This document shows positions 1-54,644 of a stretch of DNA of 54,644 bases, piece by piece (position 1 is the first letter of the stretch; every line of letters begins with the position of its first letter). The stretch is from contig DASYVT010000176.1 in assembly GCA_035936835.1 (NCBI GenBank), forward strand, positions 1 to 54,644, given 5' to 3'. Position numbers and translations under genes: made by a program. The stretch comes from Candidatus Methylomirabilota bacterium. GTDB taxonomy: Bacteria > Methylomirabilota > Methylomirabilia > Rokubacteriales > CSP1-6. A model generated the notes under the pieces. The model saw nothing but the letters and a program-made list of their open reading frames with translations. It made no database searches and was not told the DNA's origin.

Positions 1-141
1 GAGACGGACACGCGGAAGAACGTCAAGCGCCTGATCGCCCTGGTCGAGCCTGGCATCATCTTGGTCATGGGGCTCGTCGTGGGCTTCATCGTCGTGGCCA
101 TGCTCATGGCCATCGTCTCGATCACCGACATCCCGATCTAG
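1..141 (+). CDS. gspF: Type II secretion inner-membrane protein GspF, 3' end only
   Basis: The first 46 codons of the window read as the C-terminus of GspF, the polytopic platform protein of the type II secretion system. What is seen is a basic lead-in (TRKNVKRLIALVEPG) followed by one hydrophobic helix and the ending SITDIPI with a TAG stop. The LVEP..I...G.VVGFIVVAMLMAI pattern is the last transmembrane helix of GspF/PilC proteins. The rest of the gene, and presumably gspE, lie outside the window. The pseudopilin genes that follow confirm the assignment. Confidence 0.85.
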   Translation, partial: ETDTRKNVKRLIALVEPGIILVMGLVVGFIVVAMLMAIVSITDIPI

Positions 142-561
142 CGCGCGGGCGTTGCGGGCGCCTGTCGTGTGTCGCGGTGGAATTGCGGCGTAACTTCGCC
201 GCCGAATGCTAGAGGTAGTATCGCTGCGGCCCACCCACCCCAAGCCCTAGCGGTCGCACGTCGCGTTTCTCCTTACTCGATTGCGAGAATTCCGAAGTAA
301 GCTAAACAGACATTTGTAACCTTAGTATCCTCGCCAACAGGAGGCTCATCACGCACCCGCCACACGGCTGTCCGCGGCCGTCCCGCGATATCCTAGCGAG
401 TCTTGCGGACTGTGAGAGAATCAGTGTTCGAGCGCATCAAGCGAGCCATGATCGCCATGCGACTACGGCTGCCTGCGCGGATCGGGCGGTCTATCTGCGA
501 TTTTGGCGCGATGGCTCATGACGGTCCAACAATATCCATGCACGGTAATCATCGCGTCACC
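142..561. other. gspF-gspG intergenic stretch with no confident gene
   Basis: This is the only long gap inside the secretion operon. Part of it (about 180-350) is visibly richer in A+T than its surroundings. It holds a short inverted repeat (CTTACT at 272-277, AGTAAG at 296-301) and a perfect AGGAGG at 340-345 that is not followed by ATG, GTG or TTG at a useful distance. An open frame from a TTG at 403 runs into gspG, but the extra 53 codons do not look like a prepilin leader. It could be an untranslated leader with its own promoter, or a long N-terminal extension of GspG. Confidence 0.4.
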
Positions 562-1032
562 ATGAGGCGCCTCGCCGGCACAGGGCAATCCCTGAGGTCG
601 AGCCTCCGGGCAATCGGCAGTTCGCGCGGCTTTTCCCTGATCGAGCTGCTCGTGGTGATCATCATCCTGGGCCTGCTGGCCGGCCTCGTGGGCCCGCGCC
701 TCTTTTCCCGCGTGGGCCAGTCCAAGCAGGCCGCCGCCCGCGCGCAGATCGAGCTCTTCAGCGCCGCGCTGGACCAGTACCGACTCGACGTCGGATCATA
801 TCCGCCCGCAGGTGCCGGCCTCGAGGCGCTCGTGAGCAACCAGAACGTCCCCAACTGGAACGGTCCTTACCTCAAGAAGAACGTGGTCCCGGTGGACCCC
901 TGGGGCAAGCCCTACCTGTACAAGTGCTGCCCGGGCGATCACGGCGACTTCGACATCTGGAGCCTCGGGGCCGACGGCGCCCCGGGCGGCGACGGGGAAA
1001 ACGCCGACGTAACCTTGTGGTCGGTGAAATGA
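562..1032 (+). CDS. gspG: Major pseudopilin GspG of the type II secretion system
   Basis: GspG is the main subunit of the periplasmic pseudopilus that pushes folded substrates through the secretin. A prepilin peptidase site is visible as G|FSLIELLVV, with the conserved Glu at +5, followed by the N-terminal helix. The C-terminal half has the GspG signature: NGPYL, VDPWG.PY.Y, then HGDFDIWSLGADG, the calcium-binding end loop. A CC pair precedes that loop. I chose the ATG at 562 because it gives a 23-residue leader, but no good Shine-Dalgarno sequence precedes it. In-frame alternatives are ATG 538 and TTG 403. The stop overlaps the gspH start as ATGA. Confidence 0.9.
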   Translation: MRRLAGTGQSLRSSLRAIGSSRGFSLIELLVVIIILGLLAGLVGPRLFSRVGQSKQAAARAQIELFSAALDQYRLDVGSYPPAGAGLEALVSNQNVPNWNGPYLKKNVVPVDPWGKPYLYKCCPGDHGDFDIWSLGADGAPGGDGENADVTLWSVK

Positions 1033-1463
1033 AGCGCGGCTTCACCCTCATCGAACTGGCCGTGACGCTTTTCGTCCTGGCTCTCGGGGTCGCCGTGGCC
1101 GCCCCTTCGCTTGCGCGCGGCGTGGACACGGTGAGGGCGAGGGCGGAGACGGCGGGGATCGCGACCTTCCTCCGAGCCGCGCGCGAGCAGGCCATCACGC
1201 ACAACCGCCCCTACGAGGTGCGGGTGAAGACGGAGGAAGGCATCATCGAGTTGCGCACCGGCGAGACAGTGCTGGCGAGCCGACGCCTCGCGCTCGGGGT
1301 CCGGGTGATTGCCGACCCGCCGACGAGTCGCACCGTCACCTTCCTGCCCCAGGGTCTCTCGAGCGGCGCCCGGCTCCGCGTGGAGGGGCCTGGGCGCAGG
1401 GCGTACCTCGTCACCGTGGATGCGCTGACCGGGCGGGTCGCCACCCGGAGAATCGATACATGA
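1029..1463 (+). CDS. gspH: Minor pseudopilin GspH
   Basis: This is a minor pseudopilin of about 144 residues at the tip complex of the pseudopilus. The start ATG overlaps the gspG stop (ATGA). The leader is only MKR before G|FTLIELAVTLFVLALG, a class III signal peptide with Glu at +5. The rest is a beta-rich domain typical of GspH/FimT proteins, with no cysteines. It is assigned from its position between gspG and gspI and its length; sequence conservation in GspH outside the N-terminus is low, so the letter rests on synteny. Confidence 0.82.
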   Translation: MKRGFTLIELAVTLFVLALGVAVAAPSLARGVDTVRARAETAGIATFLRAAREQAITHNRPYEVRVKTEEGIIELRTGETVLASRRLALGVRVIADPPTSRTVTFLPQGLSSGARLRVEGPGRRAYLVTVDALTGRVATRRIDT

Positions 1464-1849
1464 GCCGCCGCGCGGACGCGGGCTTCACGCTCCTCGAGGT
1501 GCTGGTGGCCGTGGTCATCTTGAGCGTCACGGTGGTCACGTTGGTCCAGCTCGCCTCGCAGGGGCTCAGGCTGTTGAAACTCTCGAGCGACTACCAGGAG
1601 GCCGTGCTCCTGGCCGACCGCGTGACCCGGGCCGGCGATGCGTCCATCGAAGGTGTCGAGACCGGGCAGGAAGGCCGGTTCAACTGGGAGCGCCGGACCA
1701 GGGTCGTGGCGGTGCCGGATGACCTGGCGCCGGTTGGGAGCGCGTCCCCTCGCCTCCTCGCTCTCTCAGTGGCCGTGCGCTGGGGCACCGGGCGGACCCT
1801 GGAAGTGGCGACGCTGCGCCTGGCACCCGCCACCGTGACGACGCGATGA
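1460..1849 (+). CDS. gspI: Minor pseudopilin GspI
   Basis: This 129-residue prepilin starts at an ATG overlapping the gspH stop. The leader MSRRADA is followed by G|FTLLEVLVAVVILSV, with Glu at +5. The short C-terminal domain after the helix and the position between gspH and gspJ match GspI. In studied systems GspI nucleates the tip complex with GspJ and GspK. The downstream stop overlaps the gspJ start as ATGA. Confidence 0.85.
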   Translation: MSRRADAGFTLLEVLVAVVILSVTVVTLVQLASQGLRLLKLSSDYQEAVLLADRVTRAGDASIEGVETGQEGRFNWERRTRVVAVPDDLAPVGSASPRLLALSVAVRWGTGRTLEVATLRLAPATVTTR

Positions 1850-2466
1850 CGCCCTCACGGCAGCGGGGCTTCACCCTGGTGGAGGTGGTCATCGCGCTCA
1901 CCATAGTGGCCACGCTGCTCGTCGTCATGTTCGGAAGCCTGCGGGTAGGGCTGGCGGCCTGGCAGCGCGGGGACGAGCGCGCCGAGGTCCTCGAGCGCGC
2001 GCGGAGCATCACCCAGATCGTCACGCGTACATTGGGAGCCGCGCATCCGTATATGACCGCGCCGCAGGGACGGGAGGCGCCCCGCCTCCTCTTCGAGGGA
2101 GCGCCGGATCGAGTGGCCTTCGTCACCGCGGTGCCGCCCTTCCCGACGGCCGCGCCCATTGCCTTCACCGCTGTGACGCTGTCCCAAGATGCCGGGCCGG
2201 TGCCGGGGCTTGCCGTGCGTCAGAAGCCGCTGCCGAACGAGGAGCCTTTTGACCGCGGCCTCCAGCCCGCCCTCGTGGACGGGACCGTCAGCGATGTCCG
2301 TTTCCGCTATCTGAGAGAATCGGACCGCGTGTGGACAGAACGCTGGGACGCCGCTCAGGAGAAGGCGCTCCCCCTGGCGGTCGAGATAACGCTCACCATC
2401 GTCCAGGCGGGGCGGAGCGCCCCGCAGCCGCCGCTCATCGTCTCGCTCCCCGTGAGGACTCCGTGA
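1846..2466 (+). CDS. gspJ: Minor pseudopilin GspJ
   Basis: This 206-residue prepilin has the leader MTPSRQR and cleavage site G|FTLVEVVIALTIVATLL, keeping Glu +5. Its length, and the segment reading VDGTVSDVRFRYL followed by W.E.W, fit GspJ, the largest of the H/I/J group and a partner of GspI and GspK in the tip complex. Start and stop both overlap neighbours by four bases, so it is translationally coupled in the run. Confidence 0.86.
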   Translation: MTPSRQRGFTLVEVVIALTIVATLLVVMFGSLRVGLAAWQRGDERAEVLERARSITQIVTRTLGAAHPYMTAPQGREAPRLLFEGAPDRVAFVTAVPPFPTAAPIAFTAVTLSQDAGPVPGLAVRQKPLPNEEPFDRGLQPALVDGTVSDVRFRYLRESDRVWTERWDAAQEKALPLAVEITLTIVQAGRSAPQPPLIVSLPVRTP

Positions 2467-3422
2467 AGAACGAGCGCGGCTTCGCCCTCCTGGCGGTGAT
2501 GTTGGTGATGACGCTCCTCGCCATCGTCGTCACCGAGCTCGCCATGTCCATGCGCCTCGAAGCGTCCATGGTCCGCTCCTTCAAGGACGTGACGCTCGCC
2601 ACCCACCTGGCCGAGGCGGCCGTCCAGCAGGCGATGAGGGAGATCCTGGGGCCGGGCACCATCCAGGGTCTCGACGAGGACGGGACATTGTCATTCTTCC
2701 GGATCGTGGGCACCTCCGTCCTGCTGGTCAAGCAGAGCAGGCTGCCGCGCCGGCGCGTGGCGCTGGGGGCCGGCGAGTTCTCCTACCGGATCTCGGACGA
2801 GGAGGCGCGGCTGAACCTCAACGCGGCACCTCCAGATCGCGTGGACCGGCTGCTCACCGCCCTCGGCCTCGACAAGCAGGCGCGCGACATCATCAACGAC
2901 TCGCTGCAGGACTGGAAGGACGCCGACGACCTCTCCCGCATCAACGGCGCCGAGAGCGAGGACTTCTACCTCAAGCTCCCGGTCCCGTACAGGGCGAGGA
3001 ACGGCGCGCTCCAGGACACGGCCGAGCTGCTCCAGATCCGCGGCATCACGCGAGAGATCTACCGAGGGGAGAAGGGCCACCCCGGCCTCGCCGACCTCGT
3101 CACCGTGGTGGGTCGCAACACCGTCAACATGAACACGGCGCCCGGCCCTGTGCTAAAGGCGCTCGGCCTGTCGGACGCCGAGGTCATCGAGATCACCCAG
3201 ACGCGCACCACGACGCCGTACACGAGCGTGCCCGAGCGCTTCGGGGGGAAGGGGGTCGGCGTCGGCAGCGCGACCTTCCGCATCGAGGCGGAGGGGCTGA
3301 TCGCGGGCGAGCCGCGGGCGCGCATCGTCGCCATCGTCCAGCGCCGGAGCGGCCCGCCGACGGGCGCCGCGACGCCGCCCCTCGGCGTGACGACGCTCTC
3401 CTGGCGCCTGGCTGAGCCATGA
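2463..3422 (+). CDS. gspK: Minor pseudopilin GspK
   Basis: I place the start at GTG 2463, overlapping the gspJ stop as GTGA, giving 319 residues; an open frame continues upstream but has no prepilin logic. The N-terminus is VKNERG|FALLAVMLVMTLLA. As is usual for GspK, the Glu +5 found in other pseudopilins is absent. The large C-terminal part contains the helix-hairpin-helix-like ADDLSRINGAESEDF and NTVNMNTA motifs of the GspK alpha domain. GspK caps the pseudopilus. Confidence 0.9.
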   Translation: MKNERGFALLAVMLVMTLLAIVVTELAMSMRLEASMVRSFKDVTLATHLAEAAVQQAMREILGPGTIQGLDEDGTLSFFRIVGTSVLLVKQSRLPRRRVALGAGEFSYRISDEEARLNLNAAPPDRVDRLLTALGLDKQARDIINDSLQDWKDADDLSRINGAESEDFYLKLPVPYRARNGALQDTAELLQIRGITREIYRGEKGHPGLADLVTVVGRNTVNMNTAPGPVLKALGLSDAEVIEITQTRTTTPYTSVPERFGGKGVGVGSATFRIEAEGLIAGEPRARIVAIVQRRSGPPTGAATPPLGVTTLSWRLAEP

Positions 3423-4744
3423 AAGCGCGCGCCGGGCTCTTCGTGGACGAGAACAGGCTTGCGCTGGCCGTCCTGTCCGGCCGCGGGACGGTGGAGTGCG
3501 TCGCGTTCGACGCGGGCGAGAACCTCGGGCCGCTCGTCGCGGGCGAGCTCGACAGCCGCGGCTACAAGCGGCGCCGGCTGCGCGTGGGCCTCGACCGCGG
3601 CCTCGCCGTTGTCAAGGTGCTCGAGCTGCCGCGCGCGGAGGGCAGCAACCTCGGCGAGATGGTTCGCTTCGAGTTGGACCGGCATGTCCCCTTTCCGGCC
3701 GAGGACGTCGCCTGGGACTGGCGCCTCAATCCCGGCAGGGCCGACGGCCCGATCCGCGTGCTGGTCGGGGCCTGCGAGCGGCGCCGGGTGGACCAGGCGC
3801 TCGGCCTCGTGCGAGAGGCCCGGCGTCGGCCCGCGACGCTCTCGGTGGCCTGCCACGATCTCTGCGGGCTGCTCCCGCGCAAGATCGAGGCCAAGCGCGC
3901 CGTCTGGGCGCATCGCCACGACGGCCGTACCGACCTCGTCTTCCTCAGTCGCGGCGTCGTACGCCTGAGCCGGACGGTGCCCGCCGAGACGCCCCACGAG
4001 CTCGTGCGCGAGATCCAGCGAAGCCTGGCGCTGCTCCAGTGGCGCGACTGCGAGGCGCTGTGGATCTCGGGCGACGAGACCGAGCGCTTCCTGTCCGCCC
4101 CCTCGCTGGCAGAGCTCGGAGCCGCCGTCTCGGCGCCTCCGTATTCGGCGGACGCCCGCGCGCTCGTTGAGTCGCTGCCCGGGGAGCGGCACGGCGCCGC
4201 CGTCCTGGCTCTCGCCGTCGCCTTCAGCTCGCGCAGGCCGCGCATCGACTTCCTCCCGCCCGCGCTCAGGCCGCGGCGCGCCTCACCCGGCCAGCTCGTC
4301 ACCGCCGCGATGCTCGCCATCACGGCGCTCCTCGGCCTGGGAGTCCTGGGCGCCCAGGTCTGGCAGCGCGAGCGCTACGTGACCCGGCTCTCTCAGGAGA
4401 TCAGGCGGCTCGACCCGGAGGTCAAGGCCGTGGAGCGGCTCGCCGCAGAGGTGGCGCAGAAGAAGCGGCTCGTGGCGGCGCTCCAAGGGGTCCCGGCCCG
4501 CGGGCTGCGCCCGCTGCCGTTCATGCGCGATCTGACGGCGCTCGTCCCGCAGGACTCCTGGCTCCAGGCGCTCAACATGGACACCCAGGGCGTGGAGATC
4601 ATCGGCCAGGCCGGGACGGCGAGCGCGCTGATCCCCACCCTCGAGGCCTCGCCCTGGCTCGAGCGCGTCGAGTTCACCTCGCCCGTGACCAAGGGCCAGG
4701 GCAAGGAGCAATTCCGCCTCCGCGCCAGCTGGGAGCGGCACTAG
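3419..4744 (+). CDS. gspL: Type II secretion assembly protein GspL
   Basis: This is a 441-residue inner-membrane component. Residues 1 to about 280 form a cytoplasmic actin-like (PilM-type) domain that in the family binds the GspE ATPase. A single hydrophobic helix at about 292-314 (QLVTAAMLAITALLGLGVLG) crosses the membrane, and a coiled-coil and ferredoxin-like periplasmic part follows, ending in a PilN-like domain (LRPLPFMRDLTALVPQDSWL). It starts at an ATG overlapping the gspK stop. Order and topology make GspL the best call; PilM/PilN-like fusion is an equivalent description. Confidence 0.85.
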   Translation: MKARAGLFVDENRLALAVLSGRGTVECVAFDAGENLGPLVAGELDSRGYKRRRLRVGLDRGLAVVKVLELPRAEGSNLGEMVRFELDRHVPFPAEDVAWDWRLNPGRADGPIRVLVGACERRRVDQALGLVREARRRPATLSVACHDLCGLLPRKIEAKRAVWAHRHDGRTDLVFLSRGVVRLSRTVPAETPHELVREIQRSLALLQWRDCEALWISGDETERFLSAPSLAELGAAVSAPPYSADARALVESLPGERHGAAVLALAVAFSSRRPRIDFLPPALRPRRASPGQLVTAAMLAITALLGLGVLGAQVWQRERYVTRLSQEIRRLDPEVKAVERLAAEVAQKKRLVAALQGVPARGLRPLPFMRDLTALVPQDSWLQALNMDTQGVEIIGQAGTASALIPTLEASPWLERVEFTSPVTKGQGKEQFRLRASWERH

Positions 4745-4745
4745 C

Positions 4746-5318
4746 ATGCTGATCCTGAGGCGTCGCGAGCGCACCCTGATCGGGCTGGCCCTGGCCGGGC
4801 TTCTGCTTGTCGCCCTGTATCTCTACGTCGTCGAGCCGCTGGTCAACCGGGCCCGCGATCTGACCGAGCTGGCCCCGGCACGCGAGGCCACGCTCGAGTC
4901 GCGCCGGCGCCTCGTCGCGCAGCGCGCGCGGCTCACCGAGGAGCTGGCCGAGGCGACGCTGGCCGTCGAGAAGCAGGCGGCGCGACTCCTGCCCGGGCCG
5001 ACGGCGCCGCTGGCGGCCTCGGAGCTTCAGAAGGTGGTCAAGGAAGTGGCCGCGGGGGCCAACGTGGAGGTGCGCAGCGAGCGCGTCATGCCGCCCGCCG
5101 ACATGGCCGGGCTCCAGGAAGTGCCGATCGAGCTGACCGTGGCCGGGAGCATCCGCGAGACCGTGGCTCTCCTCTACCAGATCGAGCACACGCCAAGGCT
5201 GCTGACCGTCAAGGACGTCAAGGTGCGCGTGGTGGGCATCGGCCAGCCGCGCGGACTGCTGACCACCCTCACCGTCGCGGGCTATCTGCTGCCTGCGCCG
5301 GCCGCTGGGAGCAACTAG
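4746..5318 (+). CDS. gspM: Type II secretion protein GspM (PilO-like)
   Basis: This 190-residue bitopic protein has a short basic cytoplasmic tail (MLILRRRERTLI), one transmembrane helix at about 12-30, a charged coiled coil (about 40-85) and a periplasmic ferredoxin-like domain with VPIELTVAGSIRETVALLYQIE, the pattern seen in GspM/PilO proteins. It begins one base after gspL. In the family it forms hetero-oligomers with GspL and links the cytoplasmic ATPase platform to the pseudopilus. Confidence 0.82.
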   Translation: MLILRRRERTLIGLALAGLLLVALYLYVVEPLVNRARDLTELAPAREATLESRRRLVAQRARLTEELAEATLAVEKQAARLLPGPTAPLAASELQKVVKEVAAGANVEVRSERVMPPADMAGLQEVPIELTVAGSIRETVALLYQIEHTPRLLTVKDVKVRVVGIGQPRGLLTTLTVAGYLLPAPAAGSN

Positions 5319-5319
5319 A

Positions 5320-5928
5320 GTGTCGCGGCGACTGCTCGTGATCAACGTGGCGCTCGGGATCGTGAGCGTCGTGCTGGCCGTGGGCATATTCCGGACGCTC
5401 CTCGCGAAGCGGCCCCTGCCGCCGCCGTCGGCGCCGAGGGCCGTGAGCGCGCCGGCGCCCGCGGTGGCCGCCCAGGCCGGCGACGCCGGGCCGGGCGCGT
5501 ACTCGGTCGTCGCGGCACGGAACCTCTTCAATCCAAGCCGGAGCGAGACCGCGGCGGTGGCGGCGGCGCCCGTCTCGAAGCCCATCCTCCACGGCGTCGT
5601 GATGAACGGGTCCAAGAGCCGGGCCTTCCTCGAGGATCCGACGTTCAAGCGCGTGGCCGGCTACTCGGTGGGCGACACGGTGGGAGGCGGCACGCTCGAC
5701 AAGATCGCCGACGACCGCGTGGTGATCACGCGCCCCGAGGGCCCGCTCGAGATCCTGCTCCAGGACCCCGCCAAACCGAGGGCAACGCCCACGGCGGCCG
5801 CAGCGCCGGCCCAGGTCGGGCCGGCCCAGGTCGGGCCGGCCCAGGTCGGATCGCCGCCGAGCCTGGTTCCTCCCGCTATCCCACAGATGAGGCAGGGCAT
5901 TCCGCCCCAGAGGCAGCCGGGCCAATGA
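5320..5928 (+). CDS. gspC: GspC-like inner-membrane coupling protein
   Basis: This 202-residue protein starts with GTG one base after the gspM stop. It has one N-terminal transmembrane helix (about 5-27), a proline/alanine-rich linker, then a homology-region domain (ARNLFNP, followed by LHGVVMN.SKSRAFLEDP and YSVGDTVGGGTLDKIADDRVVI) like GspC/PilP. In the family this domain docks on the N0 domain of the secretin, matching the gspD gene directly downstream (ATGA overlap). No PDZ domain is present. The C-terminal tail carries three perfect AQVGP-type repeats at 5806-5850. Confidence 0.82.
   Translation: MSRRLLVINVALGIVSVVLAVGIFRTLLAKRPLPPPSAPRAVSAPAPAVAAQAGDAGPGAYSVVAARNLFNPSRSETAAVAAAPVSKPILHGVVMNGSKSRAFLEDPTFKRVAGYSVGDTVGGGTLDKIADDRVVITRPEGPLEILLQDPAKPRATPTAAAAPAQVGPAQVGPAQVGSPPSLVPPAIPQMRQGIPPQRQPGQ
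5806..5850 (+). repeat. 15-bp tandem repeat, three copies, inside gspC
   Basis: Three head-to-tail copies of CCGGCCCAGGTCGGG occupy 5806-5820, 5821-5835 and 5836-5850; the last differs at its final base. The repeat is in frame and encodes repeated A-Q-V-G-P in the flexible C-terminal tail of the GspC-like protein. Confidence 0.97.
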
Positions 5929-8297
5929 GCAGTCCAAGACTGACGGCCTCGGTCCTGCTGGCGGCCCTCTTGCTTGCCGCGTGCAACACCGCGACACCAA
6001 GCCGTGGGGCGAGCCCGCCCGGCACGGTCGCTTCGTCCCCCACGCGGGTCGAGGTCGGGACGGAGCCGGTCACGCCGCCTGTGGCACCAGCCCCGACGCC
6101 TCCGGAGGCTGTGGCGCCGACGCCTGCGCCGACCCCAGGCCCGGCCCCGCTGTCGGTCGGCCCCGTGCGTCCGCCTGAGCCAGCTCCGGAGCCGCGGCCC
6201 CCGGCGACCCCGCAACCCCCGGCGCCGCCGACACCGGGCACCCCGGCCGCCGCCAACATCGTCTTCAACTTCGACAGTGCCGACGTCGAGGTGGTGATCC
6301 AGGCGGCGGCCGAGATCGTGGGCTTCAACTACGTGCTGGCGCCAGCCGTGCGGGGGCGGAAGGTCACCGTCCAGACCATCGGACGCATCGCCAGCGACGA
6401 CGTCTTCAACGTGCTCCTGACCATCCTCGACGTCAACGGGCTGGCCGCCGTGCGCTCGGGCAACCTCTACCGCATCATCCCCCGCGAGGGCGCGCCGCAG
6501 TCGTCCGTGAGGATCGTGGTCGGACGGGACGTCAGCCCGTTGCGTGCGAGCGACGAGATCGTGACCCAGATCGTGCCGCTCAAGTACATCAGCGCGGCGG
6601 ACGCGGTCAATCTGCTCCGCCCCTTCGTGGCGCTCCAGGGCGCCGTGACGTCGCACCGCGAGACCAATCTCCTGATCATCACCGACACGGCCTCCAACAT
6701 CCGGCGCCTGCTCGACATCCTGAAACTGGCCGACGTGCAGGTGGCGCTGGACGAGCTGCAGGTCATCCCGATCAAGAACGCCGATGCCCAGGAGCTGTCC
6801 GTGCTCCTCAACCAGATGTTCTCGACGGGCCGCCTGCGCACGGGCGCGGCAGCGCTCGGGCTGCCGGTGGCGGCGCCGGGACCGACCGGGGCGCCCGCGA
6901 CGCCGCGGCCGGCCGGGACCGATGGGGGCCAGGGCGCCGATCGCGCGCCGCTCATCGTCGCCGAGCGCCGTTCCAATTCGCTCGTGATCCACGCGCGGAA
7001 GCAGGAAATAGAGACCATCCTTCAGTTGATCGCCAAGCTTGACGTAGACATCTACGGCGGCCAGCGCGTCTTCATCTACTTTGTCGAGTACAGCAAGGCG
7101 AAGGACCTGGCCGCCACGCTCGAGGCCGTCTACGGGCGCGCCGCGGCGCAGGGCACCCGGTCCCCCGGCGCGCCGCCCGGCTCTCTCCCCCTGGGCACCC
7201 GGTCGCCGCTGACCTCACAGGCTCCGCCTGCTTTGCCGACTACGACCCCAGGTCTGGGGGGGGTCGGCGGGCTCGAGGGGGAGGGCGGCCAGGCACAGGC
7301 CGATCTCCGTTTCATCTCCGACGAAATCACCAACGCCATCATCGTCACGACGCATCCGCGGCGCTGGAAGGAGATCGGGGAGACGATCAAGACACTCGAC
7401 CGCCTGGCGCGGCAGGTGCTGATCGAGGTACTGGTCGCCGAGGTCGTGCTCAAGGACGATACCAAGCTCGGCATCGAGTGGGCGGTGCGCAACGGTCGCT
7501 TCGTGTTCACCGACACCGCGAAAGGCGTGGTGGCGAGCCGCCCGCCGCAGGACCTCATCCCGGGCCCGGGCAGCCTGGGCGGCGGGAACGTGCTCGCCGG
7601 CTTCAACATGTTCACCTTCGCGGCCAACGAGTTCATCGCCGCGCTGAACGCGCTCGCCACCGAGAACAGGGTCAATATATTGTCGAACCCGTCCATCATG
7701 ACCAGCGAGAACAAGAAGGCGGTCATCAACGTCTCGACCTCCGTGCCCATCGTCACCGCCCAGCAGGTGCCCGTGGCGACGGGCGGCACCACCGGATTCT
7801 CCATCACGCAGACGGTCGAGTACAAGGACGTGGGCATCATCCTGACGGTCACCCCGCGCATCGGCGAGCACGGCACGGTCTCGCTCGACGTCAAGCAGGA
7901 GGTCAACGACGTCCTTCCGCTCACCGGCGTTGGGCCGAACAACTCGCCGAGCTTCAGCAAGCGCGAGGCGGAAACCTCCGTGGTCCTGCTGAACAACCAG
8001 ACGCTCGTGCTGGGCGGCCTCATCCAGAGCAAGCGCTCCTTCATCCGGAACGGCATCCCCTTCCTCAGCCGAATCCCGGTGCTGGGCTACCTCTTCGGCT
8101 CCACCGAGGAGATCATCGATAAGACCGAGCTGCTGCTCCTGATCACCCCCCGCGTGATCGGCACGGCCCTTGACGCAGCCCGTGTGACGGAGCAGATGCG
8201 CAAGGTCACGCCGGAGCTCGGGCAGTCCTTCAAGCTGGCCCCCCCGCGGCCGCCGGCGACCGCCACCCCGCCGCCCATACCGCCCCCGTCCCGCTAG
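5925..8297 (+). CDS. gspD: Secretin GspD, predicted lipoprotein
   Basis: This is the outer-membrane secretin of the type II system, 790 residues. The N-terminus is a lipoprotein signal peptide ending LLAAC with the lipid-acceptor Cys at 20 and Asn at +2. A proline-rich stretch (about 40-105) precedes the N0 domain (IVFNFDSADVEVVIQ), then N1 (IVPLKYISAADAVNLLRPFV), N2, N3 with a Gly/Pro-rich loop, and the C-terminal secretin domain (NILSNPSIMTSENKKAVI, VGIILTVTPRI, ETSVVLLNNQTLVLGGLI, IPVLGYLFGS, TELLLLITPRV). Most type II secretins use a separate pilotin; direct lipidation would remove that need. Confidence 0.95.
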   Translation: MSSPRLTASVLLAALLLAACNTATPSRGASPPGTVASSPTRVEVGTEPVTPPVAPAPTPPEAVAPTPAPTPGPAPLSVGPVRPPEPAPEPRPPATPQPPAPPTPGTPAAANIVFNFDSADVEVVIQAAAEIVGFNYVLAPAVRGRKVTVQTIGRIASDDVFNVLLTILDVNGLAAVRSGNLYRIIPREGAPQSSVRIVVGRDVSPLRASDEIVTQIVPLKYISAADAVNLLRPFVALQGAVTSHRETNLLIITDTASNIRRLLDILKLADVQVALDELQVIPIKNADAQELSVLLNQMFSTGRLRTGAAALGLPVAAPGPTGAPATPRPAGTDGGQGADRAPLIVAERRSNSLVIHARKQEIETILQLIAKLDVDIYGGQRVFIYFVEYSKAKDLAATLEAVYGRAAAQGTRSPGAPPGSLPLGTRSPLTSQAPPALPTTTPGLGGVGGLEGEGGQAQADLRFISDEITNAIIVTTHPRRWKEIGETIKTLDRLARQVLIEVLVAEVVLKDDTKLGIEWAVRNGRFVFTDTAKGVVASRPPQDLIPGPGSLGGGNVLAGFNMFTFAANEFIAALNALATENRVNILSNPSIMTSENKKAVINVSTSVPIVTAQQVPVATGGTTGFSITQTVEYKDVGIILTVTPRIGEHGTVSLDVKQEVNDVLPLTGVGPNNSPSFSKREAETSVVLLNNQTLVLGGLIQSKRSFIRNGIPFLSRIPVLGYLFGSTEEIIDKTELLLLITPRVIGTALDAARVTEQMRKVTPELGQSFKLAPPRPPATATPPPIPPPSR

Positions 8298-8319
8298 AGG
8301 CGCGCCGCCCTCCCCCCGC

Positions 8320-8532
8320 GCCCAACTGATCACAGGCATCTCCGGGTTCGTCGGGAACCACATGGCTGAATACGCGAACTCACAGCTCAACCTTCTCGAG
8401 GCGATCCGCGGGCTCACGCTCACAGCGGAGCGCTGTCCGAAGGTTCCCGGCATGAGAGTGGCGCCGGTCCAGGCCGGCTCACCGGATTGTAGTCTTCTCG
8501 CTCGGATGGGACCGACGAGCGGCCGGCGCTGA
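8320..8532 (+). pseudogene. Remnant of an NAD-dependent sugar epimerase/dehydratase
   Basis: An open stretch without a usable start codon reads QLITGISGFVGNHMAEYA, the Rossmann glycine-motif start of extended short-chain dehydrogenases (GDP-mannose 4,6-dehydratase or UDP-glucose epimerase type). It passes directly into LNLLEAIRGL..AERCPKV, which resembles a block that lies about 70-90 residues further on in intact proteins. The rest is unrelated and ends in TGA at 8530-8532. An internal deletion plus loss of the 3' half is the simplest reading. Confidence 0.6.
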
Positions 8533-8564
8533 TGCGGCGCTTGGCCGACTGACCCTCCGGCGCC

Positions 8565-10877
8565 ATGCCTCGCATCCTGGACCGCTATGTCCTCCGCGAG
8601 CTGATCGCGCCCTTGGGGATCAGCGTCGGCGTCTTCACCTTCTTTCTCGTCATCGACCGGGTCTATCAATTGACCGACCTGGTAATCACGAAGCAGGTCC
8701 CGTTGCGGCTCGTGCTCCTCTTGCTCGCGTTCCTGCTCCCACCGCTGTTGGCCCTGACGCTGCCCGTCGCGTTGCTCCTCGCCGTCCTGATCTCGTGCGG
8801 ACGGCTCGCCGGCGACTTCGAAGTCGCCGCGCTCAAGGCGTCGGGCGTGAGCCCCCGCAGGCTGCTTCTGCCGTTTCTGGCCGCGGGTCTCACGGTGAGC
8901 CTCCTCGTAGCCTGGTTGACGCTGGTCGTGAACCCGTGGGCGGCCGCGGCATTCCAGAATAACCTCTTCGAGATCTTGCAGAGCCGCGCAGTGACGGGCA
9001 TACAGGAGCGGACGTTCAACACCGCGTTTGCGCCGATCGTGCTGTATGTCCAAGAGGTGAGTCCATCGCAGGTCGCGCTCCGTGGTGTGCTCGCGTCGGA
9101 CGAACGAGACCTGGCGCTGTCGCGCGTCATCGTGGCGCGAGAGGGGCGGGTCCTGGCCGACCAGCGGACCCGTCGAGTGACACTCCGCTTCATCGACGGC
9201 TCCATCAACGAAACCGACGCGGCAGACCCACGACGGTTCCGGCACACCACATTCGCCCTCTACGACATGAACGTGGAGTTGAGGCCGCCCGGCGCTTCGT
9301 CCAAGCAGGACACAAAGCCGGAAACGGAAATGTCGCTCGGTCAGCTCATGGCGGCCGCGAGCCTCCACGCGCGTGACGGAATGATGGCGGCGCCGTATCG
9401 CATCGAGATCCACAAGCGTTTTGCCTTGCCGGTCGCAGCGCTCATCTTCGTGCTTGTCGCGTTCCCCCTGGGCATCCACTCCCAACGAGGCGGACGCGGG
9501 GTGGCGCTCGCGTCGGGCTTCGCCATCATGATGTCCTACTACACGCTGTCGTCCTCGCTGGACGAGCTGCCCCTCAGCGGGAAGCTGCCGGCCGCGGTCG
9601 CGATCTGGCTGCCGAACGCGCTGTTCGGCCTACTCGGCCTGGTGCTGCTCCGCGCAGAGACAGTCGGCATGCCCAAGGGCTGGCTCGAGCTCGCACGGAG
9701 CGTGGCGACGCGACTGCGCTGGTCCGCTGTCGGCCGAGCGAGAAAGGCGACCGTGGCGCGGCAGCCGGCCCGGCTCCGCGGGCCCCGAGCGTCGACCTTT
9801 GTCGTCGACCGGTATCTCCTGCGCGAGTACCTCCTGCTTCTCGGCATCAGCGTCCTAATCGGGAGCGTCTTGACGGTGGTCGTCGACCTGCTCCAAAGCC
9901 TGGACCGCTTCCTCCGGAGCAAGCCGCCGTGGGCCTATATCGCCCAACACTTCCTCTACCTGCTCCCTCGGGAGCTCTACAAGGGCCTCCCGCTGATCGT
10001 GCTGGTGTCCACGGTCTTCCTGTTCCTCTCGCTCACCCGCCAGCGCGAACTGGACGCCCTCAAGGCGGCCGGGGTCAGTCTGTACCGGACCTGCGTGCCT
10101 GTCCTGGCAATGGCGCTGCTCATCAGCCTGGCGGCCCTCGTATTTCAGGAAATGGCCCTGCCGGAGATCACCGTGAGGGCCGAAGAGGTGGATCGCGTCA
10201 AGATCCGCGGCTTCCCCCCGCGCCACCTCCTGCGGCAGGGTCAGATCTGGTACCGATCGTCAGACACGCGTTTTTTGCGGATCGCGCTCCTCGATCCCGC
10301 ATCAAAGACCCTGGACGGCCTCGTGCTGCTGGATGTCGATGGGGAGTTTCACCTGCTGGACCGGCTGGATGTCGCCAGGGCGCAATGGACTCCGGAGGGC
10401 TGGCAGATGTGGGGCGGGATCCTGCGACGGATTAACCCTGCCGGTCGAGTCACGTCGACGACCTTCCAGCACGAGCTGGTCGACATGCCGGAGCACGTCG
10501 ACGACTTCATCCGGGTCCAGAGACTGCCGGACACGATGAGCTTCCTCGAGCTGCGCGCCTACGTGGCGAAGCTCCGCTCGGGAGGGTACCAGGTGGGCGC
10601 CTACCTCGTGCAGCTCCACTCGAAGCTGTCATTCCCGCTCGTCCATGTCATCATGGCGCTCATCGCGATCCCTTTCGCGCTGAGCTCCCCGAGGCGCGGT
10701 GGCCGGGCGGTGGGTATCGGCGTGGCTCTCGTCATAGCGGTAGGCTACTGGATGGTCGACGCCGTGGCAGTGGCCTTTGGGCGGGCGGATCTTCTTCCCC
10801 CGGTTCTGGCGGCGTGGACGGCGAATATCATCTTTGCCGGGGTTGGGACCGTCCTGCTGCTCAAGGCCAGGACGTAA
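8565..10877 (+). CDS. LptF-LptG fusion, LPS-export ABC transporter permease
   Basis: This 770-residue protein contains two complete YjgP/YjgQ-family permeases in one chain. Half 1 (about 1-370) starts ILDRYVLRELIAPLGISVGVF and carries the coupling-helix motif EVAALKASGVS near residue 85. A basic linker follows (about 375-402). Half 2 (about 403-770) restarts with FVVDRYLLREYLLLLGISVL and its own coupling motif ELDALKAAGVS near 492. Each half has three N-terminal and three C-terminal membrane helices flanking a periplasmic beta-jellyroll region. In other bacteria LptF and LptG are separate and pair with the LptB ATPase to extract LPS. No stop or frameshift separates the halves. Confidence 0.93.
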   Translation: MPRILDRYVLRELIAPLGISVGVFTFFLVIDRVYQLTDLVITKQVPLRLVLLLLAFLLPPLLALTLPVALLLAVLISCGRLAGDFEVAALKASGVSPRRLLLPFLAAGLTVSLLVAWLTLVVNPWAAAAFQNNLFEILQSRAVTGIQERTFNTAFAPIVLYVQEVSPSQVALRGVLASDERDLALSRVIVAREGRVLADQRTRRVTLRFIDGSINETDAADPRRFRHTTFALYDMNVELRPPGASSKQDTKPETEMSLGQLMAAASLHARDGMMAAPYRIEIHKRFALPVAALIFVLVAFPLGIHSQRGGRGVALASGFAIMMSYYTLSSSLDELPLSGKLPAAVAIWLPNALFGLLGLVLLRAETVGMPKGWLELARSVATRLRWSAVGRARKATVARQPARLRGPRASTFVVDRYLLREYLLLLGISVLIGSVLTVVVDLLQSLDRFLRSKPPWAYIAQHFLYLLPRELYKGLPLIVLVSTVFLFLSLTRQRELDALKAAGVSLYRTCVPVLAMALLISLAALVFQEMALPEITVRAEEVDRVKIRGFPPRHLLRQGQIWYRSSDTRFLRIALLDPASKTLDGLVLLDVDGEFHLLDRLDVARAQWTPEGWQMWGGILRRINPAGRVTSTTFQHELVDMPEHVDDFIRVQRLPDTMSFLELRAYVAKLRSGGYQVGAYLVQLHSKLSFPLVHVIMALIAIPFALSSPRRGGRAVGIGVALVIAVGYWMVDAVAVAFGRADLLPPVLAAWTANIIFAGVGTVLLLKART

Positions 10878-10902
10878 GGTCGTCGTGCTCGCCGGCAAGG
10901 GG

Positions 10903-12108
10903 ATGGCCACCGCTCGTCGCGTGCTCCTGGCGGCGTTTGTCCTGGGTCTCGGGTTCTCCATCACCCTCGCCCAGACTGCGCTCGCCATCCTGACGCTGCT
11001 CTGGCTCGGCAGGCTGTGCGGTCGCGAGACTCGCGATGCCGTGCGCTGGCCCCTCTGGCGCCCCGTGCTGGCTTTCGGCGCGGTCAGCGTGATGTCGGCT
11101 CTTTTCGCAGCGCATCCGGCCGAAGGCCTGGTCGCCTGCAAGAAGCTCCTGCTCGTTGCGACTCTCTATGTCTCAACTGACGAGCTCGACTCCGCCGAGC
11201 GTGCCGAGCGCCTTCTGTCAGCCCTCGCGCTCGTCGTCGCGGCGGCGGCCATGGTAGGACTTCTCCAGGTGAGCTTCTGCCCGGGCCACGAGGCTGACTA
11301 CGGCTCCCCGGCCTGGCTCTACCACCGCTGCGCCCGTGCCCGCGGATTCTTCAGCAGCTACATGACGCTGGCGGGGGTGCTGAACCTGACGCTGCTGGTG
11401 AGCCTGCCGCGGCTGCTTCTGGATACGACGTTTCGCCCGTGGCTCGCGACCGCTTGGTTTGCGAGCCTCGGGGGGCTTGCGGCGACATATACGCGGGGCG
11501 CCTGGATCGGCTTCGCCTCCGGCGTCCTTGCCCTCTGGCCTCCGATCCGGCGGCGGCGCTGGCTCCTGGTGGTCGGGTTCCTGGCGATGGGCGTGGCGGT
11601 CCTGGCCGGTCCCCAGCACCTACGCGAGCGGGTCCTGACGATGACGGATCCCGACGATGTCACCGTCAAGGAGCGGACCTACATGTGGCGCAGCGGGATC
11701 GCCATGTGGCGGGAGCACCCGTGGCTGGGGGTGGGGCCGGGCGGCGTCAAGCGCGAATACCGTAACTACGCGCTGGCCGAGGCCTCGATGAAGCGCACGG
11801 GTCACGTGCATAACTCTGCGCTCCAGATCCTCGTGGAGACGGGCGTGGCCGGCTTGCTGGCGTGGCTGTGGCTATGGGCCGCGTTCTACACCGAGGCGGT
11901 GCGTCTGTTTCGGCGGCTGCCGGTGGCGGCCATCAGAGAGCGCGCCCTGGTAGCTGGAAGCATCGCGGCCATCACGGGCTTTCTGGTCGCGGGGATGTCG
12001 GAGCACAACTTCGGCGATTCCGAGGTGGTCATGCTCGCGTGGATGATCATGGCGCTGCCGTTCACGGTGCGAGGCGCGCGAACGGGCGGCAAGCCCGAAA
12101 CGCCTTGA
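10903..12108 (+). CDS. O-antigen ligase / polymerase family membrane protein
   Basis: This is a polytopic inner-membrane protein of about 401 residues with a long periplasmic loop containing REHPWLGVGPGGVKREY and HVHNSALQILVETG, the RxxxW..Gv and HxHN motifs of the Wzy_C (WaaL/RfaL) family. Members join polysaccharide to lipid A-core on the periplasmic face or polymerise repeat units. It follows the LptFG fusion by about 25 bases, so it is probably co-transcribed with LPS export. The start could instead be GTG 10885, which has AAGG five bases upstream. Ligase versus polymerase cannot be settled from sequence. Confidence 0.85.
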   Translation: MATARRVLLAAFVLGLGFSITLAQTALAILTLLWLGRLCGRETRDAVRWPLWRPVLAFGAVSVMSALFAAHPAEGLVACKKLLLVATLYVSTDELDSAERAERLLSALALVVAAAAMVGLLQVSFCPGHEADYGSPAWLYHRCARARGFFSSYMTLAGVLNLTLLVSLPRLLLDTTFRPWLATAWFASLGGLAATYTRGAWIGFASGVLALWPPIRRRRWLLVVGFLAMGVAVLAGPQHLRERVLTMTDPDDVTVKERTYMWRSGIAMWREHPWLGVGPGGVKREYRNYALAEASMKRTGHVHNSALQILVETGVAGLLAWLWLWAAFYTEAVRLFRRLPVAAIRERALVAGSIAAITGFLVAGMSEHNFGDSEVVMLAWMIMALPFTVRGARTGGKPETP

Positions 12109-12122
12109 CGGCGCTGCGGGAA

Positions 12123-12145
12123 GCCGGCGGACGCGAGCAGCCGGC
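12123..12145. terminator. Weak hairpin between convergent genes
   Basis: GCCGGC at 12123-12128 pairs with GCCGGC at 12140-12145 across an 11-base loop, lying between the ligase gene (+) and rsmA (-). There is no T tract on either side, so a role as a bidirectional terminator is only suggested by position. Confidence 0.3.
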
Positions 12146-12147
12146 GC

Positions 12148-13029
12148 TCATGAGCCGCCTCCCGGGTGGGACTGGTCTTGGGCCTGGGCCAGGCGGGCGA
12201 ATTCGGCGAGCGAAAGCGTCTCGGCCCGGCGGCGCGCATCGATGCCCGCGGCGTCACACATCGCCCGCGCGCGCTCGGCCCCCAGCCCCAGGCCCGAGGC
12301 CAGGGCGTTCGCGAGGCTTTTCCTGCGCTGGCCGAAGGCCGCGAGGACGACAGCGCGCAACCGCGCCGGATCGTCCACCGGGACAGGCGGCGCGCGCCGG
12401 ACCCGGAGATGTATCACCGCGGAGTCCACCTGGGGCGGCGGGCGGAAAGCGCCGGGCGGCACCGTGAAGGCGAGCCGCGCCTCGCAGGACAGCTGCGTCA
12501 GCACCGAGAGGCTTCCGTACGTTTTGCCGCCGGGCCCGGCCGCCACGCGCTCGGCGACTTCCTTCTGGAGCATCAGCGCCATCTCGTCCACGACCGGTCC
12601 GGCCTCGACGAGGGCCTGGAGGATAGGCTTGCCCACGCTGTACGGGAGATTCCCCACGACGAGCACGCGCCCGGCCGGATCGGGCTTGAGCGCGGACAGC
12701 CCCGTGTAGTTGAAGGAGCAGGCGTCGGCCACGAAGACCTCGACGTGGGGCGCATCCGCGAAGCGCTCGACGAGCGCGGCGGCCATCACCGGGTCCACCT
12801 CGAGCGCCAGGAGCCTGCCCGCCGCGCGCGCGAGACGGCCCGTCAGCGCCCCCAGCCCGGGCCCGATCTCGATCACGAGGTCCCGGATCGTCGGCCGGAC
12901 TTCCCCAATGATCCGCTCGGCCACCGCGTCGTCGCGGAGGAAGTGCTGGCCGAGCGCTCGCGTCTTGCTCGAGGCAGCGTGGCGCTTGGGCCTCGGAGCC
13001 AGCGCCCGCGCGTTCTTCCGCGGGCTCAT
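12148..13029 (-). CDS. rsmA: 16S rRNA dimethyladenosine transferase RsmA (KsgA)
   Basis: This enzyme dimethylates the two adjacent adenines near the 3' end of 16S rRNA using S-adenosylmethionine. Visible motifs in the 293 residues are the start LGQHFLRDD, the SAM motif EIGPGLGALT, LEVDP, and the catalytic NLPYSVGKPIL, then the C-terminal helical domain with FGQRRKSLANAL. It is the last gene of the gltX-to-rsmA operon, and its ATG overlaps the coaE stop by four bases. Confidence 0.97.
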   Translation of the reverse strand: MSPRKNARALAPRPKRHAASSKTRALGQHFLRDDAVAERIIGEVRPTIRDLVIEIGPGLGALTGRLARAAGRLLALEVDPVMAAALVERFADAPHVEVFVADACSFNYTGLSALKPDPAGRVLVVGNLPYSVGKPILQALVEAGPVVDEMALMLQKEVAERVAAGPGGKTYGSLSVLTQLSCEARLAFTVPPGAFRPPPQVDSAVIHLRVRRAPPVPVDDPARLRAVVLAAFGQRRKSLANALASGLGLGAERARAMCDAAGIDARRRAETLSLAEFARLAQAQDQSHPGGGS

Positions 13030-13655
13030 GCAGGCCGCCGGGCCTTGAGCTCGGCCAGGAGCGCGCCGTATACAGTCCGCACCTGGCGCTCGGTGTCCTC
13101 GCGCGTGCCCGAGTTGTCGATAACATGGTCCGCGAGCTTCGCCTTCTCGGCGATGGGCATCTGGCTGGCAACCCGCGCCCGCGCGTCGACGTCGCTCAGG
13201 CCGTCGCGCTCCATGAGACGCCGGCGCTCGGTCTCCGGGTCGGCGTAGACCACGACCACGCGGTCCATCTTGGCAACGCCGCCTCCCTCGAAGAGGAGCG
13301 CCGCGTCCCAGATGACGACGCCCTCGAAGGCCTCCTCGTCGAGGACGGAGAGCATGCGCAGCTGGCGCGCGCCGATGGCCGGGTGGGTGATCTCCTCGAG
13401 GCGCTTCAGCGAAGCGGCGTCGGCGAAGACAACGGCGCCCAGCGCCTTGCGATCGAGCGAGCCGTCCTCCTGGACGACCTGGGGACCGAACTCCTCGACG
13501 ATCCTGGCATAGGCGGGCTGGCCCGGCATGACGACCTCTCGCGCGAGGAGGTCGGCGTCGATGACGCGCGCGCCCAGATGAGCGAACATCCGGCTGACCG
13601 TGCTCTTGCCGGTGGCGATGCTGCCGGTGAGACCGACCAGGAGGAAGCGCCTCAT
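13026..13655 (-). CDS. coaE: Dephospho-CoA kinase CoaE
   Basis: This is the last step of coenzyme A synthesis, ATP-dependent phosphorylation of dephospho-CoA. The 209 residues begin with the P-loop GLTGSIATGKSTVS, followed by IDADLLAREVV, EITHPAI, WDAALLFEGG and VVYADPETERRRLMERDG, all typical of CoaE. Its start overlaps the polA stop by four bases and its stop overlaps rsmA. An ATG start and normal length make the call secure. Confidence 0.97.
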   Translation of the reverse strand: MRRFLLVGLTGSIATGKSTVSRMFAHLGARVIDADLLAREVVMPGQPAYARIVEEFGPQVVQEDGSLDRKALGAVVFADAASLKRLEEITHPAIGARQLRMLSVLDEEAFEGVVIWDAALLFEGGGVAKMDRVVVVYADPETERRRLMERDGLSDVDARARVASQMPIAEKAKLADHVIDNSGTREDTERQVRTVYGALLAELKARRPA

Positions 13656-16600
13656 GCCTGGGCCCAGTCCGCGCCCGTCTTGATGTCCACCTTGAGCGGG
13701 ACGTCGAGCGCCATAGCCGATTCCATCACCTCGCGGGCCACACGTTCGAGCCTCGGCACTTCGTCCTCGGGCGACTCGAAGAGAAGCTCGTCGTGGACCT
13801 GGAGCAGCATGCGGGTCCGGAAGCCACCCGCGGCCAGGGCGCCGGCCATGCGCACCATGGCGATCTTGATGAGGTCGGCGGCCGTGCCCTGGATGGGCGC
13901 GTTGGTCGCCATGCGCTCGGCGAAGCCCCGGAGATTGGGGTTGCCGCTTTGAAGCTCCGGGATGTAGCGGCGCCGGCCGAGGAGCGTCGCCACGAAGCCC
14001 CGGTCGCGCCCCTCTTCGATCGTGCGCTCGAGCCAGGCCTTCACCTTCGGGTGCCGCGCGAAGAAGCGGTCGAGGAACTCCTGCGCCTGCTTGGGGGTGA
14101 TCGCGAGCCCGCGCGAGAGCCCGAAGGCCGTCACACCGTAGATGACGGAGAAATTGGTCGTCTTCGCCACGTCGCGCTGCTGGTCGGTCACCTGCGAGAG
14201 CTCGACGCCGAAGACTTCGGCCGCCGTGCGGCGGTGGATGTCCTCTCCGCCGCGGAACGCGGCGATGAGGCTCTCCTCGCCCGAGACGTGAGCCAGGATG
14301 CGCAGCTCGATCTGCGAGTAGTCCGCCGCGACGAAGCGCCAGCCGGCCTCGGGCACGAAGGCCGCGCGGATCCGCCGGCCGAGCTCGGTGCGGATGGGAA
14401 TGTTCTGGAGGTTCGGCGCGGAGGAATTGTGTACGACAATGCCGTCCGCGATGTACTGCTCCCCATCCACCGCGATGTCATACATGGGAACGGGCGGCTC
14501 CCAGCCCACACATCGCACCCTCACCTCGAAGTACTGGCCCGACACCGCCTCCCCCAGGAATCGTGGGATCTCCACGCCAGCGGCTTGGACGGCGCTTACG
14601 ATCCGCTCGGCCCGTGGCAAGGGACAGGTCGTTCGACCGGCAGCAAACCTATGGACGAAGACGTAAAGCGCCTGGGGAGCCTTTCCACTTGATTCCCTTT
14701 CGCTGTCGTACAGAACCGACTTGACGCCAAGAATCTCATCGGCAGTCGGGAGAGTCAGGACTTCGGCCGTGCTCTTCACGGTGTGCCTGGTAAGCAGCCG
14801 CTCGAGCTGACCCCGCTTCTTGGCGGAGATGAACCCAATCTGGTCGCGGAATCTCGCCTTCGATCTATCCCCTAGAACAGACAAGGTATGTCGGGGTGCA
14901 TATCCGAGGGGATCGACACCGCCATCGTTGACACGGGACGGAATTCCGAACATGCCGAGCAGATGATGAACCCCCTCCAGCATGTCCCGCGATACCGAAC
15001 GCACGGAGAGGGCGCTCGCCGTCGTTCCGTCGCCTTCGAAATACCCACGGAGAAACGCCGCCACAGTCTCCTTCGGGGCAAAGAACAGGCTCGGCGGAAC
15101 TTGGATCACCTTCGAAGTCCCACCGGCACCCAGCTGCTCGATCAGGCCGCACACGTCCACGCTCGACAAGGTCAGGGTCGGGCAAGTTCGTGTCCTTCGG
15201 AAGGTCGGTGATTTCCTGAATAGTTTCGTCATGATGCCTGCGAAGTGTCGAGCGAGATCCTCGTCGGGCCAGTCGAATGCCAGGATAAGCTGTGTGGGTT
15301 TCCCGTTGTAGTTGCTGTGCGCGATATGCCCATCGGCCATGGCGTAGCCCACGAGCTCAGCAAGGTCCGAGCACCATCCCCCGGGCAGGTCAGGCGTCTT
15401 GCGCGTGCGATAGGCTGCGGTCGGCTCCACCTGAAACTCTGAGGACGAGCCGAACAGTCCCTCCGTGAAACTCATGTAGAGGGGGTCGCCGAGCTTGAGA
15501 TTGGCGGCTTCGATCCATCCGTTGGTGCTTCGGAGCTTATGCTCGGGACTACAGCGGAAGATGATTCCCGTCGACAGCGTGATAGCCAACACAGGCTTTA
15601 CGGCGGTCCGTTCGGCGGCGAGCACTCGTCGTGGACCACGGCACGTTCGCACGAGGTCACCTTCGCGCACATGCTCAATGCCGACGAGTCCGCTCTGTGT
15701 GTTGACCAGCGAGCCGGCAGGGAGACACGAGAGCCTGCCCGTCGCGGTGACGAGCTGGTTAAAGGATGTGTGGATCCGTCCCGTGCCCGGGTTGATCAGG
15801 AGTGGCAGGGCGTCGGCGTAGGTGGACTTGAGCTTGGCCAGCGTCCGGTGCTCGATGATCTTCGCCGGTAGCCCGTGGCCCAGCGCCAGCTGCTCGAGGA
15901 CGTCGGCGTCGGTCGAATACCCCGTCTTGGTCTTCTTGAGCGGCGGGAGCTTGAGCTTGTCGAAGAGGATCCGCGCCATCTGCTTGGGCGAGCCGATGTT
16001 GAACTCCTCCCCGGCAATCGCGTAGATCTCGCGCGTGAGCCGCTCGAGGGCCAGGTCGAGCTCCTTGGAGAAGTCCGCGAGACGGATCGGGTCCACGCGG
16101 ATGCCGTGGCGCTCCATCGCCGCCAGCACCGGCACCAGCGGCCGCTCGAGGTCTTCGTAGAGCGCGTGGAGCCCCACCTCCTTGAGCGCGCGCGGCAGCA
16201 TCTCCCAGAGCTGCCAGATGAAGCGCGCCCGGCTGCCCGGCGCCGCGAGCCCCGGCCCCTCGCCCAGAAGGTCGGCGCAGACCTCGTCGAGCTTGTAGTT
16301 GGTGCGCGCCGGGTTCAGGAGATAGGCGCCGACGGCCGTGTCCTCGAAGGCGGGTGGCCTGCCGCGGCGGGCCAGCCACCACTCGATCAGGTGCTTGACG
16401 TCATGGCCGATCAGCTTCCGTCCACCCATGTCCGGCGCGTCGGGCCCGAGAGTCAGAATTGCAGCGCCGGCAGCCGGATGGAAGAGGCCGAGCGCTCCCA
16501 GCGCGGGCTCGGGCGGCCCTCCCCCGCCCGCCCAGTCCACGGCCACGGGGTCATCCACCGGGACGGCGGTGAGCCACCGCTGGATCGCCGCGGCTCCCTC

Positions 16601-17497
16601 CAGGCTCGGCAGCGACTCGGACGTGATCCGGGGCGCTTCCCGTGCGGGGAGCAAGCGAAGCAGCGTGTCGAACTCGAGCTCGGTCCAGAGCGCCCGCAGC
16701 CGCTCCCAGTCGGGCTCCTGGCGTCCGAAGGCCTCGAGTCCCTGGTCGATGGGGACCCGCGTACTCACCGTCGCCAGCTCTCGCGACAGGAGCGCCTGCC
16801 GGCGATTGGCGGCCAGCGTCTCTCGGACCTTCCCAGGCACGAGCGTGAGGTTCTCGTAGAGCCGCTCGACGCTGCCGAACTGGCTGATGAGCTTGACGGC
16901 GGTCTTCTGACCGACGCCAGGCACGCCGGGAATATTGTCGATGCTGTCACCCATCAGCGCGAGGAGGTCGGGAATCTGGCCCGGCGCCACGCCCCACTTT
17001 TCGGCGACGGCAGCATCGTCGAACCAGACGGGCTCGCCTCGCGCATTCGTCGAGAGCACCCGTACGCGCGGCCCAACCAGCTGGAGCATGTCCTTGTCGC
17101 CCGTGACGAGGACCATCTCGACCGGCTCGGTCCGCATCTTCTCGACCAGCGTGCCGAGCACGTCGTCGGCCTCGAACCCGGGCATCTCCAAGCAAGGCAG
17201 CCGGAGCGCCTCGAAGACCCGCTTGACGAGCGCGATCTGGCTCCGGAGATCGTCCGGCATGCTGGGGCGGGTCTCTTTGTACGACGGCAGCTTCTCTTCT
17301 CGAAACGTGGGGCCCGGCGGATCCCAGGCCACGGCCGCGTATTCGGGGTTCTCCTCCCGGAGGAGCTTCAAGAGCATCGTGGACACGCCGCGGACCGCAT
17401 GGGTGGCCTGGCCCTTCGAGTTCGAGAGGTACGGTAGCGCGTGGTAGGCGCGGTAGAGGTAGCCCGGCCCGTCCACAACGAAGAAGCGCGCGCTCAT
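13652..17497 (-). CDS. polA: DNA polymerase I with an in-frame intein
   Basis: The precursor is 1281 residues; removing a 434-residue intein (residues 591-1024) leaves an 847-residue polymerase. Residues 1-290 are the 5' nuclease domain (TGDKDMLQLV, GDSIDNIPGVPGVGQKTA). The next region has the 3'-5' exonuclease fold, but the metal-binding acidic residues look lost (VDWAG where DTE is expected). The polymerase domain then runs INPGTGRIHTSFNQ, TGRLS, intein, SSAPNLQNIPIRTE, DYSQIELRILAH, the fingers motif and QVHDELLFE. The start overlaps the glnE stop. It repairs and joins Okazaki fragments. Function requires splicing of the intein. Confidence 0.97.
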   Translation of the reverse strand: MSARFFVVDGPGYLYRAYHALPYLSNSKGQATHAVRGVSTMLLKLLREENPEYAAVAWDPPGPTFREEKLPSYKETRPSMPDDLRSQIALVKRVFEALRLPCLEMPGFEADDVLGTLVEKMRTEPVEMVLVTGDKDMLQLVGPRVRVLSTNARGEPVWFDDAAVAEKWGVAPGQIPDLLALMGDSIDNIPGVPGVGQKTAVKLISQFGSVERLYENLTLVPGKVRETLAANRRQALLSRELATVSTRVPIDQGLEAFGRQEPDWERLRALWTELEFDTLLRLLPAREAPRITSESLPSLEGAAAIQRWLTAVPVDDPVAVDWAGGGGPPEPALGALGLFHPAAGAAILTLGPDAPDMGGRKLIGHDVKHLIEWWLARRGRPPAFEDTAVGAYLLNPARTNYKLDEVCADLLGEGPGLAAPGSRARFIWQLWEMLPRALKEVGLHALYEDLERPLVPVLAAMERHGIRVDPIRLADFSKELDLALERLTREIYAIAGEEFNIGSPKQMARILFDKLKLPPLKKTKTGYSTDADVLEQLALGHGLPAKIIEHRTLAKLKSTYADALPLLINPGTGRIHTSFNQLVTATGRLSCLPAGSLVNTQSGLVGIEHVREGDLVRTCRGPRRVLAAERTAVKPVLAITLSTGIIFRCSPEHKLRSTNGWIEAANLKLGDPLYMSFTEGLFGSSSEFQVEPTAAYRTRKTPDLPGGWCSDLAELVGYAMADGHIAHSNYNGKPTQLILAFDWPDEDLARHFAGIMTKLFRKSPTFRRTRTCPTLTLSSVDVCGLIEQLGAGGTSKVIQVPPSLFFAPKETVAAFLRGYFEGDGTTASALSVRSVSRDMLEGVHHLLGMFGIPSRVNDGGVDPLGYAPRHTLSVLGDRSKARFRDQIGFISAKKRGQLERLLTRHTVKSTAEVLTLPTADEILGVKSVLYDSERESSGKAPQALYVFVHRFAAGRTTCPLPRAERIVSAVQAAGVEIPRFLGEAVSGQYFEVRVRCVGWEPPVPMYDIAVDGEQYIADGIVVHNSSAPNLQNIPIRTELGRRIRAAFVPEAGWRFVAADYSQIELRILAHVSGEESLIAAFRGGEDIHRRTAAEVFGVELSQVTDQQRDVAKTTNFSVIYGVTAFGLSRGLAITPKQAQEFLDRFFARHPKVKAWLERTIEEGRDRGFVATLLGRRRYIPELQSGNPNLRGFAERMATNAPIQGTAADLIKIAMVRMAGALAAGGFRTRMLLQVHDELLFESPEDEVPRLERVAREVMESAMALDVPLKVDIKTGADWAQA
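14426..15727 (-). mobile_element. LAGLIDADG-endonuclease intein in polA
   Basis: The insert begins with Cys (residue 591, CLPAGSLVNTQSG) and ends with GIVVHN followed by Ser+1, the expected splice residues. Block B reads RCSPEHKL, with Ser in place of the usual Thr. The central region carries two LAGLIDADG motifs, LAELVGYAMADGHI and FLRGYFEGDGT, each with its acidic residue, so the homing endonuclease may be active. The C-terminal block is MYDIAVDGEQYIADG. Joining the flanks restores GRLSSSAPNLQNIPIR, the normal polymerase motif. Two 60-base lines counted by eye gave about 58-60% G+C, lower than much of the host gene. Confidence 0.95.
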
Positions 17498-20400
17498 GCC
17501 GGCACCACGCGGTCGTAGAGCGCTCGCACCCAGGTGGTGCGCCGCTTGTACTCCTCGAGCAGCTCTTTTCGGGAGGGAAAGCCGAGGCTTTTAGCGAGGC
17601 GCGCCGGGATGAGCCCCGCCGGCTCGAGCGTATCGGCGGGCCGCGCGCCGAAGAGCCGTAGGTCGGCCGAGACGCGGCGGAGGAAGCGGTAGTTTCCGGC
17701 GAGCACCTCCGCCTCGTCTGCTCGCAGGAGGCCGGCCCGGCCGATCTCGCTGAGCGCAGTTACGGTATGCGGGCTTCTGATTGCCGGTCTCAGCCTCCCG
17801 TGCGTCATCTGGATCGCCTGGGTGATGAACTCCACGTCCACCAGTCCCCCGCGGCCGAACTTGACGTGGAGCCGCCCCGGCGTCTCCTTGCCAAGCTCCT
17901 TCTCCATCCGCGCGCGCAGCAGGCGCATCTCCTTGAGGTCGGGCGGCGGCGCGTCGGGACCGTAGACGAGGGCCTGGATCTCCCGCCTCACGGCGCGGCC
18001 GAGCCGCGGGTCGCCGCACACCAGGCGCGCGCGCGTGAGAGTCTGGCGCTCCCACGGGTCGGCCCACTCGCGGTAGTACTGGCCGACCGCCTCCACGCTC
18101 GAGGCGAAGCCGCTGCCCTTCGAGCCCGGGCGGAGCCGGAGGTCCACCGGCAGGACCACGCCGGCCGCCGTCACGTCACCCAGGATCGAGGAGAGCGCCT
18201 CCACGGTCCGATCGTAGAACACATGGGCCTCGACGCGCTCGGCTCCGTCGGTCTCGCCTGCCGCGGCATAGACCACGAAGAGGTCGAGGTCGGAGCCTGT
18301 CGAGAGCTCGCGCCCGCCGAACTTGCCGAGGCCGATGACGCAGGCGGTGATCATCCGGCCCGCCGCGTCCCGCGGCGCGCCGAAGGTCTCGGCCGTCTCG
18401 CCGAGCGCCATCAGCCAGCCGGCCGCCAGCGCCGCTTCGGCGAGCGCCGTCATCTCGCGCGAGAAGCGCTCGGCGTCCGTGACGCCCACGAGCATCCGCC
18501 AGGTGATACCGAGCTCCTCGGCCTGCTTGAGCCGGCGCAGGCGGTCCATCCGCTCTGACAGCGCGAGGCGCCCGCCCAGCGCAGGGCCCAAGGCGCGCCT
18601 GAAATCCGCGCGGCGGCGGGGCGCGGCGAAGGTCGCGGGGTCCGCGAGACCGTTCAGGAGCTCCGGCTGCGTCACCAGGAGCTGGGTCAGGAGCTCGCCG
18701 CGGGCGCAGAGCGTGACGAGGTTCGCGAGGAGGTCCGGCCGCTCCGCCAGCAGCTCGAGGTAGGCGGTGCGCGGCCCGGCGGCGGCGACGAAGCGCTCGA
18801 ACTGGTTGAGCGCCTCGTCGGGGTCGGGGCTCTGCCACAAGGCATCGAGGAGCACCGGGAAGATCGTCCGGACGGCGCGCCGCATCGGCTCGGCATACGG
18901 GACGAGCGGCCGGCCCTCGAGGACGAGGCGCAGGTTCTGGCGCGCGCGGTCGGGATCGGCGAAGCCCGTTGCCTTGAGCGCGGTGTACGTCGGGATGCGC
19001 GGCGCGGGCTCAGGCGCTGCCGGCGGAATCGTGAAGAAATCGCTGAAGGCCCTGTGGACGCCTTCGGTGATTCGCTTGTGCTCGCCCTCGAAGCCGCGGC
19101 GCGCCGCGGGCGGCGGCAGTGTCGAGCCGAGGCGGCGCGCCAGCCTGCCGAGCGCCGCCGGGTCCTCGGGCAGCGTGTGGGTCTGGAACTCGTCTACGAT
19201 CTGGAGCCGATGTTCGACAGTGCGGAGAAAGACGAGCGCATCGCCCAGGAAGCGGCCGAGCGACTGCGAGAGATAGCCGCGCTCGGTCAAGCGGAAGATC
19301 GCCCGCAGGCTGTTCCGCTCGCGCAGCCAGGGGTCGTCGCCAGAGTAGAGGAGCTGGAGCGCCTGGACGAGGAATTCGACCTCGCGGATACCGCCACGCC
19401 CGAGCTTGACGTGGCGACGCTGGGCGCCTTTGCCGCGGAGCGACCGGTCGATCTGCTGCTTCATGGCGCGGACGGCGACGACGATGTCGGGGTCGATGCC
19501 CGGCCGGAAGACGAACGGCCGGATCAGCTCGAAGAAGCGCGTGGCCACCTGGGTGTCGCCGGCGCAGAAGCGCGCCTTGATGAGCGCCTGCCGCTCCCAC
19601 AGCTCCGCGCGCTCGGCCAGATAGGTCCGGTAGCCTTCGAGCGAGAGAGTGATGCCCCCCATCCGACCCTCGGGACGCAGGCGCAGGTCCACGCGGAAGG
19701 CATAGCCCTCCTCAGTGACGGACTCGAGCGCCCCGACGATGTCTCGAGCGGCCGAAGCGAAGTAGTCGCCGTTCGGCACGCAGCCATCGGAGCCGCCCGA
19801 GGTCTCACCGTCTTCCCCGTAGACGAAGACCAGGTCGATGTCAGACGAGTAGTTGAGCTCGTCGCCGCCCAGCTTGCCCATGCCGATCACAGCGAGCCCC
19901 GTGAACGCGCCGTCGGGCCCCTGCGGGATGCCGTAGAGTGGAGTCAGGCGCTCCTCGGCCCAGCGCCACGCCGCCCCGAGGCAGACGTCGGCCAGCCGCG
20001 AGAGCTCTTCGGTGGTGACGGTCAGGTCGGCGTCGCCCAGGATGTCGCGGCAACCGATGCGCAGGAGCTGGCGGTACTTGAAGCGGCGGAGCGCGTGCCA
20101 GCGCGCGTCGGGACGATCGAAGGCGCGCGCGCTCTGCTCGAGCTCGGCCTCGAGCTCGTCGCCCAGCCACTGGCGCATGGTGCCGGGCTCGAGCAGCCAC
20201 GGCAGGAGCGTCGGGTGGCGCCTCAGCGTGTCGGCCAGGAACTGGCTCGTGCCCCCGAGCTTGGCGACGAGATGGACGGCGCCGGGATGCGAGCCCAGGA
20301 GCCGGAACAGCGCGGCGCGCTCGCCTTGGGCCGCCAGGCGCTCGAGGTTGTTGAGCGCCATGTCGGGGTCCGGCGCCTCCGACACCTCCTTCAAGAGTCT

Positions 20401-20553
20401 TGGGAGGACCGGCGCGAGAAGCTCGGCGTCTACCGGGTCCGGCGTCAGCGCGTGGAGGTTCGCGAGCGCGCCGCGCGGATCGGCGAATCCCAGCCGCTTG
20501 AGCTCGCTGAGCGCCTTCTTGTCGTCGGCCGGGACGGCGAAAAGATGCTTCAC
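17494..20553 (-). CDS. glnE: Glutamine synthetase adenylyltransferase/deadenylylase GlnE
   Basis: This bifunctional regulator of glutamine synthetase is 1019 residues, close to the family norm. The N-terminal deadenylylase nucleotidyltransferase has SSDIDLVFVYGEDGET near residue 238 and VDLRLRPEGRMG; the C-terminal adenylylase domain has GSDLDLFVVYAAAGET near 754 and VDLRLRPGSKGSG. Helical regulatory segments lie between and after them. It sits directly downstream of glnB, whose PII protein controls GlnE in other bacteria, and overlaps polA by four bases. The uridylyltransferase GlnD is not in the window. Confidence 0.96.
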   Translation of the reverse strand: MKHLFAVPADDKKALSELKRLGFADPRGALANLHALTPDPVDAELLAPVLPRLLKEVSEAPDPDMALNNLERLAAQGERAALFRLLGSHPGAVHLVAKLGGTSQFLADTLRRHPTLLPWLLEPGTMRQWLGDELEAELEQSARAFDRPDARWHALRRFKYRQLLRIGCRDILGDADLTVTTEELSRLADVCLGAAWRWAEERLTPLYGIPQGPDGAFTGLAVIGMGKLGGDELNYSSDIDLVFVYGEDGETSGGSDGCVPNGDYFASAARDIVGALESVTEEGYAFRVDLRLRPEGRMGGITLSLEGYRTYLAERAELWERQALIKARFCAGDTQVATRFFELIRPFVFRPGIDPDIVVAVRAMKQQIDRSLRGKGAQRRHVKLGRGGIREVEFLVQALQLLYSGDDPWLRERNSLRAIFRLTERGYLSQSLGRFLGDALVFLRTVEHRLQIVDEFQTHTLPEDPAALGRLARRLGSTLPPPAARRGFEGEHKRITEGVHRAFSDFFTIPPAAPEPAPRIPTYTALKATGFADPDRARQNLRLVLEGRPLVPYAEPMRRAVRTIFPVLLDALWQSPDPDEALNQFERFVAAAGPRTAYLELLAERPDLLANLVTLCARGELLTQLLVTQPELLNGLADPATFAAPRRRADFRRALGPALGGRLALSERMDRLRRLKQAEELGITWRMLVGVTDAERFSREMTALAEAALAAGWLMALGETAETFGAPRDAAGRMITACVIGLGKFGGRELSTGSDLDLFVVYAAAGETDGAERVEAHVFYDRTVEALSSILGDVTAAGVVLPVDLRLRPGSKGSGFASSVEAVGQYYREWADPWERQTLTRARLVCGDPRLGRAVRREIQALVYGPDAPPPDLKEMRLLRARMEKELGKETPGRLHVKFGRGGLVDVEFITQAIQMTHGRLRPAIRSPHTVTALSEIGRAGLLRADEAEVLAGNYRFLRRVSADLRLFGARPADTLEPAGLIPARLAKSLGFPSRKELLEEYKRRTTWVRALYDRVVPA

Positions 20554-20558
20554 GCGGA

Positions 20559-22414
<1,856 letters not shown>

Positions 22415-22425
22415 GTCCCGGCTCC

Positions 22426-24036
22426 TCACGCGTCTTCTTCGAGGATCGGAAACACCAGCTGGGAGATGTGCGACGAGATGCGCTTGAGGTTGGTCAGCAC
22501 GTCCAGGTGGATCTCGGATGTCTCGAGCGACTCGGCCAGCCCCTGGCGGAGCCGCGCCAGGTGGGAGGTGCGGAGCTCGCGCTCGCGCTGGCGGATCGTC
22601 GGGCGCTGGTCCAGCACCTCCTGCGCCAGCGTCCGGTCGTTGGCGGCGAAGCCCGCGATCGCGCGCTCGAGGTTCTTCGAGACCATACCGTGGAACTCCA
22701 GCAGCTCCGCCTCGCCGGCCTCCGAGAAGCGACGGGCCTGGTAGAGCTTCTTGCGGGCCAGCTCCATCAGGTTCTTGTCCACGATATCGCCGATGTTCTC
22801 GAGGTTGCCGATGAAGGAGATGAGCCCGATTTCTTTGCGTAAGAGGTCGGGGGACATGGTCTCCTGCCCCAGGCGCGACAGGAAGAGCTTGATTTCACGC
22901 TCGAGGTAGTCGAGCTGGTCGTCGCGCCGCTCAACGTCCTCGAGCAGCTCCTGGTTGTTCGTGTGGAGGACGACCATGGCGTCGCGCAGCATGCCCTGGG
23001 CCACGTCGCCCATGCGCAGGGCTTCGCGCGTCGCCTGCCCGAGCGCCAGGGCCGGCTGGTCGAGGTACCGGTCGTCGAGGTAGCGCGTCTTGAAGGGATT
23101 GTCGGCCGTCGTCGCGTCGTCCGGCACGAGCATCGTGATCGCGCGCGCCGCCCACGGGGCGAAGGGCAGGAAGAGCGCGCTGATCACCACGTTGAAGAAC
23201 GTGTGCGTGTTCGCGATCTGCCGCGCGGTGTCGCCCGCGGTGACGGAGACCAGCGCCGTCAGGGGCTGGATGAACGGGAAGACCATGGCAACGCCCAGCA
23301 CCTTGAAGGCGATGTGCGCCACGGCGACCCGCCGCGCGTCGGCGGAGGACCGCAGGCTCGCCGCCAGCGCCGTCGCGCACGTGCCGATGTTGGCGCCGAG
23401 AACCACGGGGATGGCGCCGTCCAGCGGCAGGAGCCCCTGCTGGGCGAGCGAGAGCAGGAGGCCGATCGTCGCGACGGAAGAGGTCATGCCCGCGCTGAAG
23501 ACCGCTCCCACCAGGAGCCCCAGGCCGGCATTGCCCGAGAGCGCCACCAGCACCTGGCGCGCGAGCGCGCTATCCGCCACCGGCGCCATCGCCTCGGTCA
23601 TGACGCGCATGCCGAGGAAGACGAACCCGAAGCCCAGCACCGCCTGCCCGAGGCTCTTGACGAGCCCGCGACGGCCCAAGAAGGAGAGCGCGAAGCCCGC
23701 CCCCACCATGAGCAGGGCCAGGTCCTGGATCTTGAAGGCCAGGAGCTGCACCGTGAAGGTCGTGCCGATGTCGGCGCCCAGGATCACGCCGACCGACTGG
23801 CGGAAGCTGACGAGGCCCGCCGAGACGAAGCCGATCAGCATGAGCGTGGTCGCCGAGGAGGACTGGAGCAGCGCCGTCGCGAGCGCGCCGGAGCACACGG
23901 CGGACAGAGGCGTCCGCGTGGCGCTCGTCAGCATGTGCCGGAGGTGCCCGCCCGCCGCGCGCTGGAGCCCCTCGCCGCAGAGCTGCATGCCGTAGAGCAG
24001 CAGCGCCAGTCCCCCGAAGAGCGCCAGCAGCAGCAT
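22426..24036 (-). CDS. Na+/phosphate symporter family protein with PhoU-like tail
   Basis: This is a 536-residue membrane protein. Residues 1 to about 310 contain two repeats of the Na/Pi cotransporter (PF02690-type) fold: LLYGMQLCGEGLQ, then the QSSSATTLM motif, and later SAGMTSSVAT with the GANIGTCATAL motif. Residues about 340-536 form an acidic, helical PhoU-like cytoplasmic domain. The family imports phosphate using sodium, or exports it, with PhoU-like control. It lies between the histidine phosphatase gene and glgA. Direction of transport is not visible. Confidence 0.92.
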   Translation of the reverse strand: MLLLALFGGLALLLYGMQLCGEGLQRAAGGHLRHMLTSATRTPLSAVCSGALATALLQSSSATTLMLIGFVSAGLVSFRQSVGVILGADIGTTFTVQLLAFKIQDLALLMVGAGFALSFLGRRGLVKSLGQAVLGFGFVFLGMRVMTEAMAPVADSALARQVLVALSGNAGLGLLVGAVFSAGMTSSVATIGLLLSLAQQGLLPLDGAIPVVLGANIGTCATALAASLRSSADARRVAVAHIAFKVLGVAMVFPFIQPLTALVSVTAGDTARQIANTHTFFNVVISALFLPFAPWAARAITMLVPDDATTADNPFKTRYLDDRYLDQPALALGQATREALRMGDVAQGMLRDAMVVLHTNNQELLEDVERRDDQLDYLEREIKLFLSRLGQETMSPDLLRKEIGLISFIGNLENIGDIVDKNLMELARKKLYQARRFSEAGEAELLEFHGMVSKNLERAIAGFAANDRTLAQEVLDQRPTIRQRERELRTSHLARLRQGLAESLETSEIHLDVLTNLKRISSHISQLVFPILEEDA

Positions 24037-24038
24037 GG

Positions 24039-24680
24039 CTAGAGCCCGAGCCTCGAGGGCGACAGCGGGGCGCCGCCGCCGAGCCCCGCAAGGTGCCGGG
24101 TGCTGTTGACGGAGCGTACGGAGGGCGGCGCGACTTCCGTTATCGAGCAGTTCGACAGCGTCAGGCGCCAGATGGAGGAGAGCGGCAGCCCCAGGCAGTG
24201 GGCCAGGTACGCGCTGATGACGCCGCCATGGCAGACGACCAGCACCTGCTGGCCATTGGGATGGGCGGCCGCGATGTCCGCCATGGCGCTCACCACGCGC
24301 GCCTGGACTTCGGGCAGCGGCTCGGCGCCCGGCGGGAGGCAGGCGACGGGGTCACGCACCCACTGCTCGTACGGGTCGCCCGGCAGCGCCCGGATCTCCT
24401 CCACGGTGCGCCCTTCCCAATCTCCTAGCGACAGCTCGCGCAGATCGTGCACCGGCGTCAGCGGCACGCCGAGGCCCGCGGCGGCGATCTCGGCCGTTCG
24501 CCGCGCGCGCTCGAGCGGGCTCGTGTAGACCGCGGCGATGCGCAGCCGGCGGATCGCCTGGCCGAGCGCCTCGGCCTGGCGCGCGCCCAGCTCAGAGAGC
24601 GCCACGTCCTGCACGCCCTGGAAGCGGCGCACGGCATTCGACACGGACTGCCCGTGGCGCGCGAGGAGGAGGCGGCTCAT
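24039..24680 (-). CDS. Histidine phosphatase family protein (phosphoglycerate mutase-like)
   Basis: This cytoplasmic phosphatase of 213 residues has the catalytic LLARHGQSVSNAVRRFQG at the N-terminus, then LSELGARQAEALG, the YTSPLERARRTAE block, the acid ELSLGDWEG, and the second catalytic His in VLVVCHGGVISAYL. These define the family used by CobC, GpmB and related enzymes. No cobalamin gene is nearby, so a specific substrate cannot be assigned. Its start overlaps the gltX stop by four bases. The last 40 residues are Gly/Ser/Pro-rich and look disordered. Confidence 0.88.
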   Translation of the reverse strand: MSRLLLARHGQSVSNAVRRFQGVQDVALSELGARQAEALGQAIRRLRIAAVYTSPLERARRTAEIAAAGLGVPLTPVHDLRELSLGDWEGRTVEEIRALPGDPYEQWVRDPVACLPPGAEPLPEVQARVVSAMADIAAAHPNGQQVLVVCHGGVISAYLAHCLGLPLSSIWRLTLSNCSITEVAPPSVRSVNSTRHLAGLGGGAPLSPSRLGL

Positions 24681-26125
24681 CGTTTGGGTCCTAGCGGGGG
24701 CTTGGCAGGCTCCACCGCGGCCAGGGCCGCCTTGAGGCGCGCGATCGTCTCGGCCTTGCCGAGGAGCGCGGCCACCTGGAAGACCGGCGGGCTCGCGGTC
24801 TTGCCGGTGATCGCGATGCGCGTGAGTTGAGCCAGATCCACGAGCTTGAGTTCCATCTCGGATGCTAATCCCCGGTACAGGCCCTCAAGGCTCTCCGGGT
24901 CGAACGCCTCTTGGGCCCCGATGCGCTTGATCAGCACGGCGTACCGCTGGGGCGCCTCGGGCCCCCAGAACTTCGCCGTCGCCTGGGGGTCATAGGCCGC
25001 GGGCGGCCTGAAGTAGAAGGCCGCCTGCTCCGCCATCTCGACGAGGGTGCGGGACCGCTCCTTGAGGCTCGCGGCGATCGCCGCGAGTCGCGCCGGGTCG
25101 ACAGGGGCTGCGCCCAGCGCGCGGGCGAAGAATGGCGCAAGGGCCCCGGCGAGGCACTCGGGCGCGGCCGCCATGATCCACTCGTGGGAGACCCACAGGA
25201 GCTTCTCCCGGTCGAAGACGGCGCCCGCCTTGCCCACCTGGGCCAGCGCGAAGTGCTCGACGATCTGCTCGCGCGAGAAGATCTCCTGGTCGCCGTGGGA
25301 CCACCCGAGCCTCGCCAGGTAGTTGACCAGCGCCTCCGGGAGAATGCCTTGGTCTCTGAACTCCTCGATCGTCGTGGCACCGTGCCGCTTGGACATCTTG
25401 CTCCGATCCGGCGCCAGGATCATCGGGATGTGGGCGAAGACCGGTGTCGCGTAGCCCAGCGCCGCGTAGCAGGCGATCTGCTTGGGCGTGTTGTTCAGGT
25501 GGTCGTTGCCGCGGATGACGTGGGTGATCTTCATGGTCACGTCGTCCACGACCACGCAGAAGTTGTAGGTGGGCGTGCCATCCGTCCGCACCAGGATCCA
25601 GTCGTCCAGCGTGTCGTTGGCGAACGTGACGGTGCCGAGGATGGCGTCCTCGACCACCGTCTGTCCGCCGAGCGGCATCTTGAGTCTCAGTGCGTGCGGC
25701 TCGGAGGCCGGCACGCCGGCCTCGCGGCACGTGCCCGGATACCGGAACTGCTCCTTGCGGGCCTTGGCGGCGGCGCGGAGCGCGTCGAGAATCTCCGGCG
25801 TGCAGCGGCAGCGGTACGCCCGCCCGTCGAGGAGCAATCGCTCGCCGTGCGCGCGGTAGATCTCGAAGCGCTCGGTCTGGCGATAGCCGGACGCGGGAGG
25901 GCCCTCGTCCCAGTCGAGCCCGAGCCAGCGAAGGACGTCGAGGATCTGGACGATGTGCTCCTCGGTCGAGCGCGACCGGTCGGTGTCCTCGATGCGGAGG
26001 ATGAAGACACCCTTGTGGTGCCGCGCAAAGGCCCAGTTGAAGAGCGCGGTGCGCGCGCCGCCCACGTGGAAGGAGCCCGTGGGGCTGGGAGCAAAGCGGA
26101 CTCTGACCGTGTCAAACATGGGCAT
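24677..26125 (-). CDS. gltX: Glutamyl-tRNA synthetase
   Basis: This class I aminoacyl-tRNA synthetase (482 residues) has the HIGH-like FAPSPTGSFHVGGARTALF at its start, RIEDTDRSRS, and the KMSKS-like DRSKMSKRHGA. The C-terminal helical anticodon-binding part is of normal bacterial length. It heads the long minus-strand operon that ends at rsmA. Start ATG 26125 has GGGG about ten bases upstream; ATG 26119 is an in-frame alternative. A separate glnS at 28645 suggests this enzyme charges tRNA-Glu only; that is inference. Confidence 0.96.
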   Translation of the reverse strand: MPMFDTVRVRFAPSPTGSFHVGGARTALFNWAFARHHKGVFILRIEDTDRSRSTEEHIVQILDVLRWLGLDWDEGPPASGYRQTERFEIYRAHGERLLLDGRAYRCRCTPEILDALRAAAKARKEQFRYPGTCREAGVPASEPHALRLKMPLGGQTVVEDAILGTVTFANDTLDDWILVRTDGTPTYNFCVVVDDVTMKITHVIRGNDHLNNTPKQIACYAALGYATPVFAHIPMILAPDRSKMSKRHGATTIEEFRDQGILPEALVNYLARLGWSHGDQEIFSREQIVEHFALAQVGKAGAVFDREKLLWVSHEWIMAAAPECLAGALAPFFARALGAAPVDPARLAAIAASLKERSRTLVEMAEQAAFYFRPPAAYDPQATAKFWGPEAPQRYAVLIKRIGAQEAFDPESLEGLYRGLASEMELKLVDLAQLTRIAITGKTASPPVFQVAALLGKAETIARLKAALAAVEPAKPPLGPKR

Positions 26126-26139
26126 TCATTCTACCCCGG

Positions 26140-26157
26140 CGCGCCCGCGTGGGCGCG
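26140..26157. terminator. Perfect 7-bp hairpin between higA and gltX
   Basis: CGCGCCC at 26140-26146 pairs with GGGCGCG at 26151-26157 around a 4-base loop. It lies downstream of higA and just upstream of gltX, both on the minus strand. No U tract follows. It could end the higBA transcript or sit in the gltX leader. Confidence 0.4.
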
Positions 26158-26234
26158 GGACCAAGCGGGGGGATGGCCGGCGGCCGGTACACGCCGAGTC
26201 AGTGCGTGATCGGCGCTGCGGATCCTGATGCAGG

Positions 26235-26537
26235 TCAGCCTGCGCGAAGCACTGGCTTCGGCAGGTTGGACAGGTGCCTCGCCGCCTGAAAAAGGTCGAC
26301 GGCCTTCTGGGCGTTGAGCCAAAACTCGGGCGAGATCCGAAACGTGGCGCCCAGTTTCAAGGCCATTTCGGCGGTCACGGAGCTGCGGCCATTGACGATG
26401 CGGTTGATGACCTTGACATCGCAACCGAGGTGATCTGCCAGTTGCTTTTGAGTCATGCTAAGGGGAATCAAGAATTCCTCGCGAAGGATCTCGCCCGGGG
26501 TGGTGGGCTCTCTGCGCCGAGTCAACTCTCTCATCAT
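26235..26537 (-). CDS. higA: HigA-type antitoxin, XRE family
   Basis: This 100-residue helix-turn-helix protein follows the toxin gene higB by six bases. It begins with TTPGEILREEFL, the usual start of HigA antitoxins, then carries the helix-turn-helix MTQKQLADHLGCDVKVINRI and VNGRSSVTAEMALKLG, ending in a short dimer/toxin-binding helix. In the family it neutralises HigB and represses its own promoter. The order toxin first, antitoxin second is typical for higBA. The gene lies in an accessory stretch between gltX and glnS. Confidence 0.92.
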   Translation of the reverse strand: MMRELTRRREPTTPGEILREEFLIPLSMTQKQLADHLGCDVKVINRIVNGRSSVTAEMALKLGATFRISPEFWLNAQKAVDLFQAARHLSNLPKPVLRAG

Positions 26538-26543
26538 GGCCCC

Positions 26544-26834
26544 TCAGTGGTAGTCGCGGATGTCGACCTCGGCGGAACCGGAATCCGTCCAGCGGAAGAC
26601 GACTCGCCATTGGTTGTTGATGCGGATGCTGTGGAACCCTCTCAGGTTCCCCTTGAGCGCCTCGATTCGATTGCCCGGCGGCGACGCCAGATCCGTGAGC
26701 ACCGCAGCGTAGTCGAGCATGTCGAGCTTCCTGGCGGCGACCTTCGCACCGTTCGCCCAGCCGACACCCTTCAAGAGCCGCCCCTCCCGGAAGAATCGCG
26801 CGACGGCCGGGCTGGCGAAGCTGTGGATCGCCAT
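26544..26834 (-). CDS. higB: HigB-type mRNA interferase toxin
   Basis: This RelE/HigB-superfamily toxin of 96 residues is expected to cut mRNA on the ribosome. Visible features are the start MAIHSFASPAVARFFREG, the conserved KLDMLDYA helix and the catalytic-strand segment LRGFHSIRINNQWRVVFRW, then VDIRDYH at the end. I chose ATG 26834 rather than the earlier ATG at 26846 for two reasons: it matches family N-termini, and a strong promoter -10 overlaps the earlier codons. Confidence 0.9.
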   Translation of the reverse strand: MAIHSFASPAVARFFREGRLLKGVGWANGAKVAARKLDMLDYAAVLTDLASPPGNRIEALKGNLRGFHSIRINNQWRVVFRWTDSGSAEVDIRDYH

Positions 26835-26841
26835 CCGCGGC

Positions 26842-26871
26842 ATCATACCGTGGCGCGGTATACTCCGTCAA
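26842..26871 (-). promoter_or_regulatory. Strong sigma-70-type promoter of higBA, probably leaderless
   Basis: Read on the minus strand, TTGACG (26871-26866), an 18-base spacer and TATGAT (26847-26842) form a near-consensus promoter. The expected transcription start falls at about 26835, next to the ATG at 26834, so the toxin message would have little or no leader. A near-palindrome GGTATACT (26857-26864) lies in the spacer and is a plausible HigA operator. Confidence 0.65.
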
Positions 26872-26879
26872 GGTATGCA

Positions 26880-27035
26880 GGGCAAGGAATCGAACTGGCT
26901 ACCGACGCCCGCCCAGCCGTTCTCCCTCCCATGCAGGATCCCCTCGCCGTGCAGGCCATCCTCACCCACTTGGCCCGCTCGGGCGCCCCCGCGCCGCCCG
27001 GCCCCGCCCCACCTGCCCCCGCCGCACCCCCGTAG
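26880..27035 (+). pseudogene. Possible IS91-like transposase C-terminal remnant
   Basis: An open frame without a proper beginning reads MQDPLAVQAILTHLARSG followed by a proline/alanine-rich tail and a stop. This resembles, from memory, the last residues of IS91-family transposases (a DP.v...IL.HLgl segment followed by prolines). Nothing else of an element remains and no terminal repeats are seen. The match is short and could be chance. Confidence 0.3.
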
Positions 27036-27317
27036 CCCGCGGCCCAGTCCCTCTCTCGACGCTGCCCCTGACACGCGCCGGTGCCCCAGGCCCGCCGCCG
27101 CACCCCTCCGCCCGCCTCGTGCCCGCGAGCCCGCGGCGACGCAGGATGGCCCGGGGCACAGGGCGATCGCGGTCCTGACGCTCACCTTCGCCCCGGTGAC
27201 GCGGGCAGTCCCGGGTCTCAGGCTGGGGATCCGCAGGGCAGGCCGCATGCTACCCACCCAGGTCGCGCGGCGAGGGAGCCGAGGTCGCAGCGTTTGTCCG
27301 TCCTATGCGCTTCGGGT
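27036..27317. other. C-rich non-coding stretch
   Basis: About 280 bases with long C runs on the plus strand lie between the possible transposase tail and the end of the metallo-beta-lactamase-fold gene. I see no recognisable protein, promoter or hairpin. Open frames here and on the opposite strand are low-complexity Pro/Arg/Ala and look like composition artefacts. Confidence 0.5.
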
Positions 27318-28346
27318 TCAGCACCCCACGACGCACTTGCCCGAACCGTCGAACTCCATCGTGCGGCCGCTGATGGCGAGGTGCGGCGCGACGCCTTTCA
27401 ACTGCTTGATGAGTGCGGCCGCGCGCGAAGCGGGCCGGAGCTTGCCGCCTTCGGTCACGGCCTCGTTCGGATGCGAGAGGATCACCGACGAGGGCCGGAC
27501 GAGCTCGTTCATCGCGTAGGCTTGCGAGGTCACGGTCCCCGCGGTCGGCCCGAGATTCAGCAGCGCAAGATTCGCCTTGTGATATTCATTCACGACCGTT
27601 TTCATCTCGGTATGGATGCCGGTATCGCCCGACAGATACGCGGAGAGTCCGTTGCTGAATTTGACGACGAAGCCGGTCGGCGGTCCGAGGACCAGGCTCG
27701 TGCCGTCGGGCTCGTGGTTCGCGCGCTGCGTGTCCGACAGCAGGGTGAGCGGCACGTTGTTGGCGTGCGACGCGTAAACGATGGTGATGTCCACGCCTTG
27801 CGATGCGCCGGCTACCCTCGCGCTGAATGCGCCTCCGAGATGCGTATTCGAGCGGCACGACGTCGCGACCGGGACGTTGGTCGCACCCGCGGTTTGCGGG
27901 CAGACGGTGAGCGGCTTGCCGCCGGTGATTTTCTGGATTTTCGTGCCGATGAAAATACCCATATCGTTCGTCATCACGATCGCCGACTGCTTCGCCGCCG
28001 CGATTTCCGCGGTCATGGAGTTCGGGCCGGCCGGCACCGACTCCACCGCGGCGCACGTGCCCGCGCCCGGCGCCTTGAGCTTGCGGTCGCCGATGTGGTC
28101 GCCATGCGCGTGGCTCAACAGCACCATATGGATAGCGCCCAGTCGCGGATCGTCGCTGCCGGTGAGGGTGTGGCCCACGTCGTACAGCAACCGGACGCCG
28201 GTGGGGTCCTCGAACAGCGTGGCGCGGTCCATCGCGCACAGCTCACCGTCGTGCGAACCGAGCGGCGTGATCTTCACGTTCTGAGCCACGGCCGGAGTTG
28301 CAGCCAGAGCGAGTGCGAGCACTGCACCAGCACATGCGATCTTCAT
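27318..28346 (-). CDS. Exported metallo-beta-lactamase-fold hydrolase
   Basis: This 342-residue protein has a clear Sec signal peptide (MKIACAGAVLALALAATPAVAQ, residues 1-22). The metal-binding motif SHAHGDHIG places His79, His81, Asp83 and His84, and a later LSGDTG supplies a metal ligand. Several cysteines, including a terminal CVVGC, could form disulfides in the periplasm. The family is broad (lactonases, phosphodiesterases, UlaG-like enzymes), so no substrate is assigned. GGAGAGGGGG lies just upstream of the ATG. One 60-base line counted by eye was about 55% G+C, clearly below its neighbours, which suggests recent transfer. Confidence 0.82.
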   Translation of the reverse strand: MKIACAGAVLALALAATPAVAQNVKITPLGSHDGELCAMDRATLFEDPTGVRLLYDVGHTLTGSDDPRLGAIHMVLLSHAHGDHIGDRKLKAPGAGTCAAVESVPAGPNSMTAEIAAAKQSAIVMTNDMGIFIGTKIQKITGGKPLTVCPQTAGATNVPVATSCRSNTHLGGAFSARVAGASQGVDITIVYASHANNVPLTLLSDTQRANHEPDGTSLVLGPPTGFVVKFSNGLSAYLSGDTGIHTEMKTVVNEYHKANLALLNLGPTAGTVTSQAYAMNELVRPSSVILSHPNEAVTEGGKLRPASRAAALIKQLKGVAPHLAISGRTMEFDGSGKCVVGC

Positions 28347-28644
28347 CGTTTCCCCCTCTCCGAAAACGCCAGCTTAATCGTAATCAAGCCGGCAGCAGCG
28401 CGCTGAGCGTCGCGAGCGCGAAGACGAGTGTGGCCATCGCGATTGCCCTCGCGCCCCGCGTTATCCTCCGCCGCCGCGGGGTCGTAGTCAAGGAGCGAGC
28501 GGAGGGGTGGGGCGGCGGGGCCGGGCGGGCGCCGCCGGGTGGCAGGGGCAGCATCGAGAGTAGGAATGAGCTGCGGGCTCCGTAGCCCCTCCTCGGCACG
28601 GTCGGGGAAGAGACGGGCACCTAGTCCGTGATACGATTTGCCCC
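28347..28644. other. Divergent promoter region between the MBL-fold gene and glnS
   Basis: About 300 bases separate the two divergent starts. A -10-like TACGAT at 28632-28637 lies only eight bases before the glnS ATG, with no Shine-Dalgarno sequence and no clear -35, so a leaderless glnS message is possible but weakly supported. No gene or repeat is recognised in the remaining G/C-rich sequence. Confidence 0.4.
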
Positions 28645-30318
28645 ATGGCTGAAGAGACCCGCGCGTCCAACTTCGTCCGCGAGATCGTCGAGGCGCACAA
28701 CCGCGAAGGCCGCTTCGGCGGCACGGTGATCACGCGCTTCCCCCCCGAGCCGAACGGCTATCTGCACATCGGCCACGCCAAGGCCATCTACCTCGACTTC
28801 GGGCTGGCGCAGGACTACGGCGGCCGCTGCCATCTGCGTTTCGACGACACCAACCCGACCAAGGAGAGCCAGGAATACGTGGACGCCATAATGGAAGACG
28901 TCCGCTGGCTCGGCTCCGACTGGGGCGCGCACCTCTACTACGCCAGCGACTACTTCGAGCGGCTCTACGAGTGGGCGGAAGAGCTCATCCGCAAGGGCAA
29001 GGCGTACGTGGACGATCTCACCGGCGATCAGATTCGCGAGTACCGTGGCACGCTCACCGAGCCGGGGCGGGAATCGCCGTATCGCAATCGCTCCGTGGAC
29101 GAGAGCCTCGACTTCTTCCGTCGCATGCGCGCCGGTGAGTTTCCCGACGGCACCAAGACGCTGCGAGCGAAGATCGACATGACCTCCGGCAATATCAATC
29201 TGCGGGACCCGGTCATGTACCGCATCCGCAAGGCCACGCACCAGCGCACGGGCGATGCGTGGTGCATCTACCCGATGTACGACTGGGCGCACGGCCAGTC
29301 CGATTCGATCGAGGGCGTGACGCATTCCATCTGCACGCTGGAGTACGAGGACCACCGCCCGCTCTACGACTGGTATCTCGACACGCTCGGCATCTTCCAT
29401 CCGCAGCAGATCGAGTTCGCCCGGCTCAACCTGTCGCATACGGTGATGAGCAAGCGCAAGCTGCTGCAGCTCGTCGAGGGCGGGCACGTCAGCGGCTGGG
29501 ACGATCCGCGCATGCCCACCATCGCGGGCTTGCGCCGCCGCGGCTATACGCCCGCGGCGCTGCGGGACTTCTGCAACCGCATCGGCGTGACCAAGAACGA
29601 CAATACGGTCGAGCTGGCGCTCCTCGAGCACTGCGTCCGCGACGACCTCAACAAGCGCGCCCTGCGCCGCATGGCCGTCCTGCGCCCGCTCAAGCTCATC
29701 GTCGAGAACTATCCTGAGGGCAAGCTTGAGGAAATGGACGCGGTGAATAACCCGGAGGACCCGGCGGCCGGCACGCGCAAGGTGCCGTTCAGCCGCGAGC
29801 TCTGGATCGAGCAGGACGATTTCCGGGAGGATGCCCCCAAGAAGTACTTCCGGCTGACGCTCGGCGCCGAGGTCCGCCTCCGCTACGCCTATATCGTCCA
29901 GTGCACCGACTTCAAGAAGAACGCCGCCGGCGAGATCATCGAGGTGCGCTGCCGGTACGACCCCGCCACCCTCGGCGGGGACAGCAAGGGGCGAAGCGTC
30001 AAGGGCACCATACACTGGGTGTCGGCGGCCCATGCCGCCGAAGCCGAAGTCCGGCTCTACGACACGCTCTTCGCGCAGGCCAAACCGGATGACGCGGAGG
30101 ATTTCAGGACGGCGCTGAACCCACAGTCGCTGACCATTCTTCCGGGGGCCCGCGTGGAGCCGGCGCTGGCCGCGGCGGCGCCGGGCGCGCTCCTTCAGTT
30201 CGAGCGCACCGGCTACTTCTGCGTGGACACGCGCCACGCGGCACCGGGCCGCCCCGTGTTCAACCGCACGGTGGGGCTACGCGACACCTGGGGCAAGATC
30301 GAGAAGGCGGCCGGCTAG
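28645..30318 (+). CDS. glnS: Glutaminyl-tRNA synthetase
   Basis: This class I synthetase is 557 residues. The start is followed by [19 protein letters not shown] (HIGH motif) and [10 protein letters not shown], then the KMSKS-like [13 protein letters not shown] and the [10 protein letters not shown] block characteristic of GlnRS. The two-barrel anticodon-binding domain follows ([15 protein letters not shown] and VKGTIHWV). GlnS in bacteria was acquired from eukaryotes and lets the cell charge tRNA-Gln directly instead of through a GatCAB amidotransferase. Its stop overlaps the stop of the convergent reductase gene by about three bases. Confidence 0.97.
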
Positions 30319-31052
30319 AACCGCACGCGGCGCATCACGGCGTGGGGGAGGAGGCGGATGGCGAGCATTACCCAGCGCCAGATGGGTGGGACGTAGACGA
30401 CCGGCGTCCCGTGGTCGATCGCGCGCAGCACGACCCGCGCCACGGCGTCCGGCTCGCCCGCGAACGGCGGCACGGGCAGCCCCGCCGTCATCGCCGTCTT
30501 GACGAAGCCCGGCCGCACGCAGACGACGCGCACGCCGCGGTCGGCATACGCCAGGTGGAGCCCCTCGAGGAAGGCCGACAGCCCCGCCTTGGACGCGCCG
30601 TAGAGGTAGTTGCTCTGCCGGGCGCGGTCGCCGGCGACCGAGCTGAAGGCGCAGACCGTGCCCCCGCCGCGCCCGGCCAGGCGCTCCGCCGCCTGTTGGC
30701 ACAAGACCGCCGTCGCCGTGAAGTTGACGTCCAGCAGGCGCCCGAGCCGCGCCGGATCGCGCTCGAGCGACTCCTGAGGGGCGAAGTCGCCCGCCGTCAC
30801 CACGAGCGTGTCGAAGGCCGCCAGGGCCCGGTCGGCCGCGTCGAGCGCCGCGGCGAACCCCGCGGGCTCGGCCAGGTCCAGGCGCGCTGTCGCGACAACG
30901 CCGCGGGCGCCTCGGACGAGGAGGTCGCGGGCCGAGACTTCGAGCTCGGCCGCGTCTCGCCCGAGAAGGACCAGCGCGTCGCCGCGCTCGGCCATGAGCC
31001 GGGCCAGCGCGCGGCCCATGCCTCGCGTGGCGCCGACCACGGCGGCCTTCAC
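30315..31052 (-). CDS. DprE2-like short-chain reductase
   Basis: This 245-residue SDR begins at GTG 31052, overlapping the stop of the oxidase gene. The Rossmann motif is [13 protein letters not shown], the catalytic residues are Ser in AFSSVAGD and YGASK, and a hydrophobic C-terminus ([17 protein letters not shown]) suggests membrane association. Following a DprE1-like oxidase, it fits decaprenylphosphoryl-2-keto-ribose reductase, which finishes the ribose-to-arabinose epimerisation. As an isolated sequence it could be a generic SDR; the function comes from context. Confidence 0.75.
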
Positions 31053-32485
31053 GGCGTATCTCCCAGCACGCGCACCGACTGGGCCGAGCGGAAGCGGTGC
31101 TCCGGATCCCAGCGATCGCGCACCTTCCGCCACTCGGCCAGGCGCGGCACCATGAGCGCGAAGTCCTCCGGGCGGGTGACGGCGTCCTTGGCGAGGTAGA
31201 CCCGGCCTCCCGCGGCGATCACCGTCGCGTTCAGCTCGTGGACCAGGGCCTCGGTGCGCGCCCCCCGATAGGGAAGGTCGAGCGCCAACGTCGTGCCCTC
31301 GAGAGGAAAGGACAGGTAGGCGTCGGACTCAGGCCCGCAGTCCTTGATGACCGCGAGAAAGGAAGCTGTTCCCGCCTCAACGACCCGCTCGAGCAGCTCG
31401 GCGACGGCCGGCGCGCCGGCGGCGCGCGGCACCACGCACTGGTACTGGAGGAAGCCGCGCCGGCCATACAGGCGGTTCCAGTCGCCGATCGCATCGAGCG
31501 GGTAGAAAAAGCCGTGGTAGGGCACGGGCCGCGCCGCGCCGCGGGTACGCCGCGCGGGGGTCCGGCGCGCGTGGCTCCACCAAGCGTGTTTCCACCACGC
31601 GTGTTTCCACCACGCGTGTTTCCAGTAGTACGCGGCGTTGAAGCCGCGCATGAGGACCGGGCTCAGCAGCCACTCGGGAGCGTCGAACGGCACGGCGAGC
31701 CGGCGCGGCTCGGGCGGCGGCCCGGCGGGCGCCTCGGCCTGGGAGGCGTGGCGACCGCGCATCAGGATCCCCCGCCCCAGCGCGGCGCCCCGCGCGAGGC
31801 AGTCGATCCAGCCGACGGTGTACGGCCAGTCCTTGCCGGCATCCCAAAGGCCGTCGAGCATCGCCCCAAGCCCCGGCACGGGCTCGGTCTCCACGACCAT
31901 CCACGCGCTCTCCACCGGCTGGAGGCGGAGCGTCACCTCGGTGATGAGCCCGGTCAGCCCCATCCCGCCGATTGTGGCGAGGAACAGCTCCCGCTCGCGC
32001 GCGGGGCCGCACTCGACCACGCTGCCGTCGGCGACCTGGAGCACCAGGCGATCGACGAAATGTCCGAAGGAGCCGTCGCGGTGATGATTCTTGCCATGCA
32101 CGTCGCAGGCGACGCAGCCGCCGACGGTGACGAACTTCGTCCCCGGCGTCACCGGCGGAAACCAGCCGCGCGGTAGGAAGACGCGCAGGATCTCGGCAAG
32201 CGAGAGCCCCGCCTCGCAGGTGAGCGTGCCCCGCTCGCGGTCGAAGGCCACCACGCGGTCGGCCCGCGCCGTCTCGAGGATGAGCGCGCCGGGCGCGGCC
32301 GGCACGGCCGCGTCGCCGTAGGATCGGCCGAGCCCGCGCGGCAGGACGGGGCGGCCGTCCGGCGGCAGCTGGAGCCGTTCAGGCCGCGCGACGGCTCCCC
32401 GCTCGACGGGGTGGCGTCCCCAGCCCGCGACCGGCTCGAGACTCAGCCCGGCCGACTTTAATTCGGCCGACTTTAACTCGGCCAT
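31049..32485 (-). CDS. DprE1-like FAD-dependent decaprenylphosphoryl-ribose oxidase
   Basis: This 478-residue FAD oxidase starts at ATG 32485, 13 bases inside the upstream gene. The FAD domain shows RGLGRSYGDAA, PVTPGTKFVTVGGCVACDV and HGKNHHRDGSFG, where the His of HGKNHH is the usual covalent-flavin-region motif of DprE1, and GGMGLTGLITEVTL. The substrate domain has QYQCVVP and VYLAKDA, with the active-site Lys. The Cys targeted by benzothiazinones in mycobacteria aligns by eye with Ala in TLALDLP. A 15-bp tandem repeat inserts K-H-A-W-W three times and another duplicates A-E-L-K-S at the N-terminus. Confidence 0.83.
   Translation of the reverse strand: MAELKSAELKSAGLSLEPVAGWGRHPVERGAVARPERLQLPPDGRPVLPRGLGRSYGDAAVPAAPGALILETARADRVVAFDRERGTLTCEAGLSLAEILRVFLPRGWFPPVTPGTKFVTVGGCVACDVHGKNHHRDGSFGHFVDRLVLQVADGSVVECGPARERELFLATIGGMGLTGLITEVTLRLQPVESAWMVVETEPVPGLGAMLDGLWDAGKDWPYTVGWIDCLARGAALGRGILMRGRHASQAEAPAGPPPEPRRLAVPFDAPEWLLSPVLMRGFNAAYYWKHAWWKHAWWKHAWWSHARRTPARRTRGAARPVPYHGFFYPLDAIGDWNRLYGRRGFLQYQCVVPRAAGAPAVAELLERVVEAGTASFLAVIKDCGPESDAYLSFPLEGTTLALDLPYRGARTEALVHELNATVIAAGGRVYLAKDAVTRPEDFALMVPRLAEWRKVRDRWDPEHRFRSAQSVRVLGDTP
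31578..31622 (-). repeat. 15-bp tandem repeat, three copies, inside the DprE1-like gene
   Basis: On the plus strand the units are CACCAAGCGTGTTTC (31578-31592) and two identical copies CACCACGCGTGTTTC (31593-31607, 31608-31622). In frame they encode repeated K-H-A-W-W. The insertion falls between the FAD and substrate-domain blocks, in a basic, poorly conserved loop. Confidence 0.97.
32449..32483 (-). repeat. 15-bp tandem repeat at the start of the DprE1-like gene
   Basis: CGGCCGACTTTAATT (32449-32463) and CGGCCGACTTTAACT (32464-32478) are followed by a partial third unit, CGGCC. The repeats encode A-E-L-K-S twice immediately after the initiator Met and also overlap the last codons of the upstream UbiA-family gene. 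Confidence 0.95.
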
Positions 32486-33360
32486 CGGGGGCCGTAGATG
32501 ATGGCGAGCGTCGTGACTATCCACAGGAAGGCGTCCAGCAAGAGCCCCCGGTCGGTGACCAGGAGGTCCGACGGGTTGCCCCCCAGGTCGCGGCGGTACA
32601 GGAGGTAGAGGTAGCGGAAGATGCCGTAGAGCACGAAGGGCAGGGTCAGCGGCAAGAGGCGGGTATGGAACTTGGCCACGGTCTCCGGCGACATGGTGTA
32701 GAGCGCGTAGGTGGTCACCGTCGAGGCCGTGACGACCGAGATCATCTGGTCGAGAAAGCCCTCGCTGTACTCGGCCAGGATGGGCCGGTGGGCGGCGGCA
32801 TTGCCGGTCAGCGAACGGTACTCGTGCCGGCGCTTCCCGAGGGCCAGGAAGAGCGCGATCAGGATGGTGCAGATGAGCAGCCATCCTGAGATTTCGACGT
32901 CCACGGCCACGGCGCCCGCCACGGCGCGCAGCACGAAACCCACGGCCACCGTCAGCACGTCGAGGATGACGAGGTGCTTGAGCCATAAGGAATAGGCCGT
33001 GAGGAGCACGCCGTAGAAGAGCGCCACGAGCCCGAAGGCCGGCGACAACCTGAATGCGGCGGCCAGACACCCGGCAAGCAGCAGGACGCCGAAGCCGATC
33101 GCCGCGCCGATCGGCAGCGCGCCGGACGCGATCGGGCGCCGGCGCTTGGACTCGTGCAGGCGGTCCTTGTCCACGTCCGCGACGTCGTTGAAGAGGTAGA
33201 TGGCCCCGCTGAGGCCGCAGAAAATGGCGAAGGCGGCGAGAGCCGGCCAGACCCGCGGGGTAAGGAGCTGCTGGGAGAAGATGACGCCGGCGAAGACGAA
33301 GAGGTTCTTGACCCACTGGCGCGGGCGGAGCGAGGCGAGGAGGGCCAGGGTCAGGCGCAC
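32473..33360 (-). CDS. UbiA-family decaprenyl-phosphate phosphoribosyltransferase-like protein
   Basis: This 295-residue membrane protein has about eight or nine helices. It starts LASLRPRQWVKNLFVFAG and carries the Asp-rich motif FNDVADVDKDRLHESKRRRP, then LGKRRHEYRSL. RPRQWVKN and NDxxDxxxD are the signature of decaprenylphosphate 5-phosphoribosyltransferases, which move ribose-5-phosphate from PRPP onto polyprenyl phosphate. The two downstream genes match the next enzymes of that pathway. The polyprenol length in this organism is unknown. Confidence 0.85.
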   Translation of the reverse strand: MRLTLALLASLRPRQWVKNLFVFAGVIFSQQLLTPRVWPALAAFAIFCGLSGAIYLFNDVADVDKDRLHESKRRRPIASGALPIGAAIGFGVLLLAGCLAAAFRLSPAFGLVALFYGVLLTAYSLWLKHLVILDVLTVAVGFVLRAVAGAVAVDVEISGWLLICTILIALFLALGKRRHEYRSLTGNAAAHRPILAEYSEGFLDQMISVVTASTVTTYALYTMSPETVAKFHTRLLPLTLPFVLYGIFRYLYLLYRRDLGGNPSDLLVTDRGLLLDAFLWIVTTLAIIYGPRWPS

Positions 33361-33371
33361 GTCGGCGCCTC

Positions 33372-34703
33372 CTACAACCGGATCACATGCGGCTGGGCAC
33401 CCAACGCTCCGGTCAGGTTGCGTGTGTCGAGGACGAGGCGCGCCTCGCGGCAGAGCCGCGCCGGGTCGAACTCGCGGTGGGCCGTGAGCACCGCCACCAG
33501 GTCGTAGGACGCGAGGTCGGCGGTCGCCCAGTCCACGCCGGCGAGCCGCCGGCTGCCTACCGTGAGCGCCGGCACGTGGGGATCGGCGTAGTCCACGCGC
33601 GCGCCGCGCAGCAGGAGCGCGTCGATGATCTCCACGGCGGGCGAGTCCCGCACGTCCCCCACCCCGGGTTTGTACGCGACTCCCAGTGCCAAGACGCGCG
33701 AGCCCTTCACGGGCTTGCCCTGGTCATTGAGGGCGTCGGTCGCCAGCTGCACGGTGTAGGCGGGCATGCCGCCGTTGATCTCGTCCGCGAAGGCGATGAA
33801 GCGCGCCTCGTAGCCCATCATGCGCGCGCGCCACGACAGGTAGTAGGGGTCGCTCGGCAGGCAGTGGCCGCCGATGCCGGGCCCCGGGTAGAACGGCATG
33901 AAGCCGAAGGGCTTGGTCGCGGCCGCGTCAATGATCTCCCAGACTGACAGCCCCAGGCGCCGGCACATGATGGCGAGCTCGTTGACGAGGGCGATGTTGA
34001 CGCTGCGGAAGATGTTCTCGAAGAGCTTGACCATCTCGGCCGTCTGCGGGGACGAGACCGCCACCACGCGCTCGACGATCTGGCCGTAGAGCGCGCAGGC
34101 GAGCTGCCGGCAGGCGGGCGTCACGCCGCCCACGATCTTGGGGATGTTGGAGAGGCCGTACGTACGGTTGCCCGGATCGATGCGCTCCGGCGAGAAGGCG
34201 AGGAAGAACTGCTCCCCGACGGCGAGCCCGGAGGCGGTGAAGCGGGGCAGCAGCACCTCCTCCGTCGTGCCCGGGTAGGTCGTCGACTCGAGGACCACGA
34301 GCTGGCCGGGACGGAGGATCTTGGCGACCTCGTCGGCCGCCGCCACGATGTGCGAGATGTCCGGCTCCTTGGACTTGCCCAAGGGCGTCGGCACGCAGAT
34401 GATGATCGCGTCGGCGGGGACGAGCCCTCCCACGCTGCCGGCGACCGTCAGCCGCCCGGTCCTGACGAGCGGCGCGAGCTCGTCGCTCGGCACGTCCTCG
34501 ATCGGGCTCTGGCCGCGCCCGATGAGCGAAACCCGCCCCGCATCCGCGTCCACCCCGATCACGCGCATGCCGGCCTTGGCGAAGGCCACGGCAAGTGGAA
34601 GCCCGACGTAGCCGAGCCCGACCACGCCGACCGTCACGTCGCGACGCTCGAGCCGCTGCATGAGATCCGCCCTGACACCGCCGCCTGCTGACACCGCCGT
34701 CAC
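33372..34703 (-). CDS. Nucleotide-sugar 6-dehydrogenase (UDP-GlcNAc/UDP-Glc type)
   Basis: This NAD-dependent dehydrogenase of about 443 residues oxidises C6 of a UDP-sugar to the acid. Domains in order are a Rossmann fold (VGVVGLGYVGLPLAVAFAKAG), the central dimerisation helix with FENIFRSVNIALVNELAI, the catalytic Cys in GIGGHCLPSDPYYL, and a UDP-binding C-terminus (LGVAYKPGVGDVRDSPA). The pattern is closest to WbpA/TviB-type UDP-N-acetylglucosamine 6-dehydrogenases. The start GTG 34703 overlaps the aminotransferase stop; ATG 34661 is an alternative. The enzyme probably feeds surface polysaccharide synthesis with the adjacent aminotransferase. Confidence 0.88.
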   Translation of the reverse strand: MTAVSAGGGVRADLMQRLERRDVTVGVVGLGYVGLPLAVAFAKAGMRVIGVDADAGRVSLIGRGQSPIEDVPSDELAPLVRTGRLTVAGSVGGLVPADAIIICVPTPLGKSKEPDISHIVAAADEVAKILRPGQLVVLESTTYPGTTEEVLLPRFTASGLAVGEQFFLAFSPERIDPGNRTYGLSNIPKIVGGVTPACRQLACALYGQIVERVVAVSSPQTAEMVKLFENIFRSVNIALVNELAIMCRRLGLSVWEIIDAAATKPFGFMPFYPGPGIGGHCLPSDPYYLSWRARMMGYEARFIAFADEINGGMPAYTVQLATDALNDQGKPVKGSRVLALGVAYKPGVGDVRDSPAVEIIDALLLRGARVDYADPHVPALTVGSRRLAGVDWATADLASYDLVAVLTAHREFDPARLCREARLVLDTRNLTGALGAQPHVIRL

Positions 34704-35803
34704 GCGAGCCTCTGGATCGCGGCCGTGACCGCGTCGGCCACGCTCCGGACCTCGTCGTCGCTGAGCTCGGGGAAGCACGGCAGGGACACGACCTCGGCGG
34801 CCGCGCGCGCGGCGTTGGGGAAGACGCGGTCGACGTCGCGCACGGCGAACATGGGCTGGGCGGGAATGGGGATCGGGTAGTGCACGGCGGTGCCGACACC
34901 GGCGTCGGCGAGCGCCCCGACGAGGGCGTCCCGCTTCGGGGTCCTGACCGTGAACTGGTGGTAGATGTGGCGTGCCGGCGCCCGCTCCTGGGCCAGCACC
35001 AGCGGCGTGCCCTGCAGCAGCTCGCGGTAGCGCGCGGCGATCTCGCGGCGCCTGTCGTTCCAAGCGGGCAGGTGCCGGAGCTTCACGCGCAGGAACGCCG
35101 CCTGAAGCTCGTCGAGCCGGCTCGAGTAGCCGAGCTCCACGTGCTCGTACTTCCGCGGCGAGCCGTGATCGCGGAGCCGCCGGACCGTCTGGGCGACGTC
35201 GTCACGGGCCGTCAAGACCATGCCGCCGTCGCCACAGGCGCCGAGGTTCTTCGTCGGGTAGAAGGAGAGGCAGGCGACGTCGCCCCAGGCTCCGGCCGGC
35301 CGGCCGGCGTAGCTGGCGCCCACGGCCTGCGCCGCGTCCTCGATGACGGCGAGCCCGCGGGCGCGGGCGATGTCGGTGATCGCGTCCATAGCGGCGGGCT
35401 GGCCGTAGAGGTCCACCGCCACGATGGCGCGCGTCCGCGGCGTCACGGCCCGCGCCACCAGCGCGGGGTCGAGGTTGTACGTGACCGGGTCGATGTCGAC
35501 AAAGACGGGCCGGGCGTCCACCATCAGCACGGCGCTGGCCGACGCCACGAACGAGAACGACGACGTGATGACCTCGTCGCCGGGCTTGACGCCCACCGCC
35601 TTGAGGGCGAGCACGAGCGCGTCGGTGCCCGAGTTGACGCCGATGCCGTGACGGGTGCCGCAGAGCGCGGCCAGCTCGGCTTCGAGCGCCGCCACCTCGG
35701 GCCCGAGGATGAACCGGCAGGAGGCCAGCACCCGCTCGGCCGCCGCCACCAGCTCGGCGCGGAGCGCCCCGTGCTGCCGCGCGAGATCGATCTGCGGGAT
35801 CAG
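34700..35803 (-). CDS. DegT/DnrJ/EryC1-family sugar aminotransferase
   Basis: This PLP enzyme transfers an amino group to a keto-sugar nucleotide. Residues include RFILGPEVAALEAELA, NSGTDALVLALKA, EDAAQAVGASY, the PLP lysine in SFYPTKNLGACGDGG, and the end block HYPIPIPAQPMF. The conserved family start MIPQIDLARQHGALRAEL is recovered only if translation begins at CTG 35803, whose last two bases form part of the lptD TGA (CTGA overlap); a G-rich stretch lies about eight bases upstream. The first conventional start, GTG 35749, would remove 18 conserved residues. WbpE is the closest functional analogue. Confidence 0.88.
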   Translation of the reverse strand: MIPQIDLARQHGALRAELVAAAERVLASCRFILGPEVAALEAELAALCGTRHGIGVNSGTDALVLALKAVGVKPGDEVITSSFSFVASASAVLMVDARPVFVDIDPVTYNLDPALVARAVTPRTRAIVAVDLYGQPAAMDAITDIARARGLAVIEDAAQAVGASYAGRPAGAWGDVACLSFYPTKNLGACGDGGMVLTARDDVAQTVRRLRDHGSPRKYEHVELGYSSRLDELQAAFLRVKLRHLPAWNDRRREIAARYRELLQGTPLVLAQERAPARHIYHQFTVRTPKRDALVGALADAGVGTAVHYPIPIPAQPMFAVRDVDRVFPNAARAAAEVVSLPCFPELSDDEVRSVADAVTAAIQRLA

Positions 35804-38040
35804 AAGCCGAGCCCCCCCGCCGACGTGCTCGCCTGTCCAATGCCCAGGAGGTTGACGGAGAACCGGAACTCGCTGTCCTGGCCGTAGCGGTAGACGTACT
35901 CGGTCGTGATCGCCCAGCAGTCGAAGTGAATGTCGAGCCCCCCGCGGACCTCCGTCGCCCGCCCGGCAGTGACGTCCCAGGCACTCTTCACTTTCGCGTC
36001 CACGAACCGCGATAGTCGCACCGTCCCGCCCGCCTGTATGAAGCGAAAGCCCTGCTGCTCATTGAAGCGCGGCCCCACGTTCGCGGAGAAGTCCCGGAAG
36101 ACCGCGCTGATGTCCGCGTTGGCGTCCCGGAGCCCCAGGTCGTAGACATTGTACCGGGCATCCGCGCGGAACCGGAGGTGCTCATTCGGCTGGACGAGGG
36201 CCTCGGCCAGGAGGTCCTTGAACTGCGTCCCGACCGGGAGGAAGTTGAAGGTCTGGCTCACCGTCATCCGCGCCATCTCCCAGCGCACCGGCAGCTCGTT
36301 GGGCCCCGACGTGGTCCGCGCGTTCAGACGGTTCGTCAGCGAGTACGTCACCTCGTTGGCCTTGTTGACGGCGTCGATGCCCGTCCGCGCCTCGTAACCC
36401 GGGTCGATGCGGCTCGTCGGGCCCCCGCCCGGCTCCCACTGCGGGTTGGCCTTCTGGTTGAGGCCGCGGATCTCGAGGAAGTTGGCGCGCGGCTCGATGA
36501 CGTGCTCGAGCGCGGATATGCCGCCGGCGCCGTCGAGGGTGTACACGCGCGAGGCCCGCGCATCGACGAGCAAACCGCCCTCGATCTGCTGCCGCAGTCG
36601 GTCGGTGTTCTTCGTCGCCTCGATGGAGACCGGGGTCGCCGAGACCGGCCCGAGGGAGACCGCCTGTCCCACCACCTCTCGGTTGTAAAAGGTCAGGCGG
36701 CCGCCGGCGTAAGGCGTCACCGTGAAGAGCCCCGCCACCGGCACGGGCATATAGAGGCGCGGGTGGAAGTCGGCGCGGACTCCCGCGGAGCCGACCTCGC
36801 GGACGAAGTTCACGAAGGACGCCTGCCCCTCGTAGAGCAGGCCCGGGACCCCGGGCAGGGGCTGGCGCAGGCTCGTCAGCTTGATTTCCGGCGCCCGCTG
36901 GAGCTCGACCGCGCGGGTCTGCGTCAGGTCCTGGTACCAGTAGACGCGCCCGACCAGGTTGAACGAGTTCCAGCGCTGGGTGACGAAGGCGTTCGTCTCG
37001 GCGATCTGCCGGACCCGGTCCGCGGTCGTTACGGCGTAGGTCTTGTAGATGTTGTCGTCGGACGTGACGTTGGAGTCGAGCTTGAAGGACAGGCTCGGCG
37101 TCGCCTGCCAGATGTGCTGGAACTTGACGTAGCCGCGGTTCTCGGGCAGCCCTTCCGACTGCGCCGAGTTGAGGAACCTCTCGTTGAATCCGAACGCCGT
37201 CAGCTGGCCGCGGGTGTCCCGCGAGAGGATGTAGCGGTAGTCGAGGTCGGCTCCTATCCCCCGCTTGGTGTACACATCGAGGGCAAAGGTCAGATCCTGG
37301 CTATCGTTGATGGCCCAGTAGTACGGCGTCCGCGCGAGGAAGCCGTAGCGGGAGTTGGAGCCGAACTCGGGGAAGAGGAACCCCGACTTCCGCACGCGCC
37401 CGATGGATGCCGCGAAGAACGGCACCCATGGAATGACCGGGAAGCCCTTGACGAGGAACGAGGTGTCGGTGCCGGTGATCAGGTCTTCGAGGTCGGCCTG
37501 GGCCGAGCCGAGGCGGAAGGACCAGGCGGGGTCGTCACCCTCGCACGTGGTGAAGATGCCCTGCCGGACGCTGTAGACGCCCTCGCCCAGCCGGTCCATC
37601 CGGTCCGCGGAGAGGCGATAGTAGGGCGGCACGAAGGTCGAGCCCTTGTAGACCACGCCCGTGCCGGTATTGAGGTTGAAATCGATGCGCTCCCCCACGA
37701 GCCGGTCCTGGCCGTCGAAGAACACCGCCTTGCCCTGGGCGACGGCCTCGCCGGTGGCGCGGTTGATCTCCACGCGGTCGGCGACGAGCCGGTTTCCTCC
37801 GCGGGTGATCTCGACGTTGCCCGTGGCCAACAGGAGATCGGAGTCGCCGCCAACCTGTTGCATCCGGTCGGCGACGATATTGGTCTCACCCCCCGGGCCG
37901 CTCAGGGACAAGGGGGACTGCTGCGCCAAGGCCGGCCCGGGACCGGCGAAACCCCAGAGGGCCACGGCGAGGACCGCGGCCCAGCCTCGAGGGGTCAGCC
38001 GGCCGCGCGGACAGAGGTCGAGCGCTGATTTCGGGGACAC
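35800..38040 (-). CDS. lptD: LPS-assembly outer-membrane protein LptD
   Basis: LptD inserts LPS into the outer leaflet of the outer membrane. The 746 residues start at GTG 38040 with a signal peptide (to about residue 40, GPALAQ), then an OstA/LptA-like beta-jellyroll (NIVADRMQQVGG, NVEITRGGNRLVADRVEIN), then a 26-strand-type barrel domain (FPEFGSNSRYGFLARTPYYW, DYRYILSRDTRG). It ends in F, as outer-membrane barrels do. After signal removal only Cys166 and Cys708 remain, matching one of the two interdomain disulfide pairs of the E. coli protein. It follows folC by 14 bases. Confidence 0.95.
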   Translation of the reverse strand: MSPKSALDLCPRGRLTPRGWAAVLAVALWGFAGPGPALAQQSPLSLSGPGGETNIVADRMQQVGGDSDLLLATGNVEITRGGNRLVADRVEINRATGEAVAQGKAVFFDGQDRLVGERIDFNLNTGTGVVYKGSTFVPPYYRLSADRMDRLGEGVYSVRQGIFTTCEGDDPAWSFRLGSAQADLEDLITGTDTSFLVKGFPVIPWVPFFAASIGRVRKSGFLFPEFGSNSRYGFLARTPYYWAINDSQDLTFALDVYTKRGIGADLDYRYILSRDTRGQLTAFGFNERFLNSAQSEGLPENRGYVKFQHIWQATPSLSFKLDSNVTSDDNIYKTYAVTTADRVRQIAETNAFVTQRWNSFNLVGRVYWYQDLTQTRAVELQRAPEIKLTSLRQPLPGVPGLLYEGQASFVNFVREVGSAGVRADFHPRLYMPVPVAGLFTVTPYAGGRLTFYNREVVGQAVSLGPVSATPVSIEATKNTDRLRQQIEGGLLVDARASRVYTLDGAGGISALEHVIEPRANFLEIRGLNQKANPQWEPGGGPTSRIDPGYEARTGIDAVNKANEVTYSLTNRLNARTTSGPNELPVRWEMARMTVSQTFNFLPVGTQFKDLLAEALVQPNEHLRFRADARYNVYDLGLRDANADISAVFRDFSANVGPRFNEQQGFRFIQAGGTVRLSRFVDAKVKSAWDVTAGRATEVRGGLDIHFDCWAITTEYVYRYGQDSEFRFSVNLLGIGQASTSAGGLGF

Positions 38041-38054
38041 AGACCCATATGGTA

Positions 38055-39362
38055 TCAGCCACGCTGTACGGCTTGGCTAAAAATATCTGTATTTTCAGTG
38101 GCTTGGGCGAGAATCTCGCCTATGAGAAAGAGAGAGCCCGCCACACAAACGGTAGGGGTCTCGGCCTCTGAGAGGGCCATCTGTAGGGCCTCGGTGGGAG
38201 TAGCCGCCGTATCTACTCTTGTAGTCCCGCCGCCGACGAGGGCGCGAGCCAACTCAGCGAGCGAGGCCGGGGAGGAGGCCCGCGGGTGGTGGGCGGCTGT
38301 GCAGATGACCCGCTCGGCCAGCGGCAGGAGCGCGGCCAGGATGCCGGTCCGGTCCTTGTCCTCCGAGGTGCCGACGACGAAGGTGACGCGCCGGCCGGGG
38401 AAGTACGCCTCGAGCGAAGCCGCCAGCGCCCGCGCGCCGGCCGGGTTGTGCGCCCCGTCCACGATGACGGGCGGATCGCGGCGGATCAGCTGGAATCGCC
38501 CGGGCCAGCGCGCGCGGCCGAGACCCGCGCGGATCGCCGCGTCACCGGCGCCGAGGGCGCGGGCGGCCCCCGCCGCCAAGAGTGCGTTGCCGGGTTGGAA
38601 GACGCCCAGGAGACCGCAGCGCACGTCGCCCAGACGCCATCCGGGCCCTTCGAGATCAAACCACTGGCCGTCCAGTGACGCGCCTCGCATCCGCACGCGG
38701 AAATCGCGCCCCTCGACGAGGAGCGGCACGCCGACAAGGGTTGCCTGGCGGGCGAGGACGGCCTCGACGGCAGGCTCCTGCCTGGCCGAGAGCGCGACCC
38801 CGCTCCTGATGATGGCCGCCTTCTCGCCGGCGATGGCCTCGAGCGTATCGCCCAGATACGCCTGGTGGTCGTAGTCGATGCGCGTGATCACCTCGACGGC
38901 GGGACGGCCGACGGAGGTCGAATCGAGCCGCCCGCCGAGACCCGTTTCAAGCACCGCCACCTCGACGCCGTCGCTCGCGAAGTGGTCGAGCGCGAGCGCG
39001 GTCAGGGCCTCGAACATGGTCGCGTCGAGCCTTGCCAGGAGCGTGCCGAGGGCCTCCACGCCGTCGGCCAACACGGCCTCCTCGATCGGGCGGCCGTCCA
39101 CGCGGATGCGCTCGCGCAGGTCCAGCAGGTGGGGCGAGGTGTAAAGGCCGACGCGGCGGCCGGCGGACTCCAGGATGGCCGCGAGCATCGCGGCGACGGA
39201 GCCCTTGCCGTTGGTGCCCGCCACCTGCACCAGGGTCATCGCGCGCTCCGGGCTGCCCACAGCCGCAAGGAGCGCCTCGATGCGCTCGAGGCCGGGGCGC
39301 ATGCCGGCCATTTCTCCGCCCCGCAGCCCGGTGATGCGGGCCACCGCCTCGCGGTACGTCAT
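38055..39362 (-). CDS. folC: Folylpolyglutamate synthase / dihydrofolate synthase FolC
   Basis: This Mur-ligase-family enzyme (435 residues) adds glutamate to dihydropteroate and folates. The P-loop is VAGTNGKGSVAAML, followed by TSPHLLDLRERIRVDG, LETGLGGRLDSTS, GEKAAIIR and, in the C-terminal domain, VIVDGAHNPAGA and GTSEDKDRTGI. Start ATG 39362 overlaps the accD stop. accD-folC adjacency is common in bacteria. The final 15 residues (ATENTDIFSQAVQRG) lie in a locally A+T-rich patch. Confidence 0.96.
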   Translation of the reverse strand: MTYREAVARITGLRGGEMAGMRPGLERIEALLAAVGSPERAMTLVQVAGTNGKGSVAAMLAAILESAGRRVGLYTSPHLLDLRERIRVDGRPIEEAVLADGVEALGTLLARLDATMFEALTALALDHFASDGVEVAVLETGLGGRLDSTSVGRPAVEVITRIDYDHQAYLGDTLEAIAGEKAAIIRSGVALSARQEPAVEAVLARQATLVGVPLLVEGRDFRVRMRGASLDGQWFDLEGPGWRLGDVRCGLLGVFQPGNALLAAGAARALGAGDAAIRAGLGRARWPGRFQLIRRDPPVIVDGAHNPAGARALAASLEAYFPGRRVTFVVGTSEDKDRTGILAALLPLAERVICTAAHHPRASSPASLAELARALVGGGTTRVDTAATPTEALQMALSEAETPTVCVAGSLFLIGEILAQATENTDIFSQAVQRG

Positions 39363-40222
39363 GGTGCCGGCAGCGACCGGCCCGCGAAGAATCCGAAGAT
39401 GCGGCGGAGGGTCTCCCGCATCTCGCGCCGCTCCACTACGAGGTCGAGCTGGCCGTGCTCGAGCAGGAACTCCGAGCGCTGGAATCCCTCGGGCAGCGGC
39501 TGGCGGATGGTCTCGGCGATCACGCGCGGCCCGGCGAAGCCGATGAGGGCGCGTGGCTCGGCAAGGATGAGATCTCCCAGCATGGCGAAACTGGCCGTGA
39601 CTCCGCCCGTGGTCGGGTCGGTGAGAAGCGAGACGTAGGGCAGGCGCTCGTCGGCCAGCCGCTTGAGCGCCGCGGCGGTCTTGGCCATCTGCATGAGCGA
39701 GAGGATGCCCTCCTGCATGCGCGCCCCGCCGGACGCCGACACGATCAGCAGCGGCAGCCGCTTCTGGATCGCGAGCTCGATGGCCCGCGCGAGCTTCTCG
39801 CCCACGACCGAGGCCATGCTGCCGCCGAGAAAGCCGAACTCGAACACGGCGAGGACCACGGGGTGCCCCCCGATGCGCGCGACACCCGTCAGCACCGCCT
39901 CCTCGAGACCGGTCTTGCTGCGGGCGGCCTTGACGCGGTCCGTGTACCGCTTGGTGTCCTTGAAGCCGAGCGGGTCCTTGGAGCGCAGCCCCGCCTCGCG
40001 CTCCTCGAAGGAGCCTTCGTCCACGATCGAGGCGATGCGCTCGCGCGCGCTGATGCGGAAGGGGTAGCGGCACTTGGGACAGACGCGGCCCGCGCGGTCG
40101 ACCTCCGCGCGGTAGACGATCTCCTTGCAGGAGTCGCATTTGACCCAGAGGCCCTCGGCGATGTTGACCTTCTTGGGCCTGTCCTCCCCTTCCCCCTTTC
40201 CCTTCCAGAACCAGGCGACCAT
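39359..40222 (-). CDS. accD: Acetyl-CoA carboxylase carboxyltransferase subunit beta
   Basis: AccD transfers carboxyl from biotin to acetyl-CoA with AccA, the first step of fatty-acid synthesis. The 287 residues have the N-terminal zinc ribbon (CDSCKEIVYRAE, then CPKCRYPF), FPDG-like acyl-CoA pocket residues, and VSASGGARMQEGILSLMQMAKT and DPTTGGVTASFAMLGD, which form the CoA-binding oxyanion holes. It begins two bases after the trpA stop. accA is not in the window. Confidence 0.97.
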   Translation of the reverse strand: MVAWFWKGKGEGEDRPKKVNIAEGLWVKCDSCKEIVYRAEVDRAGRVCPKCRYPFRISARERIASIVDEGSFEEREAGLRSKDPLGFKDTKRYTDRVKAARSKTGLEEAVLTGVARIGGHPVVLAVFEFGFLGGSMASVVGEKLARAIELAIQKRLPLLIVSASGGARMQEGILSLMQMAKTAAALKRLADERLPYVSLLTDPTTGGVTASFAMLGDLILAEPRALIGFAGPRVIAETIRQPLPEGFQRSEFLLEHGQLDLVVERREMRETLRRIFGFFAGRSLPAP

Positions 40223-40224
40223 GC

Positions 40225-41052
40225 TCAGGCCCTCGACTCTTCGCCTACGGGCCTGAGCGGCTCTTTGAGCGACGCGATAAAATCGCCGATCTTCGTCACG
40301 AGGTCGGCCTGGCCCGCGTGCTTCTCGACGAGCTGGACGATGGCCGAGCCGACGATGACACCGTCGGCCGCCTGTCCCACGGCCGCGGCCTGGGCCGGAG
40401 TGCCGATGCCGAAGCCGACGCAGATCGGCTTCGTGGTGATCCCGCGCAGAGTGCGCAGGTGCTGCGCCAACTCCGCCGGCAGCTCGGCGCGGGCGCCCGT
40501 CACGCCCATCAGCGAGACCATGTAGAGAAAGCCGCTGCTGGCCCGCGCGATCTTCCGCATCCGGTCGGGAGTGGACGTCGGCGCGACGAGGTGGATCAGG
40601 TCGAGCTCTGCGGAGTTCGCCTCGCCGCGCAGGGGCCCGGATTCCTCGGGCGGCAGGTCCGCGACGATGACGCCGTCCACGCCGCTCTCCACGGCCGTCC
40701 CGCAGAAGGCCTTGAGCCCGAAGGCAAGGAGCAGGTTGTAGTACGTGAGGAAGACCAGCGGCACGGCGGTCTCGCCGCGCAGCTCGCGCGCGAGCTCGAG
40801 CACGCGGGGCAGCGTCACCCCGGCGTGGAGCGCCCGCTGGGTCGCGCGCTGGATGACGGGGCCGTCGGCCAGCGGGTCCGAGAACGGCACGCCCAGCTCG
40901 ACGATGTCCGCGCCGCGCCGCGCGGCCTCGACCACCAGCCGGCGCGTGAGCGCCAGCGACGGATCGCCCGCGGTGAAGTAGGGCACGAGCGCCCGCTCGC
41001 CGCGCTGTCGAAGCGCCGCGAACGTCGCCGCCAGGCGCCCGGCCGTCGTCAC
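40225..41052 (-). CDS. trpA: Tryptophan synthase alpha subunit
   Basis: TrpA cleaves indole-3-glycerol phosphate to indole. The 275-residue TIM barrel has YFTAGDPSL, the catalytic Glu in [18 protein letters not shown], the Asp in [12 protein letters not shown], and [12 protein letters not shown] and [11 protein letters not shown] for phosphate binding. Start GTG 41052 overlaps the trpB stop, so alpha and beta subunits are translationally coupled. The order is trpC-trpF-trpB-trpA. Confidence 0.97.
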
Positions 41053-42299
41053 CGCCGGCCTCCGGCCGCCGCGGGCGCGCCGCGACCGGGGACGTCCGCG
41101 AGCGCCTCCTCCACCGTGTGGACGTCCTTGTCGCCCCGGCCGGACAGCCCGACCACGATGCTCTGGCTCTTCTTCATGGCGGCGGCAGCCCGCATCGCCC
41201 AGGCAACCGCGTGCGCGGACTCGAGCGCGGGCATGATGCCCTCGAGCCGCGTCAGGACCCCGAAGGCGTCCAGGGCCTCGACATCGGTCGCCGACTCGTA
41301 CTGGAAGCGCCCCATCTCCTTGTAGTAGGCGTGCTCGGGCCCGGAGCCCGGGTAGTCGAGTCCGGCGGAGATCGAGTGAGCTTCGGCGATCTGCCCGTCG
41401 TCGTTCTGGAGCACGTAGCTCATGCTGCCGTGCAGCACGCCGACCGCTCCCGCGCCGAGCGAGGCGCCGTGCCTGCCGGTGGAGACGCCGTGGCCGCCGG
41501 GCTCGACTCCCACGATCCTGACGCGCGTGTCCTTGATGAAGGGCCAGAAGAGACCGATGGCGTTGGAGCCGCCGCCCACGCAGGCGACCAAGAGGTCGGG
41601 CAGCCTCCCCGTGATCTTGCGCGACTGGGCCCTCGCCTCCTCGCCGATAACGCGGTGGAAGTCGCGGACCATCATGGGGTACGGGTGCGGGCCCAGCGCC
41701 GATCCGAGGAGGTAGTAGGTGCTCCGCACGTTGGTGACCCAGTCCCGCAGGGCCTCGTTGACGGCATCCTTGAGCGTCTTCGAGCCGCTCTCGACGGGGA
41801 TGACCGCGGCGCCGAGGAGCTTCATCCGGAAGACGTTGAGCGCCTGGCGCGCGATGTCCACGCTGCCCATGTACACCTGGCACTCGAGCCCCAAGAGCGC
41901 CGCCGCGGTCGCCGACGCGACGCCGTGCTGGCCCGCGCCCGTCTCCGCGATGATGCGCCGCTTGCCCATGCGCTCGGCCAGGAGCGCCTGGCCCAGCACG
42001 TTGTTGATCTTGTGCGCGCCTGTATGGCAGAGGTCTTCTCGCTTGAGAAAGATTTTGGCCCCGCCGCAATGCTTAGTGAGCCGCTCGGCGAAGTACAGCG
42101 GTGTCGGACGTCCGGCGTAACTCGCCAGAAGCCCTCTCAGGCGGCCGGTGAACCGCTTGTCCCGCATCGCCGCCCGGTAGGCCTTCTCGAGTTCGACGAG
42201 CGGGGCCATCAGCGTCTCGGGGACGAAGCGCCCGCCGAAGCGACCGAAGTGTCCGGCGGCGTCGGGGAGAGATCCGGGGTCGGGAAGGCGGGAGGTCAT
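41049..42299 (-). CDS. trpB: Tryptophan synthase beta subunit
   Basis: TrpB is the PLP enzyme joining indole and serine. The 416 residues begin with [19 protein letters not shown] and contain the PLP lysine in [28 protein letters not shown], the phosphate-binding [19 protein letters not shown] and [13 protein letters not shown]. This is the canonical TrpB1 form. Start ATG 42299 overlaps the trpF stop (ATGA). Confidence 0.98.
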
Positions 42300-42964
42300 G
42301 CCGATCGAGCCGCGGCCACGAAGCGCCGCACCTTGTCGGGGTCCTTGGTGCCGGGACTCGCCTCCACCCCCGAGGTCACGTCTACGGCGTAGGGCTTCAC
42401 GATGCCGATGGCCCGGACCACGTTCTCCGGCGTGAGCCCGCCCGAGAGAATGACTCTCGGCCTCGGCCGGTCGCAGTAGGTCGCAACGATGCGGGCGGCA
42501 TGGCCCCACTCCAGGGGCTCGCGGGCCTCGCCCTCGCTCCATCGGACCGCTGTGTCGAGGAGCACCGCGGCGGCGACCTTGCTGTAGGACAGCACCTGGA
42601 ACCCCTCGGTGACCCGGTACGCCGGCAGGCCCTCGATCGTCGACGCCGGCGGCAGCTTGATGGTCTTGATCACCGGCAGGTCGTAGCCGGCGAGGTCCTC
42701 GGGTTTCTCCTCGCCATGGAATTGCAGCGCTCCCAGTCCCGCCTCCGCGGCCACCGCCTTGACATGGCCAGGGGCGTGATCCCAGAAGATGCCGACCGTC
42801 GTGACGAATGGCGGCAGCTGGGCGATGATCGATGCCGCTGCCGCAGGCTCCACGTACCGCGGCGTCTTCTCCACGAAGATGAAGCCGAGGGCGTCCACGC
42901 CGGCGTCGACAGCACAGCGCGCGTCCTCGATATTGGTGATCCCGCAGATCTTCACCCTGATCAA
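42296..42964 (-). CDS. trpF: Phosphoribosylanthranilate isomerase TrpF
   Basis: This TIM-barrel isomerase (about 222 residues) has the family start [15 protein letters not shown], then [23 protein letters not shown] and, near the end, [10 protein letters not shown] and [13 protein letters not shown] chose TTG 42964 because it gives that start and has GAGG about nine bases upstream; GTG 42955 and an ATG further upstream at 43036 are possible. The upstream sequence is made of a repeated element shared with the end of trpC, so the ribosome site of trpF appears to come from the repeat. Confidence 0.93.
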
Positions 42965-42965
42965 C

Positions 42966-43119
42966 TCAGCACTCGCCTCGCCGGGGATCCACTCAGCTCT
43001 CGCCTCATGGCTTCGCCCTTCGGCTCGAACTGCCACGCCTGCGGCTTGTCGGCCCCGTCTCGGCTCGAAAGGCCATCAGCACTCGCCTCATGGCTTCGCC
43101 CTTTGGCTCGAACTGCCAC
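42966..43119. repeat. Direct repeats at the trpC-trpF junction
   Basis: Two copies of a 44-base sequence, 42993-43036 and 43076-43119, differ at two positions; each contains CTCATGGCTTCGCCCTT and GGCTCGAACTGCCAC. A third partial copy (TCAGCACTCGCCTC, 42966-42979) matches the first 14 bases. The right-hand copy encodes the last residues and stop of TrpC (minus strand). The set looks like a short dispersed repeat that landed at a gene boundary. Confidence 0.93.
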
Positions 43120-43912
43120 AGCCACCGTCCTGGAGCGTGAGCTCCCGCACCTTGGCCGCCACGTCCGCGGCCCGCACGAGACCTTCGCCGACGAGGACGG
43201 CGTGCGCCCCCGCCCGGACGACCCGTAGGACGTCGTCCCGCGTGAAGATGCCGCTCTCGCTCACCGCCGTATGCGCGGGCGGGATCCGCGGCAGCAGCGC
43301 GAGCGAGGCCTCGAGGCTCGTCTCGAGCGTCTGGAGGTCGCGGTTGTTGACGCCGATGACGGGCGCGCCGAGCGCCACGGCCCTGTCGAGCTCCGCGGCC
43401 GTGTGCGCCTCGACGAGGGTGGCCAGGCCGATGCCCTTGGCGGCGTGGTGGAGGTCGCGGAGCCGGGGATCGTCGAGCGCCGCCACGATCAGCAGCACGG
43501 CATCGGCGCCCGCGGCGCGCGATTCCCAGAGCTGGTACTCGTCGAGGATGAACTCCTTGCGGAGAAGGGGAAGGTCCACGGCCGCGCGCACGGCGACGAG
43601 ATCACCGAGCGCGCCGCGGAAGTATTTCTCGTCGGTCAGGACGGAGATCGCCGCCGCGCCCGCCCGCGCGTAGACGCGCGCCTGGGCCACGGGATCGAGT
43701 GCGGCGTTCAGCGTGCCCCTGGAGGGAGAGGCCTTCTTCACCTCGGCGATGAGCCGGACGCCGCCCGGGGAGGGCGGTCTCAGCGCGGCCTCGAACTCTC
43801 TTGCGGGGCCGAGCCCGCGGCAGGACGCCTCTAGCTCGGCCTGCGGCTGTTCCCCGCGAAGCCGCCGGAGCTCCTCCCGCTTGTTCGCGAGAATCTCGTC
43901 GAGCGCGCCCAT
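43088..43912 (-). CDS. trpC: Indole-3-glycerol phosphate synthase TrpC
   Basis: This TIM-barrel enzyme (274 residues) converts carboxyphenylaminodeoxyribulose phosphate to indole-3-glycerol phosphate. Visible blocks are LDEILANKREELRRL, LIAEVKKASPSRG, VLTDEKYFRGALGDL, LLRKEFILDEYQLWE, GVNNRDLQTLET and SESGIFTRDDV. The normal protein end (AAKVRELTL) is followed by QDGGCGSSSQRAKP, largely encoded by a copy of the repeat described at this junction. It starts eight bases after pncB. Confidence 0.96.
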   Translation of the reverse strand: MGALDEILANKREELRRLRGEQPQAELEASCRGLGPAREFEAALRPPSPGGVRLIAEVKKASPSRGTLNAALDPVAQARVYARAGAAAISVLTDEKYFRGALGDLVAVRAAVDLPLLRKEFILDEYQLWESRAAGADAVLLIVAALDDPRLRDLHHAAKGIGLATLVEAHTAAELDRAVALGAPVIGVNNRDLQTLETSLEASLALLPRIPPAHTAVSESGIFTRDDVLRVVRAGAHAVLVGEGLVRAADVAAKVRELTLQDGGCGSSSQRAKP

Positions 43913-43920
43913 CCCATGAC

Positions 43921-45138
43921 CTAATAGTCGCCGCGCAGCCCGTGCTCGTGCGCCGGGGCGAGATCGATGCGCGCCATCTGCTCGAGCACGTGCTCGCGCA
44001 GCGTCCGCGGCGGTGGCAGGTCGCGCACGATCTTCCCCCTCGCGATCAGCGGTTTGAGCAGCGCCTCCGCCGGTCTGCCGCCGGCGTCCACCGGCGCCGG
44101 CTTCGCGGCGGACAGCACCACGTTCGTCACCGTGCCGGGCAGGCGCCACACCTGCTTGGCGCCGGAGCGCTTGCCGCGCTTGGCCATGGGCCGACCTTCG
44201 ATCTCCATGATGTCGAGCGCGAAGGACAGCACGGGCGCGTTCGCGATGGAGGTGCCGACGCCGTACCCGTCTACGAGGGGGTTGAGCTTGAGGATCTCGT
44301 ACTCATCGATCCCGCCCGAGGCGAAGATCTTCACGTGCTCGAAGCCGCGGATGTCGAGCTCCCAGCGGACCTCCTCGAGGATGCGGAAGAAGTCACCGCG
44401 CCGCGACGACGGCGTGTCGAGCCGCACGGCGTACAGGTCCTTGCCGAGCGCCTCGGCGACGCGAATCGCCTCGAACTTCTCGTCCTGGAGGGTATCGATG
44501 AGGGCGACCCGCCTGACCTTCGGATCGATGACCTCGTGGAAGGCCTTCAAGGCCTCGACCGTGTCACCAAACATCAGCACGAGGGCGTGGGGGATCGTGC
44601 CCGTGGGGTCGGCGTCGATCAGCTCGGCGGCCTTGGTGACGGCCACGCCGTCGCAGCCGCCGACGAAGGCGTTGCGCTCGATCATCGGCGCGAGCGCGGG
44701 GTGCATCCGCCGCGCCCCGAACGAGATGACCGCGCGGTCGCCCGCGGCGCGCTTGCAGCGGGCGGCCTTGGTCGCGATGCCCGAGGCCTGGCAGAGGAGG
44801 CCGAGCAGCGCCGTCTCGTACTCTGCCCACTCGACGTACGTGCCCTCGATGACCAGCACCGGCTCGTGGGGACCGAAGATCGTCCCCTCGTCCATGGCCC
44901 ACGCGTTCACCGGCAGCCCTTCCAGGAGCGCCGCCGCCTCCTCGATGCCGGCCAGGATGCCGAAGTTCCAGTCGGCCTGGGGGAAGCTCTTGAGCCGGAT
45001 CTCTGCCTTGACGCGCTTGGTGAGGCCCTTGGCCTTGAGGATCTGTATGGTCCGCTGGAAGTAGACGTCCGACACCTGGCCCGCTTTGATCTCGGGCTCG
45101 GACGCGATGTGGAAGGCACGCTTCGGCTGGTTCGCCAT
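43921..45138 (-). CDS. pncB: Nicotinate phosphoribosyltransferase
   Basis: This NAD-salvage enzyme couples nicotinate and PRPP to nicotinate mononucleotide. The 405 residues show VSDVYFQRTIQIL, DEGTIFGPHEPVLVIEG, SFGARRMHPALAPMIERNA, LIDTLQDEKFEAIRVAEA, VRLDTPSSRRGD, FASGGIDEYEI and YGVGTSIANAPVL, the pattern of the shorter bacterial/archaeal NAPRT group. ATG 45138 gives a sensible start, though no strong Shine-Dalgarno sequence is seen. It is the first gene of the operon leading into trp; a hairpin upstream separates it from galU. Confidence 0.93.
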   Translation of the reverse strand: MANQPKRAFHIASEPEIKAGQVSDVYFQRTIQILKAKGLTKRVKAEIRLKSFPQADWNFGILAGIEEAAALLEGLPVNAWAMDEGTIFGPHEPVLVIEGTYVEWAEYETALLGLLCQASGIATKAARCKRAAGDRAVISFGARRMHPALAPMIERNAFVGGCDGVAVTKAAELIDADPTGTIPHALVLMFGDTVEALKAFHEVIDPKVRRVALIDTLQDEKFEAIRVAEALGKDLYAVRLDTPSSRRGDFFRILEEVRWELDIRGFEHVKIFASGGIDEYEILKLNPLVDGYGVGTSIANAPVLSFALDIMEIEGRPMAKRGKRSGAKQVWRLPGTVTNVVLSAAKPAPVDAGGRPAEALLKPLIARGKIVRDLPPPRTLREHVLEQMARIDLAPAHEHGLRGDY

Positions 45139-45208
45139 GCTGGTAGAGGGCGAGTAGGACCGGCCCTCAAGTGGGCGGATTGTCCCAGAAACGCTCCGTG
45201 AAGTCAAA

Positions 45209-45233
45209 CGGCTGCGGCTCCCTTCCGCAGCCG
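45209..45233 (-). terminator. Probable intrinsic terminator after galU
   Basis: CGGCTGCGG (45209-45217) and CCGCAGCCG (45225-45233) form a 9-bp GC-rich stem with a 7-base loop. On the minus strand the stem is followed by TTTGAC, a short U run, about 28 bases after the galU stop. A weaker inverted repeat (AAGTCC/GGACTT, 45235-45257) sits beside it. Confidence 0.6.
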
Positions 45234-45261
45234 CAAGTCCCTGCCCTACAAGGACTTCCGG

Positions 45262-46125
45262 CTAGAGGTCGAGGCTCTTGAGGTAGGCGCGGAAGGCGTC
45301 GGCCAAATCGGGGCGCGAGAGCGCGAACTCGACCGTGGCCTTGAGGAAGCCGAGCTTTTCGCCCGTGTCGTGACGTTTCCCCTCGAACTCGACGGCGTAG
45401 ATGGGACGGCGGCCGCGAAGGGTCCTGAGCCCATTGGTCAGCTGGATTTCGCCGCGGGAGTCGGGCGGGGTCTCGGCCAGGATCGGGAAGATATCGGGCG
45501 TGAGCACGTAGCGGCCGATGATGGCCAGGTCGGACGGCGCGTCCTTGGGGTCCGGCTTCTCGACCAGGTCCAGCACCTCGAACACGTTGCCGCCGAGCCC
45601 GCGGGGCACGATGACGCCGTAGCGGCCGATCTCGTCCTTGGGGATGCGCATCACGGCGAGCACGGGGCCGTTGTGCCGCTCGAAGACGTCGAGCAGCTGC
45701 CGCATGCATGGCACCCGCGAGACGATGATGTCGTCGCCCAGGAAGACGCCGAAAGGCTCCTCGCCGACGAGCGGCCGGGCGCAGAGGATGGCGTGGCCTA
45801 GGCCGAGCGGCTCCTTCTGGCGGACGTAGGAGACCGAAGCCATCTCCGAGATCGTCTTGATCTGCGCCAGCTCCTCGAGCTTGCCGCGATCCTGCAGGTA
45901 GTACTCGAGCTCGAAGGCCGCGTCGAAGTGGTCCTCGATGGCGCGCTTGTTGCGGCCCGTGACGAGGATGATCTCGTCGAGCCCCGAAGCGACCGCCTCC
46001 TCCACGACGTACTGGATGGTGGGCTTGTCGACGAGCGGCAGCATCTCCTTCGGCTGGGCCTTGGTGGCGGGCAGGAACCGGGTGCCGAGTCCGGCGGCAG
46101 GGAAGACGGCTTTTCTCACCCTCAT
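45262..46125 (-). CDS. galU: UTP-glucose-1-phosphate uridylyltransferase
   Basis: GalU makes UDP-glucose for polysaccharides and LPS. The 287 residues begin KAVFPAAGLGTRFLPATKAQPKEMLPLVDKP, the nucleotide-binding signature, followed by EEAVASGLDEIILVTG, GLGHAILCA, FGVFLGDDII, VVEKPDP-like VEKPDPKDAPSD and GEIQLTNGL. I use ATG 46125, with AGGAG upstream; it overlaps the stop of a tiny upstream frame as ATGA. Confidence 0.95.
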   Translation of the reverse strand: MRVRKAVFPAAGLGTRFLPATKAQPKEMLPLVDKPTIQYVVEEAVASGLDEIILVTGRNKRAIEDHFDAAFELEYYLQDRGKLEELAQIKTISEMASVSYVRQKEPLGLGHAILCARPLVGEEPFGVFLGDDIIVSRVPCMRQLLDVFERHNGPVLAVMRIPKDEIGRYGVIVPRGLGGNVFEVLDLVEKPDPKDAPSDLAIIGRYVLTPDIFPILAETPPDSRGEIQLTNGLRTLRGRRPIYAVEFEGKRHDTGEKLGFLKATVEFALSRPDLADAFRAYLKSLDL

Positions 46126-46232
46126 CGTGGCGCCCGCTCCTGACCATACACGACGCACTCGGGAAACGGAATGCCCGCGTTATCGAAGTTCTCCTCGAGC
46201 CGCCACCCGCGAGCCGAAGTCAGGACGCTCAT
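46122..46232 (-). pseudogene. 36-codon frame, possible tail of an MscS-like channel gene
   Basis: A short frame begins MSVLTSARGW and continues EENFDNAGIPFPECVVYGQ before its stop. The FD.AGIPFP segment resembles the C-terminal end of MscS-family mechanosensitive channels, where a GI.(I/F)PFP motif is typical. Both ends overlap neighbours as ATGA: the start with the regulator fragment, the stop with galU. It may be a translated remnant that couples ribosomes into galU. The match is short. Confidence 0.4.
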
Positions 46233-46590
46233 GCAGGCTCGATCTCGTCCTCCGCCCCCCGCACCGGGATCTTCAACTTCTTGACCCGGTACCAGAGGCT
46301 CCGCTCCGAGATGCCAAGGGGCCTGGCGGCTCGCGCCTGGATCCCGCTGGCCTTCGCGAGGGCATCGAGGATCATGCGTCGCTCCCAGTCCGCCAGGGTC
46401 TCGTCGAGCGACCCTCCCGCGGCGGCGAGAGGCAGCGCCGCGCCCGCCGGCGCCGCGGCCCTACTCCGAAGAGAAGGCGGGAGGTGCTCGGCCAGAATGA
46501 CCTCGTCGGAGAATACCATGGCCGCCTCGAGCACGTGCTGGAGCTCGCGGATATTGCCGGGCCACGCGTAGGTCCAGAGGCAGGACAGCG
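46229..46590 (-). pseudogene. C-terminal fragment of an NtrC/PilR-type sigma-54 activator
   Basis: The frame reads ALSCLWTYAWPGNIREL, then QHVLEAAMVFSDEVI, the end of the AAA+ domain, and finishes with a Fis-type helix-turn-helix (RMILDALAKASGIQ, then RAARPLGISERSLWYRVKKL). Only the last 110 or so residues exist; the receiver and most of the ATPase domain are missing. Upstream the sequence changes abruptly, near 46590-46605, into a PilT-like start in another frame, as expected for a deletion joint. An ATG at 46534 could still express the DNA-binding part. Confidence 0.8.
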
Positions 46591-46757
46591 CCGTTGGAGA
46601 AGATCAGCCGCTCCGTCGCGGCGGCATCCAACGTGGCGGCCTCGAGCGCCACGAGCCGGGTCAGGATCCGCAGGACGGGCGGCAGCCCCGCCTGGAGGTG
46701 GACCCCGCTGGCGTGACGTTCGGCCGCCAGCTTCAGGATCTCGTCGAGCTCGCTCAC
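46590..46757 (-). pseudogene. N-terminal fragment of a PilT-like twitching ATPase gene
   Basis: From GTG 46757 the frame reads SELDEILKLAAERHASGVHL, then QAGLPPVLRILTRLVALE and ATERLI, matching the start of PilT/PilU retraction ATPases (a LDELL..A...gASDLHL..G.PP..R..G.L pattern). The conserved Asp-Leu of DLHL is Val here. The frame then enters unrelated sequence derived from the regulator fragment. Walker motifs are absent, so it cannot be a working ATPase. Confidence 0.7.
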
Positions 46758-46908
46758 TCGCGGATCCTCCTCGCGCCTGCTCCGGGATTCACGCCTCGCG
46801 CACGGCACGCTAGCGGGGACCGCCCGCGCGCGTCAAGCCTCGGGCCTGTCCGGCGTTGGTTTCTCTGGTCGCCGCATGCGCTAGAATGCGCCCACCGGCA
46901 AGCACAGG

Positions 46909-46968
46909 ATGCCGTCTTACTGGATCGAGGAACCGATGCTGCGGCGCAAACGGAGGGTCACGGCATGA
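46909..46968 (+). CDS. Possible 19-codon leader frame before the selenoprotein
   Basis: ATG at 46909 opens a frame MPSYWIEEPMLRRKRRVTA whose TGA stop overlaps the selenoprotein ATG as ATGA. ACAGG just upstream is a poor ribosome site because it is too close. It may simply be chance, or it may couple translation into the downstream gene. Confidence 0.25.
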   Translation: MPSYWIEEPMLRRKRRVTA

Positions 46969-47312
46969 CGAGAGTCGACTGGAGCTACCACCGCAACGGC
47001 TGACAGACCTGCGCGAGAACGCAAGGGTTCCTTGCGAAGCGCGGGATCAGCGCGGCCACCCAGGTGGACGCGAAGAAGCAGACGATCACGGGCGGGCACG
47101 CCCTCGGTGTGCTCGCCAAGGTGGACGAGCTCTACGTCGTCAGGGGCAAGCGCGTCGTCCACATGGATCTCAGCAAGGACAAGCCGGACAGGGCCACGCT
47201 GCTGGGCCTCTTGCTGGGGCCCACCGGCAACCTGCGGGCGCCCACGCTCAGGAAGGGGCGGACGCTCCTCGTGGGCTTCGACGAGGCGACGTACAGACAG
47301 GTGCTGGGCTAG
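46965..47312 (+). CDS. ArsC/thioredoxin-like selenoprotein, UGA codon 13 read as selenocysteine
   Basis: A strong GGAGGG sits seven bases before ATG 46965. The frame reads MTRVDWSYHRNG, then TGA at 47001-47003, then QTCARTQGFLAKRG and continues without break to TAG at 47310, 115 residues in all. Reading TGA as Sec gives a U-x-x-C redox motif exactly where ArsC/Spx-like thioredoxin-fold proteins have their catalytic Cys after the first strand. The rest (VVRGKRVVHMDL, LLGPTGNLRAPTLRKGRTL) resembles the group annotated as ArsC family (seleno)proteins, recalled without a search. A SECIS-like hairpin follows the UGA. Without Sec insertion only 12 residues would be made. The substrate is unknown. 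Confidence 0.85.
47009..47044 (+). promoter_or_regulatory. SECIS-like hairpin downstream of the UGA codon
   Basis: A lower stem CTGCGC (47009-47014) pairs with GCGCGG (47039-47044), one pair being a U-G wobble. An internal loop follows, then a perfect upper stem CGCAAGG (47020-47026) with CCTTGCG (47030-47036) capped by GTT. The apical loop starts 24 bases after the UGA. Bacterial SECIS elements lie in the coding region at this distance with G and U in the loop to bind SelB. Confidence 0.75.
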
Positions 47313-47332
47313 CGTCACCCAGGCCGCCTTCC

Positions 47333-47362
47333 TTGACAGCCCGGGGGCGCGGTGCCTATCAT
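47333..47362 (+). promoter_or_regulatory. Sigma-70-type promoter for the HtrA protease gene
   Basis: A perfect TTGACA at 47333-47338, an 18-base spacer and TATCAT at 47357-47362 place a start near 47369, about 14 bases before ATG 47383. No clear Shine-Dalgarno sequence fits in that short leader. No sigma-E-like motif was noticed. Confidence 0.65.
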
Positions 47363-47382
47363 CCGCTGCCCAGATCCTCGTC

Positions 47383-48588
47383 ATGAACCGCACGTTACTG
47401 CCCGGCACCCTCGTCGCCCTGCTCGTGGCCATCGCGGCCGGAGCGGGGTACGTGCTGCACGGCGTCGTCCCGATGCCGGGTGAACGCGGCGCGACCGCCT
47501 CGCGGCCCGCCGCAGGCCTGACGCCCGCCGAGGGCCTGCAGGCGGGTTTCGCCGGCGTCGCCGAGCACGTGCGCCCCGCGGTGGTCAACCTCGGCACCAT
47601 CCAGAAGGCCCGCGCTCCGCGCTCCCCGGGCCCGCCGCCCGGGCGCGAGGACCCCTTCTTCCAGGATTTCTTCAAGCAGTTCTTCGGCCCCGAGGGGCCG
47701 GGCGGCGGCTCGGAGTTTCGCCGTCCAGGTCTGGGGTCGGGCGTGATCTTCGACAAGCGCGGCCTCGTCCTCACCAACTTCCACGTCATCAAGGGCGCCG
47801 ACGAGATCACGGTGAAGCTGTCAGACAAGCGCGAGTACCGCGGCCAGATCCTGGGCACCGATCCGAAGACGGATCTGGCGGTGATCCGCTTCCAGCCCGA
47901 CCACGAGCTGACGATCGCCGCCCTCGGCAACTCGGACGCGCTCCGCGTGGGGGAATGGGCCATCGCCATCGGCAACCCCTTCGGGCTGGACCAGACCGTC
48001 ACGGTGGGCGTCATCAGCGCCACGGGACGCTCGGACGTTGGCGTCGCCACGTACGAAAACTTCATCCAGACGGACGCCTCCATCAACCCGGGCAACTCCG
48101 GCGGGCCGCTCCTGAACGTCAAGGGCGAGGTCATCGGCATCAACACGGCGATCTTCTCGCAGAGCGGCGGATCCATCGGCATCGGCTTCGCCATCCCCAT
48201 CAACATGGTCAGGCGCGTCGTGGACCAGCTCGTCGACAAGGGCAGGGTGGTGCGCGGATGGCTGGGTGTGTCGCTCCAGCCGCTGTCACCCGAGCTGGCC
48301 GAGTCACTCGGGGTTACGGAGAAGCAGGGGGCCCTGGTCGCCTCTACCGTGCCGGGCGGCCCGGCAGCGGCGGCCGGGCTCCAGCAGAACGACGTCATCC
48401 TCGCCTACGACCAGATGCGCGTCGAGGATTACCACCACGTCCAGCGGTTGACGGCGGAAACCAAGGCGGGCACCAAGGTCGTCCTGCAGGTGCTGCGCAA
48501 AAAGCAGAAGGTCGCGGTCACCGTCATCGTCGCCGAGGCGCCGGACGACGGCCCCCGGCGCCCGGCCGGCCCGACCCCGAAGAGCTAG
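47383..48588 (+). CDS. DegP/DegQ-family periplasmic serine protease
   Basis: This 401-residue trypsin-like protease begins with an uncleaved-looking hydrophobic anchor or signal (LPGTLVALLVAIAAGAGYVL). The catalytic triad is His in TNFHVIKGAD, Asp in DPKTDLAVIRF and Ser in NPGNSGGPLLN. A Phe-rich loop (DPFFQDFFKQFFG) resembles the LA loop of DegP. Only one PDZ domain follows (GWLGVSLQPLSPELAE to VLQVLRKKQKVAVTV), so it is closer in layout to DegS or short HtrA forms. It degrades misfolded envelope proteins in the family. Confidence 0.94.
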   Translation: MNRTLLPGTLVALLVAIAAGAGYVLHGVVPMPGERGATASRPAAGLTPAEGLQAGFAGVAEHVRPAVVNLGTIQKARAPRSPGPPPGREDPFFQDFFKQFFGPEGPGGGSEFRRPGLGSGVIFDKRGLVLTNFHVIKGADEITVKLSDKREYRGQILGTDPKTDLAVIRFQPDHELTIAALGNSDALRVGEWAIAIGNPFGLDQTVTVGVISATGRSDVGVATYENFIQTDASINPGNSGGPLLNVKGEVIGINTAIFSQSGGSIGIGFAIPINMVRRVVDQLVDKGRVVRGWLGVSLQPLSPELAESLGVTEKQGALVASTVPGGPAAAAGLQQNDVILAYDQMRVEDYHHVQRLTAETKAGTKVVLQVLRKKQKVAVTVIVAEAPDDGPRRPAGPTPKS

Positions 48589-48596
48589 CCCCGCCC

Positions 48597-49424
48597 CTAG
48601 GCTACGAAAGGTGGGATCGGCGGTATGTCCACCTGCTGGGTCTTGACCTCGCGCACGCCCCGGACCGAGCGCGCCACCTCCACCGCTTCATCCATCGCCG
48701 CCGTGCCCTCGAGGGTGACCAGCCCGCTCTTGGCCTCGACCGTGATGCGGTACCTCCGGGTCTCCGGGTTCGTGGCGAGCGCCACCTGGACCTGCGAGGC
48801 CAGGGACCGGTCGGCGACGAGCTGCTGCCCCGCGGGCGTCGTCTGGAGCTCCGGCCGCTGGAGCGCGCCGGCGACGAGCTCCACGGCGGCGTCGATCGAC
48901 AGCTTCTCCGTGTTGAGCACGATGTCGTAGAGGGAGGGATCGCGCAGGTCCATCTCGTACAGGTAGCGCCCGCGCCCGAGCTTCTCCGTGTCGTCCCGCC
49001 GCGCCATGTCCTGCACCGTGCGGGGATTGGTGTGCTCGCCCATCTGCCCGGAGAGCTTCTTGGCGAGGCGCTTGACGCGCAGGTCGAAGGGCGCCATCAC
49101 GCGGACGCGTACCACGTGCGGGATGCCCCGCAGCAGCCACTGCCCGGCGCGGCCCATCAGCACCACGCGGTCCTTCTCGGCGAACTCGAAGAGCGCCGTC
49201 TGCAGTATCGTGATGGTGCGCCGGGTCTCGGCGTCGAAGCGCTCGAAGAGCGAGGGCTTGGACTCGTCGAGGCTCGAGAGCTTCTCCTCCTGGACACCGT
49301 AACGCAGCGCGGCGTCCGAGATGAGCTCCTGGTCCACGTAGTGCAGGCCCAGCCGCTCGGCCACCTTCTGGCCGATCTCGGGGCCGCCCGCGCCGATCTC
49401 GTGGGAGACGGAGAGAATGCTCAT
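48597..49424 (-). CDS. Cytidylate kinase-like protein fused to a BON domain
   Basis: This 275-residue protein has two parts. Residues 1 to about 195 resemble the cytidylate-kinase-like family: SVSHEIGAGGPEIGQKVAER as a degenerate P-loop start, YVDQELISDAALRYGV, VVLMGRAGQWLLRG and RVRVMAPFDLRVKR. Residues about 205-275 form a BON domain (YRITVEAKSGLVTLEGTA, then VRGVREVKTQQVDI), a phospholipid or surface-binding module normally found in exported proteins. No signal peptide is present. The combination is unusual, and the substrate of the kinase part is unknown. It follows the small 65-residue gene by six bases. Confidence 0.8.
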   Translation of the reverse strand: MSILSVSHEIGAGGPEIGQKVAERLGLHYVDQELISDAALRYGVQEEKLSSLDESKPSLFERFDAETRRTITILQTALFEFAEKDRVVLMGRAGQWLLRGIPHVVRVRVMAPFDLRVKRLAKKLSGQMGEHTNPRTVQDMARRDDTEKLGRGRYLYEMDLRDPSLYDIVLNTEKLSIDAAVELVAGALQRPELQTTPAGQQLVADRSLASQVQVALATNPETRRYRITVEAKSGLVTLEGTAAMDEAVEVARSVRGVREVKTQQVDIPPIPPFVA

Positions 49425-49430
49425 GGCTGG

Positions 49431-49628
49431 TCACTCCTTCCGGTATTTGTTCCGGAGCGCGGCGGGCGCGATGGCGATGCGCTTGCCGCTGACGTCGTCC
49501 AGGACGTAGACCTCGTCGGCCAGGGTGCCGCTGGCGAAGACCTCGAAGACCTCCAAGGCCTCTTCCAGGGTCGTGCCCGCGGGCCGCCCCGCCATCATCG
49601 CTTCCACAGCCTCGCGCTTGAGTCGCAT
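49431..49628 (-). CDS. Small hypothetical protein, 65 residues
   Basis: This short basic/acidic protein is not recognised. From ATG 49628 it reads MRLKREAVEAMMAGRPAG, then an acidic EEALEVFEVFASG and DEVYVLDDVSGKRIAIAP, ending ALRNKYRKE. It looks cytoplasmic, has no membrane segment or cysteine, and lies six bases upstream of the kinase-BON gene, suggesting a shared transcript. An open frame continues upstream of this ATG, but that part is low-complexity and overlaps the methyltransferase gene on the same strand. Confidence 0.55.
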   Translation of the reverse strand: MRLKREAVEAMMAGRPAGTTLEEALEVFEVFASGTLADEVYVLDDVSGKRIAIAPAALRNKYRKE

Positions 49629-49686
49629 AGGAGTGGGCCACTCAGTACCAGGAAAGCCCCCCGAACGCAAGCGCCTCTGGCCGGGA

Positions 49687-50607
49687 TCAGGCCTTGGCGA
49701 ACGAGACAAAGAAGGAGCCGAACTCGACGGGCTCGAAGCAGTCCGGGATCTCTCCGTGCTTCCACGCGCCGGGGATCTTGACGACCCGGAACCCAGGCTT
49801 GCCGCCCCAGCGCCGCCGGAGGTCGGCCTCGCTGAAGACCCGGCAGTGGTCGGCGTAGCCGTGCACCGGACGGTAGTCGGGGATCGGGCCGCGGGCGCGA
49901 AACTCGTGCATCGGGACGACAAAACAGAAGCGCCCACCCGGCCGCAGGACGGTCAGGATGGAGCGGACGGTCGCGGCCACGTCGCGGACGTGCTCGAGGA
50001 CCGCGAACGAGTACGCCAGGTCGAAGCGGCCGGGCTCGAAGTACTCGTGGACCTCCTCGGCCAGGCCCTGGCGGAACGACGCTGTCTTCCAGCGGTTGAG
50101 CTGCCGGGCGATCCGGACGTTGGTGAAGGACACCTCGACGCCGTCCACTTCGAGCGCCGGGTGGCGCGCGCAGAGGGCCATCGCCACGCCGCCCTCGCCG
50201 CTGCCGGCGTCGAGCACGCGCCGCGGCTTCACGGCGTCGACCTCGCGCTCGAGCTCCTGGAACTCCGGGTCGCGGCCGCGTCGCTCGATCATCTTGCGGG
50301 TCTTCTTCCCGGACAGCATGCGGATCCGCTTCTCCAGGAGCTTGAACCCCAGCTTCCAGCGGAGCCCCTTGTACTGCTGCTCCTGGGCAAGGACGTAGGC
50401 CTCGCGGCTTTGCAGGTGGCCGAGCCACGAGCGGATCCGCGCCGCCTGCTCGGCGTAGCGCGGGTCGGGTCTGGCGGCGTGCGCCGCCTCGACGATCTCC
50501 AGGGCGCCGTAGATGTTCTCGCGGTAGAGCTCGAAGCGCACGCTTTGGATGACGCCGTCCACGTCTGCGGCGTCGGGGACCGGCGCGGACCCGGCGGACT
50601 CGCTCAT
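49687..50607 (-). CDS. Class I SAM-dependent methyltransferase
   Basis: This 306-residue protein has an N-terminal helical region of about 130 residues (SVRFELYRENIYGALEIVEAA). The Methyltransf_11-type core follows: motif I RVLDAGSGEGGVAMALC, acidic VDGVEVS, motif IV FDLAYSFAVLEHV and VLRPGGRFCFVVP. The helical N-terminus is not recognised. The target is unknown; no tRNA, quinone or sugar gene nearby points to one. Confidence 0.82.
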   Translation of the reverse strand: MSESAGSAPVPDAADVDGVIQSVRFELYRENIYGALEIVEAAHAARPDPRYAEQAARIRSWLGHLQSREAYVLAQEQQYKGLRWKLGFKLLEKRIRMLSGKKTRKMIERRGRDPEFQELEREVDAVKPRRVLDAGSGEGGVAMALCARHPALEVDGVEVSFTNVRIARQLNRWKTASFRQGLAEEVHEYFEPGRFDLAYSFAVLEHVRDVAATVRSILTVLRPGGRFCFVVPMHEFRARGPIPDYRPVHGYADHCRVFSEADLRRRWGGKPGFRVVKIPGAWKHGEIPDCFEPVEFGSFFVSFAKA

Positions 50608-50637
50608 GGTCTGGGCGCTCCTTCGGCAATCATCATA

Positions 50638-51681
50638 TCACTCCCCGCCCGGCCGGTCGGCGCCCCGCGGCTCGGCTGACGGATCGAGGCCGAAGGCCTC
50701 GGCCAGGAGCTGATAGGAGCGCAGGCGCGCTTTGAAGTCGAATGTGATGGCCACGATCATGAGCTCGGCCGCCCCGTACGCGCCCGCCAGGGCGAGGAGC
50801 CGGTCGCGCACCTGTTCGGGCGCGCCCGCGATGGTGCGCCGCCTCGCGTGGTGGACGATGGCCAACTCCTGCTCCGTGTACGGGTACGTCTCGGCCTCCT
50901 CGACCGACGGGAACGCGCCGGGGCGGCCCGTGTAGAGGCGTGTGATCCACAGGTCGCGGCTCTTCGCGAGCCGCTGCGCCTCGGCTTCGGTGTCGGCGGC
51001 CAGCGCGAAGACGGCGACGCTCGCCCGCGGCGCCTCGAGTACCCCGGGACGGAAGCGCGCGGCGTATGCGCGGGTCACCTCGGCGCCTCCCTCGTCGCTG
51101 ATGAAGTGGGCAAAGGCGAACGCCGTGCCGAAGTGGGCCGCGAGCGCCGCCCCCTCGTCGCTCGAGCCGAGCAGCCACAGCTCGGGCATGGTCGGGCCGT
51201 CGGGCATGGCGCGGATACCGCGGAAGGGATGGCCCTGCGGCAGGTCGCCTCGCAGGAAGCCGAGGAGATCGCTGATCTGGGCCGGAAAGTGCTCGATGCC
51301 GAGCGCGCCGGGCCCGTGGGCGAGCGCTCGCGCCGTCCGCGGGTCACTGCCGGGCGCGCGCCCAATCCCCAGGTCGATGCGCCCGGGGTAGAGCGTCTCC
51401 AGCATCCGGAAGTTTTCCGCCACTTTCAACGCGCTGTAGTGGCTGAGCATGACACCGCCCGAGCCCACACGGATGCGCGAGGTGCGCGCGGCCACGTGCG
51501 CCACGAGCACCTCCGGGGTCGAGCCGGCGAGGCCGCGGCTTGCATGGTGCTCCGCGAGCCAGTAGCGATGGTAGCCCCAGCGCTCGCAGGCTTGCGCCAG
51601 CTCGAGCGTTTCCGCGACGGCCTCGGCGGCGGTGCCGCCGGTGCGAATGGGCGACTGGTCGAGCACGCTGAGGAGAAGCAC
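50638..51681 (-). CDS. Luciferase-like flavin-dependent oxidoreductase
   Basis: This TIM-barrel monooxygenase-like protein of 347 residues begins LLLSVLDQSPIRTGGTAAEAV and has RYWLAEHHASRGLAGSTPEVLVAHVAARTSRIRVGSG-type blocks split across the barrel, GRIDLGIGRAPGSD and ELWLLGSSDEGAALAA. These fit the single-subunit MsnO8/YhbW-like branch of the LLM class. FMNH2 or F420 as cofactor cannot be decided. It lies upstream of the methyltransferase gene. Confidence 0.9.
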   Translation of the reverse strand: MLLLSVLDQSPIRTGGTAAEAVAETLELAQACERWGYHRYWLAEHHASRGLAGSTPEVLVAHVAARTSRIRVGSGGVMLSHYSALKVAENFRMLETLYPGRIDLGIGRAPGSDPRTARALAHGPGALGIEHFPAQISDLLGFLRGDLPQGHPFRGIRAMPDGPTMPELWLLGSSDEGAALAAHFGTAFAFAHFISDEGGAEVTRAYAARFRPGVLEAPRASVAVFALAADTEAEAQRLAKSRDLWITRLYTGRPGAFPSVEEAETYPYTEQELAIVHHARRRTIAGAPEQVRDRLLALAGAYGAAELMIVAITFDFKARLRSYQLLAEAFGLDPSAEPRGADRPGGE

Positions 51682-51694
51682 GGGGCCCGCGCCG

Positions 51695-52149
51695 TCAGGC
51701 AGTCGGTAGGCGGCGGGCGAGAACCTTGGCGAGGCTCTCGGGCGCGAAGCCCAGCTGCAGGAGCGCCACGCCCGTGTCCGCGTACTCGCGGTAGGCGCGG
51801 ATGCGCCCGCCCTCGAGGTCCCCGCCGTCGAGATCCCCGCCGTCGAGATTGAAGACGCTCATGCCGGAAAACCGGACGCGGCGCCCCTCGCTTCGCGGCA
51901 CGGCCGCCGTCGCCGTGTAGCTGAAGGTCCACTCGGCGGCGGCGCGGTGCGCATCCATCACGACAGAGTTCATCTGCCAGCGGTAGTCGCGGCCCTCGCG
52001 GAACATGCGCTCGAACATGCCGCGGAGAGCCGCGTGCCCGGTGTGCGGGCCATAGAAGAGGTCTCCGTAGGTCGCGTCCTCGGTGAAGCAGGCGAGGAGA
52101 CCATCGACGTCGCACCGGTTGAACGCCTCCGCGAACCGCTCGACCAGAT

Positions 52150-52153
<4 letters not shown>
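51695..52153 (-). CDS. SnoaL-like (NTF2-fold) protein
   Basis: This 152-residue protein starts at GTG 52153, overlapping the hppA stop as GTGA. It reads LVERFAEAFNRCDVDGLLACF, then TEDATYGDLFYGPHTGHAAL and RIRAYREYADTGVALLQLG, the cone-shaped NTF2-like fold of SnoaL/ketosteroid-isomerase relatives. Such proteins are isomerases, dehydratases or binding proteins; the function is not assigned. A 15-bp repeat duplicates D-G-G-D-L in a loop. Confidence 0.82.
51811..51850 (-). repeat. 15-bp tandem repeat inside the SnoaL-like gene
   Basis: Units CCTCGAGGTCCCCGC (51811-51825), CGTCGAGATCCCCGC (51826-51840) and a partial CGTCGAGATT (51841-51850) lie head to tail. In frame they encode D-G-G-D-L twice followed by E-G-G, in a surface loop before the last strands. 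Confidence 0.93.

Positions 52154-54644
<2,491 letters not shown>

Follow-up and report, generated by a model that had tools for sequence, protein, structure and literature searches.

The gene at positions 46965-47312 of the window (the whole 54,644-nucleotide stretch of DNA that was analysed) is very probably a genuine selenoprotein gene, a reading to which we assign a probability of roughly 0.97 and under which selenocysteine (Sec) would be inserted in vivo at an in-frame TGA. The frame begins with an ATG at 46965, ends with a TAG stop at 47310-47312 and is open throughout apart from codon 13, a TGA at 47001-47003; read through this codon, it completes a U-x-x-C motif, U13-Q-T-C16. The initial annotation had described an in-frame TGA in an otherwise intact gene, a strong ribosome site and a U-x-x-C motif, and direct reading of the frame bears out all of these (Table 1). 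The product is most likely a free-standing U-x-x-C selenol/thiol oxidoreductase.

Table 1. Positions in the window of the ArsC-related gene, its UGA codon and the associated hairpin.
Feature	Position	Strand	Comment
ArsC-related selenoprotein gene (NF041106)	46965..47312	+	115 residues including Sec13; 135.8 bits
Shine-Dalgarno GGAGGG	46952..46957	+	7 nt 5' of the ATG; direct reading
UGA codon, Sec13 of the U13-Q-T-C16 motif	47001..47003	+	TGA in 71/79 loci, Cys in 8/79
Codon of resolving Cys16	47010..47012	+	column invariant in the family alignment
Bacterial SECIS element, entire hairpin	47006..47048	+	-24.2 kcal/mol, z -4.22
Lower SECIS stem	47006-47014 with 47039-47048	+	starts 2 nt after the UGA
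SECIS core, 7-bp upper stem and GUU apical loop	47020..47036	+	conserved in TGA forms
Upper SECIS stem	47020-47026 with 47030-47036	+	7 pairs
GUU apical loop	47027-47029	+	23 nt after the UGA

With the TGA read as Sec, the product scores 135.8 bits against NF041106 of NCBIfam ('ArsC family (seleno)protein'), a match that covers the whole profile (1-107 of 107) and exceeds the curated cut-off of 85 bits; its own genome holds no other match to this family, and this one has 1 internal TGA. The family has already been catalogued as a selenoprotein: it is named by model number in a 2026 review (PMC13188914) and also listed in a 2022 review (PMC9312934), both of which credit earlier work and call it 'Arsenate reductase-like protein, UxxC', and it is likely the same family as the 'Arsenate reductase 2, UxxC' listed in a 2008 Global Ocean Sampling paper (PMC2398784). 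The gene described here adds a member from another genome; it shares with NF041106 (ArsC_rel_Se_1) the full-length match, the UxxC motif and the alternation of UGA and Cys at this codon and differs from it in nothing essential, the genome alone being new.

Homologues carry the same codon. We examined 80 related loci from public genomes, whose record titles name Rokuibacteriota, Methylomirabilota, Acidobacteria, Planctomycetota, Melainabacteria and others. Codon 13 is covered in 79 of these and reads TGA in 71 and Cys (TGC or TGT) in 8, with three loci (L054, L076 and L078) that were missed by the scripted pattern being read by eye. An unrelated residue at this position, which the initial annotation had set against a Sec codon, is found in none of the 79. 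In a survey of the phylum, 35 of 95 genomes encode a protein over the NF041106 cut-off, each with one internal TGA. Downstream of the TGA, dN/dS values of 0.44, 0.27 and 0.18 against three same-genus relatives indicate that this part of the gene is under purifying selection, and the invariant columns of the alignment include Y8, R10, position 13, C16 and the loop G85-P86-x-G88-x-L90-R91-A92-P93. On a tree of 54 members, most of whose inner branches are weak, the window protein groups with proteins from Candidatus Rokuibacteriota, and at least five changes between Sec and Cys are needed. The family also has a cultured representative in Limnoglobus roseus, which carries the Cys form.

The genome of this soil bacterium is 99.94% complete and encodes SelA (497.8 bits), SelB (373.5 bits), tRNA-Sec (71.3 bits) and SelD (347.6 bits), so the search for selA, selB, selC and selD that had been proposed for this genome recovers all four. 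The lack of selB and selC that the initial annotation had named as a refutation is thus not observed. selA adjoins selB on contig C235, with tRNA-Sec (anticodon TCA) upstream on the same contig, and selD lies on C183 (G000:C183:11015-11956, L135). Because selD has one in-frame TGA of its own, as reported in other bacteria, SelD is itself a probable selenoprotein. Full-length SelA is also encoded by all eight genomes that carry a Cys form (L024, L046, L051, L057, L062, L064, L068 and L076), and the exchange between Sec and Cys therefore does not simply follow from lost Sec decoding; the Cys form as a marker of such loss is ruled out.

Immediately 3' of the UGA, the window folds into the two-part hairpin with a GTT apical loop that had been noticed in the first reading. 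The segment 47001-47050 has a folding energy of -24.2 kcal/mol (z = -4.22), and none of 200 dinucleotide shuffles was equally stable. Under a stricter coding null, in which six neighbouring genes supplied the synonymous codons for 5000 versions, 14 of the 5000 folded as well or better and 0.54% kept all seven upper-stem pairs. Published constraints on bacterial SECIS elements comprise a loop of 3-9 nt, an upper stem of 4-16 bp, a G in the first two loop positions, a spacing of 16-37 nt from the UGA and a minimum free energy of at most -7.5 kcal/mol (PMC13188914), and the hairpin, with a 3-nt GUU loop, 7 bp, a spacing of 23 nt and -24.2 kcal/mol, agrees with every one of them. It resembles the bacterial consensus model (PMC13188914) in its place directly 3' of the UGA, its small loop starting with GU and its spacing, and differs from it in stem sequence, as is usual between families. 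An Rfam scan of the window returned nothing at gathering scores. A window-wide scan with loose criteria for TGA-readthrough genes followed by SECIS-like hairpins gave 17 candidates, among which the gene at 46965-47312 is the only one that, judged by eye, encodes a recognisable protein.

Comparison of the hairpin between 71 TGA forms (70 loci and the window) and 8 Cys forms separates the two classes. Among TGA forms, 69 have GUU as the apical loop and 2 have GUA, so that its G and first U are present in all 71; the G, which is the last base of a GAG or GGG codon, is invariant. All seven upper-stem pairs are formed in 50 of 71 TGA forms and at least six in 63, whereas each of the 8 Cys forms has five or fewer. 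In 50 TGA forms the closing pair is A-U, and in 11 it is G-C; its A or G goes with a Glu or Gly codon and its U or C with the next codon, and at another upper-stem pair G-C is exchanged for C-G in six TGA forms. When codons were redealt among sequences sharing the same residue (1000 permutations of 70 distinct sequences), the full upper stem was formed in a mean of 30.3 sequences and a maximum of 41, compared to 49 of 70 in the real set. The upper stem is thus conserved beyond the demands of the protein sequence, with G-C/A-U compensation, and is missing from all 8 Cys homologues. This conservation concerns the upper hairpin alone, as the long lower stem seen in the window is not shared by most homologues. 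The hairpin proposed in the initial annotation is in this way upheld both by its stability and by its conservation in TGA forms and absence from Cys forms.

A nonsense mutation or sequencing error that leaves a dead or split gene would account for the TGA itself and for nothing else that we observe. It is vanishingly unlikely given that the same TGA recurs in 71 of 79 independent loci, including same-genus relatives under purifying selection, that the SECIS hairpin is conserved in TGA forms only and that the genome holds a complete Sec machinery. The split-gene reading is already contradicted by homologues that carry only TGA or Cys, by the SECIS element and by the machinery.

What the protein does is a separate matter, for which we turned to its predicted structure. 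An AlphaFold model built from an alignment of 54 members (mean pLDDT 93.9, pTM 0.87) has a thioredoxin fold. The best Foldseek match is Spx (E 9.4e-4), and with VIA-align the ArsC-family structure 3gkx (Z 8.8, rmsd 2.8, 88 aligned residues) and Spx 3ihq (Z 8.7, rmsd 3.0, 88 aligned residues) are tied as best; structural Z-scores of 8-9 for a predicted model are evidence of fold and not of function. In the model U13 sits just before helix 1, where it aligns with C10 of Spx and with Cys12 of R773 ArsC (sequence checked against 1i9d), while C16 aligns with C13 of Spx and has Ser as its counterpart in R773 ArsC. The earlier proposal of Sec at a thioredoxin-fold active site accords with the predicted fold and with the placement of U13 and C16 on the redox pair of Spx.

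Superfamily membership and the position of the nucleophile are what the protein shares with ArsC (TIGR00014; R773 ArsC, 1i9d), and they lend some appeal to a selenium-boosted arsenate reductase in which Sec13 replaces the catalytic Cys12. ArsC-family homology is detectable (Pfam ArsC E 0.0012, below the family cut-off), and to this extent the initial description as 'ArsC-like' holds. A role in arsenate reduction does not follow from it, and we regard that function as quite unlikely. R773 ArsC has three catalytic arginines, none of which is conserved here: Arg60, Arg94 and Arg107 lie opposite V/A, A92 and V. The protein also has a second Cys at +3. Its own genome has no TIGR00014 ArsC match at E <= 0.001 and no Acr3 arsenite exporter was found there. 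The exporter is equally common in genomes with the family (9/35) and without it (15/60; Fisher p = 1.0). Neighbourhood clustering of the 80 loci revealed no conserved real neighbour to point to a partner or substrate, and no arsenic or metal-resistance gene in particular, the large clusters being accounted for by the gene and its antisense frames or by synteny between close relatives; a tblastn search of 23 related loci with eight neighbours from the window likewise gave no matches. The unconserved arginines, the genome without ArsC or Acr3 and the lack of a conserved neighbour therefore argue against arsenate reduction.

Closer still by profile is Spx, the best-matching solved structure in a family profile search (E 1.9e-8) and among the closest by fold, and an Spx-like regulator of RNA polymerase in which the Sec-Cys pair stands in for the C10-C13 disulfide switch would agree with the placement of Sec and Cys at the positions of that switch. 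The protein resembles Spx (TIGR01617 / PRK01655) in fold, in the position of the CxxC motif and in its LRRP/LRAP loop. Sec in place of C10 sets it apart, however, as does its score of 26.4 bits against TIGR01617 (Spx/MgsR), well under the cut-off of 75.05. In Spx, the Gly52 loop makes contact with the C-terminal domain of the RNA polymerase alpha subunit; here the loop is shorter by four residues just before Gly52, and the residue opposite Gly52 is variable. We consider a regulatory role of this kind very improbable. It is also hard to favour binding of a soft metal or metalloid ion (Hg, As(III), Cu or Zn) by the Sec/Cys pair without redox cycling. Possible metal-ligand roles of Sec are mentioned for SaoB, SaoC and UXX-star proteins (PMC13188914), but the invariant chalcogen ligands number only two here, thiol-redox enzymes have both this fold and such an invariant Arg/Pro loop, and no metal-resistance gene is a conserved neighbour; we consider such binding improbable.

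We therefore return to the selenol/thiol oxidoreductase, and judge a thiol-redox role for this selenoprotein to be well favoured. In the mechanism that we propose, SelB, directed by the SECIS hairpin right after the codon, would supply the UGA of codon 13 with Sec-tRNA(Sec), giving a single-domain thioredoxin-fold protein of 115 residues within the ArsC/Spx superfamily. At the N-terminal end of helix 1, the selenolate of Sec13 would be the attacking residue, and Cys16 would resolve it as a selenenylsulfide. The invariant loop G85-P86-x-G88-x-L90-R91-A92-P93 probably faces the active site, as judged from thioredoxin-fold homology, and the enzyme might be recycled by the thiol pool of the cell or by a thioredoxin-type donor. 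Such a cycle would fit a selenol/thiol oxidoreductase rather than an arsenate reductase or a regulator of RNA polymerase. As a class only, disulfides, peroxides or a small oxidised substrate are somewhat favoured as what it reduces.

Of the 95 genomes surveyed in the phylum, 33 encode members of a second group of proteins, with an in-frame TGA, that the NF041106 profile also matches, at 27-51 bits. This subfamily (L114-L126, L128 and L129, from other genomes of the phylum and outside the window) comprises proteins of about 105-115 residues with a UPTC-type motif and the sequence ...LVHEDGFLRVPVLVxGDLLVRGYTEELYREAL. Among 16 TGA-bearing hits inspected, fifteen carry a UP[TAS]C, UTSC-like or related motif and possess their own hairpin, of GUU type and in one instance of GGAU type; one example is GCGAGGGAGTTTCTCTCGC. 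The remaining hit, L127, is of the Spx/ArsC type (TIGR01617, 89.8 bits), with UTSC read via TGA and a strong hairpin after it, and represents the Spx/ArsC family proper in a Sec form. L130 (G040:C40), which is related to the second subfamily and has no TGA, carries CDCPSS in place of UPTC, and neither it nor the four UPTC-group members tested passed an NCBIfam cut-off. NF041106 and the second group are found in the same genome in 5 of 95 cases (Fisher p 0.0016, uncorrected for relatedness, and with all weak profile hits taken as the second group). Because the two groups largely replace each other across genomes, they could conceivably be two forms of a single dedicated selenol redox enzyme that stand in for each other and act on one specific substrate, a suggestion that we put forward as doubtful.

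A very large selenoproteome has been reported for this phylum, with 63 genes in one MAG (PMC13188914). Our analysis adds to it a well-supported NF041106 member from Rokubacteria (Methylomirabilota), with a SECIS element and a complete Sec machinery, and shows that selection acts on the hairpin independently of the protein. It also narrows the function of the family, as the evidence weighs against the label 'arsenate reductase'. Should NF041106 and the UPTC subfamily prove to be forms of one such dedicated enzyme, identification of its substrate would establish a new selenium-dependent reaction among soil bacteria.
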